Source: Mucilaginibacter arboris (GTDB lineage Bacteria > Bacteroidota > Bacteroidia > Sphingobacteriales > Sphingobacteriaceae). From it: 64,000 nt of DNA. Shown here piece by piece: positions 1 to 64,000 of this stretch. Where the stretch lies: assembly GCF_009754915.1 (NCBI RefSeq), contig NZ_WPIK01000001.1, positions 310,001 to 374,000 on the forward strand, read 5' to 3'. The first letter of the stretch is position 1. The number at the start of each line of letters is the position of its first letter. Below the pieces are notes generated by a model, which saw only the letters and a program-made list of their open reading frames with translations, was not told the DNA's origin and ran no database searches. The position numbers were made by a program, and so were the translations under genes.

Positions 1-246
1 AATTTTGTGGTATTTATCTACTACTTCCTGTGGTGTAACGCCTTCTTTACGTGCTTTTAAGGTGATTGGAACGCCGTGTTCATCAGAGCCACAAACAAAA
101 ATAACGTCTTTTTCTTTCAGGCGAAGGTAACGCACATACGTATCTGCTGGTACATATACGCCGGCTAAATGGCCAATGTGTACTGGCCCGTTAGTATAAG
201 GTAAAGCTGCGGTAACAGTATATCTTTTAATCTGATGATCTTCCAA
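1..246 (-). CDS. metG: Methionine--tRNA ligase, N-terminal part (cut by window edge)
   Basis: Reading the minus strand gives the class I aminoacyl-tRNA synthetase start: an [19 protein letters not shown] stretch with the HIGH signature, followed by the [15 protein letters not shown] block typical of MetRS. The enzyme charges tRNA(Met) with methionine in the cytoplasm. The frame has an in-frame stop (TAA) a few codons upstream and no ATG before the conserved block, so the start is most likely the TTG at 246, giving L/M-E-D-H-Q-I-K-R. A -7 box sits 27 bases upstream. Only about 82 codons are inside the window; the rest continues to the left. It is divergent from the ldcA gene. Confidence 0.93.
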
Positions 247-272
247 AGTATTTGCGGGAATGTTTTAATTTG

Positions 273-280
273 CAAAGATA
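273..280 (-). promoter_or_regulatory. Putative -7 box of metG (TATCTTTG)
   Basis: The minus strand reads TATCTTTG, an exact match to the Bacteroidota -7 consensus TAnnTTTG, 27 bases before the TTG start of metG. I do not see a clear -33 TTG at the usual spacing. Confidence 0.5.
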
Positions 281-324
281 AGCCAATTTGTCTGCTCTTA
301 AAATCTGTTTAAATAATATCGACG

Positions 325-1221
325 ATGATCCAGCCTCCTTATTTAAAAATTGGCGATAAAGTTGCCATTACTTGTCCGGCCAAAAAATTGCTGCAGCCCA
401 TGACGGATGCGGTTGCACTTTTGGAATCCTGGGGACTAAAAGTTGTTTTAGGTGAAACCGTAAATGCTTCTTATAACCAATTTGCGGGAGAGGATGCTTT
501 ACGGGCTGCAGATTTACAAGGCTTTATTAAAGACGATAGCATCAAAGCTATTTTTGCTGCCCGCGGCGGATACGGTACGATCCGGATGATTGATGATGTA
601 GATTTTTCATCGATAAAAGAAGCACCAAAATGGATCATCGGTTTTAGCGATATTACCGTCTTGCATGCACACGTTTTTGCTGCTTTCGGTTTGCAAAGTA
701 TCCACGGACAAATGCCGCTAACCATTCCGGATGGAACGGCAGAATCTTTGCAAACACTCAGAAAAGCTTTGTTTGGAGAAGATGTCGGTTATCAATTCTC
801 CGCAGAAAAACTAAACCGAATGGGCGAAGCGCAAGGAATTTTAGTTGGCGGAAATTTGGCTTTGCTTATTGCTGTTTCGGGTTCTGTTTCTGATTTTGTT
901 TATAGCGGAAAGATTTTGTTTATAGAAGATGTGGGCGAATATTTGTATTCCATCGACAGAATGATGCGGACTTTAAAACGGGCCGGAAAGCTAAAAAACC
1001 TGGCAGGTTTAATGGTTGGCAGCTTTACAGAGTTGAAAGATAACGAAACACCATTCGGGCAAACAGCGGAAGAAATTATTTTTGAAACAGTAAAAGAATA
1101 CGATTACCCGGTTTGCTTTAATTTTCCGGCCGGACATATTTCGAATAATCAAGCTTTGATCCTGGGAAAAACACTAAATTTAACTGTGCAAAAAGAGCAT
1201 ACAACTGCAAAATATTTATAA
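325..1221 (+). CDS. ldcA: LD-carboxypeptidase (peptidase S66, LdcA)
   Basis: Serine peptidase of family S66, which removes the terminal D-Ala from murein tetrapeptides during cell-wall recycling. At 298 residues it has the usual family length. The Ser-Glu-His triad is visible: Ser108 in GFSD, Glu201 in IEDVGE and His271 in GHISNN, plus the RGGYG loop near residue 80. There is no signal peptide, so it is probably cytoplasmic. The DoxX gene starts 1 base after its stop and the OmpA-like gene overlaps that one, so the three probably form one transcript. Two near-copies of the dispersed 12-mer lie in this gene (464-475 and 614-625, one mismatch each), read as NAS-Y and IKEA. Confidence 0.93.
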   Translation: MIQPPYLKIGDKVAITCPAKKLLQPMTDAVALLESWGLKVVLGETVNASYNQFAGEDALRAADLQGFIKDDSIKAIFAARGGYGTIRMIDDVDFSSIKEAPKWIIGFSDITVLHAHVFAAFGLQSIHGQMPLTIPDGTAESLQTLRKALFGEDVGYQFSAEKLNRMGEAQGILVGGNLALLIAVSGSVSDFVYSGKILFIEDVGEYLYSIDRMMRTLKRAGKLKNLAGLMVGSFTELKDNETPFGQTAEEIIFETVKEYDYPVCFNFPAGHISNNQALILGKTLNLTVQKEHTTAKYL

Positions 1222-1222
1222 C

Positions 1223-1630
1223 ATGGCAATTTTTGAGAATTTAGTAAAGTATAAAAACCTCGGGCTTTTGATTATCCGTTTGGGTCTGGGCGTTATGTTT
1301 ATTTATCATGGTGTGCCTAAACTTGCAGGCGGACCAGAACATTGGGAAAAAATAGGCGGTTCCATGAATGTTATTGGTATTAATTTCGCACCGGCCTTTT
1401 GGGGTTTCATGGCTGCCATTACCGAAACTTTCGGCGGTTTATTGTTAATCATCGGCTTGGTTTTCCGTCCGGTTTGTTTGCTGCTGTTTATCAATTTGAT
1501 TATCGCTGCTTTAACGCATTTCAGCAAAGGCGGAGGTTTAGAAAGTGCGGCACATGCTATTGAAGATGCCATTATGTTTTTAGGATTGTTTTTTATAGGC
1601 CCTGGCATTTATAGCATTGATAAAAAATGA
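1223..1630 (+). CDS. DoxX family membrane protein
   Basis: A 135-residue protein with four predicted membrane helices and the family pattern near the N-terminus (LLIIRLGLGVMFIYHGVPKL, then a GxxxxWxxxG stretch and a FGGLLLIIGL helix). DoxX proteins are small inner-membrane proteins linked in some bacteria to oxidative stress and thiol homeostasis; the exact role here is unknown. It lies between ldcA (1 base gap) and the OmpA-like gene, whose ATG overlaps its TGA by 4 bases, so translational coupling is likely. Confidence 0.85.
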   Translation: MAIFENLVKYKNLGLLIIRLGLGVMFIYHGVPKLAGGPEHWEKIGGSMNVIGINFAPAFWGFMAAITETFGGLLLIIGLVFRPVCLLLFINLIIAALTHFSKGGGLESAAHAIEDAIMFLGLFFIGPGIYSIDKK

Positions 1631-2823
1631 ACGGTAAGCGGCTGCTATTTATCTTATTACTAATAAGTTTAAAAGTTAGCGGCCAGAATAACTATGCCTT
1701 AAAAGGTGATTATGCAGATGCTGTAAACTTAAATATCCATCAAAAATATACTTTTCCTGCTTCTGCAAAAGGTTTTGGTAAAATTCAGGAATATCCGATA
1801 AATAAAGCACGTTCACGCTATCTTTTTGAAAAGGAAAGGAACACTTGCTGGTTTAGTTTAAGTGTAGAAAATGATGGTTTTCTCACTTTTGATATTATCC
1901 CGTTTTCTGCAAGCGATGATTACGACTGGATGCTTTTTAAAGAAATTACAATTGGTTCTGGCAACAGCAGGATTGATTATAACAAACCTATACGTACCAA
2001 CAATAGCCGTAACGATGGTACAATTGCAGGCAAAACAGGCTTAAAAGAAGGTTTTTTTAACCTGTTTACCGCTCCGGGCCCTGGTAAAAGCTATTCTAAA
2101 CCTATTTCCGTTTATAAAGGCGAAAATTATATTTTGGTTGTGGATAATATTTATCCAGGCGGCAAAGGCTTTACTTTTTCTTCTCAGATCAGTAAAACCT
2201 TATCCCCTCCAATATCAAATTCTTTAATGAGTGGTTTTATTACTGATAAAGAAAGCATGCTACCATTGCAAGCAGCAATTACAGTTGAAGATACCGCAGG
2301 AAAAATGGTTGCGGGCACGGTTTCAGATTCCTTGACCGGAAAATTTAGTTTTAAAGTGCCGCCAGAAGATAAATTGATGATTACCATCAGCAAAAAAGGG
2401 TATGTGCTGGTCAATGATTTTTTATCGGTAAAAACAGTATGGCAACAAAACTATCAGTTGCAAAAGTTAAAAGAAGGCGCCCGCATCATCTTTTACAACA
2501 TTCATTTTTTGCCGAACAGCCCTGCCATTGTTAATACTTCCGGAACTGATTTAAACAATTTGTTAACTTTTTTACAGGAGGAAAAGAACTGGAAAATACA
2601 GATTATCGGCCATACCAATTCTAATGTTTTTACGGATGAACATTACCTGCAACAGCTATCCGAAAGGCGCGCCTGGGCAGTAAAAACGTTTCTGTTGCAA
2701 CATGGTATTGCCAATAACCGGATCCGATGCTTTGGTTTAGGCGGAAAAAACCCTTTGTATGACAATAAAAAACCCGAAGAAGCGGTTAAGAACCTCCGGG
2801 TTGAAATTGTGCTGGAAAAGTAA
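1627..2823 (+). CDS. OmpA-like C-terminal domain protein, secreted
   Basis: 398 residues. A signal peptide (MNGKRLLFILLLISLKVSG) is followed by a beta-rich N-terminal region of about 170 residues that I do not recognise, then a carboxypeptidase-regulatory-like segment around residues 205-270 (SGFITDKESMLPLQAAITV...), then an OmpA/MotB-type peptidoglycan-binding domain at about 285-398. That last domain shows the LSERRAWAVKTFLL helix and a G-GGKNP loop followed by NLRVEI. It is probably anchored between outer membrane and peptidoglycan. It overlaps the DoxX gene by 4 bases and converges on susD. Confidence 0.85.
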   Translation: MNGKRLLFILLLISLKVSGQNNYALKGDYADAVNLNIHQKYTFPASAKGFGKIQEYPINKARSRYLFEKERNTCWFSLSVENDGFLTFDIIPFSASDDYDWMLFKEITIGSGNSRIDYNKPIRTNNSRNDGTIAGKTGLKEGFFNLFTAPGPGKSYSKPISVYKGENYILVVDNIYPGGKGFTFSSQISKTLSPPISNSLMSGFITDKESMLPLQAAITVEDTAGKMVAGTVSDSLTGKFSFKVPPEDKLMITISKKGYVLVNDFLSVKTVWQQNYQLQKLKEGARIIFYNIHFLPNSPAIVNTSGTDLNNLLTFLQEEKNWKIQIIGHTNSNVFTDEHYLQQLSERRAWAVKTFLLQHGIANNRIRCFGLGGKNPLYDNKKPEEAVKNLRVEIVLEK

Positions 2824-2859
2824 TAGTAGGAAAATTATTTCTTTCTCATTTGAAGAGAA

Positions 2860-2881
2860 CCTGAAGCCCGATAACTTCAGG
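2860..2881. terminator. Small hairpin between convergent genes
   Basis: CCTGAAG at 2860-2866 pairs with CTTCAGG at 2875-2881 over an 8-base loop. It lies between two convergent genes and could end both transcripts. The T-tracts are weak, so this is only a moderate call. Confidence 0.5.
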
Positions 2882-2909
2882 GGTTAAATTATAATTAACT
2901 ATAAACTAA

Positions 2910-4385
2910 TTAAGGGTTAGACGTCATCAGCTTGTTATATAAAAGTTCACTATTCGGAATTGGCCATATATATCTGGGGTCAGATGAAGTAATGGCAGGA
3001 ACAGTACCTTTGGCCGGTATAGTTAATCCTAACCGTACCAAATCAATATTTCTTAAGCCTTCACCCAAAAACTCAATATTTCGTTCTTGTAAAATAGCAT
3101 TAACCAAGTCTATGTAGGTGTCAAAGCTGGCTGTTGTATAGGTGGTACTTGCATCAGCACGGTGCCGTACAGCATTTAACAAAGCTACCGCTTGTACATC
3201 TACCGATTGTGTACTGCGCGCCCGGGCTTCAGCCAAACTTAACAATACCTCTGGCCAGCGCATTACAGGAGCCCAATCAGTGTAAGGCGATACTGTTGGA
3301 AATTTTGTAATACAGCCCCGTCCACTTTTTGTAGCCACAAAACCTCGCCTGAGATCTGAAGTTTTCCAATTTGCATCCGCGATAACACCATTGGGGTTCA
3401 AGTAAAACTCTGTAGAGCCTAAGCCGCCAAAGTAGTCTGCTAACGCACTTTGCGAGCCAGGAGTTTCAGTAGCATTCACAAAAGGCATAGAAAAAACAGA
3501 TTCTGTAGTAGTATAAGAAGTAAATGCGGCAGCCGGAGTAGCCTGAAGTGTATTTGCCACGCCAGAGCTGGCAGTAAATGGCGCACTGACAGGAACAATT
3601 TTATTTGCTTCGTTTATTACATCAGTCCATTTTTGCATGGTAAGGTAAACACGAGTCAACAAAGCAATAGCTGTATTTTTATGCGCCCGTGTAGTGTTAG
3701 TTGCAGCATCTGCATAGTTTGTAGGCAAGCCTGTTTCTGCTGCTTGTAGGTCACTAATTATTTGCGTATATACTTGTGCTACAGTACTACGTGCCAGGTC
3801 ATAGTTATTATAGGAGCTATTACCTGTTAAACGAAGCGGTAGCCCCGGTTGGCTCCCGTTGCCATCCCAGTAGGGCCGGCAGTACAGTTGCAGCAGACTG
3901 TAATAAGCTAATGCCCTTAAAAACTTAGCTTCAGCTACATAATAGGCCCCTTGAGTACTTCCAACTACCGAGGTTCCTTTAGCAGCCATGCCATCAATAA
4001 ATAGGTTGCAACTATTAATTGTACGGTATTCTGCGGTCCATAAACCTTCTACTTCTGATGCTGTACTGGTTACCGTTTCATTCCAGGTTTGATATGCTGT
4101 TACCGAGTTTGCAGTGTAATTAAGCCAGTTATCCGCCTTAACATCATTATAAATCTGGTAACGGCCACCAAAAATCGAATTATAGGTAGTTGCATTTGAG
4201 GTTGTGCTTTGACGAATACTAGCATACAATCCCAATACCTGAGAGTTTATACGTGCAGAAGTAGTAAAAGGCTGATAGTCTTGATCTGAAACCTGCGTTT
4301 GTGATACAGGGGTCAGCAAGCTTTTTTGGCATGAGATACTTAACATTACCCCCATACCGAGTATAATTAAAAACTTCTTTTTCAT
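2910..4385 (-). CDS. SusD/RagB family nutrient-binding lipoprotein
   Basis: 491 residues. It has a lipoprotein signal peptide with a cysteine in a lipobox-like context (MLSISC at about residues 14-19). It shows the SusD pattern: a TPR-rich body (WTAEYRTINSCNLFIDGM, AEAKFLRALAYYSLLQLYCRPYW) and the C-terminal block with ILQERNIEFLGEGLRNIDLVR and IPNSELLYN. SusD proteins sit on the cell surface as a lid on the SusC channel and bind glycans or other oligomers. It lies 18 bases behind its SusC partner and shares its transcript. No glycosidase, peptidase or regulator lies beside the pair, so the ligand cannot be inferred. Confidence 0.92.
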   Translation of the reverse strand: MKKKFLIILGMGVMLSISCQKSLLTPVSQTQVSDQDYQPFTTSARINSQVLGLYASIRQSTTSNATTYNSIFGGRYQIYNDVKADNWLNYTANSVTAYQTWNETVTSTASEVEGLWTAEYRTINSCNLFIDGMAAKGTSVVGSTQGAYYVAEAKFLRALAYYSLLQLYCRPYWDGNGSQPGLPLRLTGNSSYNNYDLARSTVAQVYTQIISDLQAAETGLPTNYADAATNTTRAHKNTAIALLTRVYLTMQKWTDVINEANKIVPVSAPFTASSGVANTLQATPAAAFTSYTTTESVFSMPFVNATETPGSQSALADYFGGLGSTEFYLNPNGVIADANWKTSDLRRGFVATKSGRGCITKFPTVSPYTDWAPVMRWPEVLLSLAEARARSTQSVDVQAVALLNAVRHRADASTTYTTASFDTYIDLVNAILQERNIEFLGEGLRNIDLVRLGLTIPAKGTVPAITSSDPRYIWPIPNSELLYNKLMTSNP

Positions 4386-4403
4386 TTCTTTTGATTTTTC
4401 TTG

Positions 4404-7400
4404 TTAGAATTTAACTTGCAAACCTGCTGTAATGGTTCTCTGGTTAGCTGCCGTGTTCCTGTCAATACCCTGACTTGAATTACCACCAGTACCGTTGGAA
4501 GAAACTTCAGGGTCTGGACCTGGATATTTAGTAATGACAAACAGGTTATAAGCGCTTAGATATACCCGAAGGTTAGAAATACCGACTTTGTTTACCAAAG
4601 ATTTAGGCAGCGAATATCCAAACGTTCCTGATTTGAATTTCAGAAAATCTCCTTTATATACATTAATATCCAAAGGCAGAGTTGATCCGTTTGATACATT
4701 ATCACCGTAAACCACTTTTGGAATATTAGTAACCTGTCCCGGTGCAGTCCATCGGTTCAAAATATCAGTAGTATTGTTCCAGAAACGCTGGTCATGCAAA
4801 CCGGCACCTGTTCCATAATATACATAACCGCCCAGTGAGTAGGTAAACAGGATGTTCAAATCAAAGCTTTTATAGCGGAAGGTATTGCTAAAACCACCAT
4901 ATGCGGTAGGGCTGGTCTTTTTGTAATTAACCGCATCAGTAGCTTGGGTAATCGCTGGTGCTTTTGTTCCGTCAGCATAAGTCCAGTTGTATGCACCAGT
5001 TGGCGCGTAATACTGATAGTAAACTTTTTGGCCTGCACCATTAATAAATATCCTGCGGCCAGTAGCGGGGTCAACACCAGCAGTACGAACAATATATAAG
5101 TCACCAATAGGAGAACCTACCTGGCTTATGCTTACGGTTTCACTACCTGCTGTTATGCTGGTAAGAGAAGTAAGGCCCGGAGATAATGATGTAAGCTTGT
5201 TTTGGTTAAAGCTGATATTAAATGAAGGTGTCCAACTAAAATTTTTATTTTGAACAGCATTAGCATTTAGCGTAATTTCCAAACCTCGGTTATACATAGA
5301 AGCGATGTTAACTACCGGGTTACTTGGCAAACCTGCAGATGGTGCCTCATTAACCCCATATAACATATCAGAAATATTATTTTTGTAATAAGCAACTTCA
5401 CCAGTTATCCTGTCATTCAACACCCCAAAGTTGAAACCAATATCGGTTTTCTTACTGGTTTCCCAGCCTAATTGAGGATTACCGGTTTGGTTATAAGCCA
5501 ATGAAGCTGTTCCGTTATAAAGACCGCTATTATATAAGCCGAAAGACTGATAATCACTCAAGGTATTATTACCAACCTTGGCATAACTGGCCCTTATTTT
5601 AAAACTACTGAAGACTTTATCAGCACCTATGCCATGCCAAAAATTTTCGCGGGTTATTTCCCAGCCTAAACCAACGCCGGGGAAATATCCTTTTTTACTA
5701 TTAGCACCAAAGGCAGAGTATTCATCCTGGCGAATAGTACCACTTAGAAAGTATTTTTTATCAAAGTCATAATTTAAACGTCCGAAAAACGATACCAGGT
5801 AATTTTCTCCGTAGGATAAACCGGATGCATTGTTGGTACCCCAGCCAGCCTGGATAACATTAAATGCAGGGTCTGAGATTACAGTACGGTTTAAACCAAA
5901 ACCGCGTTGCGTACTACGTTGCTGTTCATTACCTAACAATAAGCTGAAGGAATTTTTACCAAACCCTTTATCAAACTGAGCCGTATTATCCCACACCCAT
6001 CTTTTATATTTGGTGTAACTGTCGGTAGCCGAACCGTTAGGATAACCATCTCCCTGGTAAGGGTTTTGATAAATATCATTATCAGAATAAAGATAATCAA
6101 TACCGTAAGTGGTTTTTAAGGTAATCCATGACAGGGGCTTTAGCTGAAAATAAAAATTTGAAGAAACATGATTGACTTCATTGTTGGAACGGTTCATATC
6201 TAATACCGGTACAATATTATAATACGAAGTAGATACACCTTTATCATTACCAAGCCCTAATGCATTACCATTCAAATTGTAAGAACCATCGTTATTGTAA
6301 GGCGATACGTTAGGAGGGCTTACCAATGGGATACGGCCTAAACCTGCAATGTTAAACGCTTCACCATTTTGAGAACCCGAAGTAGTAGCGGCCAAATTCT
6401 GTTCATCCGAGTAAGAAATTTTGCCACCCATTGAAATAATGTTGCTCACTTTGTGGTCAAGGTTTGCTGTAACACCCGTGCGGTTAAAGCTATTTTTAGC
6501 AAGGATACCATTTTGATTACTATAGTTAGCAGACAAGTAGTATGTAGTATTTTCGCTTCCGCCGGATACACTTACACTATTGCTATATGCCTTGCCTGTT
6601 CTATACACATAATCATTCCAATTAGTATTAATTTCCTTACCGTTTGCATCCGTTTCTAAGGCAAAGTAAGTATTGGCCAGATTGTAACCTGCATTACCCA
6701 GCGCTTCATTCTTCATCATTACATACTGCTCAGCGTTCAGCAGTTTAGGTAATCTTTGTACTTTGCTGATGCCATACCACGAATCTAACGTAACAACAGC
6801 CTTACCTTTTTTACCCTTTTTAGTTGTAACAAATACAACACCATTTGCCGCACGACTACCATAAATAGCTGTGGCAGAACCATCTTTTGCAATATCAATA
6901 CTTTCAATATCATCCGGATTAATATTACCTAAGGCATTACCAGCAGCAGAAGCCCCACTCACATCACCTGTATAGCTTGGTACACCATCTATTACAAATA
7001 ATGGCTGAGAACTTAATGACAAGGAGTTGATGCCCCGGATATTGATTACTGGCGGTGCGTTAAGTAAGCCATTAGGTATAGTAACCTGGGCGCCCGCGGC
7101 CCGCCCACCCAAAGCTTGTTCAAAATTTTGAACCGGCACTTCGGCTAAGTCCCGTCCCTTTATAGGAGTAATACTACCAATGTTATCCCGCCTCACCTGC
7201 GTACCATAACCAACTACCACTACTTCATTCAATTCGCTGGTCTGCCCGGATAAAGTAACATCTAAACGGTTACTGCTTGGTGTAACAGTTTGTGTATTAA
7301 AACCTATAAAAGTAAATACCAGCGATTGCCCAGGATCAGCTTTAATCGAATAGGACCCGTCAGGCCCTGTCTGAGTGCCTGTTTTAGTTCCTTTTACAAT

Positions 7401-7532
7401 TACACTTACTCCTGGCAATGGCAGTCCGTCTTGTTTTCCGGTAACTACACCCGTAATTGTTCGCCTTTGGGCAAATGCCACACTCGATAATGCAAATAAA
7501 ATCAAGAAAAGCTTAAGTAATTTTTGTTTCAT
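4404..7532 (-). CDS. SusC/RagA TonB-linked outer membrane transporter
   Basis: 1042 residues. In order: a signal peptide, a carboxypeptidase-D regulatory-like domain (about 22-105, starting RTITGVVTGKQDGLPLPGVS), the TonB-box-like VVVVGYGTQ stretch at about 105-113, a plug domain (LAEVPVQNFEQALGGRAAG..., INPDDIESIDIAKDGSATAIYG) and a C-terminal beta barrel ending in an aromatic/charged strand (GLQVKF). It imports ligands caught by the neighbouring SusD, using TonB energy. There is no STN domain and no anti-sigma/ECF gene beside it. The upstream region is very AT-rich. Confidence 0.94.
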   Translation of the reverse strand: MKQKLLKLFLILFALSSVAFAQRRTITGVVTGKQDGLPLPGVSVIVKGTKTGTQTGPDGSYSIKADPGQSLVFTFIGFNTQTVTPSSNRLDVTLSGQTSELNEVVVVGYGTQVRRDNIGSITPIKGRDLAEVPVQNFEQALGGRAAGAQVTIPNGLLNAPPVINIRGINSLSLSSQPLFVIDGVPSYTGDVSGASAAGNALGNINPDDIESIDIAKDGSATAIYGSRAANGVVFVTTKKGKKGKAVVTLDSWYGISKVQRLPKLLNAEQYVMMKNEALGNAGYNLANTYFALETDANGKEINTNWNDYVYRTGKAYSNSVSVSGGSENTTYYLSANYSNQNGILAKNSFNRTGVTANLDHKVSNIISMGGKISYSDEQNLAATTSGSQNGEAFNIAGLGRIPLVSPPNVSPYNNDGSYNLNGNALGLGNDKGVSTSYYNIVPVLDMNRSNNEVNHVSSNFYFQLKPLSWITLKTTYGIDYLYSDNDIYQNPYQGDGYPNGSATDSYTKYKRWVWDNTAQFDKGFGKNSFSLLLGNEQQRSTQRGFGLNRTVISDPAFNVIQAGWGTNNASGLSYGENYLVSFFGRLNYDFDKKYFLSGTIRQDEYSAFGANSKKGYFPGVGLGWEITRENFWHGIGADKVFSSFKIRASYAKVGNNTLSDYQSFGLYNSGLYNGTASLAYNQTGNPQLGWETSKKTDIGFNFGVLNDRITGEVAYYKNNISDMLYGVNEAPSAGLPSNPVVNIASMYNRGLEITLNANAVQNKNFSWTPSFNISFNQNKLTSLSPGLTSLTSITAGSETVSISQVGSPIGDLYIVRTAGVDPATGRRIFINGAGQKVYYQYYAPTGAYNWTYADGTKAPAITQATDAVNYKKTSPTAYGGFSNTFRYKSFDLNILFTYSLGGYVYYGTGAGLHDQRFWNNTTDILNRWTAPGQVTNIPKVVYGDNVSNGSTLPLDINVYKGDFLKFKSGTFGYSLPKSLVNKVGISNLRVYLSAYNLFVITKYPGPDPEVSSNGTGGNSSQGIDRNTAANQRTITAGLQVKF

Positions 7533-8148
7533 ACTTATTATTTTAATTAAAACGATTGCAAGTTATGCAATAATTCTTAAATTACTAATAAATACATCAT
7601 TTATTCAATAATTTTACAATTAAAATTAAAAAAGATTGTTATTTTCTAATTTTTATCATAAAAAACTTATCATTTTTTATTTTAATTAAGATTATTTTAT
7701 TTTTTAATAATAAAAGTTGTTTATTTCTAAATTTTAAGGCAAATTTTAAAACAGTATTTTTTAAAATAATCTATTTAGGCTTAAATAAAAGTTACATTAT
7801 GCTTTTTTGTGATTTTTATATCCAAAATAGGAGTTATAGCAATAAATATATTTCATTTTAAGCTATGTTTAAGTTTTGACTGCTTGGAAACCCTTCCCTC
7901 ATTTTCGAAAGCTAAAAAACCTTCGATTTTAATTATTGATATTCCTGCTATCAATACGGTTTGCAAAACATGATTTTGAACGGAAGGAAACCATGCCCTA
8001 TTTTTTTAGATAAGAGGTATTTAAACTTTGCAAGCTTTATCGCTGATGCTTCTTTTATCGATATTAAATAATTGCCTTGCAATAAAGCGTTAGGTTTTGC
8101 ATGAAAAAACATCACTAAAAATTATTTTCATTTATTTAGTACCATGCA
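7533..8148. other. AT-rich intergenic region between susC and padR
   Basis: About 600 bases with no credible gene. The part next to susC (about 7600-7800) consists almost entirely of A/T runs, as expected for an UP-like promoter/leader region of the susC transcript on the minus strand. One exact copy of the dispersed 12-mer lies at 8046-8057. The padR promoter begins at the right edge. I see no tRNA or other structured RNA. Confidence 0.6.
8046..8057 (+). repeat. Dispersed 12-mer ATGCTTCTTTTA, intergenic copy
   Basis: Exact copy, flanked by G on the left and TCGAT on the right. It stands alone between susC and padR. Confidence 0.9.
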
Positions 8149-8180
8149 TTGCATAATACAATCCTAAACATATATCTTTG
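8149..8180 (+). promoter_or_regulatory. Putative promoter of the padR-pspC operon
   Basis: A -33 TTG at 8149-8151 and a -7 box TATCTTTG at 8173-8180 are separated by 21 bases, a good Bacteroidota promoter. The ATG at 8185 is only 4 bases after the -7 box, so the mRNA may be leaderless. An in-frame TTG at 8149 lies inside the promoter and is therefore an unlikely start. Confidence 0.6.
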
Positions 8181-8184
8181 TATT

Positions 8185-8526
8185 ATGATATTGGAAAATA
8201 CGCAAACCCAAATGAGGAAAGGGATACTGGAGTACTGTATTCTCGCTATTATTTCCCGCGGGGAAATTTATGCCTCGGATATTATTGCTGAATTAAAGAA
8301 AGCGAAGCTGCTGGTTGTTGAAGGGACTTTGTACCCGCTGCTGACCCGCCTTAAAAATAATGGTTTGCTCAGTTATAACTGGGTAGAATCTACTTCCGGT
8401 CCGCCCAGAAAATATTACCAGTTAACACCAGAAGGTTCTGTGCTGCTCCAACAGCTTGACAAAACCTGGCAGGAGTTATCTTTTGCAGTAGAAATCTCTT
8501 TAAAAGACAGAAATAATAACCTATAA
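8185..8526 (+). CDS. PadR family transcriptional regulator
   Basis: 113 residues from the ATG at 8185. It is a winged-helix DNA-binding protein: the QMRKGILEYCILAIISRGEIYASDIIAELKKA helices, then the VVEGTLYPLLTRLKNNGLLSY recognition helix and wing, then PPRKYYQLTPEGS. PadR proteins of this short subgroup repress nearby membrane-stress or efflux genes. Here the next gene (21 bases downstream) encodes a PspC-domain membrane protein, a pairing often seen in Bacteroidota, so the operon is probably self-regulated. I chose the start because the longer reading frame begins inside the promoter. Confidence 0.9.
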   Translation: MILENTQTQMRKGILEYCILAIISRGEIYASDIIAELKKAKLLVVEGTLYPLLTRLKNNGLLSYNWVESTSGPPRKYYQLTPEGSVLLQQLDKTWQELSFAVEISLKDRNNNL

Positions 8527-8547
8527 ACCTATTATACCTATCCCATC

Positions 8548-10167
8548 ATGAACAAAACAATAATCATCAATATGAATGGAACTATTTTCCATATTGAAGA
8601 AGATGCTTACGATATCCTAAAAAATTATATGACCGGCATTAAAAAGCATTTTGCCGGCACGGATGACAGTTTTGAAATTACGACAGACATAGAAAACCGA
8701 ATTGCAGAAATGTTTACCGAACTGCTAAAAAAAGATGGTAAACAAGTAATTGTTACTACGGATGTAACGTCGGTTATTTTACAGATGGGAACAATTGAAG
8801 ATTTTTCTACAGAAGAACAGGAACCAGTTTTTGCATCCCGCGCTGGCGATACTTCTGCTAACCGCAGTTTATTCCGCGATCCGGAAGATCATTTAATTGG
8901 CGGTGTAGCCGCCGGTATTGCCAACTATTTTGGTATAGATGCTGTTTGGGTCCGTTTGGCATTTGTAATTACGCTTTTTGGTGCGGGCAGCGGCTTTTTA
9001 ATCTATATTATCCTTTGGGCTCTCATCCCGAGGGCAAATACACGCGCAGAAAGAATGGCCATGAAGGGAGAACGGGCAGATTTACAAGGCTTTAAGCGCA
9101 ATTTTGATGAAGAACTAAAAAACATCAAACAATCGTTATCAAATGCTAACCGCGAAGCAAGGCCTTTTATTTACAAGATCAGGGATTTTATAGGTGAGTT
9201 TTTATTGCTCCTGCAACGGTTTTTTAAGGGCGGCGGTAAAATCCTTTTAAAACTGATTGGCCTGATGATTATTATCGCATGCGCTTGTGCTATCATTGGT
9301 TTACTGGTTTCCATCGTTGTTTTCTCTGCCAATCAATCCATGTTTGTACATAGGTTTTCGCCTTTTAACATCGTTGATTACCGGTTTAATAACATTTTAT
9401 ATGTGTGCGGATTTTTAGTTTGCGCTATTCCGTTATTTGGATTGATCCTTTTCACCATCCGTATTGTATTTTCAAGGAATGTTTTAGGCAGATCTATTGG
9501 TTTTATATTATTAATTGGTTGGATTGCGGCCTTAAGTACCGTAGCTTTTTATGCCACAAAAATAGCATCTGATTTTAGGTACACAGCCAGTTTTAACCAA
9601 AAAATGGATATTATGCCTACGCCCAACCAGCATTATTTCCTCAAAATAAACACAGCTAAAATATTAACCAAAGAAGACAGCTTAACATTAGGCATTAAAA
9701 AAAATGATTTTGCTAACCGGATTATTGTAAACATGAACAATGAAAACGACACAGACATTAGCCCGGAAAATGTTTCTTTATTCATTCAAAAAAGCGAAAA
9801 TAAATTTCCCTCGCTGGTAGAATCTTATCGATCAAAAGGGGCAAACTATCAGGAAGCCTTACTGAATGCCCGCAATACGCAGTACAATTTTATGCAGGAA
9901 GATTCGGTAATAAAGTTCGACCGCAAATTAATACCGATAAACAAAGCAGTATGGCGCGATCAAAAACTTGATGTAACGCTAAACCTTCCCTTAAATTCCA
10001 TCATCACCATTGATGAAAGTTTAGATTATATTTTACGGGATGTAGATTTATACAGTTGTTATAACGATGATAAAAACTGGGGGCACAGGCTTGCCAAATT
10101 TAAGATGACCGAAACAGGTTTGGTTTGTTTAAAAGATTCTACCCAAAATAAGGAAGGCCTTAAATGA
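8548..10167 (+). CDS. PspC domain-containing membrane protein
   Basis: 539 residues. An N-terminal cytoplasmic region (about 1-105, MNKTIIINMNGTIFHIEEDAY...) precedes a PspC domain at about 108-172 (RDPEDHLIGGVAAGIANYFG... and YIILWALIPRA). After a linker come three or four more membrane helices (about 230-260, 288-308 and 320-345), then a soluble C-terminal region of about 180 residues that is probably periplasmic and has a beta-rich, DUF-like character. PspC domains respond to envelope stress. Co-transcribed with padR. Confidence 0.87.
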   Translation: MNKTIIINMNGTIFHIEEDAYDILKNYMTGIKKHFAGTDDSFEITTDIENRIAEMFTELLKKDGKQVIVTTDVTSVILQMGTIEDFSTEEQEPVFASRAGDTSANRSLFRDPEDHLIGGVAAGIANYFGIDAVWVRLAFVITLFGAGSGFLIYIILWALIPRANTRAERMAMKGERADLQGFKRNFDEELKNIKQSLSNANREARPFIYKIRDFIGEFLLLLQRFFKGGGKILLKLIGLMIIIACACAIIGLLVSIVVFSANQSMFVHRFSPFNIVDYRFNNILYVCGFLVCAIPLFGLILFTIRIVFSRNVLGRSIGFILLIGWIAALSTVAFYATKIASDFRYTASFNQKMDIMPTPNQHYFLKINTAKILTKEDSLTLGIKKNDFANRIIVNMNNENDTDISPENVSLFIQKSENKFPSLVESYRSKGANYQEALLNARNTQYNFMQEDSVIKFDRKLIPINKAVWRDQKLDVTLNLPLNSIITIDESLDYILRDVDLYSCYNDDKNWGHRLAKFKMTETGLVCLKDSTQNKEGLK

Positions 10168-10249
10168 TACGATTTCCGGCGCGGTTTATTTATTATCCTT
10201 AACCAACCCAACCGCCGGCTTTCGGTTTCTTCTACCTTCATGAATTACG

Positions 10250-10261
10250 ATGCTTCTTTTA
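10250..10261 (+). repeat. Dispersed 12-mer, intergenic copy with long flank
   Basis: ATGCTTCTTTTA followed directly by TCACCTAAAAA, the extended form of the repeat. It lies about 80 bases behind the pspC stop codon. Confidence 0.9.
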
Positions 10262-10351
10262 TCACCTAAAAATATTTAAAAAAAAGTGTAACCAAACCAT
10301 TGCTTCCCGCATCTTATCAATAAAACACTGCTGATAGAATAATTACAAAAC

Positions 10352-10375
10352 AGGTTTGGCTTGCCGGTCAAACCT
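10352..10375. promoter_or_regulatory. Inverted repeat upstream of the TonB-type receptor gene
   Basis: AGGTTTG (10352-10358) and CAAACCT (10369-10375) are perfect 7-base arms around a 10-base centre, about 80 bases before the start codon. It could be an operator or a leader hairpin. Nothing further supports it. Confidence 0.3.
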
Positions 10376-10453
10376 AATTCAAATCCTGTTAATAAGAATT
10401 AAAAAAAAGAAGCTTTCTTTTTAACGGGAATTTTTTTGCCAAAATTTTATACC

Positions 10454-12904
10454 ATGAAAAAAACCTCGACCTTATCCATACTTCTTTTAGCAGCATTTTT
10501 TTTGCATGCGATCAAATCATCTGCCCAAATCAAAAAAAACGGAACGGTAAGCGGGATGGTAAAAGATAATCAGCAAAAACCGCTTGATTTTGCTACCATT
10601 AGTTTATTGAAAGCCAAAGATTCTTCCCTGGTAAAAGGAGCATTAACAGATGCCAAGGGATCTTATAAAGTTTCTGGCATTGCAAGTGGTAAATATTTGA
10701 TTGCTACAAGCATGGTTGGTTATCAGAAAGTTTTTTCTAAACCATTTACCATTAGCGAAACCAATGCTGATGTTGCTGTTGAAACTTTGCTGATGTCCGC
10801 CGGAAACCATCAGCTAAAAGCAGTATCTGTTGTTGCCCAAAAACCATTGGTTGAAAGAAAAATAGACCGGACAGTTTTAAACATAGAAAACAGTGTGCTT
10901 GCGGCAGGAAATTCTGCCATGGAAATCCTGGAAAAAGCGCCAGGGGTTACGGTTGATAAAGATGATAACATTAGCTTACAAGGCAAACAAGGCGTAACGG
11001 TAATGATTGATGGTAAACTAACTTACCTATCATCGGCGCAATTGGCTACTTTGCTGCGTTCTACGGATGGAAATTCGATCCAGTCTATAGAAATTATCAC
11101 TAATCCTTCTGCAAAATATGATGCTTCGGGCAATTCGGGCATCATCAACATCAAACTCAAAAAAAATAAAGCGAAAGGCACTAACGGAAACCTGACCTTA
11201 ACCGGCGGTTACGGCGCTTATCCAAAAAGCAGCGAATCGGTTTCGTTAAACCATAAAGAAGGAAAGTTTAACTTTTTCGGCTCTTATAATCATGGCAACA
11301 GGCAACAAGCACGAAACCTCGACATTGACCGGACTGTTGGAGGACAAGCAGGAAATACGTTCTTTACCCAGAAAACCTTTATGCAGCAAACTAATTACTA
11401 CAATAATTACCGTGCAGGAATGGATTATGATGTTACGGCTAAAAACACGATCGGCTTTTTAGTGAACGGTTATTTTAACGGTGAAAAGGACCAAAACTTC
11501 ACCCATACACTCATCGGCGCTAAACCAACCGCCGTGGATTCTATGCAGAATACCAATTCAACTTTAAATCAAACTTATCGCAATTTCGCTTTTAACCTGA
11601 ATGACCGTTTTCAGATTGACACTGCCGGGCAGGAATTAGGCATTGACCTGGATTATTCTAAGTTTAACAATAATAACATTGCGCAGTACACTACAGATTT
11701 CTTTTTATCCAACGGGGATTCACAACGAGGTTCTTTATTATTAAGGAACCAAACACCATCAGAAATCAGTATTAAAACTATAAAAGCAGATTATACCAAA
11801 TCTTTTAAAAAAATAGTTAAGCTGGAAGCTGGCTTTAAGCTGAGTGATGTAAAAACGGATAACGACCTGCAGGCACAGAAATTAGCAGGGAACAGCGGGT
11901 ATGTTAATGATACTTCGCGCACCAACCGCTTTATTTACGATGAAAAAATCAGCGCCGGTTATGTAAACCTCAGCAGGAACTTTAAAAAGCTTTCTGTACA
12001 ATTGGGCTTGCGGGCAGAAAATACCAGTTCTAACGGTAACCTGATTACCAAAAACCAGGTAGTAAACCGTAATTATTTAGACTTTTTCCCGAGTTTGTTT
12101 TTACACGAAAGTTTATCTGCTAAACATGATCTCGGCTTTTCTTACAGCAGAAGGATTGACCGCCCGAGCTACGACAACTTAAACCCTTTTGTTTATTACT
12201 TAGACCAATATACTTACAGCCAGGGAAACCCGTTTTTAAAACCTCAATATACCCAATCCTTCGAACTTAATTACAGTTACAATAAAACCGTTAACGTGAG
12301 TATGGGCTACAGCCATACCAAAGATGTGATGACCGAAGTAATTTTAACGGTAAACAAAGCATCGTACGAAACACATTTAAACTTGCAAAGCCAGGATTCT
12401 TATAACGTTAACATCAATACTCCTTTTACCTTTGCCAAATGGTGGACCGGCAACGTAAACTTAAATGGTTTTTATTTAGGTTTTAAATCTGATTCTTTGC
12501 TTGGCGGAAACCTGAATAAAGGACGTGCTGCTTTTCAGCTTAAAGCCTTGCAAACGTTTACGGTTGGCAAAACTTTAAAAGCAGAACTTTCTTCCAATTA
12601 TCAATCTGCTTTGGTTTATGGTTTATTTTATATAAAGCCTCAGTATTCTGTTGATGCTGGCGTAAGCCGTTCTTTCTTTAGCAAAAAAGCAAATGTGAAA
12701 TTTTCTGTAAGCGATATTTTTAACACCCGCAGAAATGACCTCACCAGCAATTACCAGAATACGGTACTTGATATCAGGCAAAAAGGCGAAACACGCGTTG
12801 CCCGTTTAACCTTATCTTATAACTTCGGCAATAGCAAACTGGCCGTACGCCGCCATAACAGCGGCGCCGATGCCGAAAAAAACCGTGTTAATACGGGCAA
12901 CTAA
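10454..12904 (+). CDS. TonB-dependent receptor-like outer membrane beta-barrel protein
   Basis: 816 residues from the ATG at 10454 (an in-frame TTG at 10436 is less likely because a signal peptide, MKKTSTLSILLLAAFFLHA, starts at the ATG). A carboxypeptidase-regulatory-like domain follows (about 30-115, GTVSGMVKDNQQKPLDFATISLL...), then a plug (AMEILEKAPGVTVDKDDNISLQGKQ, SIQSIEIITNPSAKYDASG) and a C-terminal outer-membrane barrel of the OMP_b-brl_3 type with the SYSRRIDRPSYDNLNPF and GNPFLKPQYTQSFELNY motifs. It has no SusD partner, so this is not a SusC; the substrate is unknown. It converges on the M14 peptidase gene with a 1-base gap. Confidence 0.88.
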   Translation: MKKTSTLSILLLAAFFLHAIKSSAQIKKNGTVSGMVKDNQQKPLDFATISLLKAKDSSLVKGALTDAKGSYKVSGIASGKYLIATSMVGYQKVFSKPFTISETNADVAVETLLMSAGNHQLKAVSVVAQKPLVERKIDRTVLNIENSVLAAGNSAMEILEKAPGVTVDKDDNISLQGKQGVTVMIDGKLTYLSSAQLATLLRSTDGNSIQSIEIITNPSAKYDASGNSGIINIKLKKNKAKGTNGNLTLTGGYGAYPKSSESVSLNHKEGKFNFFGSYNHGNRQQARNLDIDRTVGGQAGNTFFTQKTFMQQTNYYNNYRAGMDYDVTAKNTIGFLVNGYFNGEKDQNFTHTLIGAKPTAVDSMQNTNSTLNQTYRNFAFNLNDRFQIDTAGQELGIDLDYSKFNNNNIAQYTTDFFLSNGDSQRGSLLLRNQTPSEISIKTIKADYTKSFKKIVKLEAGFKLSDVKTDNDLQAQKLAGNSGYVNDTSRTNRFIYDEKISAGYVNLSRNFKKLSVQLGLRAENTSSNGNLITKNQVVNRNYLDFFPSLFLHESLSAKHDLGFSYSRRIDRPSYDNLNPFVYYLDQYTYSQGNPFLKPQYTQSFELNYSYNKTVNVSMGYSHTKDVMTEVILTVNKASYETHLNLQSQDSYNVNINTPFTFAKWWTGNVNLNGFYLGFKSDSLLGGNLNKGRAAFQLKALQTFTVGKTLKAELSSNYQSALVYGLFYIKPQYSVDAGVSRSFFSKKANVKFSVSDIFNTRRNDLTSNYQNTVLDIRQKGETRVARLTLSYNFGNSKLAVRRHNSGADAEKNRVNTGN

Positions 12905-12905
12905 A

Positions 12906-15419
12906 TTAATTGACCATAAAAACAGCATTGCTAAAAAGCAGCTTTCCGTTCTCCCAAAAACTGCGGAAGAGCGGGTCGTCGGCCAGGTAAACAACCTGGC
13001 CGCGGCCCATATCCTGCACGCCAAACACCAGGCCATCCTGTAAACCGGCTTTCGCTTTTTGTCCTACAAAACCTGCCGTGTAAGCGTTTTTACGGATGGT
13101 CCCTACATTCCAGCCATCACTTAAAAACTCATACAAATTATTATCTTGTTTTAGGGTGAAGTAATAATCAGGGAAGCCAAAACCAAGCGGATGGGTATTA
13201 TCTAAGTTAACTTTATAAATAGCGCCGGCAACGTTTTCGCTGATGGCAGCACGCTGGCGGTTACCAAAAGCTTTAACCGGATCTCCTGTTTTCTTTTTCG
13301 GATCCTGCCTGGCATCCGCATCCGCATCTGGTTTTTTATCCTCCTTCAGCTTAATGGCGAAGCTTTTTTTACCGGCAGCTTTTGTTAAGGCATTTTCCAT
13401 CAAAATTAATTTACCGCCAGCGCTAACCCAGGCTTGTAAGGGTTCGGCAGGAAAATCATTGTAATAACCATCAGGAAAAATAGCGACATCAAAATCGCTT
13501 AGTTTTACACGGTTCAAATCTTTAGTGTTGATGAGGCTAACCGGGTAATGCAATTCTTTTTCAAAGTAAAACCATACTTCGCCAACAGCAGAAGCCGAAA
13601 CATCATCACCAGTAAGCAACATAATTTTAGGTTTGGTAATGGCATGAACAGAAGAAAAACCTAAATCATTTCCCTTCTCCACAAAACCAGAAGTTAAAGG
13701 CGTTAAATTACGCTCAAAAGCTTTTGCGGCAGATTGCACCGTTTCATCAAAACGGTCTTGTAATTGTGCATTTCCTGCCCGCGTAATAATTAACGAACCG
13801 GCAGCAAACTTTTTACCGGCAGCATCAAAAGCTTGTTCCGTTACACGTACTTTAATGTTTTTCTGCATCAGCGCAGCTAAAAACTTTACGTCTTCCAACG
13901 ATTTCCAGTTGCCCACATAAGCATAAGCTCCTTTATGATTATAGTCTGGTTCCTGGTTTTTTAAGGAAGTGCTTTGCGGCTGCAATGCTTCTTTTATGCC
14001 ATAAGTTTTTAACCCGTAAACATAAGGCAAGGACCAGGCCGTAATATCATAAGTGTTAGAATCGCTCATAAACGTTTTAGGTTCCATCAGCACGTTCAAT
14101 AAAATTGCTTTTGGCTGTGCCGATGTAATCACCATATCGTTAGCAGTTATATTAAAACGTTCGGTTTTTCCGGTGATGTAATTAAATCCGCTAAAGCTAT
14201 TTCCTCCACCAAAACCGTATTGGATGCTGTTTTTATCAAGCAATTTTGCCAATGCTTTCAGCTTGTCCGGATTTTCATTTTTAACCACGTAAGTTTTAAA
14301 TGCTCCGGGTGGATTGCTTTTGGCACGATCAAAAAAACGTTTAAACTCTTCCAGCAATTTTTTTGAATTTGCAGAAGCTGTTTCTACCGTACTTAAACCA
14401 GTAGTTAGATGATGTGCAATACGATCAGCTAAAGTTAAGGTATCACCGGAAGCCGTTTTGATAGCTAAACCAGCGCCAATTCCGCCCTGCTCGAAAGTCA
14501 TGCCGATAGAACCATTGTAAAGCGGGTAAGTATCGCCGTAAGATGGGTACAACAAGTCGAACTCCTGCTTGGTAAAATACAACCAGCCGTTACGGTCAAA
14601 ATACTTTGCGTTGTTTTTCCCGATGCTTACCTGAAACTCGCGCTGCCAATGTGTAATATTTTTATGAAAAGGTTCTGCAGCAGGCGCAAAATAATATGGC
14701 GCATTGTAGCCTTGCTCATGGAAATCTACATGGATTTCGGGCAGCCACTGGTTGTACAAAGCCAGTTTTGCCTGCGATTCTTTTTGCGTTTGCCAGGCCC
14801 AATCGCGGTTCATATCAAAATAATAATGGTTGTAGCGGCCGCCTGGCCATGGTTCGCGGTGTTCGCGGGCAGCAGGATCAGCATCCGGCGGCGTAGCATG
14901 GACCGGATTGTAAAAATTAACATAACGATCGCGGCCATCCGGGTTCTGACAAGGATCAATCACCACAACTGTATTTTTAAGCCAGTTTTTGGTTTGAGAA
15001 TTAGAAGGATCAACCAGTTGAAAAAGCATTTGCATGGCTGCTTCGCTGGAACTTGGTTCGTTACCATGGATGTTATAACTTAACCAAACGATAGCAGGAA
15101 AATCTGTACTTCCTTGTCCAGAACTTAATCCGGCTAAACGCAAATTGTTTTGCCTGATGTCTTCTAAACGATTGATGTTTTCATCCGAAGCAATAAAAGC
15201 CGCCAGAAGCGGCCGACCTTCATTTGTTGTTCCGTATTGAACCAACCTTACATTTTTTGAAGTTCGGGCGATGTATCTGAAATATTCTGCGATACGGTAA
15301 TGCGGCGTAAACTGATCGCCTAATGGATAACCTAAAAACCCTGAAGGCGACTGTATTTGCTGTGCTTTTAGGGTTGAGAAGCAAGCAAAAAGTAAAAATA
15401 CAAGAACAAGTTTTTTCAT
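12906..15419 (-). CDS. Secreted M14 family zinc carboxypeptidase
   Basis: 837 residues with a signal peptide ending at about AQQ. The peptidase M14 domain covers about 35-350: zinc ligands His118 and Glu121 (HGNE) and His234 (DFHEQ), with the DPCQNPDGRDRY loop and a Glu-containing TFEQGGIG near 310. The remaining roughly 480 residues form a C-terminal region with a GATase-like piece (LSDFDVAIFPDGYYNDFP, GGKLILMENAL). That is usual for the long Bacteroidota M14 peptidases. Probably periplasmic or secreted and nutritional. An exact 12-mer copy (13985-13996) is read here as IKEA. Confidence 0.9.
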   Translation of the reverse strand: MKKLVLVFLLFACFSTLKAQQIQSPSGFLGYPLGDQFTPHYRIAEYFRYIARTSKNVRLVQYGTTNEGRPLLAAFIASDENINRLEDIRQNNLRLAGLSSGQGSTDFPAIVWLSYNIHGNEPSSSEAAMQMLFQLVDPSNSQTKNWLKNTVVVIDPCQNPDGRDRYVNFYNPVHATPPDADPAAREHREPWPGGRYNHYYFDMNRDWAWQTQKESQAKLALYNQWLPEIHVDFHEQGYNAPYYFAPAAEPFHKNITHWQREFQVSIGKNNAKYFDRNGWLYFTKQEFDLLYPSYGDTYPLYNGSIGMTFEQGGIGAGLAIKTASGDTLTLADRIAHHLTTGLSTVETASANSKKLLEEFKRFFDRAKSNPPGAFKTYVVKNENPDKLKALAKLLDKNSIQYGFGGGNSFSGFNYITGKTERFNITANDMVITSAQPKAILLNVLMEPKTFMSDSNTYDITAWSLPYVYGLKTYGIKEALQPQSTSLKNQEPDYNHKGAYAYVGNWKSLEDVKFLAALMQKNIKVRVTEQAFDAAGKKFAAGSLIITRAGNAQLQDRFDETVQSAAKAFERNLTPLTSGFVEKGNDLGFSSVHAITKPKIMLLTGDDVSASAVGEVWFYFEKELHYPVSLINTKDLNRVKLSDFDVAIFPDGYYNDFPAEPLQAWVSAGGKLILMENALTKAAGKKSFAIKLKEDKKPDADADARQDPKKKTGDPVKAFGNRQRAAISENVAGAIYKVNLDNTHPLGFGFPDYYFTLKQDNNLYEFLSDGWNVGTIRKNAYTAGFVGQKAKAGLQDGLVFGVQDMGRGQVVYLADDPLFRSFWENGKLLFSNAVFMVN

Positions 15420-15482
15420 TTGAGGAAGAAGGTATTTCAGAAAGTATCAAAAGCTGTTTAATTTATCCCGGGAAAAATGCTG

Positions 15483-15575
15483 ATGCTTCTTTTAGCACTA
15501 TAAAATCGGTGTTTACCCCTTCTGCCGATACAAAAGCCATTTGCCTTGCAGATTTTTAGGTGATAAAAGAAGCAT
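15483..15575. repeat. Head-to-head pair of the dispersed 12-mer
   Basis: ATGCTTCTTTTA at 15483-15494 and TAAAAGAAGCAT at 15564-15575 are exact and face each other across 69 bases. The right copy carries the long flank (TTTTTAGGTGA before it). Confidence 0.85.
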
Positions 15576-15632
15576 CTCCAATAATTTGAACATCATTTAA
15601 ACCGCTTCTAAGCTATTGATTTTATAAATACG

Positions 15633-15654
15633 ATTTGCTTTTGTAAAAGCAAAT
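15633..15654. repeat. Perfect palindrome with 10-base arms
   Basis: ATTTGCTTTT (15633-15642) and AAAAGCAAAT (15645-15654) around GT. It has near-dyad symmetry with almost no loop, so it resembles a protein-binding operator more than an RNA hairpin. Confidence 0.6.
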
Positions 15655-15723
15655 TTGCGTAAAGCAGTTTACCTTTCTGGGTTACACTTCAATATTTAAT
15701 CCTCTTATTTTAATTTTTCATCC

Positions 15724-15798
15724 AAAACTAAAATAGCGCCTGTTCTTATTTTAGTTTTTGGCGCAAAACTAAAATAAGCCCTATCTTTATTTTAGTTT
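15724..15798. repeat. Two tandem hairpins sharing one arm sequence
   Basis: First hairpin: AAAACTAAAATA (15724-15735) and TATTTTAGTTTT (15747-15758). Second: AAACTAAAATAA (15766-15777) and TTATTTTAGTTT (15787-15798). Inside, GCGCC (15736-15740) and GGCGC (15760-15764) can pair instead, so alternative folds are possible. Confidence 0.75.
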
Positions 15799-15943
15799 AT
15801 AAGAATAATGAAAGCATTTAAAGCAGGGACTCAACATTAAGCAAGCACGTTACTAAAGAAGCAGCTCAACCCAGCAAAACCCAAGGGATTTCCTCTTTTT
15901 CAAAATCACGCTGCAATTCCTTAAAATTGTAAAAACAGTAAAA

Positions 15944-17254
15944 ATGATTACCGAGCAGCTTTATCAAATCTTCCTTCAGCATCCGCAAGTTTCTACCGAT
16001 ACCCGTAAAATTGCCCCCGACAGCATTTTTTTCGCCTTAAAAGGAGCAAATTTTAACGCCAATACTTTTGCTGCACAAGCTTTAGAAACCGGCGCTGCTT
16101 ATGCCGTTATTGATGAAGCTGCTTATTGTATCAGCGATCGTTTTATTTTGGTTGATGATGTGCTTACGGCTTTACAGGATTTAGCACGTTATTATCGTAA
16201 GCAACTAAATATTCCGGTTATTGGCCTTACTGGTTCCAACGGAAAAACTACTACGAAAGAGTTAATCAATTCGGTTTTAAGCAGAAAATTTAAAACTTAT
16301 GCCACAAAAGGCAACCTGAACAATCACATCGGCGTTCCGCTTACGCTTTTAGCCATTTCACGTGGAACAGAAATAGCGATTATAGAAATGGGCGCAAACC
16401 ATCAGCAGGAAATTGCTTTTCTCTGCAACATTGCACAACCAACGCATGGTTTAATTACCAATATTGGCCGCGCACATTTAGAAGGTTTTGGCGGACCAGA
16501 AGGCGTAAAAAAAGGCAAAGGCGAGCTTTTTGATTTTCTGGAACAAAGCGCCGGAACGGTGTTTGTAAACCACGATGATTTGATTTTGGAGGAAATGGCT
16601 TTTCACCGTCATTTTAAGCAGGTGGTTTATTATGGAAAAGATGAAACGAATGTAGTTTCCGGAGAAATATTAGAAAATGTGCCACTCTTAAAAATCCAAT
16701 GGCAGGCAAATAAGGCAAATCAAGCACCAAAAAATGAAGTGCAAACGCAGCTAACGGGAAGTTATAACTTCGATAATATTTTGGCTGCAATTTGTATCGG
16801 CCATCATTTTAAACTTTCTGCAGAACAAATTAACAGCGGAATTAGCCGTTATCAGCCCGAAAACAGCCGTTCGCAAATCGTTCAAACCAAAACCAATACC
16901 TTGATCTGCGATTACTACAACGCTAACCCAAGCAGCATGGAAGTTGCCATTAAAAATATGGAGGCAATTACCGCCAATAAAAAAGTATTGATTTTAGGCG
17001 ATATGTTTGAATTAGGCGAACATTCATCCGCAGAACACGAACTCATTATAAAAAAAGCAAACGAGATTGAAGCAGATCAAAGAATATTTATCGGGAAAGG
17101 ATTTTACGAACACCATGCTTCTTTTACCGATACTTTTTTTGAAACTACCGATGCTGCTTTTATGGCATTAAAAACAGCACCGGTAACGGGCGCAACGGTA
17201 TTGGTAAAAGGTTCGAGAGGAATGCATTTGGAAACTTTGCTGGAACTTTTATAA
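15944..17254 (+). CDS. murF: UDP-N-acetylmuramoyl-tripeptide--D-alanyl-D-alanine ligase
   Basis: 436 residues, Mur ligase family. It adds D-Ala-D-Ala to the UDP-MurNAc-tripeptide, the last cytoplasmic step of the peptidoglycan precursor. The N-terminal substrate domain (STDTRKIAPDSIFFALKGAN) is followed by the ATP-binding loop GLTGSNGKTTTKE at about residues 95-107, the IIEMGANHQQEI motif and NIGRAHLEGFGG. The C-terminal domain contains YYNANPSSMEVAI and LGDMFELG. It stands alone here rather than in a dcw cluster. One exact 12-mer copy (17115-17126) is read as HASFT. Confidence 0.96.
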   Translation: MITEQLYQIFLQHPQVSTDTRKIAPDSIFFALKGANFNANTFAAQALETGAAYAVIDEAAYCISDRFILVDDVLTALQDLARYYRKQLNIPVIGLTGSNGKTTTKELINSVLSRKFKTYATKGNLNNHIGVPLTLLAISRGTEIAIIEMGANHQQEIAFLCNIAQPTHGLITNIGRAHLEGFGGPEGVKKGKGELFDFLEQSAGTVFVNHDDLILEEMAFHRHFKQVVYYGKDETNVVSGEILENVPLLKIQWQANKANQAPKNEVQTQLTGSYNFDNILAAICIGHHFKLSAEQINSGISRYQPENSRSQIVQTKTNTLICDYYNANPSSMEVAIKNMEAITANKKVLILGDMFELGEHSSAEHELIIKKANEIEADQRIFIGKGFYEHHASFTDTFFETTDAAFMALKTAPVTGATVLVKGSRGMHLETLLELL

Positions 17255-17298
17255 TTATCTTCCTTTTAATGGCCTGACCAATTGTCAGGTTTTTGCTG

Positions 17299-17310
17299 AT
17301 GCTTCTTTTA
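17299..17310 (+). repeat. Dispersed 12-mer, intergenic copy
   Basis: Exact copy 45 bases after the murF stop, with G before and TCGG after. Confidence 0.9.
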
Positions 17311-17380
17311 TCGGTAAAAAATTCGCAATCGGAATACTTTTTGAAATGTGATCGGTAAGATTTAAAAAAGGAAAAACAAG

Positions 17381-18076
17381 ATGGCCTCAGGATATTTATT
17401 GATGATTGTTATTGCATTGATCAGTTTTGGTGTGCAATGGCGTTTTAAGAGCAAGTTTAGAGAATATGCAGAAATTGGCTTGCTTTCCGGTTTATCCGGA
17501 AAAGAAGTTGCCGAAAAAATGCTGCGCGATAATGGCATTTATGATGTAAAAGTAATTTCGGTTGACGGACAGCTTTCCGATCATTATAACCCAGAAAATA
17601 AAACTGTAAATTTAAGCGCCGATGTGTATGAAAGCCGTAGCGTTGCTTCTGCTGCTGTTGCGGCGCACGAGTGCGGCCACGCTGTACAACATGCTAAAGC
17701 TTACGCTTGGTTAGGCTTCCGTACAGCTTTGGTCCCGATTGTGCAAACGGCTTCAACTATTACGCAATGGACTTTAATGCTCGGTATTATGCTGCTGTTT
17801 TTTAGCGGAAACCCCTTGGTGTTAGCTATTGGTGTTGCTGCTTTGTCTTTGGTTACCGCATTTAGCTTTGTTACTTTACCGGTCGAGTTTGATGCCAGTA
17901 ACCGCGCTTTGGCCTGGTTAAACAATAATTACACAGTAATGCAAACCACCGAAGAACACGAACAGGCAAAAGATGCTTTATGGTGGGCTGCAATGACTTA
18001 TGTTGTTGCTGCTTTAAGTGCCTTAGCTACTTTGGTTTATTACGCTTCTTTTCTGTTTAATAACCGGAGAAACTAA
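17381..18076 (+). CDS. YugP-type zinc metallopeptidase (membrane)
   Basis: 231 residues. An N-terminal membrane helix (YLLMIVIALISFGVQWRF) precedes a soluble region with the zinc motif HECGH (His96, Glu97, His100) in AAHECGHAVQHA. Two central helices (about 128-165) and a C-terminal helix follow, and the conserved LPVEFDASNRAL motif sits between them. This is the Zn-peptidase family typified by Bacillus YugP; its substrate is not known. The length matches the family. A strong terminator follows. Confidence 0.9.
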   Translation: MASGYLLMIVIALISFGVQWRFKSKFREYAEIGLLSGLSGKEVAEKMLRDNGIYDVKVISVDGQLSDHYNPENKTVNLSADVYESRSVASAAVAAHECGHAVQHAKAYAWLGFRTALVPIVQTASTITQWTLMLGIMLLFFSGNPLVLAIGVAALSLVTAFSFVTLPVEFDASNRALAWLNNNYTVMQTTEEHEQAKDALWWAAMTYVVAALSALATLVYYASFLFNNRRN

Positions 18077-18102
18077 GCTGATAATAAAAATTTCAAATAA
18101 AC

Positions 18103-18137
18103 AAGAAAGGCTGCGATTGATAACCGCAGCCTTTCTT
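18103..18137. terminator. Strong bidirectional terminator
   Basis: A 13-base perfect stem (18103-18115 with 18125-18137) and a 9-base loop, followed by TATTTTTAG on the plus strand and preceded by A-rich sequence. It separates the convergent zinc-peptidase and apaG genes. Confidence 0.85.
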
Positions 18138-18149
18138 ATTTTTAGTATG

Positions 18150-18161
18150 TAAAAGAAGCAT
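18150..18161 (-). repeat. Dispersed 12-mer, intergenic copy
   Basis: TAAAAGAAGCAT on the plus strand, directly behind the terminator and touching the 3' end of apaG, which starts 1 base later. Confidence 0.9.
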
Positions 18162-18162
18162 C

Positions 18163-18549
18163 TTAATTTAGCTTATAAGGGGCAATTAAATGAAATTCCG
18201 GGATTTTAACATCGAACTCGTGGTTATCCAACAAACGTAACATTTGATATTCTCCCTTCATGCTGCCCATTTCGGTTTTTAAATTACATCCCGAAACGTA
18301 TTCATGCTGGTCCCCTGGTTCAATAACAGGTTGTAAACCTACAACGCCTTCTCCTTCCACTTCCCTGTGTACTCCGTTTGAATCAAAAATATCCCAGCGG
18401 CGGCGCATTAATTGTACAGCATAACCGGTCATATTTTCAATTGTTACTTTATAAGCAAACATAAAATGTTCGTTTGCCGGATTAGAATATTCTTGCTGAT
18501 ATAAGGTTTCTACAGAAACTTTTACACCTTCGGTAATTGTATTAACCAT
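18163..18549 (-). CDS. apaG: ApaG domain protein
   Basis: 128 residues, the single ApaG fold (an immunoglobulin-like beta sandwich). Conserved segments: FAYKVTIENMTGYAVQLMRRRWDIFDSNG, VEGEGVVGLQPVIEPGDQHEYVSGCNL and MKGEYQML. ApaG has been linked to Co/Mg resistance in enterobacteria; in other bacteria its role is unclear. It is followed on the same strand by nothing close; dusB lies upstream by 49 bases and may be co-transcribed. Confidence 0.93.
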   Translation of the reverse strand: MVNTITEGVKVSVETLYQQEYSNPANEHFMFAYKVTIENMTGYAVQLMRRRWDIFDSNGVHREVEGEGVVGLQPVIEPGDQHEYVSGCNLKTEMGSMKGEYQMLRLLDNHEFDVKIPEFHLIAPYKLN

Positions 18550-18598
18550 AATTTGTTGATCAAATAAAAAAGGGATGATAAAACTGATAATTCAATAA

Positions 18599-19591
18599 TC
18601 AAGCCATAACCTCGGCATGTATCGTTTTAATTCCTTCCAGAACGTCATAAATTTCTTCGATGTCTTCTAAAGCAACTAATTTCATCCGTGTTTCTTTAAA
18701 ATTTTCGATGCCTTTAAAATAGTTGGCATAATGCCTGCGCATTTCAAAAATTCCGGTTTTCGGCCCTTTCCAGGCAATTGATTTTTGCAGATGTATTTTG
18801 CAAACTTCAACCCGTTCTTCTATCGTTGGTTTGGGTAATAAGTTTCCTGTTTTGAGATAATACTTTATCTCCCTAAAAATCCAGGGATTACCAATAGAAG
18901 CCCGGCCAATCATCATCCCGTCTACTGCAAACTCCCGTTTCCAGGAGGCGGCTTTTTCCGGCGAATCGATATCACCATTACCAAAAATCGGAATTTCAAT
19001 ATTCGGGTTCTTTTTCACCTCACTGATCAAATTCCAATCCGCCTCGCCTTTATACATTTGCGAACGCGTACGCCCGTGAATAGTTAGCGCTTTAATGCCA
19101 ACTTCCTGCAAACGTTCGGCAACAGTGTAAACGTTTTTAGTGTTATCATCCCAGCCCAGACGTGTTTTAACGGTAACCGGCAAATGCGTCGCTTCTACCA
19201 CAGCTTTTGTCATGGCTACCATTTTATCAATATCCTGCAGTAAACTTGCACCTGCACCGCGGCAAGCTACGTTTTTAACCGGACAGCCATAGTTAATATC
19301 AATCAGATCAGGATTTGCTTTGGTAGCAATTTGCGTTGCTTCACTCATCGTTTCAATGCTGCTTCCAAAAATTTGAATACCAATTGGCCTTTCATATTCA
19401 AAAATATCGAGCTTCTGGCGGCTTTTTGCGGCATCACGGATCAATCCTTCCGAAGAAATAAATTCTGTGTACATCATATCGGCACCATTTTGCTTGCACA
19501 CATAACGAAAAGGCGGATCGCTTACATCTTCCATCGGCGCAAGCAGCAGCGGGAATTCTCCCAGATCAATGTTTCCTATTTGAACAGACAT
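18599..19591 (-). CDS. dusB: tRNA dihydrouridine synthase B
   Basis: 330 residues from the ATG at 19591. An FMN-dependent enzyme that reduces uridine in the tRNA D-loop. Visible: LLAPMEDVSDPPFRYVC at the start, IDINYGCPVKNVACRGAGASLL with the catalytic Cys in the second loop, VTVKTRLGWDD, IHGRTRSQMYKGEADW, PIFGNGDI and MIGRASIGNPWIF. A longer frame begins 7 codons upstream, at 19612, but that start lies inside the promoter -7 box, so I prefer 19591. Divergent from the CPBP protease gene. Confidence 0.95.
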   Translation of the reverse strand: MSVQIGNIDLGEFPLLLAPMEDVSDPPFRYVCKQNGADMMYTEFISSEGLIRDAAKSRQKLDIFEYERPIGIQIFGSSIETMSEATQIATKANPDLIDINYGCPVKNVACRGAGASLLQDIDKMVAMTKAVVEATHLPVTVKTRLGWDDNTKNVYTVAERLQEVGIKALTIHGRTRSQMYKGEADWNLISEVKKNPNIEIPIFGNGDIDSPEKAASWKREFAVDGMMIGRASIGNPWIFREIKYYLKTGNLLPKPTIEERVEVCKIHLQKSIAWKGPKTGIFEMRRHYANYFKGIENFKETRMKLVALEDIEEIYDVLEGIKTIHAEVMA

Positions 19592-19609
19592 GTTTATCTT
19601 TAAGCCCTG

Positions 19610-19617
19610 CAAATTTA
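19610..19617 (-). promoter_or_regulatory. Putative -7 box of dusB (TAAATTTG)
   Basis: Exact TAnnTTTG match on the minus strand, 18 bases before the ATG at 19591. This decides the dusB start. Confidence 0.55.
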
Positions 19618-19634
19618 CGTAATTTATTAAGCAG

Positions 19635-20567
19635 ATGATGGAAAAGCCGTACTACCAAATGTCATATCCGCTACAGTTTTTACTATTGGTACTGCTTGCT
19701 GTGGCAGGTTTGTTTTTAGGCGGGTTAATTTGCGGCATATTTATCGTTATCATTTATGGCGTTTCGGGCTTTAGCGCGATGATGAATATGGGCGCCGATA
19801 TGCCTGCAAGTACTTTAAATAGCCTGAAGATTATGCAGATGGGCTCATCTGTTTTCGGTTTCCTGGCCCCAGCTATTTTTTTTGCAAAAGTTATTGTAAG
19901 GCAACCCGTTCCCTATCTCAAAACATCGCGAAAATTTCCGTTAATGCTTCTTTTACTGGTGTTTTTTATCATGCTGGTTTCTTCGCCGCTGATGGAAATG
20001 CTGATTAATTTTAATCAGAAAATGGTTTTGCCGCAAGCTTTAAAAGGTTTAGAAAGATGGATGCGAAACATGGAAGATACTGCCAGTCAGCAAACCGAAA
20101 TTTTGTTAAAAATGAAATCTTCTGTAAATTTTCTGGTCAATTTGCTCATGATTGCCATTTTGCCAGCAATTGCAGAAGAATTTATTTTCCGTGGCTGTTT
20201 CCAGCAAATTTTTACCGGCTGGACAAAAAGCATTCATTGGGGCGTTTGGCTTTCTGCCGCACTTTTCAGTGCCATTCATTTTCAGTTTTTTGGATTATTG
20301 CCACGAATGCTGCTCGGCGTATTTTTCGGTTATTTTGCTGCATGGAGCGGAAGCATTTGGCCCGGCGTTTTAGGCCATTTTTTAAATAATGGTACAGCTT
20401 TGGTTGTAAGCTATCTTTATCAGCTTAAACTAATTAAAGTTAATCCGGATGAACAGCAAATGTTCGACTGGAAAAGCTATTCCTTTAGTATTTTACTTAC
20501 GCTGATACTGTTTTTAACCTACAAAAAAGTGTCTCAAACCCAAAATCAACGTTTACAAGCTGTTTAA
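19635..20567 (+). CDS. CPBP family intramembrane metalloprotease
   Basis: 310 residues, about eight membrane helices. The family motifs are present: AEEFIFRG (Glu181-Glu182 and Arg186), SAIHFQFFG and LGHFLNN, which together make the Abi/CAAX-protease active site in the membrane. Bacterial members are mostly of unknown substrate. ATGs at 19635 and 19638 are both possible. The next gene overlaps by 1 base and cdsA overlaps that one, so the set probably forms one operon through psd. One exact 12-mer copy (19944-19955) is read in the frame MLLL inside a membrane helix. Confidence 0.9.
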   Translation: MMEKPYYQMSYPLQFLLLVLLAVAGLFLGGLICGIFIVIIYGVSGFSAMMNMGADMPASTLNSLKIMQMGSSVFGFLAPAIFFAKVIVRQPVPYLKTSRKFPLMLLLLVFFIMLVSSPLMEMLINFNQKMVLPQALKGLERWMRNMEDTASQQTEILLKMKSSVNFLVNLLMIAILPAIAEEFIFRGCFQQIFTGWTKSIHWGVWLSAALFSAIHFQFFGLLPRMLLGVFFGYFAAWSGSIWPGVLGHFLNNGTALVVSYLYQLKLIKVNPDEQQMFDWKSYSFSILLTLILFLTYKKVSQTQNQRLQAV

Positions 20568-20779
20568 TGGAATCAGATTGGGTTAAAATATATACTTCTA
20601 CTAACTTTTTTCAGGCAGAACTGGTTAAACAGCTTTTAACGCAGCACGAAATTGAAGTGGTTTTAATGAACAAACGCGACTCTGCACATAACACATTCGG
20701 CCAGGTAGAAGTTTACATTCATCAATCTAATTTTAGCCAAGCCATAGAAATTCTGGTTTTAAATGATATCAATCCATGA
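20567..20779 (+). CDS. DUF2007 domain protein
   Basis: 70 residues: WVKIYTSTNFFQAELVKQLLTQHEIEVVLMNKRD... then GQVEVYIHQSNFSQAIEIL. This is the small alpha/beta DUF2007 (putative signal-transducing, PII-like) family, usually 65-75 residues. Its start overlaps the CPBP stop by 1 base and its stop overlaps the cdsA start by 4 bases, so it is translated with them. Function unknown. Confidence 0.85.
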   Translation: MESDWVKIYTSTNFFQAELVKQLLTQHEIEVVLMNKRDSAHNTFGQVEVYIHQSNFSQAIEILVLNDINP

Positions 20780-21585
20780 AAACGCGCGCCATAACCGGTT
20801 TCTTTTTTGTTGTGGTGATGCTGGTCGCCTTTTTTTTCGGGCCTTATGTTTTCCTCGGATTTTTCTCGCTGCTGAGTTTGCTTTGTTTGTTTGAGTTTTA
20901 TGGTTTGATTAATACGACAGACATTTATCCGCAGCAAGTTATTGGTTTAATTCTGGGTGCGGTAATTTGTGCCGGCACTGCTTCATTCTGGCTCGATGCT
21001 TCTTTTAGCAGGTATTTTTCAGCATTAATTATTCTGCTTAGTGTAATTGTTTTTTTTGCTGAACTTTACCGGAAACCAGCAAAACCGTTTCATCAAATTG
21101 CCTATACTTTTTTAGGGTTGATTTATACTTTAATGCCATTTGTATTTTTTATGGCAATGGCATTTTTGCAGGGAAAGTTTAGCTTTCATCTTCCGTTAGG
21201 ATTTATTTTACTGCTGTGGACGAACGATACGAGCGCTTACCTGATTGGCAAAAATTTCGGTAAAAACAAACTGTTTGAACGTCATTCGCCTAAAAAAACA
21301 TGGGAAGGTTTTATCGGAGGAATTGCAGCAACAGCGTTAATCGCTTTTTTAATTAGCCGTTATTTCCAGGAAGTTTCTGCTTTACATTGGATCATCGTTG
21401 CCCTAATCATTTCCATTTTTGGTACGATGAGCGATCTGGTAGAATCTATGCTTAAAAGAAGCATCAACGTAAAAGATTCCGGCAGTATTTTGCCCGGACA
21501 TGGCGGTTTGCTCGACCGTTTCGACGGATTGTTATTAGCCGCGCCGCTGGTTTTTATTTATCTATACTTATTTTCAACTTTGTAA
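20776..21585 (+). CDS. cdsA: Phosphatidate cytidylyltransferase
   Basis: 269 residues, seven or eight membrane helices. Makes CDP-diacylglycerol from phosphatidic acid and CTP, the branch point of phospholipid synthesis. The C-terminal signature is present: SDLVESMLKRSINVKDSG, then LPGHGGLLDRFDGLL, with LWTNDTSAYLIGK and SPKKTWEGFIGG before it. It is followed 21 bases later by a phosphatidylserine decarboxylase gene, so phosphatidylethanolamine synthesis genes are together. It carries two exact copies of the 12-mer, one in each orientation (20996-21007 as DASFS, 21453-21464 as KRSI); the second lies in the catalytic signature. Confidence 0.95.
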   Translation: MKTRAITGFFFVVVMLVAFFFGPYVFLGFFSLLSLLCLFEFYGLINTTDIYPQQVIGLILGAVICAGTASFWLDASFSRYFSALIILLSVIVFFAELYRKPAKPFHQIAYTFLGLIYTLMPFVFFMAMAFLQGKFSFHLPLGFILLLWTNDTSAYLIGKNFGKNKLFERHSPKKTWEGFIGGIAATALIAFLISRYFQEVSALHWIIVALIISIFGTMSDLVESMLKRSINVKDSGSILPGHGGLLDRFDGLLLAAPLVFIYLYLFSTL

Positions 21586-21606
21586 TTTAAAACGTTTATT
21601 TACTGC

Positions 21607-22272
21607 ATGACTATTCACAAAGAAGGTTACTCTTCTATTGCATTAAGCATCTTATTTATTTTTGTGCTGAACGCGCTCGTTCAGTTTTACTTTCCGGACG
21701 CCGTTGTTTTTCGCTGGGTAATTTATATTACGTCAGCCATACTTTTCCTGATCGTGCTGCAGTTTTTCCGGCATCCAAATATTACCGTTACTCAGGATGA
21801 AAAAATGGTGGTTTGTCCGGCAGATGGAAAAGTGGTGGTGATTGAAGAAGCACAGGAAACAGAATATTTAAAAGATAAACGCATACAGGTTTCCATCTTT
21901 ATGTCGCCTGTAAATGTGCATGTTAACCGCAATCCGATTACCGGAGTTGTTAAATATTTTAAATATCACCCAGGCAAATATTTGGTTGCCTGGCATCCCA
22001 AATCATCTACAGATAACGAACGTACAACAGTTGTAGTAGAAACACACCAAGGCATTCCGGTTCTATTCAGGCAGATTGCCGGTGCGCTTGCCAGAAGAAT
22101 TGTTTGGTACGTAAAAGAAGGTGATGAAGTAAAACAAAGCGAACAGTTCGGTTTTATTAAATTTGGTTCGCGGGTAGATGTTTTTTTACCGCTTGGAACA
22201 AAAATCAATGTAAACTTAGGCGAAACTGTAAAAGGCGGAAGAACGGTTTTAGCAGAATTGGTAACGGATTAA
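21607..22272 (+). CDS. psd: Phosphatidylserine decarboxylase family protein
   Basis: 221 residues. Converts phosphatidylserine to phosphatidylethanolamine. Two N-terminal membrane helices (about 12-60) precede the catalytic region: VVCPADGKVVVIEEA, RIQVSIFMSPVNVHVNR and FGFIKFGSRVD. The Gly187-Ser188 pair in FGSRVD is the expected self-cleavage site that makes the pyruvoyl group. The short length matches the archaeal/Bacteroidota subgroup. Same transcript as cdsA. Confidence 0.93.
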   Translation: MTIHKEGYSSIALSILFIFVLNALVQFYFPDAVVFRWVIYITSAILFLIVLQFFRHPNITVTQDEKMVVCPADGKVVVIEEAQETEYLKDKRIQVSIFMSPVNVHVNRNPITGVVKYFKYHPGKYLVAWHPKSSTDNERTTVVVETHQGIPVLFRQIAGALARRIVWYVKEGDEVKQSEQFGFIKFGSRVDVFLPLGTKINVNLGETVKGGRTVLAELVTD

Positions 22273-22340
22273 CACTGTCATCTCTACCTGCGGTCGTGAT
22301 CTTCTTTAAAAAAGATGGATTAATTTCGATTTTATGCTGA

Positions 22341-22352
22341 TAAAAGAAGCAC
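22341..22352 (-). repeat. Near-copy of the dispersed 12-mer (one mismatch)
   Basis: TAAAAGAAGCA followed by C instead of T, preceded by TGA as in the extended form. It lies between psd and the rplS terminator. Confidence 0.7.
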
Positions 22353-22437
22353 AAATATTCGAATAAGATCTCTCCCTTAGGCCAGGATAACAAAATACTT
22401 TGATTTTTAAATCAACTTAAACAAAAATTTTTATCCC

Positions 22438-22479
22438 ATAAAAGAAGCCTTTCAGATTTTTCTGAAAGGCTTCTTTTAT
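22438..22479. terminator. Bidirectional terminator built on the 12-mer core
   Basis: A perfect 19-base stem (22438-22456 with 22461-22479) and a 4-base loop. The outer part of each arm is the repeat core (TAAAAGAAGC / GCTTCTTTTA), so two facing near-copies form the stem. It lies 22 bases behind the rplS stop and also serves the psd transcript. Confidence 0.88.
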
Positions 22480-22501
22480 CAACCTAAATCTTTTTAAGAA
22501 A

Positions 22502-22849
22502 TTATACTCTTTTAGATTTAATACGGGCTGCTTTACCTGTTAATTCGCGTAGGTAGAACAATTTAGCACGGCGTACTTTACCGTGGCTGTTTACTTCTAC
22601 CTTATCAATATTTGGAGAATTGATTGGGAAAATACGTTCAACACCAACACCGTTAGAAACTTTACGAACGGTAAAAGTTTCGTGAGCGCCTGTACTGTTA
22701 CGCTGGATCACAACGCCTTGGTAAACCTGAATACGCTCTTTGTTACCTTCTCTGATTTTATAGTGTACACTAACCGTATCACCAGCTTTAAAGGAAGGGA
22801 AGGTGCTTTTAACTATGTTTTGTTCTTCAACAAATTTTACTAAATCCAT
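22502..22849 (-). CDS. rplS: Large ribosomal subunit protein bL19
   Basis: 115 residues, the normal length. Conserved bL19 sequence: [64 protein letters not shown] and [18 protein letters not shown]. It sits at the 30S-50S interface. It has its own leader with a 9-base hairpin, so it seems to be transcribed separately from trmD, 133 bases upstream. Confidence 0.98.
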
Positions 22850-22868
22850 GATTTTAAGCTCTTAATAA

Positions 22869-22904
22869 CGATTTTTATGCCCTAAAAATCGGATTGCAAG
22901 TATA
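22869..22904 (-). ncRNA. rplS leader: hairpin and putative promoter
   Basis: A perfect 9-base stem (22869-22877 with 22883-22891) with loop TGCCC lies 20-42 bases before the rplS ATG. Just upstream (22897-22904) is TATACTTG on the minus strand, one mismatch from the -7 consensus. The hairpin would be at the very 5' end of the mRNA. An autoregulatory r-protein leader is plausible; leaders of this type are reported for L19 genes of Flavobacteria, but I cannot check similarity. Confidence 0.45.
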
Positions 22905-22982
22905 GGAAATTAAAATTAATTATAAAAGGCTCATTTCAAATTTTCCACATTTCTGTTTTTATTCACAAAATAGCGTATAAGA

Positions 22983-23657
22983 TTACGAAAGCAAATCCGG
23001 ACGGCGTTGTTTAGTCCGTTCTAATGCTTGTTCGTGACGCCATTTTTCAATTTCTCCGGCATTTCCGCTTAGTAAAATTGGTGGAACTGCTTGTCCGTTC
23101 CATTCTGCCGGGCGCGTATATAAAGGCGCATCCAGTAATCCGTCCTGAAAAGAATCTGATAAAGCAGAAGTTTCATCAGAAAGTACGCCTGGAATCAATC
23201 TCACCACTGCATCTACCAAAACCGCTGCAGGCAATTCTCCTCCCGATAAAACATAATCGCCAACAGAAATTTCGCGCGTAACGAAATTATCCCGGATACG
23301 CTGGTCAATTCCTTTGTAATGTCCACACAAAACCATCACATTTTCTTTAATAGAAAGTTGGTTGGCGATGTGTTGATTTAACGTTTCACCGTCTGGCGTC
23401 ATAAAAATCACTTCATCGTATTCACGTTGTGTTTTCAGGTGATTAATGCAGTTGGCAAAAGGTTCTACTGTCATAATCATACCGCTTCCGCCGCCATAAG
23501 GATAATCATCCACACTTTTTTGCTTGTTGGTTGCGTAATCGCGCAGGTTATGCACTTGGATTTCTGCAATTCCTTTTTTTTGCGCCCTTAATAAAATGGA
23601 ATGTGCAAACGGGCTTTCGAGCAAACCAGGCAAAACAGTAATGATATCAAAACGCAT
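22983..23657 (-). CDS. trmD: tRNA (guanine(37)-N1)-methyltransferase
   Basis: 224 residues, SPOUT family with a trefoil knot. Methylates G37 of tRNAs reading CNN/GG codons, preventing +1 frameshifts. Motifs: [17 protein letters not shown] at the start, [35 protein letters not shown] and [14 protein letters not shown], with the C-terminal domain ending YTRPAEWNG...[11 protein letters not shown] -7 box TATCTTTG ends 4 bases before the ATG. The gene is thus not simply co-transcribed with rimM, from which it is separated by the inserted toxin-antitoxin pair. Confidence 0.98.
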
Positions 23658-23661
23658 GAGG

Positions 23662-23669
23662 CAAAGATA
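23662..23669 (-). promoter_or_regulatory. Putative -7 box of trmD (TATCTTTG)
   Basis: Exact consensus on the minus strand, ending 4 bases before the ATG. It implies a leaderless or nearly leaderless trmD mRNA. Confidence 0.5.
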
Positions 23670-23759
23670 AGGCGTTGAAATTAAAAGGCGGAACGCAGTA
23701 AGGACCCTTTAACCCAACTTTAACAAGAAAATTATAGCTTAATCCATCAAAATAAACCT

Positions 23760-23767
23760 TAATTTTG
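23760..23767 (+). promoter_or_regulatory. Putative -7 box of the antitoxin gene (TAATTTTG)
   Basis: Exact TAnnTTTG match ending 4 bases before the ATG at 23772. Confidence 0.45.
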
Positions 23768-23771
23768 AATT

Positions 23772-23966
23772 ATGGCAACACTAATTATACATCCTGATAA
23801 TGAAGAGCAACTAACTGCTGTAAGGGCTATTTTACACGCTTTAAAAATTTCTTTCGAAGAAGAAAACACTTACAATCCGGAATTTGTAGCTGAAATTTTA
23901 AAAGCAGAAGAAGATATAAAAAACGGAAAAGGTGTTAGTATCCGTACTGAGGATCTATGGAAATAA
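23772..23966 (+). CDS. Antitoxin-like protein (DUF2683 type)
   Basis: 64 residues: MATLIIHPDNEEQLTAVRAI, a helical middle (HALKISFEEENTYNPEFVAEILKAEEDIK) and NGKGVSIRTEDLWK. It looks like the small DUF2683-type antitoxins that precede YoeB/Txe toxins in Bacteroidota. Its stop overlaps the following toxin start by 10 bases, the usual arrangement. It reads against the surrounding rpsP-rimM-trmD-rplS genes and is intact, while the toxin is broken. Function as an antitoxin is inferred from context. Confidence 0.72.
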   Translation: MATLIIHPDNEEQLTAVRAILHALKISFEEENTYNPEFVAEILKAEEDIKNGKGVSIRTEDLWK

Positions 23967-24234
23967 TTTATTCGCCTAAGGCAATACAGGATTTGCAGTA
24001 TTGGAAAAAATCGGGCAATAAAATTATACAAAAGAAAATTCAGGAATTAATTAACGCATAGAGGAAAACCCTTTTGAAGGAATTGGCAAACCAGAGCAAT
24101 TAAAGTATAATTTAGCAGGAAGATGGTCTAGAAGAATCAATAACGAACATCGAATTATTTACAGTATTTCTGATAAAAATCAAACAATAATCTTAAATAT
24201 TCTTTCTTTAAAAGGTCATTATGATTTGTATTGA
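23957..24234 (+). pseudogene. YoeB/Txe-type toxin gene, frameshifted
   Basis: The ATG at 23957 opens MEIIYSPKAIQDLQYWKKSG...IQELINA and hits TAG at 24059-24061. In the next frame the protein continues without a gap as EENPFEGIGKPEQLKYNLAG, RWSRRINNEHRIIYSI and LSLKGHYDLY, to a TGA at 24232-24234. These are the YoeB/Txe mRNA-interferase motifs, including the terminal H-Y-D. Loss of one base at about 24058-24061 explains it. The whole toxin would be about 92 residues. It may be true inactivation, or a sequencing error. Confidence 0.85.
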
Positions 24235-24245
24235 ACAATAGTAGT

Positions 24246-24773
24246 TCAATCTAAATAAACATCCAGCAAACCTTCCGGCAAATCCACCAAAACTACTCCT
24301 TTTACCACATCAATACTTTTAATAATGCTTTCGTTTAGCGGGAAAAGCACTTCCTGGTTTTTATAAGAAACCGTTGCAATTAACTGCTGCGGAAATTGAT
24401 TGATTTCGATAATTTCGCCCAGTTCTCCTTCGTTTACATCAACAGCAATAAAATTAAGCAAGTCTTTCAAACCAAATTCGCTCTTTTTCTTTTTTGGCTT
24501 TACCTTGTTGGGCAGGTAAATAGCCTTTTTTACTAATAATGCAGCCTTTTCTACCGTATCCACGTCTTCCAGTTGCAAATAAGCCATATTTTTTTGCGGA
24601 AGTTTAAAAAACGTTACAAAATACGGCACCAGCTTTCCGGCAAGTTCAATAAACAAAGTGTTGAATTTCAGCTTTTCGGGTTCATCAAAAGCAATAAACA
24701 ACTGTAGTTCACCTTTTAAACCGCGTGTTTTGGTAACAGCACCTAAGTGGAAACAATCTTCTGTAGTCATCAA
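24246..24773 (-). CDS. rimM: Ribosome maturation factor RimM
   Basis: 175 residues. Binds S19 and helps mature the 3' domain of 16S rRNA. An N-terminal beta-barrel domain (FHLGAVTKTRGLKGELQLF, AYLQLEDVDTVEKAALLVKKAIYLP) and a PRC-barrel C-terminal domain (DLLNFIAVDVNEGELGEI..., VLFPLNESIIKSIDVVKGVVLVDLPEGLLDVYL) match the family. It follows rpsP by 81 bases that carry a strong hairpin. Its 3' end nearly touches the inserted toxin remnant. Confidence 0.96.
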   Translation of the reverse strand: MMTTEDCFHLGAVTKTRGLKGELQLFIAFDEPEKLKFNTLFIELAGKLVPYFVTFFKLPQKNMAYLQLEDVDTVEKAALLVKKAIYLPNKVKPKKKKSEFGLKDLLNFIAVDVNEGELGEIIEINQFPQQLIATVSYKNQEVLFPLNESIIKSIDVVKGVVLVDLPEGLLDVYLD

Positions 24774-24792
24774 TAAAAAGGGCTTAAAACAA

Positions 24793-24835
24793 GTATAGCG
24801 AAGCTCTTCTGTTTGTAGAAGATGCTTCGCTATAC
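24793..24835. terminator. Long hairpin between rpsP and rimM
   Basis: Arms 24793-24810 and 24817-24835: 18 paired bases with a single bulged T and a 6-base loop. It lacks a clear T-tract on the minus strand. It could be an attenuator, an mRNA-processing site or a stabiliser that sets the rpsP:rimM ratio. Confidence 0.6.
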
Positions 24836-24854
24836 CATAAAATGCTATATTTAA

Positions 24855-25361
24855 TTACTCAGCCGGAGTTTCGGTTTCTTCCGTAACCGGTTCTGCTGCC
24901 GGTGGCGTATTTTTAGCAGCAATTGCAGTAGCACGGTCTGCGTTTTTCTTAGCTTCAGCAGCTAAAGCAGTTTTACGCGCTTCATCTTTTGATGTACCTA
25001 AGTTTGTTTTTTTACCGCTGATTTTATTTTCTTTTTGCTCAGTCCATTCTGCAAATTTTGCATCGGCCTGTTCTGCGGTCAAGGCGCCTTTTTGTACGCC
25101 GCCTTGCAAGTGTTTTTTGTACATTACACCTTTGTAACCTAAAATAGCACGGCAAGTATCTGTTGGTTGTGCACCTGAATTTACCCAATCAAGCGTTTTA
25201 TCGAAATTAATATCGATGGTTGCCGGATTGGTGTTTGGATTGTAAGAACCAATGCGTTCGATGAAGCGGCCATCTCTTGGTGCACGTGCATCGGCTACTA
25301 CGATGTAATAAAAAGGCTTGCCTTTTTTACCGTGTCTTTGTAATCTGATTTTTGTTGCCAT
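24855..25361 (-). CDS. rpsP: Small ribosomal subunit protein bS16
   Basis: 168 residues. The first ~85 match bS16: [42 protein letters not shown] and [18 protein letters not shown]. The rest is a Lys/Ala/Glu-rich tail ([39 protein letters not shown]) roughly doubling the bacterial norm of 80-90 residues, as is common in Bacteroidota. First gene of the rpsP-rimM pair; its leader carries a C/G hairpin. Confidence 0.97.
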
Positions 25362-25382
25362 TTTTTGTTTTTATGTATTCAA

Positions 25383-25422
25383 CATATCCCCCGGAACTTT
25401 TTGTTGCGGGGCTGCAAAAGTA
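25383..25422 (-). promoter_or_regulatory. rpsP promoter -7 box and leader hairpin
   Basis: On the minus strand TACTTTTG (25415-25422) fits TAnnTTTG. Within the leader, CCCCG and CGGGG (about 25388-25411) pair around the sequence CAACAAAAAGTTC. It is close to the 5' end of the mRNA and about 25 bases from the ATG. It could be an S16 autoregulatory leader; unproven. Confidence 0.45.
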
Positions 25423-25534
25423 GAAAAAACTATTTAATAAAAACGCATAATCATTAATAAATCAACTTTAACGGTTTTTTTAACTTAAATTAAACCTTAT
25501 CCTTAAAATAATTTTTTCTATTTGTACAATTGGC

Positions 25535-25562
25535 AAAGTATTGCAAATAAAGTATTGCAAAT
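25535..25562 (+). repeat. Perfect tandem repeat of 14 bases before a start codon
   Basis: AAAGTATTGCAAAT occurs twice in a row (25535-25548 and 25549-25562) and ends directly at the ATG of the nucleotidase gene. Confidence 0.85.
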
Positions 25563-26090
25563 ATGGAAAAACAACGGATTGCGATTGATATGGACGAAGT
25601 GCTGGCAGATGTTATTGCTAAGTTTAAATTGCTTTACAAGCGCGATCATCCTAAAGAAACTTTACAGGAACTGGCAGACGGCAAAGAATTTTATGACATT
25701 GTGCCAGAACATATAGCTGGCGATTTTAGAAAACACATTTACGAAAAAGGGTTTTTCAGAGACCTGGACGTGATTAAAGACAGCCAGCGGGTAGTTAAAG
25801 AACTGGATAAAAAATATGATGTTTTTATTGTTTCTGCTGCGATGGAGTTTCGTAATTCATTGGAAGATAAAGTTGACTGGCTGGTCGATCATTTCCCTTT
25901 CATCCCATGGCAACGAACCATTTTTTGCGGCTTAAAAATAGTAAATGTTGATGTGATGATTGATGACCGCAGCCGAAATTTTACTGCATTTAATGGCCGT
26001 CCGTTGCTGTTTACTTCTCCCCATAATAAGTTAATTAACGAATTTGAAAGGGTTAATACCTGGGAAGAAGTAGCCGCAAAACTACTCTAA
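25563..26090 (+). CDS. 5'(3')-deoxyribonucleotidase-like HAD phosphatase
   Basis: 175 residues. HAD-superfamily motif I is IDMDEVLAD at about residues 8-16 (DxDxV, nucleophile Asp9 or so), motif II is in VFIVSAAMEF, and the C-terminal motif is VDVMIDDRSRNF with paired Asp. The FRDLDVIKDSQRVVKEL cap matches the NT5C group that dephosphorylates deoxyribonucleotides, keeping dNTP pools balanced. A tandem 14-base repeat lies immediately before the ATG. It converges on pfkA across a large inverted repeat. Confidence 0.87.
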   Translation: MEKQRIAIDMDEVLADVIAKFKLLYKRDHPKETLQELADGKEFYDIVPEHIAGDFRKHIYEKGFFRDLDVIKDSQRVVKELDKKYDVFIVSAAMEFRNSLEDKVDWLVDHFPFIPWQRTIFCGLKIVNVDVMIDDRSRNFTAFNGRPLLFTSPHNKLINEFERVNTWEEVAAKLL

Positions 26091-26174
26091 ATTTTAGGGT
26101 GATAAAAGAAGCAGCCTCACCCCAGCCCTCTCCAAAGGAGAGGGAGTAGGAATGCTTCTTTTATCGCCCTAAAA
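26091..26174. repeat. Inverted repeat made from two extended 12-mer copies around a G/C hairpin
   Basis: The outer arms are ATTTTAGGG(T/C)GA plus TAAAAGAAGCA on the left (26091-26113) and its complement on the right (26152-26174), with one difference. The centre holds CCCTCTCC (about 26124-26131) and GGAGAGGG (26135-26142). It lies between the convergent nucleotidase and pfkA genes and can act as a terminator for both. Similar CCCTCTCCAAAGGAGAGGG cores are common intergenic repeats in this phylum. Confidence 0.8.
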
Positions 26175-26175
26175 T

Positions 26176-27162
26176 CTACAAAGACAAAATCTCAACTATT
26201 TTTAAGAAGTTAGCGTTGATTTCTGTATTGTGTTTAATAGCATGATCAAAATCAGTATAACTAATCTCGTTATGGATGAGGCCGATCATTTCATTTCGGT
26301 GCCCGTCCAGCAAGGCTTCTACTGCCGCTACACCAACCCGGCTGGCCAAAACACGGTCCATACAAGTTGGGCTGCCGCCACGCTGGATATGGCCTAAAAT
26401 AGAAATCCGTGTATCGTAATTCGGATACTTTTCTTTGATTTTGTCCCCAATTTCAAAAGCGCCGCCCGCCTCGTCGGCTTCTGCTACAATAATAATTTTG
26501 GATGATTTATGCCTCCGGCCACGTTCTAACCTTGCAAAAACAGATTCGATACCGCTATTTATAGTTTCCGGTATCAAAATAGCTTCGGCACCGGTAGCAA
26601 TACCTGTCCGTAAAGCAATCAGTCCGCAATCCCGGCCCATTACTTCCACAATAAACAAACGGTCATGAGATTCGGCCGTGTCACGGATTTTATCTACAGC
26701 ACTAACAGCCGTATTAATAGCAGTATCATAACCGATAGTAAAATCGGTACCAAACAAATCATTATCAATTGTTCCGGGCAAGCCTACTACCGGCATATTA
26801 AATTCGTTTCCAAAAATTTTTGCGCCCGTAAAAGTTCCGTCTCCACCGATAGCAACCAAGGCATCAACCTTGTTTTTTTGTAGCTGTTCGTATGCTATTT
26901 TTCGCCCTTCAGGTGTCCTAAATAGTTCACTGCGGGCAGTTTTTAAAATAGTTCCGCCGCGCTGTACAATATTAGCTACCGAACGGCGGTCCATTAAAAA
27001 CATATCACCATTGATCATGCCTTCGTAGCCACGGCGGATACCGGTAACCTGAATATTGTAATATAAAGCCGTGCGGACAACGGCACGAATAGCAGCATTC
27101 ATTCCGGGTGCATCGCCACCAGAAGTAAATACGCCAATGTTTTCTATAGAAGAAGTACTCAT
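26176..27162 (-). CDS. pfkA: ATP-dependent 6-phosphofructokinase
   Basis: 328 residues. Commits fructose 6-phosphate to glycolysis. The sequence has GVFTSGGDAPGMNAAIRAVVR near the start, the RGYEGM loop, VAIGGDGTFTGA, the catalytic TIDNDLFGTDFTIGYDTA and MGRDCGLIAL, and GHIQRGGSPT near the C-terminus. A single-domain, bacterial ATP-type length. Followed 39 bases before the next minus-strand gene by its own start; downstream is the 12-mer inverted repeat. Confidence 0.98.
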   Translation of the reverse strand: MSTSSIENIGVFTSGGDAPGMNAAIRAVVRTALYYNIQVTGIRRGYEGMINGDMFLMDRRSVANIVQRGGTILKTARSELFRTPEGRKIAYEQLQKNKVDALVAIGGDGTFTGAKIFGNEFNMPVVGLPGTIDNDLFGTDFTIGYDTAINTAVSAVDKIRDTAESHDRLFIVEVMGRDCGLIALRTGIATGAEAILIPETINSGIESVFARLERGRRHKSSKIIIVAEADEAGGAFEIGDKIKEKYPNYDTRISILGHIQRGGSPTCMDRVLASRVGVAAVEALLDGHRNEMIGLIHNEISYTDFDHAIKHNTEINANFLKIVEILSL

Positions 27163-27203
27163 AATAATTATAATCTAAGCGGCACAAGCCCGGCTAATAC
27201 AAA

Positions 27204-27650
27204 TTATTTAACCGGAATACTGAAATCAACATCTTCTGGCGGAAGACATTGTTTATCATTACAAACCATGTATTCGAGTTTGCCTTTTATGCTGGCCTGA
27301 TCTTTTTTAAGTTTTATTTTTTGTTGAAAGACAACGCTTTTTTCAAAATAACTTACATTCATTTTAAAAGCATTTTCAAATTTGGTAACTGGTTTAGGTT
27401 CTGCAATTGCTCCGTTTAGCGCATAATCTTTTGATGGCGTAAAAGTAACTGCCGTTTTAACCGGCCCGCCATCTTTTTGCTGGGTAGAATAAATGTGCCA
27501 GCCGTTATCTATTGTTGCTTTTAACAGCAGGACTGCTTCTGTTTTGTTGATTTTTTTAGCAGCATAAGACCATTTTACAGGCGTTAAAATTTGTGCAAAT
27601 AAGCCTGTACTTAATAATGATATAACGATAAAGAGTGTTAACTTTTTCAT
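27204..27650 (-). CDS. DsbD N-terminal (thiol:disulfide interchange) domain protein
   Basis: 148 residues with a signal peptide (MKKLTLFIVISLLSTGLFAQ). The rest is one DsbD_N-like immunoglobulin-type domain: TPVKWSYAAKKINKTEAVLLL, DNGWHIYSTQQKDGGPVKT and VCNDKQCLPPEDVDFS. The last stretch holds the two cysteines that carry electrons in DsbD. There is no membrane or thioredoxin domain, so it would need a separate partner or acts as a periplasmic thiol carrier. It lies 2 bases behind birA. Confidence 0.83.
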   Translation of the reverse strand: MKKLTLFIVISLLSTGLFAQILTPVKWSYAAKKINKTEAVLLLKATIDNGWHIYSTQQKDGGPVKTAVTFTPSKDYALNGAIAEPKPVTKFENAFKMNVSYFEKSVVFQQKIKLKKDQASIKGKLEYMVCNDKQCLPPEDVDFSIPVK

Positions 27651-27652
27651 AA

Positions 27653-28423
27653 TTAGCTAAAAATAAATTTGATCTGTTTCAGATCATAAAATACAGTTTC
27701 CTTTTGTTTTTTGACACCTAAGAAACCAAAATGGTTTACCGCGAATATTTCTCCTTCAAAAACTTCATTGTTTGCTTTAAATTGAAGTGTTTTCCTAAAA
27801 CCATACAGATTATCTAAGTATTCCTGTTTAATTTCTTCAGATTTGCCCGCCTTTAACTTTAAATAATAAAATTCTATTCCGGCACAAATTTGTAACAATA
27901 CTTCTTTTAAACTGCATTCTTTTTGAAGAATTTGCTTTACAGAAACAGGGTTTGGCAAGTGGCCAGGGAAATTTTCCTGATTAATATTGATGCCGATACC
28001 AATAATCGAATGTTTAATGTTTTTACCAGCCAAAACATTTTCTATCAAGATGCCGCCAAGCTTCTTTTGACCATAATAAATATCATTCGGCCATTTTATA
28101 CACGTATCCTTTCCTAAGATTTTTTGTAACGGTTTTATTACCCCTAAACTGATGGCGGTTAAGAGATCAAAAGAATTGGCCAGCATTAAAAACCCGGGAA
28201 GCAAAAGTAAACTAAAAGTCAGGTTTTTACCTGCTTCGCTATGCCATCCATTTTGTTGCTGTCCTTTTCCCGCCGTTTGCTGTTCTGCCATAATGACTGT
28301 TCCTTCCGGCAATGGCGTGGAATTTGCCATTAGTTGTTTCATCAGGTCGTTGGTGGACGTTATTTCCTTAAATGACAGAATATTTTGCCCAACAAATGCA
28401 TTCGAAATTATGTTATTTTGCAA
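27653..28423 (-). CDS. birA: Biotin--[acetyl-CoA-carboxylase] ligase
   Basis: About 256 residues from a TTG at 28423 (LQNNIISNAFVGQNI...). A longer TTG-started frame begins at 28456. Motifs: EITSTNDLMKQL, MAEQQTAGKGQQQNGWHSEAG with the GKG biotinyl-AMP loop, LTFSLLL, IKWPNDIYYGQKKLGGIL and IGIGININQENFP. It attaches biotin to carboxylase subunits. There is no N-terminal helix-turn-helix domain, so it is a mono-functional ligase and not a repressor. It is divergent from rsfS. Confidence 0.94.
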   Translation of the reverse strand: MQNNIISNAFVGQNILSFKEITSTNDLMKQLMANSTPLPEGTVIMAEQQTAGKGQQQNGWHSEAGKNLTFSLLLLPGFLMLANSFDLLTAISLGVIKPLQKILGKDTCIKWPNDIYYGQKKLGGILIENVLAGKNIKHSIIGIGININQENFPGHLPNPVSVKQILQKECSLKEVLLQICAGIEFYYLKLKAGKSEEIKQEYLDNLYGFRKTLQFKANNEVFEGEIFAVNHFGFLGVKKQKETVFYDLKQIKFIFS

Positions 28424-28471
28424 AGTAGAATAAAACGTGTGTAAATTCGTTTTCAAAACTAAGTGTTTTTA

Positions 28472-28846
28472 ATGGTAATAAACAAGAATAAATTAGAATC
28501 AGCCTTAATTTCAGAAGTCATTATTAATGGGATCCAGGAAAAAAAAGGCAATGATATTGTTAGATTAGACCTCAGAAATATCCGCAGTTCGGTGTCAGAT
28601 TATTTTGTGATCTGCCATGCCGAATCAACCACCCAGGTAAAGGCTATTGCAGGAAGCGTAGAAGAAGAAGTTTACAAAGCTTTGAAGCAAGACCCCTGGA
28701 GGAAAGAAGGTTTTGAATACGGAGAGTGGATTTTATTAGATTACATTGACGTTGTAGTACACATATTTAAAACAGATAAACGCGAGTTTTACGGGATAGA
28801 AGAATTGTGGGGCGATGCCGAATTTAAATCTTATAAAAGTGCTTAA
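28472..28846 (+). CDS. rsfS: Ribosomal silencing factor RsfS
   Basis: 124 residues from the ATG at 28472; a GTG three codons upstream also fits the frame. It binds uL14 on the 50S subunit and keeps it from joining 30S in starvation. Family sequence: LRNIRSSVSDYFVICHAEST, QVKAIAGSVEEEVYKAL and GEWILLDYIDVVVHIFKTDKREFYGIEELWGDA. It reads toward ftsH, 47 bases further on, the standard Bacteroidota neighbour. Confidence 0.95.
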   Translation: MVINKNKLESALISEVIINGIQEKKGNDIVRLDLRNIRSSVSDYFVICHAESTTQVKAIAGSVEEEVYKALKQDPWRKEGFEYGEWILLDYIDVVVHIFKTDKREFYGIEELWGDAEFKSYKSA

Positions 28847-28893
28847 TTTGTTTCTGGTCCTGTAGTGTTTTATATAATATGTGTTTGTAAAAA

Positions 28894-31008
28894 ATGAAAG
28901 AAAAAAACTCTGAAAATCAGAAAACTATCCGCCGGATACCTAATAAAAAAACTACACCAAAACCGCCTAAATTTAACTTTATGTGGATCTATGCAATTGC
29001 TGTAATAGGATTGCTGGTTGTACCTTATTTTTTTGGCGGCAGCGGAGGCAAGCTTATTAACTTTCAAACTTTTGAAAGTAGTATGCTGAGAAAAGGCGAC
29101 GTTGATAAAATTGTTGCTTATAAAAACGGTGACTTGGTAGTAGCCGAAGTTTATATTAAAAAAGACAGTTTGAACAAAACTGATTATGCAGATGTGCGTG
29201 ATAAACGCTCTTTTAATATGGCTAATGATAATGCCCAGTATTATTTTACTGATGCATCTTACGAAAGCCTGAAACAATCTGTACAAAACGCACAAAAAGA
29301 CATACCTGACGCACAAAAAGTACCGATTACTTACGAGCAGCACGAAAGCATCTTTTCCAGTTGGTTAGTTCAAACCATTATTATGGTTGCTTTATTTGCC
29401 GGCATGTGGATGTTAATTATGCGCAGAATGGGCGGCGGATCTGGCGGTGGCCCAGGCGGGCAAATTTTCAATATTGGTAAATCTAAAGCTACTTTATTTG
29501 ATAAAGAATCTCAGGTTAATGTTACTTTTAATGATGTTGCCGGCTTAGAAGAAGCAAAACAGGAAGTAATGGAAATTGTAGATTTCCTTAAAAATCCAAA
29601 GAAATACACCAACTTAGGTGGTAAAATACCGAAAGGTGCTTTGCTGATCGGTTCTCCTGGAACAGGTAAAACTTTACTGGCAAAAGCAGTAGCTGGTGAA
29701 GCACAAGTACCTTTCTTCTCGCTTTCAGGTTCAGATTTTGTAGAAATGTTTGTAGGTGTAGGCGCTTCCCGTGTGCGTGATTTATTTAAGCAAGCAAAAG
29801 ACAAGGCCCCTTGTATCATTTTTATTGATGAGATTGATGCAATTGGCCGTGCCCGTGGCAAAAACAACATTGTAGGCGGTAATGATGAACGCGAAAATAC
29901 CCTAAACCAGTTGTTAGTTGAAATGGATGGATTTGGAACTGATTCCGGTATCATTATTCTGGCAGCTACTAACCGCCCGGATGTACTGGATTCGGCTTTA
30001 ATGCGTCCGGGACGTTTTGACAGACAGGTTTCTATTGATAAACCTGATTTGAATGGCCGCGAACAAATCTTTAAAGTACATTTATTGCCGGTAAAAACAG
30101 CATCAGATGTGGATGCAAAAAAACTTTCGGCCCAAACGCCTGGTTTTGCCGGTGCAGAAATTGCCAATGTTTGTAATGAAGCAGCCTTAATTGCTGCCCG
30201 TAAAAACAAAGAAGCTGTAGATATGCAGGATTTTCAGGATGCAGTTGACCGTGTAATTGGCGGATTGGAAAAGAAAAACAAGATCATTTCCCCAGAGGAA
30301 AAAAGAATTGTTGCTTTTCACGAAGCCGGGCATGCCATAGCCGGTTGGTTTTTAGAACATGCTGATCCTTTGGTAAAAGTTTCTATCGTTCCGCGTGGTG
30401 TTGCAGCTTTAGGTTATGCACAATATTTGCCAAAAGAACAGTTTTTATATACTACAGAACAACTAACCGATGGTTTATGTATGACGATGGGTGGCCGTGT
30501 AGCAGAAGATATAGTTTTCAATAAAATATCAACCGGAGCACAAAACGACTTGGAACGGATAACCAAACTTTCTTATGCTATGGTTTCTATTTATGGTATG
30601 AACGATAAAGTTGGAAATGTATCTTTTAATGATACACAAGGCGAGTATCAGTTTAACAAACCCTATTCAGAAAAAACATCTGAATTAATTGATAACGAGG
30701 TCCGTAATTTAATTAACAATGTTTACGAACGCACGAAGCAGTTGCTGATGGAAAAACGTGAGGGATTGGATAAATTGGCCCATAAATTATTGGAAAAAGA
30801 GATCCTGTTTCAATCTGACCTGGAAGAAATTTTAGGCAAACGACCTTTTGAACATCGTACCACTTATGATGAATTTGTGAACGGAGAAGAACCATCATCA
30901 AATTTGGAACCGGTTGAACAAAACCTGATCCATGAAGGTGTTGGTGATCATTCCGGAACTTTCGCCAGAAACCCGGAAGAAACCGGTGCAAATTCAAAAC
31001 CAGAATAA
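28894..31008 (+). CDS. ftsH: ATP-dependent zinc metalloprotease FtsH
   Basis: 704 residues. Membrane-bound hexameric AAA+ protease that removes damaged and short-lived membrane and cytosolic proteins. Two membrane helices (about 30-48 and 155-175) flank a periplasmic domain. The AAA module has Walker A GSPGTGKT (about 253-260), Walker B IIFIDEID, an ATNRPD sensor region and the RPGRFDR arginine fingers. The protease motif HEAGH lies at His476-His480. A Gly/Pro-rich linker follows the second helix. A clear terminator follows the gene. Confidence 0.98.
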
Positions 31009-31026
31009 ACATTTGCAACTCATTTT

Positions 31027-31061
31027 AAGCCACTATGTAAACGCATAGTGGCTTTTATTTT
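31027..31061 (+). terminator. Rho-independent terminator of ftsH
   Basis: An 11-base perfect stem (31027-31037 with 31044-31054), a 6-base loop and a T-rich tail TTTTATTTT. Confidence 0.9.
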
Positions 31062-31064
31062 GAA

Positions 31065-31712
31065 ATGAAAGACAACACGACCCCAAAAGAGCAACTGCTG
31101 AAAAAGATACGTAAGGCTTTGCTGGAAAAACGCGATAACCCCTATCCGCAACTGGAAGATGTACCGCTGTACCCACCACAGAACGATATTCTGGAAATGA
31201 TGTTTGCCGAACAATTTACGGCTGTTGCCGGTCAGTTTATTTTTTGTGAAGATGAAATACAGTTCATCGAAAACCTGCTCACACTTGCCGAGCAGCGCAA
31301 CTGGCATAAAATATATTGCTGGGAAAGTTATCTGCAAAATATCCTCAAAACATACGAATATCCTTATTTTGAAACAGACAAAGATTTTGAGCAGGCAGAA
31401 GTCGGATTAACCTTATGCGATGCTTTAATTGCCAGAAACGGAAGTATTTTAATTACCAACGGAAGTGCTGCTGGCAGACGATTAAGTATTTACCCGCACC
31501 AACATATAGTTTTGGCCTACACCTCTCAGTTAGTTTTAGATTTAAAAGATGGATTTAAATTGCTTAAAGATAAATACAAAAACAAACTGCCATCCATGAT
31601 TTCTACCATAACAGGCCCAAGCAGAACAGCGGACATCGAAAAAACACTGGTAATTGGTGCGCATGGCCCAAAAGAAATTTTTGTTTTTCTGTTAGATGAT
31701 TTACAGGCATAA
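31065..31712 (+). CDS. LUD domain (LutC/YkgG-like) protein
   Basis: 215 residues, one LUD domain: KDNTTPKEQLLKKIRKALLEKR, QFIENLLTLAEQRNW, VGLTLCDALIARNGSILITNGS, AAGRRLSIYPHQHIVLAYTSQLV and MISTITGPSRTADIEKTLVIGAHGP. LUD domains occur in LutB/LutC of the lactate oxidase complex. No lutA or lutB lies here, so the role is open. Its TAA stop is the first three bases of a 12-mer copy (31710-31721). Confidence 0.86.
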   Translation: MKDNTTPKEQLLKKIRKALLEKRDNPYPQLEDVPLYPPQNDILEMMFAEQFTAVAGQFIFCEDEIQFIENLLTLAEQRNWHKIYCWESYLQNILKTYEYPYFETDKDFEQAEVGLTLCDALIARNGSILITNGSAAGRRLSIYPHQHIVLAYTSQLVLDLKDGFKLLKDKYKNKLPSMISTITGPSRTADIEKTLVIGAHGPKEIFVFLLDDLQA

Positions 31713-31721
31713 AAGAAGCAT
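31710..31721 (-). repeat. Dispersed 12-mer overlapping a stop codon
   Basis: TAAAAGAAGCAT, exact. The first three bases are the TAA stop of the LUD gene. Confidence 0.9.
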
Positions 31722-31768
31722 TTGTTGCAGATAGTTAATGGTTGATAGCTAAGCAAAGTTTACAGCCA

Positions 31769-31807
31769 TAAAAGAAGCATGTTCCGTTTTTAGCAATGCT
31801 TCTTTTA
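31769..31807. terminator. Hairpin formed by two facing 12-mers
   Basis: TAAAAGAAGCAT (31769-31780) and ATGCTTCTTTTA (31796-31807) form a 12-base perfect stem with a 15-base loop. After it come TCGGC and a T run (TTTTTTT), so it can work as a terminator of the LUD gene. Confidence 0.8.
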
Positions 31808-31835
31808 TCGGCTTTTTTTATTGATCTATTATTCT

Positions 31836-31861
31836 AAATACTAAAAATATTAGTATTTTTG
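31836..31861 (+). promoter_or_regulatory. Promoter of the radical SAM gene with overlapping inverted repeat
   Basis: The -7 box TATTTTTG (31854-31861) ends 3 bases before the ATG. A 9-base inverted repeat, AAATACTAA (31836-31844) and TTAGTATTT (31850-31858), covers the spacer and part of the box. It looks like a repressor operator. Confidence 0.5.
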
Positions 31862-31864
31862 TTT

Positions 31865-32935
31865 ATGGATCAGCAGGAAAACGAAGCGTATTTTAAAGGC
31901 AGAGGTGCGCAGTTAAACACGCACAACAAGTTTTTGCAAAACAAATACGTAAGAGAATTTGAGGAAGGATTGGACGAGCCGTTTTTAGAAAATAGCAAAA
32001 CCCAGTTTTTTAACGAGTCCCCTAAAAACATTGTCAGCGAATCAAACAGTCCAGATTTATCTTTTAATTATTCCATCAACCCATACCAGGGCTGCGAACA
32101 TGGCTGCATTTATTGTTACGCCCGCAACTCGCATGAATATTACGGTTTTAGCGCAGGCCTCGATTTTGAACGAAAGATCATTGTTAAACATAATGCTGCC
32201 CTTCTGCTGGAAAAATACTTCAACAAAAAGAATTATCAGCCTGCCGTAATTGCACTTTCCGGCAATACAGATTGTTATCAGCCAATAGAAAAAAAGTTAA
32301 AAATCACACGTTCTTTGCTGGAGGTTTTTTTAAAATATAAGCATCCGATTAGCATCATCACTAAAAATAACCTGATCCTTCGTGACATCGATTTAGTTGA
32401 AGCTTTAGCCAGGCTTGATTTGATCCATGTTAACGTTTCCATCACTTCTTTATCGGAAGATTTACGTTTGAAATTAGAACCTCGTACCGTAACCGCTGCC
32501 GGCCGTTTAAACGTAATCAAAAAACTTTCGGAAGCAGGTGTACCTGTCCGGGTAATGGTAGCCCCTATTATTCCGGGTTTAAACAGTCACGAAATTACAA
32601 ACATTATTAAAGCTGCCGCTAATTGTGGCGCGCGGGATGCAGCTTATACTATCGTGAGGCTGAACGGTTCAATCGGAGCTATTTTTACCGATTGGATTTA
32701 CAAAGCGTTTCCGGATCAGGCAGAAAAAGTATTGCATCAAATTGAGAATTGCCATGGAGGAAAACTTAATGATTCCCGCTGGGGGACACGGAAAAGTGGT
32801 GACGGGAATATTGCAGCATCAATCCAGCAATTCTTTACAATTGCTTGTAAAAAATACCTGAACGAACGCAAAATCCCTCCTTATAACCTCAACCATTTTA
32901 TAAACCAGCATGGCAGGCAAACAGAATTATTTTGA
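31865..32935 (+). CDS. PA0069-type radical SAM protein
   Basis: 356 residues from the ATG at 31865 (a TTG two codons earlier overlaps the -7 box). It has the radical SAM cluster C-x3-C-x2-C in GCEHGCIYCYARNSHEYYG (about 75-90), then ALSGNTDCYQPIEKKLKITR, SIITKNNLILRDIDLV and VRVMVAPIIPGLN. It belongs to the spore-photoproduct-lyase-like PA0069 group, widespread in bacteria. No reaction is assigned. It contains no methyltransferase or repair fusion. A small hairpin (32938-32961, 8-base arms) follows. Confidence 0.9.
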   Translation: MDQQENEAYFKGRGAQLNTHNKFLQNKYVREFEEGLDEPFLENSKTQFFNESPKNIVSESNSPDLSFNYSINPYQGCEHGCIYCYARNSHEYYGFSAGLDFERKIIVKHNAALLLEKYFNKKNYQPAVIALSGNTDCYQPIEKKLKITRSLLEVFLKYKHPISIITKNNLILRDIDLVEALARLDLIHVNVSITSLSEDLRLKLEPRTVTAAGRLNVIKKLSEAGVPVRVMVAPIIPGLNSHEITNIIKAAANCGARDAAYTIVRLNGSIGAIFTDWIYKAFPDQAEKVLHQIENCHGGKLNDSRWGTRKSGDGNIAASIQQFFTIACKKYLNERKIPPYNLNHFINQHGRQTELF

Positions 32936-32937
32936 TC

Positions 32938-32961
32938 CTATTTTGAAAATCAACAAAATAG
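32938..32961 (+). terminator. Weak hairpin after the radical SAM gene
   Basis: CTATTTTG (32938-32945) and CAAAATAG (32954-32961) pair perfectly, loop of 8. It is A/T-rich. Another short palindrome, ATACCA-TTT-TGGTAT, lies closer to the next gene (about 32979-32993) and could be an operator. Confidence 0.45.
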
Positions 32962-33008
32962 CATTAATTTTATACTAAATACCATTTTGGTATAGAGTAT
33001 AAAAAATT

Positions 33009-34088
33009 ATGCAAGCCGATATCCGTTCGGTAATTGTTGCTACCGGAAGTTATATTCCGGAAGTTATCATTACCAGTACTCACTTTATTAACCACCGTTT
33101 TTTTGAGAAAAACGGGAACCCGATTGCTAAAACCAACGAGGTTATTTTAGACCAGTTTAAAAACATTACTGAGATAGAAGAAAGGCGTTACGCAAAAAAG
33201 GATCAAAACACATCCGATTTAGGTTTTTTAGCCGCAAAAGATGCACTGGAAAGTTCGGGCATAGATGGAGAAACACTCGATTACATTATTGTAGCCCACA
33301 ATTTTGGCGATATTGCTTACGGTACAAACCGTGTTGATTTAGTCCCTACACTCGCTGCAAGAATTAAGCAGCTTTTACAAATCAAAAACCCAGATTGTGT
33401 GGCTTATGATTTGCCTTTTGGCTGCCCGGGCTGGGTAGAAGGTGTTATTCAGGCTAATTATTTCCTTAAATCAGGCGATGCCAAAAGATGCATGGTAATT
33501 GGGGCCGAAGTACTTTCCAGGATCACTGATCCGCATGACCGTGATACCATGATTTATGCTGATGGTGCCGGCGCTGTTATTTTAGAAGCTGTTGCTGCTG
33601 CTGATGTTGGGATTTTAGCACACAAAACACAATCTCATGCGGTTGATTATGCTGATCTGCTAACCATGGGCCCTTCTTTTGCGCCCGAAAAAGGAATAGA
33701 AAAGGATTTATTTATTAAGATGAATGGCCGGAAGCTGTACGAATATGCGCTGGTCCATGTACCGCAAGTAATAAAAATGGCGCTTGATAAAGCAAACGTA
33801 TGTTTATATGATATAAAAAAAGTATTAATTCATCAGGCAAACGGGAAAATGGACACGGCCATTATGCAACGTGTTTTTAAACTTTACGGCGAAGAAGAAT
33901 TTCCGGCGGAGTTAATGCCGATGAATATTTCTCATTATGGCAATAGTTCTGTCGCTACTGTTCCAACACTGCTCGATACTATCTTAAAAGGCAAAATGGA
34001 AGGACAAGCTATTCATCCCGGAGATAAAATTTTGTTTGCTTCCGTTGGTGCCGGCATGAACATTAATGCTATTGTTTATCAGAATTAA
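33009..34088 (+). CDS. 3-oxoacyl-ACP synthase III family protein
   Basis: 359 residues, thiolase fold of the FabH/KASIII type. The catalytic triad is visible: Cys139 in FGCPGW, His275 in IHQANG and Asn312 in HYGNSS. It condenses acyl-CoA with malonyl-ACP or a related acceptor. It has the ATGSYIPEVIITSTHF start and the EERRYAKKDQNTSDL region of FabH relatives. It is longer than typical FabH (about 320) and stands without fatty-acid genes, so it may make a special starter or lipid rather than general fatty acids. Confidence 0.87.
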   Translation: MQADIRSVIVATGSYIPEVIITSTHFINHRFFEKNGNPIAKTNEVILDQFKNITEIEERRYAKKDQNTSDLGFLAAKDALESSGIDGETLDYIIVAHNFGDIAYGTNRVDLVPTLAARIKQLLQIKNPDCVAYDLPFGCPGWVEGVIQANYFLKSGDAKRCMVIGAEVLSRITDPHDRDTMIYADGAGAVILEAVAAADVGILAHKTQSHAVDYADLLTMGPSFAPEKGIEKDLFIKMNGRKLYEYALVHVPQVIKMALDKANVCLYDIKKVLIHQANGKMDTAIMQRVFKLYGEEEFPAELMPMNISHYGNSSVATVPTLLDTILKGKMEGQAIHPGDKILFASVGAGMNINAIVYQN

Positions 34089-34093
34089 GCCTG

Positions 34094-34105
34094 ATGCTTC
34101 TTTTA
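34094..34105 (+). repeat. Dispersed 12-mer, intergenic copy
   Basis: Exact copy 5 bases behind the stop of the KASIII gene, followed by CCGCATAAAA. Confidence 0.9.
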
Positions 34106-34115
34106 CCGCATAAAA

Positions 34116-34145
34116 AAAGGTGGCCTTTCGGTCACCTTTAATTTT
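34116..34145. terminator. Bidirectional terminator
   Basis: Stem 34116-34125 with 34130-34139 (10 pairs, one G-T), loop TTTC, and then TAATTTTTA. It lies between the convergent KASIII and zinc-ribbon genes. Confidence 0.8.
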
Positions 34146-34159
34146 TATGTTTATAGAAT

Positions 34160-34906
34160 TTAAACCGCTTCAGCCGTTTCCAGAACCATTTGTTCATCTA
34201 CTAAAATCCTTCCGCAGTGTTCACAAACAATGATTTTTTTACGCTGGCGGATATCTGCCTGGCGCTGTGGCGGGATCTCATTAAAACATCCTGAACAGGC
34301 ATCACGTTCAATTGTAACAACAGCCAAACCATTTTTAGCATTTTTTCTTAAACGGTTGTAAGCAAAAAGCAAACGCTCTTCTATGTTTTTTTTCGCTTGC
34401 TCTGCTTGTCCTGTAAGCTCGTTTTCTTCTTTTTCGGTTTCGGAAGTAATCGTACCTAATTCTGCTTTTTTCAGTTCAAAATCTTTACGCCGCTCTTCCA
34501 GGTCAGCCAATGCTTTTTCATAAACCTGGGTTTTGGTAGCAATTTCATAACCAATTTCTTTGATTTTTTTCTCGCTTACCTGAATATCAAGTCCTTGGAT
34601 TTCAATCTCCTTAGAAATTGCATCATACTCACGGTTGTTTTTAACTTCTGTAAGCTGGGCTTCATATTTTTTAGTATTGGCCTGTGCTTCTTTTATCAGG
34701 TTTTTTCTGGTAACAACAGAATCTTCCAGGTCATCCAGGTCATTTTTAATTTTCTGAATACGGGTCTCTAAACCGGCAACTTCATCTTCCAGGTCGCTCA
34801 CTTCCATTGGGAGTTCGCCTCTTACCTGTCTGATCCTGTCGATTTTAGTGTGGATAGTTTGTAGTTCGTATAAAGCTTTTAGCTTTTGTTCTACTGTTTG
34901 TTCCAT
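34160..34906 (-). CDS. Coiled-coil protein with C4 zinc ribbon
   Basis: 248 residues. A long coiled coil (about 10-180, with heptads such as EDEVAGLETRIQKIKNDLDDLED) is followed by a zinc ribbon with two Cys pairs (ACSGCFNEIPPQ and VCEHCGRILV). These DUF164/CT398-like proteins may act as adaptors for RNA- or nucleic-acid-binding complexes. It starts 1 base inside the stop of the Nif3-like gene upstream, an arrangement typical of Bacteroidota, so the two are made together. A near-copy of the 12-mer (34684-34695) is read as IKEA. Confidence 0.9.
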   Translation of the reverse strand: MEQTVEQKLKALYELQTIHTKIDRIRQVRGELPMEVSDLEDEVAGLETRIQKIKNDLDDLEDSVVTRKNLIKEAQANTKKYEAQLTEVKNNREYDAISKEIEIQGLDIQVSEKKIKEIGYEIATKTQVYEKALADLEERRKDFELKKAELGTITSETEKEENELTGQAEQAKKNIEERLLFAYNRLRKNAKNGLAVVTIERDACSGCFNEIPPQRQADIRQRKKIIVCEHCGRILVDEQMVLETAEAV

Positions 34907-36003
34907 TAAATTATATATTTGACGGGGTTTGTATTAATTTTTGTTAAACGGAGAGCAAAGTTAGGAAATTTTTTGCTAATAATTTCGGCTAATAATTCCT
35001 GTGTAAACTGCTCTGTTTCAAAATGTCCGATATCGGCAATTACCAGTTTCCCTTCTGCATCAAAAAACTCGTGGTATTTAAAATCTGCCGTAACAAAAAC
35101 ATCAGCACCTGCACGGATGGCATCTTTCAGCAAAAAGCTTCCTGAACCGCCGCAAACAGCAACCTTTATCACTTTTTTGCCGGTAAAAACAGTATGCCGG
35201 ACTACTTCAGCCTTCATTTGTGTTTTTACATGATGCAGAAACGATAGTTCTTCCTGCGGAAATTCCAGCTCGCCAATCAATCCGGCACCAACTTCCTGAT
35301 ATGGATTGGTTATCGGATACAGATCATAAGCAACTTCTTCGTACGGATGTGCTAAGAAAAGCGCTGTCAAAATTTTGCTTTCCAGGTTGACGGGGAAAAC
35401 CGTTTCAATCCTTACTTCGTCTTCCTGATGTTGGATTCCTTGTTCTCCCGCAAACGGATTGGTGTTTTCTCCGGCTTTATACGTTCCGGTCCCGCTGGCG
35501 TTAAAGCTGCACCCACTGTAATTGCCGATACTTCCGGCACCGGCAGCAAATAAAGCTTCACGTACTTGTTCTGCCTGTACAAGCGGAACAAACGTAACCA
35601 GTTTTTTAAGAAGGCTTTTTTTGGGTGATAAAATCCGGCAGTTCTTTAAACCTAATTTGTCTGCAATTTTTTTATTTACGCCAGCAGCAACATGGTCGAG
35701 ATTGGTATGGATCGCGTAAACAGCGATGCTGTTTTTAACTGCCTTTTCTACCACACGTTCTACATACGTTTTTCCGTTAAACTTTTTTAAGCCTTTAAAA
35801 ACGATAGGATGATGAGAAATAATCAGCTGGCAATTAGTTGCAATAGCTTCATCAACAATTGCCTCGGTACAATCTAAAGAGATTAAAGCCTGATTAATTT
35901 CCTGATCAGCATAACCAACAATTAAACCCGAATTATCGTAATCTTCCTGATAGGCAAGCGGTGCAAGGCCTTCCAGATAAGCCGTAATTTCATTCAACTT
36001 CAT
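34906..36003 (-). CDS. Nif3-like dinuclear metal-binding protein
   Basis: 365 residues. The N-terminal Nif3 domain shows DNSGLIVG, LDCTEAIVDEAI and the metal ligands of ISHHPIVFKGLK and AIHTNLDH. A middle insertion (about 135-245, the CutA/PII-like domain) follows, ending HPYEEVAYDLYPI, and the second Nif3 half carries VAVCGGSGSFLLKDAI, DVFVTADFKYHEF and IADIGHFETEQ. Nif3 proteins (YbgI in E. coli) are toroidal metal-binding hexamers whose function is not settled. The downstream zinc-ribbon gene overlaps by 1 base. Confidence 0.92.
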   Translation of the reverse strand: MKLNEITAYLEGLAPLAYQEDYDNSGLIVGYADQEINQALISLDCTEAIVDEAIATNCQLIISHHPIVFKGLKKFNGKTYVERVVEKAVKNSIAVYAIHTNLDHVAAGVNKKIADKLGLKNCRILSPKKSLLKKLVTFVPLVQAEQVREALFAAGAGSIGNYSGCSFNASGTGTYKAGENTNPFAGEQGIQHQEDEVRIETVFPVNLESKILTALFLAHPYEEVAYDLYPITNPYQEVGAGLIGELEFPQEELSFLHHVKTQMKAEVVRHTVFTGKKVIKVAVCGGSGSFLLKDAIRAGADVFVTADFKYHEFFDAEGKLVIADIGHFETEQFTQELLAEIISKKFPNFALRLTKINTNPVKYII

Positions 36004-36034
36004 TGGCTGAAATTAAACAACATTTTTTGCCTGA

Positions 36035-36046
36035 TAAAAGAAGTAT
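36035..36046 (-). repeat. Near-copy of the dispersed 12-mer (one mismatch)
   Basis: TAAAAGAAGTAT, with the usual TGA before it. It lies between the Nif3 and DUF4199 genes, 10 bases from the latter. Confidence 0.65.
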
Positions 36047-36056
36047 CGCTTTACAG

Positions 36057-36470
36057 TTACGATTGCTTGGTATCAACTCTGCGCGAATCAGTCATCATCA
36101 ATAACGAAACTGCGAGTGCAGCGATAACACCTACCAATAAGGCGCCAAAAATCTTACCCGAAAAATCTGCAATCGAACCTTTTTCTATATAATTGATGTA
36201 TAAAATAGCAAAAGCAACGGCAACAATTCCGCCGGCAATTAAAATTTTAAAGCTTTCTTGCAGTGCTTCAAAAAAGGTGATATTTCCTCCGTTTTCTACG
36301 TTACGATATCTTCTAACGCCAAAATACAAACCAATAATCGGGATCAAAGCAGAAACATATTCAATAGAGGAAGTGCTTTTAAATACGGTATAGCCAAGCA
36401 GGTGCATCATCAAAATCCACAATCCGCTTAAAACTCCGATAACTATTCCAAAAATTACTGCATTTTTCAT
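36057..36470 (-). CDS. DUF4199 domain membrane protein
   Basis: 137 residues with four hydrophobic helices (about 5-27, 37-53, 75-97 and 108-128). The sequence VRRYRNVENGGNITFFEALQESFKI between helices two and three is the DUF4199 signature. This is a Bacteroidota inner-membrane family of unknown function. It is divergent from mfd and 54 bases upstream of the Nif3-like gene. Confidence 0.85.
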   Translation of the reverse strand: MKNAVIFGIVIGVLSGLWILMMHLLGYTVFKSTSSIEYVSALIPIIGLYFGVRRYRNVENGGNITFFEALQESFKILIAGGIVAVAFAILYINYIEKGSIADFSGKIFGALLVGVIAALAVSLLMMTDSRRVDTKQS

Positions 36471-36527
36471 GGTATGATTTTATTTAGGTGATCTAAGAAC
36501 GGTTCTGCCGTACCAAATTTCAGGTAC

Positions 36528-36539
36528 TAAAAGAAGCAT
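36528..36539 (-). repeat. Dispersed 12-mer, intergenic copy
   Basis: TAAAAGAAGCAT, exact, between the divergent DUF4199 and mfd genes; preceded by GGTAC. Confidence 0.9.
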
Positions 36540-36636
36540 CAGCAATCCTGTTTGAATATATGAAAACAAACGGATAAAATTTTGTTTGATACGATTTAAC
36601 TTTTACTAAAACACTTTTAGCCATATTTTCTATTTG

Positions 36637-36644
36637 TATATTTG
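36637..36644 (+). promoter_or_regulatory. Putative -7 box of mfd (TATATTTG)
   Basis: Exact TAnnTTTG, 7 bases before the TTG at 36652. An in-frame TTG at 36634 lies before this box and is thus unlikely. Confidence 0.5.
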
Positions 36645-36651
36645 CAACGAT

Positions 36652-39600
36652 TTGAATATCCGTGATATATTAGAACGTTACAAGGCCGATAGCCGTGTAA
36701 AAAGTTTGGCCCAGGCGTTAAATTCGGGCAAAAATCCGCGTGTACACTTGCGTGGTTTGGTTGGATCGAGTGATGCTTTTCTGGCGGTTGCAACTTATTT
36801 TTTACAGCATAAACATCTGATTTTTGTTTTGCCCGACCAGGAAGAAGCCGGTTATTTTCAGGCTGACCTGGAAAACCTGCTCGACAAAGAAATCCTGCAT
36901 TTTCCATCGTCATATAGAAAAGGCTTTGATTTTACACAGCCAGACAGTAGCCACGTTTTAGCGCGTGCCGAGGTTTTGAATGAACTGAACCATGCTTCTG
37001 AATTTGGAAACCTGATTGTTACTTACCCCGAAGCTTTGGCAGAAAAGGTAATTAACCGGGCATCATTAGAAAAAAATACTCTGGAAATTAGTGTTCAGAA
37101 TAAACTTAGCATCGAGTTTATCAATGAGTTTTTGATTGAATATGATTTTGAGCGTGTTGATTTTGTTTATAGTCCCGGCCAGTTTTCTATCCGTGGCGGC
37201 ATTGTTGATATTTTTTCTTTTTCGAACGATCTGCCATATCGTGTAGAGTTTTTTGGTGATTTTATTGAATCGATTCGAACTTTTGAAATCGAAAGTCAGC
37301 TTTCGGTAGAACAGGTGAGAAGTATTACGATTGTTCCAAACGTGCAATCTAAATTTTTAACAGAAAATAATATTTCTTTATTAGAATATGTAGATGCAGA
37401 TACAGCTGTTTGGATAAAAGACGTACAGTTTACGTTAGATATTATCCAGGAAGGTTATAAAAAAGCAACGCAGCTTTGGAAAGCTTTACCGGTAACAGAA
37501 AAGAATGAGAACCCGGATTGGATCGATCCGATTTATAGCTTTTCTGATGAAAAAATGATTGCTGACCAACTTCGGGATTTTAGTGTGGTGGAATTTGGCA
37601 AACAGTTTTTTTATCAGGCAGATCAAACCATTAGTTTTGATATTAAGCCGCAACCTTCATTCAATAAAGATTTTGGCCTGCTTATCCATAATATCAAAAA
37701 CAATGATGCGGAGAAGATTGAGAACTTAATTTTAACCGATTCTACCAAGCAAATTGAACGGCTCTACGCCATTTTTGATGATTTAGACAAAACGGCAAAG
37801 TTTACACCAATTCCGGTTTCTATCCGTGAAGGTTTTGTAGATCGCGAACAAAAATTGGCTTGTTATACCGATCATCAGATTTTTGACCGTTACTATAAAT
37901 ACAAGCTTAAAAAAGGCTACCAGAAATCGCAGGCTATCACGTTAAAAGAGCTTAGAGAACTAAAACCTGGCGATTATGTAACACACATTGATCACGGAAT
38001 CGGAAAATATGCAGGTTTAGAAAAGGTAGAAGTGAACGGCAAATCGCAGGAAATGATCCGTTTAATTTATGCGGACAATGATTTACTTTACGTCAACATC
38101 AACTCCTTAAACAGAATTTCAAAATTCAGCGGTAAAGAAGGAACAATGCCTAAAATGAACAAATTAGGCACGGATACGTGGGACCGACTTAAAAAAACCA
38201 CAAAAAAAAAAGTTAAAGACATTGCCCGAGATTTGATCAAACTTTATGCAGTCCGCAAAACGCAGCATGGCAACGCTTTTTCTCCGGATAGTTATTTGCA
38301 AAACGAACTGGAAGCCTCTTTTATCTATGAAGACACGCCAGATCAGGAAAAAGCAACGGCAGATTTAAAGCGCGATATGGAATCGCCGCACCCGATGGAC
38401 CGTTTAATTTGCGGCGATGTTGGTTTTGGCAAAACAGAAGTGGCTATTCGCGCGGCTTTTAAAGCTGTTGCTGATAGTAAGCAAGTTGCGGTGCTTGTCC
38501 CAACTACCATTCTTGCCGCACAGCATTATAAAACGTTCTCTGACCGCTTAAAAGGCTTTCCCTGCAACATTGATTATGTCAATCGTTTCAAATCTTCCAA
38601 ACAAATAAAAGATACTTTACAGAATGTAGCCGATGGAAAAGTTGATATTCTGATCGGAACGCACCGTTTGGTAAGCAAAGATGTAAAGTTTAAAGATCTG
38701 GGCTTGATGATCATCGATGAAGAACAAAAGTTCGGTGTATCAACCAAAGAAAAACTAAAGCAGATGCGGATTAATGTAGATACTTTAACTCTAACCGCAA
38801 CGCCAATTCCGCGTACGCTTCATTTTTCTTTAATGGGCGCGCGCGATTTATCTATCATTTCTACGCCTCCGCCAAACCGTCAGCCTGTTGTTACCGAACT
38901 GCATGTGTTTAATGATAAACTGATTAAAGAAGCGGTTGAGTTTGAAGTAAACCGCGGCGGACAAGTTTTCTTTATCCATAACCGTGTGCAGGATTTAGCG
39001 CAATTAGGAGGAATGATCCATAAATTGGTGCCTAAAGCAAGCGTTGGTATTGCACACGGACAACTGGAAGGTGATGCTTTGGAAGATGTAATGCTAAAGT
39101 TTGTGAACGGCGAATATGATGTTTTGGTTGCCACAACGATCATCGAAGCGGGCCTGGATATTCCAAATGCCAATACGATCATCATCAATCATGCGCACAT
39201 GTTTGGTTTGAGCGATCTGCACCAGATGCGCGGCCGCGTTGGCCGGAGCAATAAAAAAGCGTTTTGCTATTTGCTGAGCCCGCCTTTATCAACCTTAACT
39301 TCTGAAGCAAGGAAACGCTTAAGCGCGATCGAAGAATTTTCTGACCTGGGCAGCGGTTTTAACGTGGCCATGCGCGATCTGGATATTCGCGGAAGCGGAA
39401 ACTTATTAGGCGCAGAGCAAAGCGGTTTTATTGCGGAGATTGGCTTTGAAATGTACCATAAAATTTTGGATGAAGCGATCCAGGAACTGAAAGATGAAGA
39501 GTTTCAGGGCGTTTTTAAGGATGAAAAACCTCGTCCGTTTGTTTCTTTTACGCAGATTGATACCGATCTGGAGATTTTGATCCCGGATGAATATGTAACC

Positions 39601-40011
39601 AGCATTGCAGAACGCTACAACTTGTACACCGAACTTTCTAAACTGGAAAACGAAACCGAACTGCAGGCTTTTGCCAAACAACTGGAAGACCGTTTCGGGC
39701 CGATTCCTCGACCAGTAAAAGACATGCTCAACACCGTACGTTTACAATGGCTTGGCAAAGCGATAGGTTTTGAAAAAGTATCTCTTAAAAAGAGCATTCT
39801 GCGCGGTTATTTTACCAGCAACCAGCAATCGCCTTATTTTGAAAGCGGTTCATTTCATAAGATCTTACAGTTTGTGCAGGAGAACCCCAGAAGATGTAAC
39901 CTGAAAGAAGTAAAAAACAGCTTGCGCATCAGTTTTGAAGGCATCAAAACGATAGATGAAGCCGTAGAAATTTTGGAAGAAATGGCCGGACAACCGGTTG
40001 GTGTTGCTTAA
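36652..40011 (+). CDS. mfd: Transcription-repair coupling factor
   Basis: About 1119 residues from the TTG at 36652 (LNIRDILERYK...), the family's usual length. It removes RNA polymerase stalled at DNA lesions and recruits UvrA. In order: a UvrB-like N-terminal part (to about 330), the RNA-polymerase-interacting domain with GDYVTHIDHGIGKYAGLEKVE (about 445), the RecG-like translocase with Walker A CGDVGFGKTEVA, the DEEQ box, LTATPIPRTL and QMRGRVGRSN, and the C-terminal D7 domain (about 985 on). The translocation TRG motif region is intact. Confidence 0.96.
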   Translation: MNIRDILERYKADSRVKSLAQALNSGKNPRVHLRGLVGSSDAFLAVATYFLQHKHLIFVLPDQEEAGYFQADLENLLDKEILHFPSSYRKGFDFTQPDSSHVLARAEVLNELNHASEFGNLIVTYPEALAEKVINRASLEKNTLEISVQNKLSIEFINEFLIEYDFERVDFVYSPGQFSIRGGIVDIFSFSNDLPYRVEFFGDFIESIRTFEIESQLSVEQVRSITIVPNVQSKFLTENNISLLEYVDADTAVWIKDVQFTLDIIQEGYKKATQLWKALPVTEKNENPDWIDPIYSFSDEKMIADQLRDFSVVEFGKQFFYQADQTISFDIKPQPSFNKDFGLLIHNIKNNDAEKIENLILTDSTKQIERLYAIFDDLDKTAKFTPIPVSIREGFVDREQKLACYTDHQIFDRYYKYKLKKGYQKSQAITLKELRELKPGDYVTHIDHGIGKYAGLEKVEVNGKSQEMIRLIYADNDLLYVNINSLNRISKFSGKEGTMPKMNKLGTDTWDRLKKTTKKKVKDIARDLIKLYAVRKTQHGNAFSPDSYLQNELEASFIYEDTPDQEKATADLKRDMESPHPMDRLICGDVGFGKTEVAIRAAFKAVADSKQVAVLVPTTILAAQHYKTFSDRLKGFPCNIDYVNRFKSSKQIKDTLQNVADGKVDILIGTHRLVSKDVKFKDLGLMIIDEEQKFGVSTKEKLKQMRINVDTLTLTATPIPRTLHFSLMGARDLSIISTPPPNRQPVVTELHVFNDKLIKEAVEFEVNRGGQVFFIHNRVQDLAQLGGMIHKLVPKASVGIAHGQLEGDALEDVMLKFVNGEYDVLVATTIIEAGLDIPNANTIIINHAHMFGLSDLHQMRGRVGRSNKKAFCYLLSPPLSTLTSEARKRLSAIEEFSDLGSGFNVAMRDLDIRGSGNLLGAEQSGFIAEIGFEMYHKILDEAIQELKDEEFQGVFKDEKPRPFVSFTQIDTDLEILIPDEYVTSIAERYNLYTELSKLENETELQAFAKQLEDRFGPIPRPVKDMLNTVRLQWLGKAIGFEKVSLKKSILRGYFTSNQQSPYFESGSFHKILQFVQENPRRCNLKEVKNSLRISFEGIKTIDEAVEILEEMAGQPVGVA

Positions 40012-40021
40012 AAATTAGTGG

Positions 40022-40033
40022 TAAAAGAAGCAT
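40022..40033 (-). repeat. Dispersed 12-mer, intergenic copy
   Basis: TAAAAGAAGCAT, exact, 10 bases after the mfd stop. Confidence 0.9.
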
Positions 40034-40092
40034 TAATCTGAAATATTTTATGAGTAAAAGTTCTTACCTTTAAATATTAAAAAGCAAAAAAC

Positions 40093-40314
40093 ATGTCGGT
40101 TGTAAAAGAAAAAATCATTCAGGAAATTGAAAGTATCCACGATGAAGAAATGCTAAATAATATCCATCGTGTATTACAAAATATTTATTCCAAAAAGTCG
40201 ATTATAATTCTTAATGATGAGCAAAAAGTTAAAATTGCTCAAGCAGAAAAAGATTATTTAGAAGGAAAATTTTATACAACAGATACTCTTTTTGATGAAA
40301 TACTCGATGGCTAA
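40093..40314 (+). CDS. Putative antitoxin of a RelE/ParE-type pair
   Basis: 73 residues: a helical N-terminus (SVVKEKIIQEIESIHDEEML) and a C-terminal tail (KIAQAEKDYLEGKFYTTDTLFDEILDG) of the sort that wraps a RelE/ParE toxin. I see no clear DNA-binding domain. The downstream toxin start lies in its last codons (8-base overlap), which supports the pair. Function from context only. Confidence 0.72.
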   Translation: MSVVKEKIIQEIESIHDEEMLNNIHRVLQNIYSKKSIIILNDEQKVKIAQAEKDYLEGKFYTTDTLFDEILDG

Positions 40315-40612
40315 AACCATTGTTTGGTCTGAAAGTGCTAAAATAGACCTAATTGCAATAAAAGCATTTTTTGATAACAGAAATAAGTCATCCATTTATA
40401 GCACTAAGCTCTTAAAAACGATTAGAAATTCAGCACGTTTGATTGAGAAATATCCTGATGCGGGAATTGATACAAATATAGTTGGTTTACAAGGCTTAAT
40501 AGCTGGTAATTACATTTTATTCTTTAGACATAAAGAGAATTATATTTTAATTCTAACCGTTTGGGATTCCCGAAGAAACCCCGAACAGTTAGAAAGTATA
40601 TTAAGGAGATAA
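40307..40612 (+). CDS. RelE/ParE superfamily toxin
   Basis: 101 residues from the ATG at 40307 (TTG/ATG at 40292/40295 also fit the frame). It has the ParE/RelE layout: two N-terminal helices (KIDLIAIKAFFDNRN, YSTKLLKTIRNSARLIEKYPDAG) and a beta-sheet with LIAGNYILFFRHKENYILILTVWDSRRNPEQL. The last segment is the usual toxin C-terminal strand. It is full-length and intact, unlike the toxin at 23957. It stands between mfd and the PUL. Confidence 0.83.
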   Translation: MAKTIVWSESAKIDLIAIKAFFDNRNKSSIYSTKLLKTIRNSARLIEKYPDAGIDTNIVGLQGLIAGNYILFFRHKENYILILTVWDSRRNPEQLESILRR

Positions 40613-40630
40613 CTTTTCCTTAATTTAACA

Positions 40631-40642
40631 ATGCTTCTTTTA
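40631..40642 (+). repeat. Dispersed 12-mer, intergenic copy
   Basis: Exact copy between the convergent toxin and GH35 genes; followed by TAACCG. Confidence 0.9.
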
Positions 40643-40662
40643 TAACCGTAATTTCTTAAACC

Positions 40663-42501
40663 TTATTTTGCTTTTTCCAAACGATTGACATTTAAAACAG
40701 GCGTTTTAATTCCTTTAAGTGCGGTTTGATCTGTTTTTATCAACTCCAGAACAACAACTTCATTGCTGCCTTTTTTGAGCCATTCTGCCGGTAAATAAAT
40801 GGTTTGCTGCGGGCCGATGTTCCAATAACGGCCTAAATTATGTCCGTTTACAAAAACCACTCCTTTTCCCCAGTTACTTAAATCCAGGTAAGTATCTGCA
40901 ACTTCGTTTAAACGGAAAGTTCCTTTACGTATAACCGGTGAAGTATTACTGTTTTGAGAAGAAGCAAACCGGATCCTTTTGGTATCATTAAAAGGCAAGC
41001 GGTACATTTTCCAGTTTTTTACTTCGCTTCCATTAAAAATTACCTTTTCTGTAATGCCTTTTTTATTTTGAAGGAGATATTTTCCAAAGTTGATCCGGCC
41101 CAAATTTTCTACCAAAATATCAAGCGTTACTTGCCCGGCCGGTAATGTTATTGCCAAGCTGTCCTGGTTTAAACGCCGGTCCAAAGTTCCAACCGTTTTA
41201 CCGTTAACCATTACCACTGCGTAATCCCGGAGTTCTTTTAGCTTCAGCATGCTTCTTTTACCACCTAAAAGTTGTGTCCTGTACAAAACAAACCCGTAAT
41301 CCTGGTTCAAATCCTCAAAAGTCAACGGCGTTGCATGATTAACAGCAGCAGGTAAATTATCGAGCAAACTTGCCGATTGCGTTAATTGAACCGCTGGTAT
41401 TTCCATTACTGGTTTCGGGGCCGGAACCGCTGGTAATTTAGTCCCTGCCGGCAAATGCTTTTCAATTACTTCTCTAAATCTCGTAAATTTATGCGTAGCG
41501 TTTCCGGCTTCGTTTAAAGGCGCATCATAATCGTAACTGCTAACCTGGGGTTCAAAAGGCGAATGATCGTTGTAGTTGGCGCCATTCATAAAACCGCGTG
41601 TCGAGCCGCCATGGAACATATACATGTTGATGGAAATTCCCGCGGCCAGTACAGAATCCAGTTTTCCGGCATATTGTTCTGCCGGTATTGTATGGTGTTT
41701 TGTTCCCCACCAGTCAAACCAGGCCGGATACCATTCGGCAATGTAATACGGCCCTTTTCCTTCGTGTAAACTATTGACTAACGCTTTTACTTTTTTAGGA
41801 TTATCCAGTCCGTTTATTGCAGGAAGCAATCCGGGTAAATGGCCGTTCCTAGCATCGGCAGCCGGATCGCAGGTATAAAGCAACCCATCAAATCCCGCTT
41901 CTTTAAACAACTTTTGGTTGATGGCAAGGTATTCTTTATCGCTGCCGTAAGAACCGTATTCGTTCTCAATCTGAACCATTAAAATATTTCCGCCATGGTT
42001 AATTTGCAGAGGAGCTAATTGTTTTCCAACTTCTTTGATGTAAGTTTCATATTCCTTTAAATACTTCGCCTCTTTGCTGCGCACAACCAAACCTTTTTCA
42101 TTTTGCAGCCAGTACGGGTAACCGCCAAATTCCCATTCGGCACATACATACGGACTTGGCCTCAAAATCACCCATAAACCTTCCTCTTTGGCTATTTTTA
42201 CAAATTCTGCAATGTTATTATTGCCGCTAAAATCAAAATGTCCTTTTTGTGGTTCGTGCAAATTCCAGAAAACGTAAGTTCCAATGGTATTGAGTCCCAT
42301 TGCTTTGGCCATTTTCATTCGTGCATGCCAGGCTTCGCGGGGAACGCGCGGATAATGCATCTCTCCGGAAATCATTTGGAAAGGTTTCCCGTCGAGCAAA
42401 AAATTCGAATCGCCTAAAGCAAAAGTATGTGTAGCTTTTTGCGCGATGCTGTTTTTAAGGCATAAAAAAAGTATTACCGGCAGGATATATTTCATCTTCA
42501 T
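40663..42501 (-). CDS. Beta-galactosidase, GH35
   Basis: 612 residues with a signal peptide (MKMKYILPVILFLCLKNSIAQ). A (beta/alpha)8 barrel carries the acid/base Glu181 (QIENEYG) and nucleophile Glu256 (YIAEWYPAWFDWW). The opening block HTFALGDSNFLLDGKPFQMISGEMHYPRVPREAW is typical. The C-terminal part holds beta-sandwich domains (WGKGVVFVNGHNLGRYWNIGPQQTIYLP). It removes terminal beta-galactose. It is the last gene of the PUL; its start overlaps the GH2 stop by 4 bases. An exact 12-mer (41249-41260) is read as KRSM. Confidence 0.94.
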   Translation of the reverse strand: MKMKYILPVILFLCLKNSIAQKATHTFALGDSNFLLDGKPFQMISGEMHYPRVPREAWHARMKMAKAMGLNTIGTYVFWNLHEPQKGHFDFSGNNNIAEFVKIAKEEGLWVILRPSPYVCAEWEFGGYPYWLQNEKGLVVRSKEAKYLKEYETYIKEVGKQLAPLQINHGGNILMVQIENEYGSYGSDKEYLAINQKLFKEAGFDGLLYTCDPAADARNGHLPGLLPAINGLDNPKKVKALVNSLHEGKGPYYIAEWYPAWFDWWGTKHHTIPAEQYAGKLDSVLAAGISINMYMFHGGSTRGFMNGANYNDHSPFEPQVSSYDYDAPLNEAGNATHKFTRFREVIEKHLPAGTKLPAVPAPKPVMEIPAVQLTQSASLLDNLPAAVNHATPLTFEDLNQDYGFVLYRTQLLGGKRSMLKLKELRDYAVVMVNGKTVGTLDRRLNQDSLAITLPAGQVTLDILVENLGRINFGKYLLQNKKGITEKVIFNGSEVKNWKMYRLPFNDTKRIRFASSQNSNTSPVIRKGTFRLNEVADTYLDLSNWGKGVVFVNGHNLGRYWNIGPQQTIYLPAEWLKKGSNEVVVLELIKTDQTALKGIKTPVLNVNRLEKAK

Positions 42502-44351
42502 TTCTTCTTGCTATTTGATGCTTTTTCAATTTGATTGTAATAGGCTTTCAGGATGTAAAAAGCCTTCTTTTTGTTGCCCTGATCGTCGTACAAACCTTTA
42601 CGGTTCCAGCCGTCCTGGTATTGATTGTTACGTTTTGGCGAACGGAAATCATTCAAAACCCAGGGCGAAAGTCCCACAAAATTTTCAGGCATCTTTTTAA
42701 ACATGGCTACCTGCTCTTTAAAATACCATTCCTGGAATTCTTCGCTAAAACGGGTTAAAGAATCCGCATGAAAACCACCTTTTGCACCTGCGCCAGTTTC
42801 GCTGATAAATAAAGGTTTATTGTAAGGTGTGGACCAGTTAGTAGTGCGGCATTTATCCGGCAAGCCGCCGTACCAGCCTAAATACTCGTTAAAAGCAACG
42901 AGATCAACAAATTCTCCAAGCGGATCATTTACTTCATTCAGGTTTTTTAGCGCGCTATAATTTACTTCCAGCGCAGCTGAAACCATACGTGTTTGATCGA
43001 GCTTTTTAGCCTCAGTAATTAAACTGTGCATGAAATTGGTACGAGTAGGACTAACTGGCGTTTCATTTCCAACCGACCAGATAATCACGCTGGCTCTGTT
43101 ATGATCGCGCGTAATCATTTCGTTTAATTGTGCTTTTGCTTTATCCAGCACTTCATTACTGCCGAAGTTGATGGTCCAATAAACCGGAATTTCAGACCAA
43201 ACCAGAATTCCAAGCGAATCAGCCAAACGAGTCATGGTTTCATCGTGCGGATAATGTGCTAACCGAACCATATTGCAGCCTAATTCTCTCGCCTCGCCTA
43301 ACAATTGCATTGCATCTTCTTTACTGTAAGCTCGTCTGATTTCTTTTGGAATTTCTCCGTGGATACTGATACCACGCATAAAAATCGGCTTGCCGTTAAG
43401 CAAAACCTGTTTGCCAAAAGCTTCTACCGTTCTAAAACCTATTTTATCTTCTGTTTTGTCTGAATTTGAACTGATGATAACACGATATAATTTCGGTGTT
43501 TCCGGAGACCATAACTGTATTTTCGGAAGTGTAAAATGAACTTTTGTTATCGTATCTGATGCCGTAAATTGTTGTCTTAGTTTGAGTTCAGGAATTTCAA
43601 CAGTTAGTTTTTCACCGCTTGCCGGCGCTCGATTTAGTTTAATCCAACCTTCCACTTCCGGCGTTTTAGCAGGAATTGAACCGGGCGATACTCTTTTTAG
43701 CTGAATAAAATAATCCTGAATAAAGTTATCAGGCACTTCAATCAGCTTTACTTCACGTGTAATGCCGCCATAATTCCACCAATCTGTGTTTAAAGTCGGC
43801 ACTTCATCTGCGTAACGTTTATTATCAACTTTTACGACTAAAAAGTTATTGGTTTCTTTTAACAGGTTGGCAGGAACTTCAAAATTAAAAGGCGTAAAAC
43901 CACCTTTGTGCGCACCTAATTTTTTACCGTTTAAATAAACATCAGCACGGTAATTTACAGCACCAAAGTAGAGGAAAACCTTACCAGAAGCAGATTTTTT
44001 ATAATCAAATGATTTTTTGTACCAAACCGTTCCTTCATAATACAGAAACTTTGGATCCTGATGGTTCCAGTCGCCGGGAACGTTCAAAGAATTTTTTTCC
44101 TGATAAGTGTGCTCGTTCAGCTCGGTTTTATTGGCTGGAACATCTGTATTCCAGTAAGCACCGCCATTGTTTTCGTTGAGTTCCTTGTAGCGGTAATCGT
44201 AAAAACCGGTTTCGTACGGATCAACAATATACTGCCATTTCCCGTTTAAACTAACGGATTTACGGTTTGGAATATTGGTAATCAGATTATTCTGGGCGAT
44301 AGCTGCAAAAGCAATCAGCCAGGTAAATCCTGTTAAAGTTATTTTTTTCAT
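42498..44351 (-). CDS. GH2 glycosidase, beta-glucuronidase-like
   Basis: 617 residues, secreted. Jelly-roll (WYKKSFDY, VYLNGKKLGAHKGGFTPFNF), Ig-like and TIM-barrel domains of GH2. Acid/base Glu430 is in WSVGNET and nucleophile Glu518 in FISETGAG. Near the C-terminus, Asn583-Arg-Lys585 (NRK in GWNRKGLYD) lies where the N-x-K motif of beta-glucuronidases binds the uronate carboxyl; galactosidases lack it. I therefore prefer glucuronidase. Overlaps both neighbours by 4 bases. At its start a 12-mer near-copy (44352-44363) spans the junction. Confidence 0.85.
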   Translation of the reverse strand: MKKITLTGFTWLIAFAAIAQNNLITNIPNRKSVSLNGKWQYIVDPYETGFYDYRYKELNENNGGAYWNTDVPANKTELNEHTYQEKNSLNVPGDWNHQDPKFLYYEGTVWYKKSFDYKKSASGKVFLYFGAVNYRADVYLNGKKLGAHKGGFTPFNFEVPANLLKETNNFLVVKVDNKRYADEVPTLNTDWWNYGGITREVKLIEVPDNFIQDYFIQLKRVSPGSIPAKTPEVEGWIKLNRAPASGEKLTVEIPELKLRQQFTASDTITKVHFTLPKIQLWSPETPKLYRVIISSNSDKTEDKIGFRTVEAFGKQVLLNGKPIFMRGISIHGEIPKEIRRAYSKEDAMQLLGEARELGCNMVRLAHYPHDETMTRLADSLGILVWSEIPVYWTINFGSNEVLDKAKAQLNEMITRDHNRASVIIWSVGNETPVSPTRTNFMHSLITEAKKLDQTRMVSAALEVNYSALKNLNEVNDPLGEFVDLVAFNEYLGWYGGLPDKCRTTNWSTPYNKPLFISETGAGAKGGFHADSLTRFSEEFQEWYFKEQVAMFKKMPENFVGLSPWVLNDFRSPKRNNQYQDGWNRKGLYDDQGNKKKAFYILKAYYNQIEKASNSKKK

Positions 44352-45502
44352 TTGCTTCTTTTATCGTTAAAAAAATCGAGGTTCCAGTTATCCAGCCATT
44401 TAATTTCGATATCATCACCTTTAAAAGTAATGGGTAGCCAGAGGTATCGGCCATCAATTGCATCTTTTGGTGTCCATTTATCCGCCATAAAAATGAAAGC
44501 ATCTTTTTTACCGGCAACAGGAAGAACGTACGTACTTTGTCCGCCAAAAGTGATTTGAGAACCATCGCCAACACAAGGATTTCCATGATAAGTCCACGGC
44601 CCCCAAATAGATTTTGCAGAAAACCAGCGGGCAGGATTTGGCGCCCAGCCAGTAGTACCAGAACCAATCATATAATAAGTACCGTTATGCTTAAAAATAG
44701 CCGGAGCTTCGGTTTGATGGCCTGCATAAACCCTTACAAACTTGCCGGTATGGCTGGTGTAATCATCGCTTAATTCGGCTATATCTAACGTAAAGTTTTC
44801 TTCTGCAGAGAAAACATGGTAAGCTTTACCATCATCATCTACAAAAAGATTCATGTCCCGCGCCATTTGTCCGCCTGGCAGATCCCTGCAAAAAAAGCCA
44901 TCACTTTTAGTAGCCGGACTTGCACAGTTAACTTTTTCTGATTCCGGCGTTCCTTCCGGATAAAAAGGCATTTTTCCGGCATTTGGACGGTAACTTTTGA
45001 TGAACCGATACGGGCCATTAACTTTATTGCTGACAGCCAAACCGGTACGAGCCGCTTTGTACCCTTTGCCCAGCAGCTCCAAATGGAACCACATTACATA
45101 TTTTTTGGTCTTTTTGTTATAAATTACTTTTGGCCGTTCAAGAATGCAGCCTTTTGCAATATCACTTGTTGTATCAGGGGAAACACTTAAAGCAATACCT
45201 TCATCTTTCCAGTTGTATAAATCTTTGGAGGAATAGCAATGCACGCCAACCATTGCCCGGTTGCCTGCGCCGCCTGCAATTTTATGTTCGCCGAACCAGT
45301 AATAAGTTTTATTCTGATACAAAATGCCGCCGCCATGCGCATTGATATGTACGCCATTATTATCCGGCCAGATTACTCCGGGCTGAAAGCTTGTGCTTCT
45401 TTTACCGGCTAAATCTTGTGCTTCAACCTGAAAAACAACCGATAAAAGAAGCATCAGGATTATTCCAACTTCATGATACTTTTGTATGATGTTAACTTTC
45501 AT
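44348..45502 (-). CDS. GH43 subfamily 24-like exo-beta-1,3-galactanase candidate
   Basis: 384 residues with a signal peptide. The five-bladed propeller opens with GVHINAHGGGILYQNKTYYWFGEHK, the pattern of GH43_24 exo-beta-1,3-galactanases, rather than the ADP motif of ordinary GH43 arabinosidases. The Asp base of blade 1 is replaced (NAHGGG). Glu in LERPKV and in HQTEAPAIFK remain, as expected for that subfamily. Such enzymes release galactose, even when side-chained, from beta-1,3-galactan. The signal peptide has an exact 12-mer copy (45443-45454, LMLLLS) and the C-terminus ends with a near-copy (DKRS). Activity unproven. Confidence 0.75.
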   Translation of the reverse strand: MKVNIIQKYHEVGIILMLLLSVVFQVEAQDLAGKRSTSFQPGVIWPDNNGVHINAHGGGILYQNKTYYWFGEHKIAGGAGNRAMVGVHCYSSKDLYNWKDEGIALSVSPDTTSDIAKGCILERPKVIYNKKTKKYVMWFHLELLGKGYKAARTGLAVSNKVNGPYRFIKSYRPNAGKMPFYPEGTPESEKVNCASPATKSDGFFCRDLPGGQMARDMNLFVDDDGKAYHVFSAEENFTLDIAELSDDYTSHTGKFVRVYAGHQTEAPAIFKHNGTYYMIGSGTTGWAPNPARWFSAKSIWGPWTYHGNPCVGDGSQITFGGQSTYVLPVAGKKDAFIFMADKWTPKDAIDGRYLWLPITFKGDDIEIKWLDNWNLDFFNDKRSK

Positions 45503-45521
45503 ATTGAAAAATTTAAGCTGA

Positions 45522-46760
45522 TTATCTTCTTAATTCCAGTGCATGATCTGCCGGAACATCTTGTCCGCTCCAAATTTTTACGGCTGTCCAGGGTTGAGGA
45601 GGAGTGTTCCAAAATTCATCTGTTTCGGGCAAACCAAGCGGCAGAAAAATGTTGCTACAGATATACAAACTGCCCGTAGTGATATAAAAATCAGCCAGGC
45701 CAGGCTGAATGCCATATAAACCAATATTCAGCCAACCGTTTTGATCAAAAGTTCCTGGTGCGCCGAGTGTTTTTTTAATTACTGCGGTCAGTGCTTCTCT
45801 CACTTGTGCCGGGCTTAATGAAGAAGGCAATTGCTTTTTATAAGCAACATTAGCCAGATGATGAAAAACGCCTCCGCGGTAAACAATGGAACGGCCTGTT
45901 GCAGGATAAGAACCATCTGTATTGATCATCCGTTCCAAAATTTGCGCGTAACGCTGACCAATCAGCTTCACATTTTCGGTTTCGCGTGGATATGCAGTGT
46001 GTTTTTCACTCAAAACATCCAGCATGGTACTTAAATTAGGCTGAATAACGATGCTGTTATAATAATCCAGATGAAACTGCATTCCATCAGAATACATGCC
46101 GTCGCCAACGTACCAGTGTTCTGTAAATTCACGAATGCCGTATTCCATGCGTACCGCATCATAACCTAAATCGTACTTGTAAAAAAACGCCTCAATTACG
46201 CCGGTAAATAATATCCAGTTGGTATAAACCGGTACTGTGTTTCTGGTGATTTTTAGCACCGTAACCACTTGCTGTTTTACCTTTTCATCCAGATGCTCCC
46301 ACAACCACGGCGAACGGATTAACGCCAAAGCAACATAAGAAGCATCAACCAACGGCTGGCCGCCATTCCATTGCAAGTAATCTTTTGCGTCTGGGTTTAC
46401 AGCGTTCGCTATTCCTTTTATCGCCCACTCACGGTACTGGTTTCGTAATTTAACTTCTACTGGATTTCCGCCTTCTAATTGAAGCCAGGGAGCAATTCCA
46501 CTTAACGTTCTGGCAAAAGCTTCGAGATAAGCTACTTTGCTGCGGCTCTCTTTATTATCAATATGTTCTGACAGTCTGACTGGCATATTCGCCTTTAACT
46601 TATCCTCCGCAATATTTGATAGGACAGGCCGGGCAATTTTATCCATATAATTAAGCCATACTTGTCGGGTTGTTTCGCTTTTAGCGGCTTTTTTTTGAGC
46701 TAAGCCTGTCAAAAACAAAAGGGTAGCTATCAGAATCAGCAATAGTTTTTTCATCATCAT
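45522..46760 (-). CDS. DUF2264 family secreted protein, possible glucuronidase
   Basis: 412 residues with a signal peptide (MMMKKLLLILIATLLFLTG). The body is helical, with an (alpha/alpha)6-barrel look: WLQLEGGNPVEVKLRNQYREWAIKGIANAVNPDA, YVALALIRSPWLWEHLD, GDGMYSDGMQFHLDYYNS and YPATGRSIVYRGGVFHHLANV. This is the DUF2264 family. To my knowledge some members are catalogued as GH154 beta-glucuronidases that act on arabinogalactan proteins, but I cannot check the similarity. It lies between two GH43 genes. Confidence 0.8.
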   Translation of the reverse strand: MMMKKLLLILIATLLFLTGLAQKKAAKSETTRQVWLNYMDKIARPVLSNIAEDKLKANMPVRLSEHIDNKESRSKVAYLEAFARTLSGIAPWLQLEGGNPVEVKLRNQYREWAIKGIANAVNPDAKDYLQWNGGQPLVDASYVALALIRSPWLWEHLDEKVKQQVVTVLKITRNTVPVYTNWILFTGVIEAFFYKYDLGYDAVRMEYGIREFTEHWYVGDGMYSDGMQFHLDYYNSIVIQPNLSTMLDVLSEKHTAYPRETENVKLIGQRYAQILERMINTDGSYPATGRSIVYRGGVFHHLANVAYKKQLPSSLSPAQVREALTAVIKKTLGAPGTFDQNGWLNIGLYGIQPGLADFYITTGSLYICSNIFLPLGLPETDEFWNTPPQPWTAVKIWSGQDVPADHALELRR

Positions 46761-46762
46761 TC

Positions 46763-47749
46763 TTACCGTTTTTTATAATCCTTTAACTTAACAGGCTTTA
46801 ATTTTTCAAAAACATCTACCGGAAGTATATTTCCATCCTTATCAAATTTCATAGAAGAAATGCAGGTTTCCCGGTTGTAGCCATTTCCACCGGGAATTTT
46901 AAAACGATGATAAGCAATGTACCATTCATCTTTCCCCGGAACCTGAACTACCGAATGATGCCCTGCTCCTTTTACCACACCTTTTCCTTTTAGTACCGGG
47001 AAACCGACTGCTTTTTTAAAAGGGCCAAGCGGAGAAGTGGAAGTAGCATAAGCAATGGAATATCGAGGGTCGCGGGTATCATATTCAGACCACATTAGGT
47101 AATAAATTCCTTTTCGTTTGATCATAAACGGACCTTCGTTATAACCTTCTGGTTTAAAGGAGATCATTTTTGTAGTATCGCAGGAAATCATATCGTCATT
47201 TAACTTTACCACATGGCATTGTCCCTGACCAAAATACAAGTAAGCCGCGCCATCATCATCTACAAAAACCATCGGATCAATTACTTGTCCGCGTACCGAA
47301 CCTTTTTTAATCAGCGGTTTTCCAAGCGGATCTTTAAATGGGCCGGTTGGTTTATCGGCTACAGCAACACCAATATTTACATCTGCTGAATAATAGAAGT
47401 AATATTTACCATTTTTTTGTGCGATGGTAGGCGCCCAGGCACGCACTTTTGCCCAGCTTAAATCTTTTGGAAGATCGATGATTGTTCCTTCATTTTTCCA
47501 GTTGACTAAATTATCAGACGACCAGCAAGTAAAGTAAGTTGAAAGCCAACCAGTTGTGCCATCAGTGGTTGGGTAGATATAAAATTTGCCATTAAAAACA
47601 GTTAGATTCGGATCAGCATAAACACCGGGAAGTACGGCGGGCGGAGCATTTAATGTATCTGTTTTCTGCGCAAAGCCTTTCCATCCAATTAAAATCATTG
47701 CTGTTAAAAGGATTGAACCGATGCTTCTTTTATCACCTAAAAATCTCAT
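46763..47749 (-). CDS. GH43 family glycoside hydrolase
   Basis: 328 residues. The propeller has all three GH43 acidic residues: Asp46 in GVYADPNLTV, Asp in GQVIDPMVFVDDDG and Glu in YNEGPFMIK. It may be an alpha-L-arabinofuranosidase, but the subfamily is uncertain. It starts 2 bases after the GH88 stop. The first codons (MRFLGDKRSIGS) are written by a long copy of the dispersed repeat (47721-47749), giving start codon and the basic n-region of the signal peptide, which then continues ILLTAMILIGWKGFAQ. Confidence 0.88.
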   Translation of the reverse strand: MRFLGDKRSIGSILLTAMILIGWKGFAQKTDTLNAPPAVLPGVYADPNLTVFNGKFYIYPTTDGTTGWLSTYFTCWSSDNLVNWKNEGTIIDLPKDLSWAKVRAWAPTIAQKNGKYYFYYSADVNIGVAVADKPTGPFKDPLGKPLIKKGSVRGQVIDPMVFVDDDGAAYLYFGQGQCHVVKLNDDMISCDTTKMISFKPEGYNEGPFMIKRKGIYYLMWSEYDTRDPRYSIAYATSTSPLGPFKKAVGFPVLKGKGVVKGAGHHSVVQVPGKDEWYIAYHRFKIPGGNGYNRETCISSMKFDKDGNILPVDVFEKLKPVKLKDYKKR

Positions 47750-47751
47750 TG

Positions 47752-48960
47752 CTATTTTTTATTTAGGTTTTTATATCGGATCATCGCTTCAACAAAATAA
47801 TAATCGGCGTAAGTAAGCGGCACGTCTATTTCTGTTTTTTGCGGCATGTTCCCGACACTATGTTCCAGAATAAATCCACCGTTTGTACCTGCTTTTGCTT
47901 TGTATGCAGGAGATGATAAAGTTTGCAGCATCGTTTGAGCAGTATTAAAATAGAGCTGATTGTCTTTTGCATCAGCATAACGGCACAACTCTAAAAACGC
48001 AGAAGCCATTACCGATGCAGCAGAAGCATCGCGCAAAGCATTCGGAATATCAGGCGCATTATAATCCCAGTAAGGAATTTTATCTTTTGGCAGATTAGGA
48101 TTTTGCAGGATAAAAGAAGCAATATGCTTAGCCTGGTCGAGATACTTTTTATCGTGCGTTTCGCGGTACATCACGGTGTAACCATATAATCCCCAAGCTT
48201 GTCCGCGCGCCCAGGCCGATTCATCTGCATAACCTTGCGCCGTTCTTTTTTGCTGAACGGCTCCTGTTTCCGGATTATAATTTACCACGTGATAAGAACT
48301 GTAATCCGCCCGGAAATGGTTTTTCATCGTGGTATTGGCATGCGTAACGGCAATCTTATAAAAAGAAGAATCGCCGGTTGCTTTGGTTGCCCAAAACAGC
48401 AGTTCGAGGTTCATCATGTTATCAATGATGACTAAATATTCGGGTTTATTAGAATCCCAGGATTTGATGCAGCCAACTTTCGGATCAAAACGGGTAGAAA
48501 GTGATTTGGCGCTGTTGATCAGGATTTGCTTGTATTCTGGTTTTGGTTCTATTTTCTCCGCATTGCCAAAGCTGCAATACATCATAAAGCCCAAATCGTG
48601 CGTGGTTTTGTTGTACTGCTCTTTTTGCAGGATGTTCAACATCCGGTTTGCTTCCGTTAACAAAGCCTGATCTTTTGTTTGCTGATACAGATACAGCAGA
48701 GTTCCCGGATAAAAACCGCTGCACCACCAGCCCGAGCCGCTTGTTTCGAGTTTATCAGTATTTGGATGATAAGTTTTCGGAAACTGATCTGGCGGCAGCT
48801 CCTGCATCAACACTTTATACTGCGCATCTGCATCTTTAAAGTTTTGGTTGATGGTTTGCAACAAGTTTTTATCCTGCTTAAAAGAAGTATGCTGCGCAAA
48901 ACAGACTAAAGAAAAACTGATTAAACTGATGCCAAGTAAAGATATCGATCTGAATTTCAT
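47752..48960 (-). CDS. GH88 family unsaturated glucuronyl hydrolase
   Basis: 402 residues with a signal peptide. It has an (alpha/alpha)6 barrel with the two key acids of GH88: Asp122 in THDLGFMMY and Asp180 in IIDNMMNLELLFW. The RTAQGYADESAWARGQAWGLYGY block is typical as well. The family removes 4,5-unsaturated glucuronate that lyases leave on oligosaccharides. GH105 is a relative but this motif set is closer to GH88. Its place just after the BNR_4 gene suggests they work in succession. A near-copy of the 12-mer lies at 48111-48122. Confidence 0.87.
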   Translation of the reverse strand: MKFRSISLLGISLISFSLVCFAQHTSFKQDKNLLQTINQNFKDADAQYKVLMQELPPDQFPKTYHPNTDKLETSGSGWWCSGFYPGTLLYLYQQTKDQALLTEANRMLNILQKEQYNKTTHDLGFMMYCSFGNAEKIEPKPEYKQILINSAKSLSTRFDPKVGCIKSWDSNKPEYLVIIDNMMNLELLFWATKATGDSSFYKIAVTHANTTMKNHFRADYSSYHVVNYNPETGAVQQKRTAQGYADESAWARGQAWGLYGYTVMYRETHDKKYLDQAKHIASFILQNPNLPKDKIPYWDYNAPDIPNALRDASAASVMASAFLELCRYADAKDNQLYFNTAQTMLQTLSSPAYKAKAGTNGGFILEHSVGNMPQKTEIDVPLTYADYYFVEAMIRYKNLNKK

Positions 48961-49041
48961 ACGGTAAAAACAGTATTACTGATTTGATTTTGAACTTTTA
49001 AACTAATTTTATTGAAACGCTGCTTTTTTGTGATGTAAAAA

Positions 49042-49158
49042 TCATCCCCCTAACCCCCTTCAAAAGGGGAACGCAAAGTTTCATACCTTTTTAACTTTTA
49101 CCTTTAATAGAAAGGTAGCCGTTATGCTTCCCCCTTTTGAAGGGGGTTAGGGGGATGA
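49042..49158. repeat. Large imperfect inverted repeat with G/C-rich arms
   Basis: Left arm 49042-49071 (TCATCCCCCTAACCCCC, then TTCAAAAGGGGAA) and right arm 49128-49158 are complementary except for one extra G. Each arm itself can fold on the CCCCCTT-AAGGGG core. It is a common type of intergenic repeat in this phylum. It lies between the GH88 and BNR_4 genes inside the PUL, in a 248-base gap without genes. Confidence 0.8.
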
Positions 49159-49208
49159 CTAAAATTTTATAATCCAACTTCATAATTTAAAAAAGTGTTA
49201 AAAATTCG

Positions 49209-50537
49209 TTATTTCAATTTTGGGTTCCATTCTAAAACCTGCACCATTTGCGGTGCAACAGTTGCATTTCCTTCGCCATCTACCTGTTCTACTTTTTCTA
49301 CAAAAAGGTTCAGGATGCTTCTTTTACGCCATAATTCTGTATCGTAACTGGGTTCCCAGGAACCGACAGAAGTTGTAGTTAAATCCTGCACTTCCCATTT
49401 TCCTTTTTCAAGGTCGGAAGAAATGGCGGCTGAAACTTTACTGCCACGTTCTGCATCCCGAAAAATCAATATGGCTGCAAGATGATTGCTTTTTTGCGAT
49501 GCTAAGATTTGCGGACGGGAAATAGGAATGCTTTTCGTTCCGCCTCCGCTTAAACTGAAAGCTGTTTTACGAAACCCCAGGTTCTGGACTTTCCAAGTAG
49601 AACCGTTATGGTAAACGATGTGATATTGCGGAACAGTAGTTGCGGAATCGCGCCAGTAAGTTGCAATAAACGGATGACCTGCAGCATCTGTAGTCATGGA
49701 AGTTTGGTTGATCAGTTCGCTTTTTGGCAGAATTTTAACCGCATATTCTGCAGTTGCGGCTGTTATTGGCAAAGTATATTTTTCTCCGGTTGATTTTTCC
49801 CAGGTTTTTCCGCCATCAATTGATCTTGCATAAGCCAGATCATGGTTGCTGGCCACATCCGGACTTTCGCGCCAAACCCAGGAAATATGGACCGTACCTT
49901 TTGCATCTATGCAAGCTTGTGTATAAGGGTTTCGCTGCCCTTCGCCGCTGATTAAATTATTGCTTAATTGTTCCCATTTCTGGGTTTTGATATCGTATTT
50001 ATTGATGATGAGATCGCCTTGCCCTGATCTTCCATCACGATAAAAGAATAATAAATTACCATCAGGTAGTTTATAAAATTCAGGATAAGTAACCTGGTTT
50101 TCTTTGATGCCGGTCATGCTTCTTTTATCACCTAAAATTAAGGATCCGGGAGAAACACTTCTGCAATATCTTAACGGATTACCGTGATGGTCCCAGGAAA
50201 GATGCAGAAAACCAGCACCATCAACCATAATGGCAATGGTATTATGTGCATCGGCAGCATTTCCCTGATAAGGTGTTTTTTGAAGCTGCCAGTTTGAAGA
50301 ACCTGATTTTCTTTTGCCTAGCACTACGTATCGGTTTTCATCATAAAAAGCAATGAATTGCGTATCCCGAAAAGTAACCAATGAATTTTTGCGAAAAACA
50401 ACGGCGTTGACCGAATTATTGGCCCAGGCTTTTGCAACAGGAACGAGATTTTGCGCTTTAGAATTTTGCATGCTAAAAACAGCATTCAGTAAGAACGTAG
50501 CAGCAAAAAAATAAAGTTTCCTTCCAGACCTAATCAT
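49209..50537 (-). CDS. BNR_4 beta-propeller, GH145/PL25-like
   Basis: 442 residues with a signal peptide. A seven-bladed propeller of the BNR_4 group: FYDENRYVVLGKR, DAHNTIAIMVDGAGFLHLSW and DHHGNPLRYCRS (His98, His117, His118), VTYPEFYKLPDGNLLFFYRDG. The same fold includes enzymes that cut rhamnose-glucuronate caps of arabinogalactan (GH145/PL42) and ulvan lyases (PL24/PL25); I cannot place this one more finely. Overlaps the GH31 stop by 4 bases. Carries two exact 12-mer copies (49315-49326 as KRSI, 50116-50127 as GDKRSM). Confidence 0.75.
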   Translation of the reverse strand: MIRSGRKLYFFAATFLLNAVFSMQNSKAQNLVPVAKAWANNSVNAVVFRKNSLVTFRDTQFIAFYDENRYVVLGKRKSGSSNWQLQKTPYQGNAADAHNTIAIMVDGAGFLHLSWDHHGNPLRYCRSVSPGSLILGDKRSMTGIKENQVTYPEFYKLPDGNLLFFYRDGRSGQGDLIINKYDIKTQKWEQLSNNLISGEGQRNPYTQACIDAKGTVHISWVWRESPDVASNHDLAYARSIDGGKTWEKSTGEKYTLPITAATAEYAVKILPKSELINQTSMTTDAAGHPFIATYWRDSATTVPQYHIVYHNGSTWKVQNLGFRKTAFSLSGGGTKSIPISRPQILASQKSNHLAAILIFRDAERGSKVSAAISSDLEKGKWEVQDLTTTSVGSWEPSYDTELWRKRSILNLFVEKVEQVDGEGNATVAPQMVQVLEWNPKLK

Positions 50538-52864
50538 AATTTTACTTCGATTTTTTTACCAGCATAACGAACTGTTTTATCTGTTTTGCTATAAGGTTGC
50601 AAGCTGAATTTTTTCTGCGGAGTGATTAAAACTAACTTAAAGTTCCTTGTGTGCAACATGCTGGCAAATTCGTTTTTCCGATCAGCAATAGAAAGCGTTT
50701 TAGTTAGGTCATTCCAATTAAAATGGATTGCCGAATATTTCCCTTTTTCGTAATTATAGCTATCGCCTTCATCTTCATACAAATCAAACTCGGCATCGCC
50801 TCCCGGATAAATCCTTATTTCCAGATCCTCCCACTTCTTTTCCTGAGCGTACTGCACTTTCGGCCCCCAAGGGATGATAGAACCAGCTTTTACATACAAG
50901 GGCATAACGTCTATCGGCGTGGCTTTCGTAACTGTTTTTCCTCCGGTAATACGTTCGTTCGTCCATAAATCAAACCAGGAGGCGTTGGCTGGAAGATAAA
51001 CAGACTGGCTTTTTTCACCTTTTGTAGTAACAGGAGAAACCAGAAAAGACTTACCAAACATATATTCATTATCTATATCCAACACCTGCTTATCCTTCGC
51101 AAAATCCATAAAAAGGGCGCGAATTATAGAGCCAGAATTATGAGTTACGTTCCATGCTGTAGAATATAAATAAGGAAGCAGGCTATAACGCAGATTAATA
51201 AATTTTTCCTGAACATCGAATATTTCGTCTCCGCGATTTCCAAACTGGTAAATCTCCCGCGGAATATCTGTTCCGTGCGAACGCATCATTGGTGTAAACG
51301 TTGCGAACTGCATCCAGCGGGTATAAAGCTCCTGAAATTCCGGGTTTTTGGCTCCTCCTCCTTTTACAAATGAGCCTGCAAAGAAACCGCCGATGTCTGT
51401 ATTCCAGTAAGGAATGCCGCAAAGAGAAAAATTTAGTCCGGCCGGAATCTGTTTGCGAAACGTTTGCCAATCAGACCTAACATCACCGCTCCAGGTATTT
51501 GCGCCATAACGCTGCTGGCCGGCAAAAGCAGACCTGGTTAAAATAGTTACCCGTTTAGCTGAAGTTGTTTTACGCTGATTATTGTACACCCCACCAACAT
51601 GTACCAAAGGAAAAGCATTGATAACGCTACGAAAAGACCCAAGAAAAGTAGGCTGATCAAAATCCCTGTCTTTAATATTAATATGATCCGGTTCAGAAGA
51701 ATCCAGCCACCAGCCATCTGTTCCTAAAGAAAAAATACCTTTATTCAGGTAGTTCCAGTAAATATCTCTCGCAACCGGATTATACACATCATAAGGCTTA
51801 GTTCCGCTTTTAGGCGGCCAGGTATCAAAATCAAGCAGCATCTTTTTTTCTTTAAATTCTGCATATTGATTAGTTAAAGGCCCAAATCCCGGCCAGGCAA
51901 CAATAAAAAGATGCGCTTTCAATTGGTGAACTTTGTTTATCATTCCTTGTGGATCAGGATAAGTAACGTGGTCAAAACTCATGGCATTCCACATGCTGTC
52001 CCTTCCCCAGTATTGCCAGTCCTGGATAATTCCATCCAGCGGAACCTGGAGGTTTCGGTATTTTTGTACTACTTCTAACAATTCATTTTGTGTTTTGTAA
52101 CGTTCTCTGGATTGATTGAAACCATAAACCCATAATGGCATTAATGGTGCTTGTCCGGTTAAATCTCGCATTTGAGCGATAACGCCATCTCCGCTTCCGC
52201 CCAAAAGGAAATAATAATCGGAACAGTCGCCAATTTCAGAATCAAAAGATGTTTCCTGAGGATTATCTGTAAAAGTTGTAGGCGAATAATTATCCCAAAA
52301 AACACCATAACCTTTTATGGATTGCAGGAAAGGAATGCAAACTTTCATGTTTTCATTCCGCAGATAAACCTTTTGATTGCGTTGGTTCATCTTGCCGTTT
52401 TGCTGCTCGCCCAAGCCGTAAATTACTTCATCCTTGTCGAGCATAAAAGCTTGCCTTACTGCATAAGTATTTCTGTTTACATCTTTTACGGGCGTAAATT
52501 GTGTTCCATAATCTTTCTCGGTAAACAAAGCATTTCCAGTCAGGTTACTAAATAAAACTTTTCCGGTTTGCAGATTTAGATCGACCTGTACCGCTTTGCT
52601 TTTTAAGGTCACTAAATTATTTTGCTGACTGATGCCTAATTGTGTTGCTTCCGGTTTTTTTATAACAGAGAGGCTTTCCTTTTTAAAGGGAATGCCTTGC
52701 GGTGATTTTAATACTCTGACAATTTCTGGAGAGTAGAATTGAATTTCTACATCCATCGACTCAGCACTAGTTTTTATACCCAATGAAGTACGATGATATT
52801 GTTGAGCAAAACCTTGCAGAACGGCAAGAAGAACTATAAAAACAGTAATAGTTTCCTTTTTCAA
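50534..52864 (-). CDS. GH31 family glycoside hydrolase
   Basis: 776 residues from a TTG at 52864 (M/L-KKETITVFIVLLAVLQGFA signal peptide). TIM barrel with the GH31 nucleophile Asp388 in WWLDSSEP and acid/base Asp461 in WSGDVRSDW, then CGIPYWNTDIGGFF and the C-terminal beta sandwiches (LPANASWFDLWTNERI). The WWLDSSEP form is the kind seen in alpha-xylosidase-like members. The specificity (alpha-xyloside, alpha-glucoside or alpha-galactoside) cannot be settled. It is the first enzyme after SusD, 239 bases away, so a promoter of its own is possible. Confidence 0.88.
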   Translation of the reverse strand: MKKETITVFIVLLAVLQGFAQQYHRTSLGIKTSAESMDVEIQFYSPEIVRVLKSPQGIPFKKESLSVIKKPEATQLGISQQNNLVTLKSKAVQVDLNLQTGKVLFSNLTGNALFTEKDYGTQFTPVKDVNRNTYAVRQAFMLDKDEVIYGLGEQQNGKMNQRNQKVYLRNENMKVCIPFLQSIKGYGVFWDNYSPTTFTDNPQETSFDSEIGDCSDYYFLLGGSGDGVIAQMRDLTGQAPLMPLWVYGFNQSRERYKTQNELLEVVQKYRNLQVPLDGIIQDWQYWGRDSMWNAMSFDHVTYPDPQGMINKVHQLKAHLFIVAWPGFGPLTNQYAEFKEKKMLLDFDTWPPKSGTKPYDVYNPVARDIYWNYLNKGIFSLGTDGWWLDSSEPDHINIKDRDFDQPTFLGSFRSVINAFPLVHVGGVYNNQRKTTSAKRVTILTRSAFAGQQRYGANTWSGDVRSDWQTFRKQIPAGLNFSLCGIPYWNTDIGGFFAGSFVKGGGAKNPEFQELYTRWMQFATFTPMMRSHGTDIPREIYQFGNRGDEIFDVQEKFINLRYSLLPYLYSTAWNVTHNSGSIIRALFMDFAKDKQVLDIDNEYMFGKSFLVSPVTTKGEKSQSVYLPANASWFDLWTNERITGGKTVTKATPIDVMPLYVKAGSIIPWGPKVQYAQEKKWEDLEIRIYPGGDAEFDLYEDEGDSYNYEKGKYSAIHFNWNDLTKTLSIADRKNEFASMLHTRNFKLVLITPQKKFSLQPYSKTDKTVRYAGKKIEVKL

Positions 52865-53103
52865 AGTAGAATTTGTGTTTATAGAGTATTCTTATTAGGT
52901 GCTGACTTCAATTTATTAAATCATGCTAATTTGAAATTAAGCAAGAGATAATTTAAATTTTATAAATCAAACAGATAAGCATATACTACTATACTATAGA
53001 AAAACTTAAGAGAGCTTTCTTACTTCTTTTATAGGATAATTATTTACAGCAAATATCAAAATCAAACATTTCAACATTTGCTGTAATAATTATTCTCATT
53101 TAA

Positions 53104-54729
53104 TTAATATCCAGGATTTTGCTCTAAAACAGCATCTTTATTTAATTGAATTTCTGTTAATGGAATAGGCAATAATAGATTCTTGCTGGTTAAACCAGTG
53201 GTTGGGTGCTGTGCATCATTTGAATTTAACCTTATAGCACGGTCAACCAATGTTCCGGTACGCATTAAAGTCATGCGGCGGTTTTCTTCTCCTATCAGTT
53301 CTCTCGCACGTTCATCTAAAATAAAATCCATTGTCATTTGGGCTGCGGTAACTTGTACAGCGCCAGCCCTGGTCCTTAATGCGTTTATACTTGTAGCAGC
53401 TTGTGTTAATTTTCCCTGTTTAAATTGTGCTTCGGCTAATAATAAATAGGTTTCGCCCAGTCGCATCATGATAAAATCTTTAATCATGGCATAACCAAAG
53501 GTGTCATTAGGATCAAATGCTCCCCATTTGGTTGTACTTGGACAAATCCGGAATAAAGTATCTGCTCCTGTAAACGGCACAGGTTTCCCTAACAAGGCTG
53601 GAAACGCCGGATCATTATAATAATAACGCCTTTTAATGCTGTATTTTGAATTGCGGATATCATCAGATCCATATAAGCCGTAAAGCACCCAGTTGCTTAA
53701 CCTTAACCTACCAATACCACGTCCACCAAGTGAGTCGCAAGGTAACATACCAGGGATAGCATAATACGCTGCGCCAAATACACGCCGTTGTTGTGCATTA
53801 TCAACGTTTCCACCAACAACAGCAGTTGGGTTTTCCTGTTCTAGTACCCAAATTGCTTCGGAGTTTCCTTGCCAGCGTCTTTGATTGCCATAAACAAACA
53901 TGTCAGAATAGTAATCGCCTGCGCCACTTGCCCTTACGCCATAGCGGGTTTTGACCAAACTAAATTTACCACTGTTAATAACAGCCTGCGCCTGCTGTTC
54001 GGCCAAGTCGTTTTTACCCATACGCAAGTAAGCTTCGGCCAGTAACTGCATGGCCATATATTTATTTGCCCTGCTAACCGGTTTGCCCTGAACATTTGTT
54101 TTAACGGTACCGCCGTTTAAATCGTATAGGTTAGTGCTTGCATAGGTAAGATCACTGATGATTTGATTATTTACATCGTCTAAAGATGCACGTACAAAGT
54201 CGGTTTTGGGCCCTGTTAATGCATGTACAATTAATGGTACGCGTCCGTATAGAGTAGCAAGGTTATTATAAGCATAAGCTCTGAAAAACCTGGCTTCTGC
54301 TTCAGCCTGCTTTTTACCAACAGGTCCTATTTTAGTTGTTGATGGATCTTCAACCGCATCAATAATAATATTGGCATTATTAATTAATGAATAATTTCTT
54401 TGCCATGTATAAGATGCTGCCCCATCTGTATTGGTTAACTGTGAATAATTGTAATAAGGTACTTCTATACCTTGCTGCTGTGCAGTAGCATTAGCTACGT
54501 CTGTACCCACCTGCCATACACTTGGCCAGCCTTGATTCGCTGAATAAGTAAGCGTACCTGTTTGATATTGATATAAACCCACCAGTTCTGCCTCAAATCC
54601 TAACGAATCTGTAAGGGTTATAGGCGTATAAGAAGAATAAGGCTTCTCTGCTAAAAAGCTTTTTTTACAAGATTCAAACGAGATGAGAAGCACTAATATA
54701 GAACTTAATATGATAGAAAACTTTTTCAT
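53104..54729 (-). CDS. SusD/RagB family lipoprotein (PUL)
   Basis: 541 residues. A lipoprotein signal peptide with Cys in SFESCKK (about residue 21) is followed by SusD features: the IIDAVEDPSTTKIGP region, RFFRAYAYNNLATLYGRVPL, the TPR bundle (MAMQLLAEAYLRMGKNDLA, GETYLLLAEAQFKQGK) and the C-terminal IPLTEIQLNKDAVLEQNPGY. It is the ligand-binding surface partner of the SusC encoded 16 bases upstream. Confidence 0.94.
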   Translation of the reverse strand: MKKFSIILSSILVLLISFESCKKSFLAEKPYSSYTPITLTDSLGFEAELVGLYQYQTGTLTYSANQGWPSVWQVGTDVANATAQQQGIEVPYYNYSQLTNTDGAASYTWQRNYSLINNANIIIDAVEDPSTTKIGPVGKKQAEAEARFFRAYAYNNLATLYGRVPLIVHALTGPKTDFVRASLDDVNNQIISDLTYASTNLYDLNGGTVKTNVQGKPVSRANKYMAMQLLAEAYLRMGKNDLAEQQAQAVINSGKFSLVKTRYGVRASGAGDYYSDMFVYGNQRRWQGNSEAIWVLEQENPTAVVGGNVDNAQQRRVFGAAYYAIPGMLPCDSLGGRGIGRLRLSNWVLYGLYGSDDIRNSKYSIKRRYYYNDPAFPALLGKPVPFTGADTLFRICPSTTKWGAFDPNDTFGYAMIKDFIMMRLGETYLLLAEAQFKQGKLTQAATSINALRTRAGAVQVTAAQMTMDFILDERARELIGEENRRMTLMRTGTLVDRAIRLNSNDAQHPTTGLTSKNLLLPIPLTEIQLNKDAVLEQNPGY

Positions 54730-54745
54730 GTTTTTATATTTATCT

Positions 54746-57700
54746 TTATTTTAAAGAAATATTTAACCCTAAAACAATCGTTCGGGTTACAGGATAATTA
54801 TTTGTCCAGTCGGCAACAAAGGCTGATTGGTTAGCTCCGGTATTTGAAGTTCCTCTGGTGTAATATGTTTGTTCAGGATCCCAACCTATCCAATTAGTGA
54901 AAGTATATAAGTTACGTCCGCTTAAATAAACTGTTAATCCTGATAAACCAATGTTATTTACCACTCTTTGAGGTATTACATAACTAAGCGTAATATCTTT
55001 AATACGGGTGTAACTGGCATCATGCGGATAACCATAACCACGGGTATTGGTATAAGTTAGTGATTGAAAATCCTGACTTCCATTGGTTGGTGTCCAATAA
55101 CCTATTTCTGCTGGTGTATTTCTTCTGCCTGATTCATCCGCATAATTGTAATCATTATCGTTTTTTAGCATGCCTTGTGCAGTTTGTATGAAAATATTTA
55201 GGTTGAAGTTTTTGTAGTGAAACGTATTGGTTAAACCACCTGTCCATTTTGGTGCTGTTTGTCCAAGGATAACCCGGTCATCAGCCGTGATCTTTCCGTC
55301 TCCATTCGTATCTGCAAATTTTAGGTCGCCAGGTTTAGCGCCTGGGTCTTGTTTGGAAGCATCTTCTCCTGTCTGCCAAACACCTGTCATTTTATAATCG
55401 TAAATCACACTAATAGGCTGACCAATAAACCAGCGGTTGCCCAAGTCACTTTTTTGATCTCCGTATAAATCAACAATTTTATTTTTATTTGTTGCATAAA
55501 CAATCGTACTTTCCCAACGAAAATTTTTGCTAACAATATTTCTTGTATTTAACGTAACCTCTAAACCTTGATTAGCAGTTTTACCAATATTATCTAAAAC
55601 GCTGCTATAACCAGTAATGGTAGGTAAGCTTCGGCTAAGTAACAAGCCGCTACTATGTGTTTTATAAGCATCTACTGTACCATTAATACGGTTATTTAAT
55701 ACACCAAAGTCAACTCCAATATTGGCTTGTACTGAAGTTTCCCAATGCAGATTAGAGTTACCCAGATTACCAGCTTGTGCGCCTATTGTACTTACACCAT
55801 TAAACGGAAAACGAACCGTACCATCAGTAGTGATGGTGCGGTAAACAGAAATAGCTTCATTCCCTGATTTACCATAAGAACCTCTTAATTTTAAGTTATT
55901 TACGACTTTAGAATCTTTAAGAAAATTCTCTTGGCTAATATTCCAGCCGAGCGCTGCCGAAGGGAACCAGCCATATTTGGTTGTGTTTGCACCAAACACA
56001 GAAGAACCATCGCGACGGGCAGTAACTGTAAACAGGTAACGACTGTTGTATGAATAATTAATACGGCCCATCTGTGAAGCAGCGGCATACCTGTCAGAAT
56101 ATGAGGAGGATGTTTGTGTAGCACCAGCACCAATGTTGTTAAAGGAAAAAACATCATTTACGAAGTTGGTAGCGCCTGCTGTTGAAGTAAAATATCTCCG
56201 CCCTTGAGCACTATATAAACCTGTAAAATCAAAATGATGTTTTCCTATATCACGATTATAATATAAAAGATTTTCAATAGTGTAAGCATTCGTTTCTGAA
56301 CTTGCAGCGCTTGCTGAACCAAGCGGCGTATTGGCAAGTCGACCGCTATAACTATCTACACGGGTTGGCAAATAATTATACCCTGCATTTAGGCGATATC
56401 TTAAACCCTTTAGTACGCCCCCAAATTTAACCTCAGCATAACCATTACCTTGGAGATTAACACTACGGTTAATTTGATCTGTGGTTAAGCCAAGTAAAGG
56501 ATTGGTATATAACTGCTCTGGTGACATCGGATAAATAGCATAAGTACCGTCTGCATTATATACGTTACCATAAGGGCTCATAGCAGTAGCATTCAGAAGA
56601 TTAGCCCGACCACCATCATAATTATTACTGGTTATAAATGATGACATTCCTACTGTTAGAAAATTGGTTACATTGATATCCAAATTTGATCGTACGCTTA
56701 CCCTTTGGTACTGATATCCTTTAACAACACCCTTTTGCTTTAAATAATCTCCAGAAACGAAATACTTAATATCTGGAGAACCGCCGGAAATGCTTAGGTT
56801 ATGGTCCTGCATGATTCCTTGCTGGGTAACCTCTTTTACCCAATCAATAGTCCGGCCGGCAGCATAATTAGCCCTTTCGGCGTTGTTGTATACCGGTTCG
56901 GGAAACTGCTGTTTCAGATTATTTTGAGATTCATAGTCCAGAAATTTTTGTGTAAAAGATGCTGGATCGCGAGGTTTAAGTATATGGGCAATATTCTCAA
57001 GTCCTGTATAACCACTATAACGGATAACTGGTTTACCTGAAGTACCTCGCTTAGTAGTGATCAGGATTACACCATTTGCGCCATTAGTACCATAAATGGC
57101 TACAGCAGATGCATCTTTTAGTATTTCCATCGAGGCAATATCATTAGGATTGATATCATTTAACGAACCACCACTTTTACTTAACGGTATACCATCTACT
57201 ACAACATAAGGACCTGAACCGGCAGTTATTGAGTTCTGACCACGTATCAACGCCGCTGGCTGGGTGCCCGGAACTGAGGAAGACGTACTAACGTTTACAC
57301 CTGCAACTGAACCTTCAAGCGCTTGCAATACATTCGTAACAGGCAATTCCTCTAACCGTGATTTAGGTACAGAAGCAACCGAACCGGTAATATCAGACCG
57401 CTTTTGTGTACCGTAACCTACTACTACAACTTCGTTTAGCTTTTGACCGCTGGCATTTAATGCCATTGTTACACTTATTTTTGTCCGCCCTGCAACTGCA
57501 ATTGTTTGTGTTGTATAGCCAATGTAAGAAAATCTTAGCCGGGCATTAGAGGGAGCTGTTAAACGAAATTCTCCGTTAACATCGGTAACTGTTCCGACTG
57601 TGCTGGCTTCAACCCTGATGCTTACCCCCGGTAGCGTAAGGTTTTTATCATCTGTTACTTTCCCGGTTATATTAATATTGGGAGAAGTGGTTTGTGCGGA

Positions 57701-57793
57701 TACGTTCTCGTACAGAAGCACAACAAAAAGAATGCATAGCCTTACCAAACTTAAATAGGGAAAAGCCTTTTTAGTAAAAATTTTCATCTTCAT
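54746..57793 (-). CDS. SusC/RagA TonB-linked outer membrane transporter (PUL)
   Basis: 1015 residues. A signal peptide is followed by a carboxypeptidase-regulatory domain (NINITGKVTDDKNLTLPGVS, about 38-115), the VVVVGYGTQ box, a plug (NVLQALEGSVAGVNV, INPNDIASMEILKDASAVAIYG) and a 22-strand-type barrel ending in IVLGLNISLK. It imports oligosaccharides released at the surface, with the adjacent SusD as lid. It is preceded by a 363-base gap and then the hybrid regulator. Confidence 0.95.
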   Translation of the reverse strand: MKMKIFTKKAFPYLSLVRLCILFVVLLYENVSAQTTSPNINITGKVTDDKNLTLPGVSIRVEASTVGTVTDVNGEFRLTAPSNARLRFSYIGYTTQTIAVAGRTKISVTMALNASGQKLNEVVVVGYGTQKRSDITGSVASVPKSRLEELPVTNVLQALEGSVAGVNVSTSSSVPGTQPAALIRGQNSITAGSGPYVVVDGIPLSKSGGSLNDINPNDIASMEILKDASAVAIYGTNGANGVILITTKRGTSGKPVIRYSGYTGLENIAHILKPRDPASFTQKFLDYESQNNLKQQFPEPVYNNAERANYAAGRTIDWVKEVTQQGIMQDHNLSISGGSPDIKYFVSGDYLKQKGVVKGYQYQRVSVRSNLDINVTNFLTVGMSSFITSNNYDGGRANLLNATAMSPYGNVYNADGTYAIYPMSPEQLYTNPLLGLTTDQINRSVNLQGNGYAEVKFGGVLKGLRYRLNAGYNYLPTRVDSYSGRLANTPLGSASAASSETNAYTIENLLYYNRDIGKHHFDFTGLYSAQGRRYFTSTAGATNFVNDVFSFNNIGAGATQTSSSYSDRYAAASQMGRINYSYNSRYLFTVTARRDGSSVFGANTTKYGWFPSAALGWNISQENFLKDSKVVNNLKLRGSYGKSGNEAISVYRTITTDGTVRFPFNGVSTIGAQAGNLGNSNLHWETSVQANIGVDFGVLNNRINGTVDAYKTHSSGLLLSRSLPTITGYSSVLDNIGKTANQGLEVTLNTRNIVSKNFRWESTIVYATNKNKIVDLYGDQKSDLGNRWFIGQPISVIYDYKMTGVWQTGEDASKQDPGAKPGDLKFADTNGDGKITADDRVILGQTAPKWTGGLTNTFHYKNFNLNIFIQTAQGMLKNDNDYNYADESGRRNTPAEIGYWTPTNGSQDFQSLTYTNTRGYGYPHDASYTRIKDITLSYVIPQRVVNNIGLSGLTVYLSGRNLYTFTNWIGWDPEQTYYTRGTSNTGANQSAFVADWTNNYPVTRTIVLGLNISLK

Positions 57794-58156
57794 AATTGGT
57801 ATTTAGTAGTTAATTTATTCAAGCATTTCGTACAGTTCAATACATCACTATAGTTTCCCTTAATTAATCTTTATCATACCATACATGAAATGGTACTTTC
57901 TGAAGGAATTTTTAGGTAATAAAAACAGTAATGTTAAGGCCGACAACAGCTATAGATATTGCTATCAGACCTAAATCAGGCAATTGGTTCTGGCAGCCAA
58001 ATTCGGATTGTTAAGCGGTAAGCGTGAGGGGTAAAATGATAAATTACAGGGGGATAAATTACTTTTTGTCTTTTATCTTCCCCTGCAAAAACTTTGGTTC
58101 TTTATCTTAATTTTTTGATTATTAATTAATTACCGATAAAAGAAGCATCCGTATAA
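57794..58156. other. Intergenic region between susC and the hybrid regulator gene
   Basis: 363 bases without a credible gene. It must hold the inducible susC promoter and binding site for the AraC-type output domain, but I cannot point to a clear -7 box. The 3' end of the regulator gene has an exact 12-mer copy (58137-58148) preceded by ACCGA. Confidence 0.5.
58137..58148 (-). repeat. Dispersed 12-mer, intergenic copy
   Basis: TAAAAGAAGCAT, exact, 8 bases behind the stop codon of the hybrid regulator gene. Confidence 0.9.
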
Positions 58157-61100
58157 TTAAACTCTCGCTTTAGATGCTTTTTCGTGAAGCGAATAGTTTT
58201 TATGAAAACAAACACGGTGTTTTTTAATGTACTCTGAGGGGTTTACACCAAACAGTTTATTAAACTGTTCCCGAAAATATTTCAGGTCATTAAAACCAAC
58301 CTGGAAAGCAACTTCATTTACATTTAAATCCGTATCGATTAAAAGTCCTGCCGCTTTTCTTAACCTGATAAAACGGATGAAAGCATTAACAGACTGACCG
58401 GAAATAGATTTTACTTTTTTATATAAATTAGAATGGCTCATACCGATTTCGGAAGCCAGGGTTTTAATACTAAAATCAGGATTGGTTAAATGTTTTTCTA
58501 CAATAGCAATGCATCGGTTTAGAAAGCTCTTGTATTCTTCCGAAATTTTAAGGTTGTTGAATCTTAAAGTTACCTCATTATAAAAATACTTCTGCAAATT
58601 GTCCCGGCTTTTTAAAAGGTTGGTTACCCGTGCAACCAGCAGTTCTTTTTCAAATGGTTTACTGATGTAATCATCAGCGCCTTCTTCCAACCCTTTTAAT
58701 TTTATTTCTGAGGAAGAACTTGCCGTAAGCAAAATAACCGGAATATGGCTTAAATGATCGTCTGCTTTAATGCGGTTACACAATGCTATTCCGCTTTCGC
58801 CATTCATTAAAACATCGCTGATAATTAGGTTAGGCACTTTTTCTTTGATCAGCTTAAACCCGTCTTCCGCATTTTCTGCGGTATAAACCTTGTAATGCTG
58901 TTCAAACAACCGTGTAATATACTCTCTGATCTGCTGGTCATCATCTACAATTAATATAGATTGCTGGTCTGAAATTAAGACTTCCAGGTTTTGCGCTTTT
59001 TTATCCGTAAGTGCTTCTTCTGCAAAAACATCAACATTTATCAATTCTTCTAAAATAGAATAATGTTTGGTGTCGTTCTCAAATATTAATTCGGGGGCAA
59101 AATGCAATGTTCCTTTTGGTAAACTGATCAGAAATTCTGTTCCTTTACCTATTTCTGTTTGATAAGAAATTTTGCCTTTATGACTTTCAACAAAGCTTTT
59201 AACCAGAAATAAGCCTATTCCAAAACCGTTTTTTAAAGGAGATTTATGAGGTGCCTGATAGAATTTATCAAATAACTTTTGTTCTGCGGAAGCTGTAATT
59301 CCGCAGCCGCTGTCTTTTACGGCTAAAAAAACATTCTTTTCATCCTCCTTAATCTGTACCGTTATCGTTCCGCCATCAGGTGTAAATTTTAGCGCATTAG
59401 AGATCAGGTTAAATAATATTATTTCTAATTTTTCCCGGTCAGCATAAACCTTAATCCATTCATTCTCACATTTCAGCTCATATAAAATGTGATGCTTTTT
59501 TGCCTGATGGGCAAAGCATAAATAAATTTCTTTGCAAAGCTCAAAAAAGTTCAATTCAATAACTTTAAGTTTATCTGTTTCGGATTCTGCTTTTCGAAAT
59601 AGTAAAAGCTGGTCAACCAAACTCAATAAACGCTTTGCATTACGATAAACAATGTTCAAATCGGCTGTATCCGCATCTTTGCCCTTAGTATTTAAAAGAT
59701 CTTTTACCGGATTGATAATTAAGGTAAGCGGGGTGCGAAATTCATGCGAGATATTGGTAAAAAAAGAAAGCCGTTTTTCATTCAGTTCCCGCTCCTTTTC
59801 TGCTTTGATGTGCGTTATCTCAACTTCCTGTTCCAGCCTAAACTGCTTTTTCTGATAGCGCAAATAGTAATAAACCGCTCCTGCCGCTGCACAAAAGTAT
59901 AATACGTATGCCCACCAAGTCCTGTACCAGGGCGGCAGGACTTGGATATGGATAACCCTTTCTTTCGGGCTCCAGCCGGCACTGGTATTGGTTGCCCGGA
60001 CCCTTAAAATATAATTCCCTTCGGTTAATCTGGAATAATTAGCAGTCCTGAGTTTCCCAACTTCGTTCCAGGTTTTGTCCCATCCCTGCAAAAAATAAGC
60101 ATAATTAATTTTATCAGGATAAGAATATTCGGGCGCAGCAAAGTCTACAGACAATACAGCCTTATCGTAAGGGATTGTGATGCTGTTTAAACCCAGCACA
60201 CTTTTTTTGCCGGTAAAAGAAGCATCCTGCTCTAACGGAACATTATTAATTTTAAATCCTGTTAAAAATACTTCCGGTGCACGTATATCCGGTTTGATGC
60301 TATCAGGGTAAAAAATATTGAAGCCTTTTATCCCGCCAAACAAAAACTCGCCAGATTGAAGTTTTATAGCTGCATTGTAATTAAACTGATTGCTTTGTAA
60401 ACCATCGGAATCAAAAAAATTAGAAATCTTTTTGGTTATAACGTTGTACTTAGAAATCCCGTTATAAGTGCTCAGCCATAAATTATGGCTTTTATCTTCC
60501 AAAATATTTAAAATAGAATTGCTGGCCAGGCCATTTGCTTCTGTTACATGCTCAATTTGATTGTTTTGAGGGTTAAAACGCAGTAAACCGCCGCCTTCTG
60601 TACCCAGCCATAAATAATGTTCTTCATCTTCGTAAATGGAACGGACAGGATAAGCTATTTTAATAACCTGGTGCTTTTTGCTTATTGTATCAACCTTAAC
60701 TAAAGAATTAAATGTGCCTGCCCATAATTGGCCGGAATGATCTTTAGCTAATGAAAAAATGGTTTTAATATTGGCATCAAAAAGTTCAAACTGGTTTTTT
60801 TGCTGGTTTAACTGGTAAAGCCCGCCTTCAAAACCAGCTGCTGCCCATAAGTTTTTATGCTGATCTTCCAGCAAATACCAAAGGTCTTCGTCTTCGTGCT
60901 TACTTACGCTGTTATAACAAGTGTAGTGTTCAAAAGAATGGTTCCCGCTTTTGTATTTGTTGATACCACCGCCATACGTACTCACCCAGATATTGTTCCT
61001 GTAATCCTGCAGGATGTAAGTTACATAATTATTGCTTAAGGATTGAGGATCAGCAAGATTATGCGTCATACTGATAAAAGAGCGTTGCCTGCGGTCCCAG

Positions 61101-62275
61101 TAATTTAACCCGGCGCCATCTGTTCCGATCCAAATATTGTGGCCGGCATCTTCACAAAAAGACAGGATGAAATTATTGTTGATGCTGTTTTTATTGAGCA
61201 AATTATGCTCGATCAGCTTAAACTTATTCTTTTTAGGGTCGATGATGTTAATGCCGCCACGCAGCGTTCCTATCCATTTCCGCAGGTCCTGGTCCTGGTA
61301 AATTGTATAAATAGCGCCACTATTCAATGCATTTTTATCATTACCGGGAAGCATATAACATATTTTGCCTGTTGTTGTATTTAAAATCGTAATGCCGCCG
61401 CCATCTGTACCAATCCAAATGCTGTTTTTATCGATACAAAAACTGGTAACTACACTTCCGGATAATTTACTGGCCTGCTCCGTGTAATGCTGGTACGTAT
61501 TTGTTGAAATGCTATACCTGTAAATACCATTATTTGTGCCTATCCAAAGTGTTCCCTGGTTATCGGCTTCCATGCAATTTGCTTTGTTTATAGCTGCATT
61601 TATCAGGTTTAAACCTCCTGTTTTGCTGTTGTACCGATACAAACCTTTATCCTTTATAAACAGCCAGATTTTATCGCCAATAATGGTTATAGCCTGAACA
61701 TTGTATTGCAGGTTGAGATGGAATGTGTTTCGCAAAGGTACCTGGAAGGCTTTATTTGAACCTTTTTTGCAGATAAGCAAGCCTGTTTCCCTGGTTGCAA
61801 TAAACAGATCTCCTTTTGCATCAGGTTTAACACTGTTGATGTAGGAAGTAACTTTTAAATTGACGGCAGCGCGATAAGGACGATAATATAAAGAAGAGAA
61901 ATTAGCGGTAAGGTTGCTGTAAATACTAATGCCCCGCTGGGTGCCAACCCAGATATTGTTGTTACCGTCTTCGGCAATGGCAGAAACATAATTGTTGGCT
62001 AAAGAGGTTGTATCGTCCAGCTTATTTTTAAAAACTTTAAAATCATAGCCATCATAGCGGTTTAATCCCTGAAAGGTCCCAAACCACATAAAACCGTAAT
62101 GATCTTTAAAGATGCAGGTTACGTTGTTGTTTGACAGGCCTTTTTCTATGCCCAGGAATTGTACCGGTACTTCGTTTGCCCTTGCTTTTTTTAACAGAAA
62201 AAATTGCAGCAGCAATAAAGTGAAAATACTTACACAAATATTCTTTTTAAAAAAGCAGTCCCTTGCACTGGCCAT
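58157..62275 (-). CDS. Hybrid two-component system sensor/regulator of the PUL
   Basis: About 1372 residues from the ATG at 62275 (a TTG at 62302 extends it 9 codons). An N-terminal signal/membrane segment is followed by a periplasmic region of Reg_prop repeats forming two propellers (many IWIGTDGGGI-like units, to about 730), a Y_Y_Y domain, a membrane helix near 830, HisKA with His844 in SHEFRTPL, HATPase (DSGCGI, GFGIGLFLVK), a receiver with Asp1154 in SDVLMNGESG and a C-terminal AraC-type helix-turn-helix (about 1255-1355, ending NPSEYIKKH). It senses an oligosaccharide and turns on the PUL. A 12-mer copy (60214-60225) is read as DASFTG. Confidence 0.95.
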   Translation of the reverse strand: MASARDCFFKKNICVSIFTLLLLQFFLLKKARANEVPVQFLGIEKGLSNNNVTCIFKDHYGFMWFGTFQGLNRYDGYDFKVFKNKLDDTTSLANNYVSAIAEDGNNNIWVGTQRGISIYSNLTANFSSLYYRPYRAAVNLKVTSYINSVKPDAKGDLFIATRETGLLICKKGSNKAFQVPLRNTFHLNLQYNVQAITIIGDKIWLFIKDKGLYRYNSKTGGLNLINAAINKANCMEADNQGTLWIGTNNGIYRYSISTNTYQHYTEQASKLSGSVVTSFCIDKNSIWIGTDGGGITILNTTTGKICYMLPGNDKNALNSGAIYTIYQDQDLRKWIGTLRGGINIIDPKKNKFKLIEHNLLNKNSINNNFILSFCEDAGHNIWIGTDGAGLNYWDRRQRSFISMTHNLADPQSLSNNYVTYILQDYRNNIWVSTYGGGINKYKSGNHSFEHYTCYNSVSKHEDEDLWYLLEDQHKNLWAAAGFEGGLYQLNQQKNQFELFDANIKTIFSLAKDHSGQLWAGTFNSLVKVDTISKKHQVIKIAYPVRSIYEDEEHYLWLGTEGGGLLRFNPQNNQIEHVTEANGLASNSILNILEDKSHNLWLSTYNGISKYNVITKKISNFFDSDGLQSNQFNYNAAIKLQSGEFLFGGIKGFNIFYPDSIKPDIRAPEVFLTGFKINNVPLEQDASFTGKKSVLGLNSITIPYDKAVLSVDFAAPEYSYPDKINYAYFLQGWDKTWNEVGKLRTANYSRLTEGNYILRVRATNTSAGWSPKERVIHIQVLPPWYRTWWAYVLYFCAAAGAVYYYLRYQKKQFRLEQEVEITHIKAEKERELNEKRLSFFTNISHEFRTPLTLIINPVKDLLNTKGKDADTADLNIVYRNAKRLLSLVDQLLLFRKAESETDKLKVIELNFFELCKEIYLCFAHQAKKHHILYELKCENEWIKVYADREKLEIILFNLISNALKFTPDGGTITVQIKEDEKNVFLAVKDSGCGITASAEQKLFDKFYQAPHKSPLKNGFGIGLFLVKSFVESHKGKISYQTEIGKGTEFLISLPKGTLHFAPELIFENDTKHYSILEELINVDVFAEEALTDKKAQNLEVLISDQQSILIVDDDQQIREYITRLFEQHYKVYTAENAEDGFKLIKEKVPNLIISDVLMNGESGIALCNRIKADDHLSHIPVILLTASSSSEIKLKGLEEGADDYISKPFEKELLVARVTNLLKSRDNLQKYFYNEVTLRFNNLKISEEYKSFLNRCIAIVEKHLTNPDFSIKTLASEIGMSHSNLYKKVKSISGQSVNAFIRFIRLRKAAGLLIDTDLNVNEVAFQVGFNDLKYFREQFNKLFGVNPSEYIKKHRVCFHKNYSLHEKASKARV

Positions 62276-62413
62276 ACAAAGTTTAAGTTTAGGAAATAAC
62301 AATTGGTTATGCCTGCTAAAGTAGCATAAATTACTTTATTAAAGCATCCTGTACTGTTGCTCTTTAACCTAACGCCTTTTCAATTTACAAGCGTTGCAAT
62401 TGTATTAAAACTT

Positions 62414-62962
62414 CTATTGTACCACCTGATAAATGTCGTTCAGATTTCGGCCTAAGCCTTTATAATCCAACCCATAACCAACTACAAATTTGTTTTCAAT
62501 TTTAAAAGCAATATATTTCAGCTCATCTATCTGATGCTCCATGGCATCCGGTTTATGCAATAAAGTAACAATGCTAACCGAAGCCGGATTTCGTGCAACC
62601 AATTTATCGGTAATAAAACGCATCGTATGGCCGGTATCTACAATATCTTCCACAATAACAATATGGCGGTTGGTAATGTCCATCTTCAGGTCGTAATCTT
62701 CTGTTATTACCTTTTTGCTTTCCATTCCGCCGTGGTAAGAAGATACTTTCATAAAAGCTACTTCGCAAGGAACATCAATTTGCTTTATCAAATCGGCCAT
62801 AAACAAAAAGCAGCCATTTAAAATACCTAAAAATATTGGTTTTTTCCCTTCAAATTCCTGATTAAGTTCCTCACCCAATTCCACAATCCGGTTTTGGATG
62901 GTTTCAGAACCAATCATTCTTTTAAATATTTTATCTGCTACTGCAACTTCGTCCGGCTTCAT
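62414..62962 (-). CDS. hpt: Hypoxanthine phosphoribosyltransferase
   Basis: 182 residues. A type I phosphoribosyltransferase that salvages hypoxanthine and guanine. The PRPP loop is VIVEDIVDTGHTM (about 105-117). Other typical parts are LGILNGCFLFMADLIKQIDV, MKVSSYHGGMESKKV and IENKFVVGYGLDYKGLGRNL. The normal length for bacterial Hpt. It stands between the PUL and the M16 peptidase gene, with which it is divergent. Confidence 0.97.
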   Translation of the reverse strand: MKPDEVAVADKIFKRMIGSETIQNRIVELGEELNQEFEGKKPIFLGILNGCFLFMADLIKQIDVPCEVAFMKVSSYHGGMESKKVITEDYDLKMDITNRHIVIVEDIVDTGHTMRFITDKLVARNPASVSIVTLLHKPDAMEHQIDELKYIAFKIENKFVVGYGLDYKGLGRNLNDIYQVVQ

Positions 62963-62985
62963 ATTTTATACTGAATTTTTTCCGG

Positions 62986-62993
62986 CAAAACTA
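62986..62993 (-). promoter_or_regulatory. Putative -7 box of hpt (TAGTTTTG)
   Basis: Exact TAnnTTTG on the minus strand, 23 bases before the ATG. Confidence 0.45.
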
Positions 62994-63039
62994 ACTAATC
63001 TGCATTGGTTTCTTAAAATTCATTCGCACAGTTTATGTT

Positions 63040-63047
63040 TATCTTTG
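63040..63047 (+). promoter_or_regulatory. Putative -7 box of the M16 gene (TATCTTTG)
   Basis: Exact TAnnTTTG, 9 bases before the first ATG (63057). Confidence 0.5.
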
Positions 63048-63056
63048 TCGTGATTT

Positions 63057-64000
63057 ATGATGATATACCAAACGCACCAGTTGCCAAACGGCATCCGGAT
63101 TTTATACTATCCTTCAAATTCTACTATTGCACATTGCTGTTTAATGATTAATGCCGGTTCGCGCGATGAAGCGCCAGGAAAAGACGGATTAGCCCATTTT
63201 ATAGAACATTTATTGTTTAAAGCAACGGAAAGAAGAAATACGAACCAGATTTTAAACCGTTTGGAAGTTGTTGGCGCCGATTTAAACGCTTATACCACCA
63301 AAGAATATACCTGCATCCATGCTTCTTTTTTGAAGGAATATTTGGAGCGGGCGATGGATCTGATGGAAGATATTTTCTTTCATTCTACTTTCCCGGAAGA
63401 AGATATGGAGAAAGAAAAAGGTGTGATCCTGGATGAAATTGCTTCTTATCAAGATCAGCCGGAAGAAGCCATCCAGGATGATTTTGAAGATATGTTGTTT
63501 AAAACCCATGCTTTAGGCCGCAATATTTTGGGCACTCCGGCTTCTGTAAGCGCTTTAACACGGGCTGACATTGCTTCTTTTATCACACAAAATTATAATA
63601 CACATGAAGCTGTTTTTGCGGTAACCGGAAATTATGACTTTAACAAGGTTATCAAACTGGCAGAACGTTATTTCGGACAAGTGCCGGAAAACAACCAATC
63701 TAAAAACCGGATTAAACCACAAAATGCAGCGGGAGAACTGATCCGTTTACCAAAACAGATCTCGCAAACGCATTGCGTTTTAGGAAGCAACGCTTATGCT
63801 TCTTTTAGCACTAAAAAAACAGCGCTGCTTTTACTAAATAACCTATTAGGCGGAAATGGGATGAGCTCGCGTTTAAACCTGGAGATCCGGGAAAAGCATG
63901 GCATTGCTTATACCGTAGAATCCAATTATTCGCCTTTAACAGACAGCGGTATATTTTCTGTTTATTTTGGAACTGATGCAGAAAAAGCAGAAAAAGCGAT
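63057..64000 (+). CDS. M16 family zinc peptidase, N-terminal part (cut by window edge)
   Basis: About 314 residues are in the window. The inverted zinc motif HxxEH is in GLAHFIEHLLFKAT (about residues 43-47), and the following acid is in EEAIQDDFEDML or nearby. YQTHQLPNGIRILYYPSN and LNAYTTKEYTCIHASF are typical of the processing-peptidase-like M16B group. ATGs at 63057 and 63060 are both possible. No signal peptide is seen, so it is probably cytoplasmic. Three 12-mer copies or near-copies lie within 500 bases (63319, 63571, 63796), all read as A-S-F. Confidence 0.93.
   Translation, partial: MMIYQTHQLPNGIRILYYPSNSTIAHCCLMINAGSRDEAPGKDGLAHFIEHLLFKATERRNTNQILNRLEVVGADLNAYTTKEYTCIHASFLKEYLERAMDLMEDIFFHSTFPEEDMEKEKGVILDEIASYQDQPEEAIQDDFEDMLFKTHALGRNILGTPASVSALTRADIASFITQNYNTHEAVFAVTGNYDFNKVIKLAERYFGQVPENNQSKNRIKPQNAAGELIRLPKQISQTHCVLGSNAYASFSTKKTALLLLNNLLGGNGMSSRLNLEIREKHGIAYTVESNYSPLTDSGIFSVYFGTDAEKAEKA

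Follow-up and report, generated by a model that had tools for sequence, protein, structure and literature searches.

An uptake-sequence-like motif abundant in one Bacteroidota genus encodes part of the predicted signal peptide of a GH43 enzyme in Mucilaginibacter arboris

Uptake sequences have, to our knowledge, been described in two proteobacterial families, both of which depend on type IV pili. Findlay and Redfield are said to have devoted a paper to uptake sequences and proteomes. Published hallmarks of uptake signal sequences (USS) and DNA uptake sequences (DUS) are a density of about 1 copy per kb, a strong consensus, no orientation bias, an excess in non-coding DNA, an AT-rich flank and an origin other than insertion; in Haemophilus, genic copies arise through substitution (PMC1626085). 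In Neisseriaceae-type uptake sequences several DUS dialects co-exist (PMC3630211). About 30 genes of N. meningitidis MC58 are annotated as starting with a DUS, some of them perhaps misannotated (PMC2346458), and recently acquired genes lack DUS (PMC2397512). Riemerella is naturally competent without pili, via ComEC, DprA, ComF and RecA (PMC8459023), and R. columbina favours its own DNA (PMC7965970).

We analyzed a window of 64,000 nucleotides from Mucilaginibacter arboris (contig NZ_WPIK01000001.1, positions 310,001 to 374,000) in which a 24-bp repeat overlaps the 5' end of a GH43 gene. The features of this gene start are the following, in window coordinates:

46763-47749, minus strand: gene for a GH43 glycoside hydrolase of 328 aa with predicted secretion, assigned by PF04616 (4e-66) and by orthologs
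47747-47749, minus strand: GH43 start ATG, not part of the repeat, the sole start candidate yielding a complete signal peptide
47721-47744, minus strand: exact 24-bp motif copy, coding for FLGDKRS(I) in the predicted n-region of the GH43 signal peptide
47744-47738, minus strand: AT tract ATTTTTA of this copy, followed by GGTGA
47732-47721, minus strand: core TAAAAGAAGCAT of this copy
47752-48960, minus strand: GH88-like gene (PF07470), immediately upstream of the GH43 gene
48879-48890, plus strand: motif copy in the GH88-like gene, coding for HTSFK just past its signal peptide

An earlier note on this DNA had claimed that a repeat copy supplies both the start codon and the signal-peptide n-region of the GH43 enzyme. 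Read directly, the minus strand from 47749 to 47721 is, as the note had it, ATGAG followed by an exact ATTTTTAGGTGATAAAAGAAGCAT, and the TAG of the GH88-like gene does end 2 nt ahead of the GH43 ATG. The first codons are ATG AGA TTT TTA GGT GAT AAA AGA AGC ATC, and translation from 47749 gives MRFLGDKRSIGSILLTAMILIGWKGFAQ, so that MRFLGDKRSI is the N-terminus of the PF04616 protein. The start codon itself is not supplied by the repeat, because the ATG sits 5' of it, its first base 5 nt away, while most of the n-region is indeed encoded by the repeat. Position 47749 is most likely the GH43 start, since no in-frame start codon was found upstream of this ATG (the reading is KIA-M) and initiation at the following in-frame ATG (codon 18) would retain just MILIGWKGFAQ, which lacks a charged n-region and is too short for a signal peptide. 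At up to 3 mismatches, the 24-mer occurs 7 times in the window against a chance expectation of 0.00.

The idea that a DNA signal shaped this N-terminus survives a comparison with orthologs, a check put forward in the note, which had named a conserved MRFLGDKRS start in such orthologs as the refuting outcome. This start was found in none of 21 GH43 orthologs that share 71-85% identity and come from genera of the family lacking the motif. Their signal peptides or extensions are short and unrelated to one another, and conservation in the alignment starts at about DTLNAP; ortholog L249, which matches only in part, is uninformative here. MRFLGDKRSI could in principle be an inherited signal peptide of the GH43 lineage that matches the repeat incidentally, and signal peptides are K/R-rich and variable enough to make a KRS start unremarkable, but an exact match over 24 bp is not expected by chance and the sequence is absent from the 21 orthologs. 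We regard this reading as extremely improbable.

The repeat consists of a 12-mer core, TAAAA(GA/AC)AG(C/T)AT, preceded on its 5' side by an AT tract at a distance of one helical turn. A sequence logo built from 397 kb displays the AT tract at positions -13 to -7, a partly fixed GSYG(R) stretch in which a G occupies -2, and the core TAAAAGAAGCAT. The AT tract and the G are common to the four core variants, with 74-85% of copies being all-AT at -12 to -8 compared to about 9% predicted by base composition. Genome-wide (4.16 Mb), the 24-mer is found 768 times at up to 3 mismatches and its reversed control 0 times. The consensus of the motif is strong, with 168 exact copies as opposed to at most 34 of any single-mismatch variant, the commonest variant being the C/T dialect. 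The three genomes of the genus contain 3246, 3710 and 2655 copies of TAAAARMAGYAT, compared to 21, 20 and 12 copies of its reversed control. The 3246 copies in the 4.16 Mb of M. arboris correspond to about 0.8/kb, and 198 other genomes of the family contain a background of 4-85 per genome. The motif is abundant in one genus only, represented here by three species. When 20-kb samples of 20 other genomes of the family were scanned for k-mers, no comparable, uptake-like motif emerged. The k-mer peaks of G014 and G026 look like local or tandem repeats. An Rfam scan of the window returned 0 matches, and a phage-borne repeat is ruled out by 2.9 million viral contigs that yielded only two single 17-mer matches. 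The motif sequence was matched in one published paper only, an unrelated one on Plasmodium.

Genic statistics were obtained for 1.2 Mb of the 4.16 Mb using a simple codon-score gene caller. Within this 1.2 Mb, motif density is 3.66/kb outside predicted CDS and 0.30/kb inside (ca. 12-fold), with about one third of all copies located within CDS. Genic copies occupy five of the six frames, the stop-giving frame being avoided. Spacing is near-random with a mean of 1.0 kb and a CV of 1.13 (slightly looser pattern). Contig C1 carries 130 copies on the plus and 144 on the minus strand without polarity per 40 kb over 400 kb, strand symmetry holds in all three congener genomes and the motif is present throughout every contig examined. 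A genome-wide, abundant, conserved and genus-specific motif could serve chromosome maintenance, as a Chi-, KOPS- or matS-like motif or a nucleoid-protein site. We consider this unlikely: the lack of strand polarity and the strand symmetry argue against Chi and KOPS, the spread over every contig argues against matS, and a 12-bp core with a distant AT tract exceeds known Chi sites, which are shorter, in length.

Inverted motif pairs form hairpins, two of which lie between genes of the window:

31769-31809, no strand assigned: inverted motif pair, terminator-like hairpin followed by a T-run
22439-22480, no strand assigned: inverted pair of motifs or near-motifs, hairpin

Such hairpins, a few with T-runs, together with the intergenic enrichment would suit a transcription signal, be it a terminator hairpin, a promoter or a regulator-binding site. 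Among 34 head-to-head pair matches, counted on both strands, just 4 however have a T-rich tail, intergenic density is similar for convergent and tandem genes and somewhat lower for divergent ones, and about a third of copies lie in CDS, all of which makes a transcription signal very unlikely.

At sites alignable with the two congeners (67 and 54), the motif is retained at 82% and 74%, respectively, with flanks 76% identical, compared to 11-12% retention for control 12-mers in the same alignments. Where congeners differ at the motif, the differences are substitutions, including a linked GA/AC change, and just 1 of 67 and 1 of 54 sites are mostly gap. Further evidence for the origin of genic copies comes from a BNR_4 gene upstream of the GH88-like gene:

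49209-50537, minus strand: BNR_4 gene with three motif copies
50474-50485, plus strand: copy 1, in the signal peptide, coding for NAVFS
50116-50139, minus strand: copy 2, in the mature part, LGDKRSM
49315-49326, minus strand: copy 3, in the mature part, RKRSI

The LGDKRSM and RKRSI copies replace variable codons, and because their alignment with 29 orthologs of motif-less genera is gap-free, these two copies were, judging by the alignment, built in place through substitution and not by insertion. The ortholog closest at the first of these sites, L306, reads LGDKLSM and is one codon apart (CTA for AGA). For the GH43 gene, the signal-peptide DNA is too diverged to give direct evidence of a substitution origin of its copy. 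The earlier note had suggested that a DNA signal was turned into a protein start. A DNA-level signal does encode most of the n-region, but it is not a one-off and does not extend to the start codon. With the traceable BNR_4 copies being in-frame substitutions, the direction is better worded as a protein that drifted to fit a signal.

These data also bear on a mobile short repeat (REP- or MITE-like), whose transposition would have spread the copies and inserted one at the GH43 start. Longer intergenic repeats of about 150-200 bp with inverted motif pairs exist, and the exact 24-mer is commoner than single-position frequencies predict, as such spread would suggest. Against this, flanks are unrelated for most of the exact copies listed, genic copies use five of the six frames and, in the cases tested, replaced orthologous codons gaplessly, and the congener sites are rarely gapped and differ by substitutions, the linked GA/AC change among them. 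The mobile-repeat reading is already disfavoured and, in our assessment, quite unlikely.

The GH43 gene is part of a carbohydrate-utilization island, in which further secreted enzymes carry the motif:

40036-62421, no strand assigned: carbohydrate-utilization (glycoside-hydrolase) island of about 22 kb, absent from the corresponding syntenic position of both congeners
44348-45502, minus strand: second GH43 gene; a motif copy at 45443-45454, plus strand, codes for MLLL in the signal-peptide core
40663-42501, minus strand: GH35 gene; the variant TAAAAACAGCAT at 42446-42457, minus strand, codes for LKNSI at the end of the signal peptide
41249-41272, minus strand: further motif copy of GH35

In total, the motif is found within the signal peptide or directly behind it in five secreted enzymes of the island: GH35 (LKNSI), GH43 (MLLL), GH43 (DKRSI), GH88 (HTSFK) and BNR_4 (NAVFS). 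Motif density is 0.63/kb in the island and 0.69/kb in the contig; the island may be old or may have been lost in the congeners. Across the 1.2 Mb, genes called as having a signal peptide contain 24 copies within their first 90 nt, with about 4.4 expected from the remainder of those genes, an enrichment that is inflated and maybe partly circular given that the call is heuristic and the reverse motif itself codes for MLLL. For the first 90 nt of all genes, the corresponding numbers are 38 observed and 24.7 expected. Signal-peptide coding DNA thus appears to be enriched in the motif, with the GH43 start as one instance of a wider pattern. Another clean case resembling the GH43 start is found at C1:171980-173893 (MKKNT[LKRSI]VLLFLLG).

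In two ORFs, C1:72862-74505 and C1:112131-113132, the reverse motif (ATGCTTCTTTTA or ATGCTGTTTTTA) provides the earliest possible start. Both have a better MK-type start downstream and are likely start misannotation traps, as in Neisseria. Start-codon calls close to motif copies need caution.

The motif shares with the USS of Haemophilus and the Pasteurellaceae (AAGTGCGGT plus AT-rich segments) a density of about 1 copy/kb, a strong consensus, no orientation bias, a non-coding excess alongside many genic copies, AT-rich flanking DNA roughly one helical turn away from the core, a substitution origin and an occurrence common to a clade with variants. In contrast to USS, the core is unrelated, there is one AT segment, 5' of the core, rather than two, and the host, whose DNA uptake is here a proposed trait, is a member of the Bacteroidota without PilB/PilT. 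Similar to the Neisseria DUS (ATGCCGTCTGAA) and its dialects, the motif has a 12-mer core, genus-level abundance, co-existing dialects, hairpin-forming inverted pairs and gene starts at motif copies (about 30 annotated for DUS). DUS however contains an ATG, whereas the GH43 ATG is outside the motif; it lacks the AT flank seen here and uses the pilus receptor ComP; and it is absent from recently acquired genes, whereas the accessory island carries the motif. Riemerella, of the same phylum, has pilus-independent competence and has ComEC and DprA in common with the genus studied here. The k-mers proposed for Riemerella are low-complexity A/T words that show no clear motif, and its machinery has no known link to the repeat described here.

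ComEC and DprA, conserved but widespread competence proteins of the inner membrane and cytosol, were found in the genus, and no match to the T2SSE/PilB/PilT family over the cut-off was obtained in any of the three congeners. With no PilB/PilT-type ATPase found, the pilus receptors known or proposed for DUS and USS are unlikely here. A pilus-independent receptor is plausible by analogy, since Riemerella is competent without pili and R. columbina prefers its own DNA. In its features the motif resembles uptake sequences and is a candidate member of this class, the pilus feature being absent. We propose that the repeat is a genus-specific, uptake-sequence-like motif that probably serves as a tag for selective uptake of self DNA or for its use in recombination. 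Uptake function, receptor and secretion by the GH43 signal peptide are all three points that we infer. Our broader proposal, for and against which we see about equal weight, is a third, independent self-DNA uptake code, located in a Bacteroidota genus, with a receptor independent of type IV pilus ATPases and with the code embedded in the proteome at signal peptides and other codons that permit it. No paper on an uptake sequence in Bacteroidota was found in a search of mainly non-subscription literature; we found no earlier report of an uptake-like motif in this phylum, while gene starts at DUS were already known from Neisseria (PMC2346458).

According to the proposed mechanism, the tag would be recognized in natural transformation, leading to biased uptake of motif-bearing self DNA. 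Copies would then build up via point mutation and recombination wherever sequence tolerates them: in intergenic DNA, in hairpins 3' of genes and in weakly constrained codons such as those of signal peptides. In the GH43 gene, a copy would have fallen in the n-region, where RFLGDKRSI may satisfy the main need, a net positive charge ahead of the hydrophobic core, and the protein would make room for the DNA signal, starting from an ATG of its own just 5' of the copy. If so, a DNA-level code can shape protein sequence, and the N-termini and signal peptides of the genus's secreted enzymes would not reflect protein adaptation alone. Uptake-type hallmarks in a genus without detectable PilB/PilT offer a direct route to the missing DNA receptor, and their occurrence in a phylum with pilus-free competence a test of the repeated evolution of self-DNA codes.

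Besides the PilB/PilT result, two further observations count against the uptake reading. Motif density in the accessory island is near the genomic value, unlike that of DUS in recently acquired genes, and some copies are located within longer dispersed intergenic repeats, so that copying adds to the count. One such element is present in the window:

15440-15640, no strand assigned: intergenic element, about 150-200 bp long, whose two divergent motifs are at 15483-15496 and 15552-15575 and which recurs elsewhere in the genus

Dispersed intergenic repeats of about 150-200 bp were also seen at L009, L016, L021 and C23:206540-206701, with a divergent pair about 80-95 nt apart, and have dozens of partial matches in the congeners. 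In tandem intergenic regions of the 1.2 Mb, the opposite motif orientation is favoured near the 3' end of the upstream gene (144:91) and the same orientation near the start of the downstream gene (98:50).
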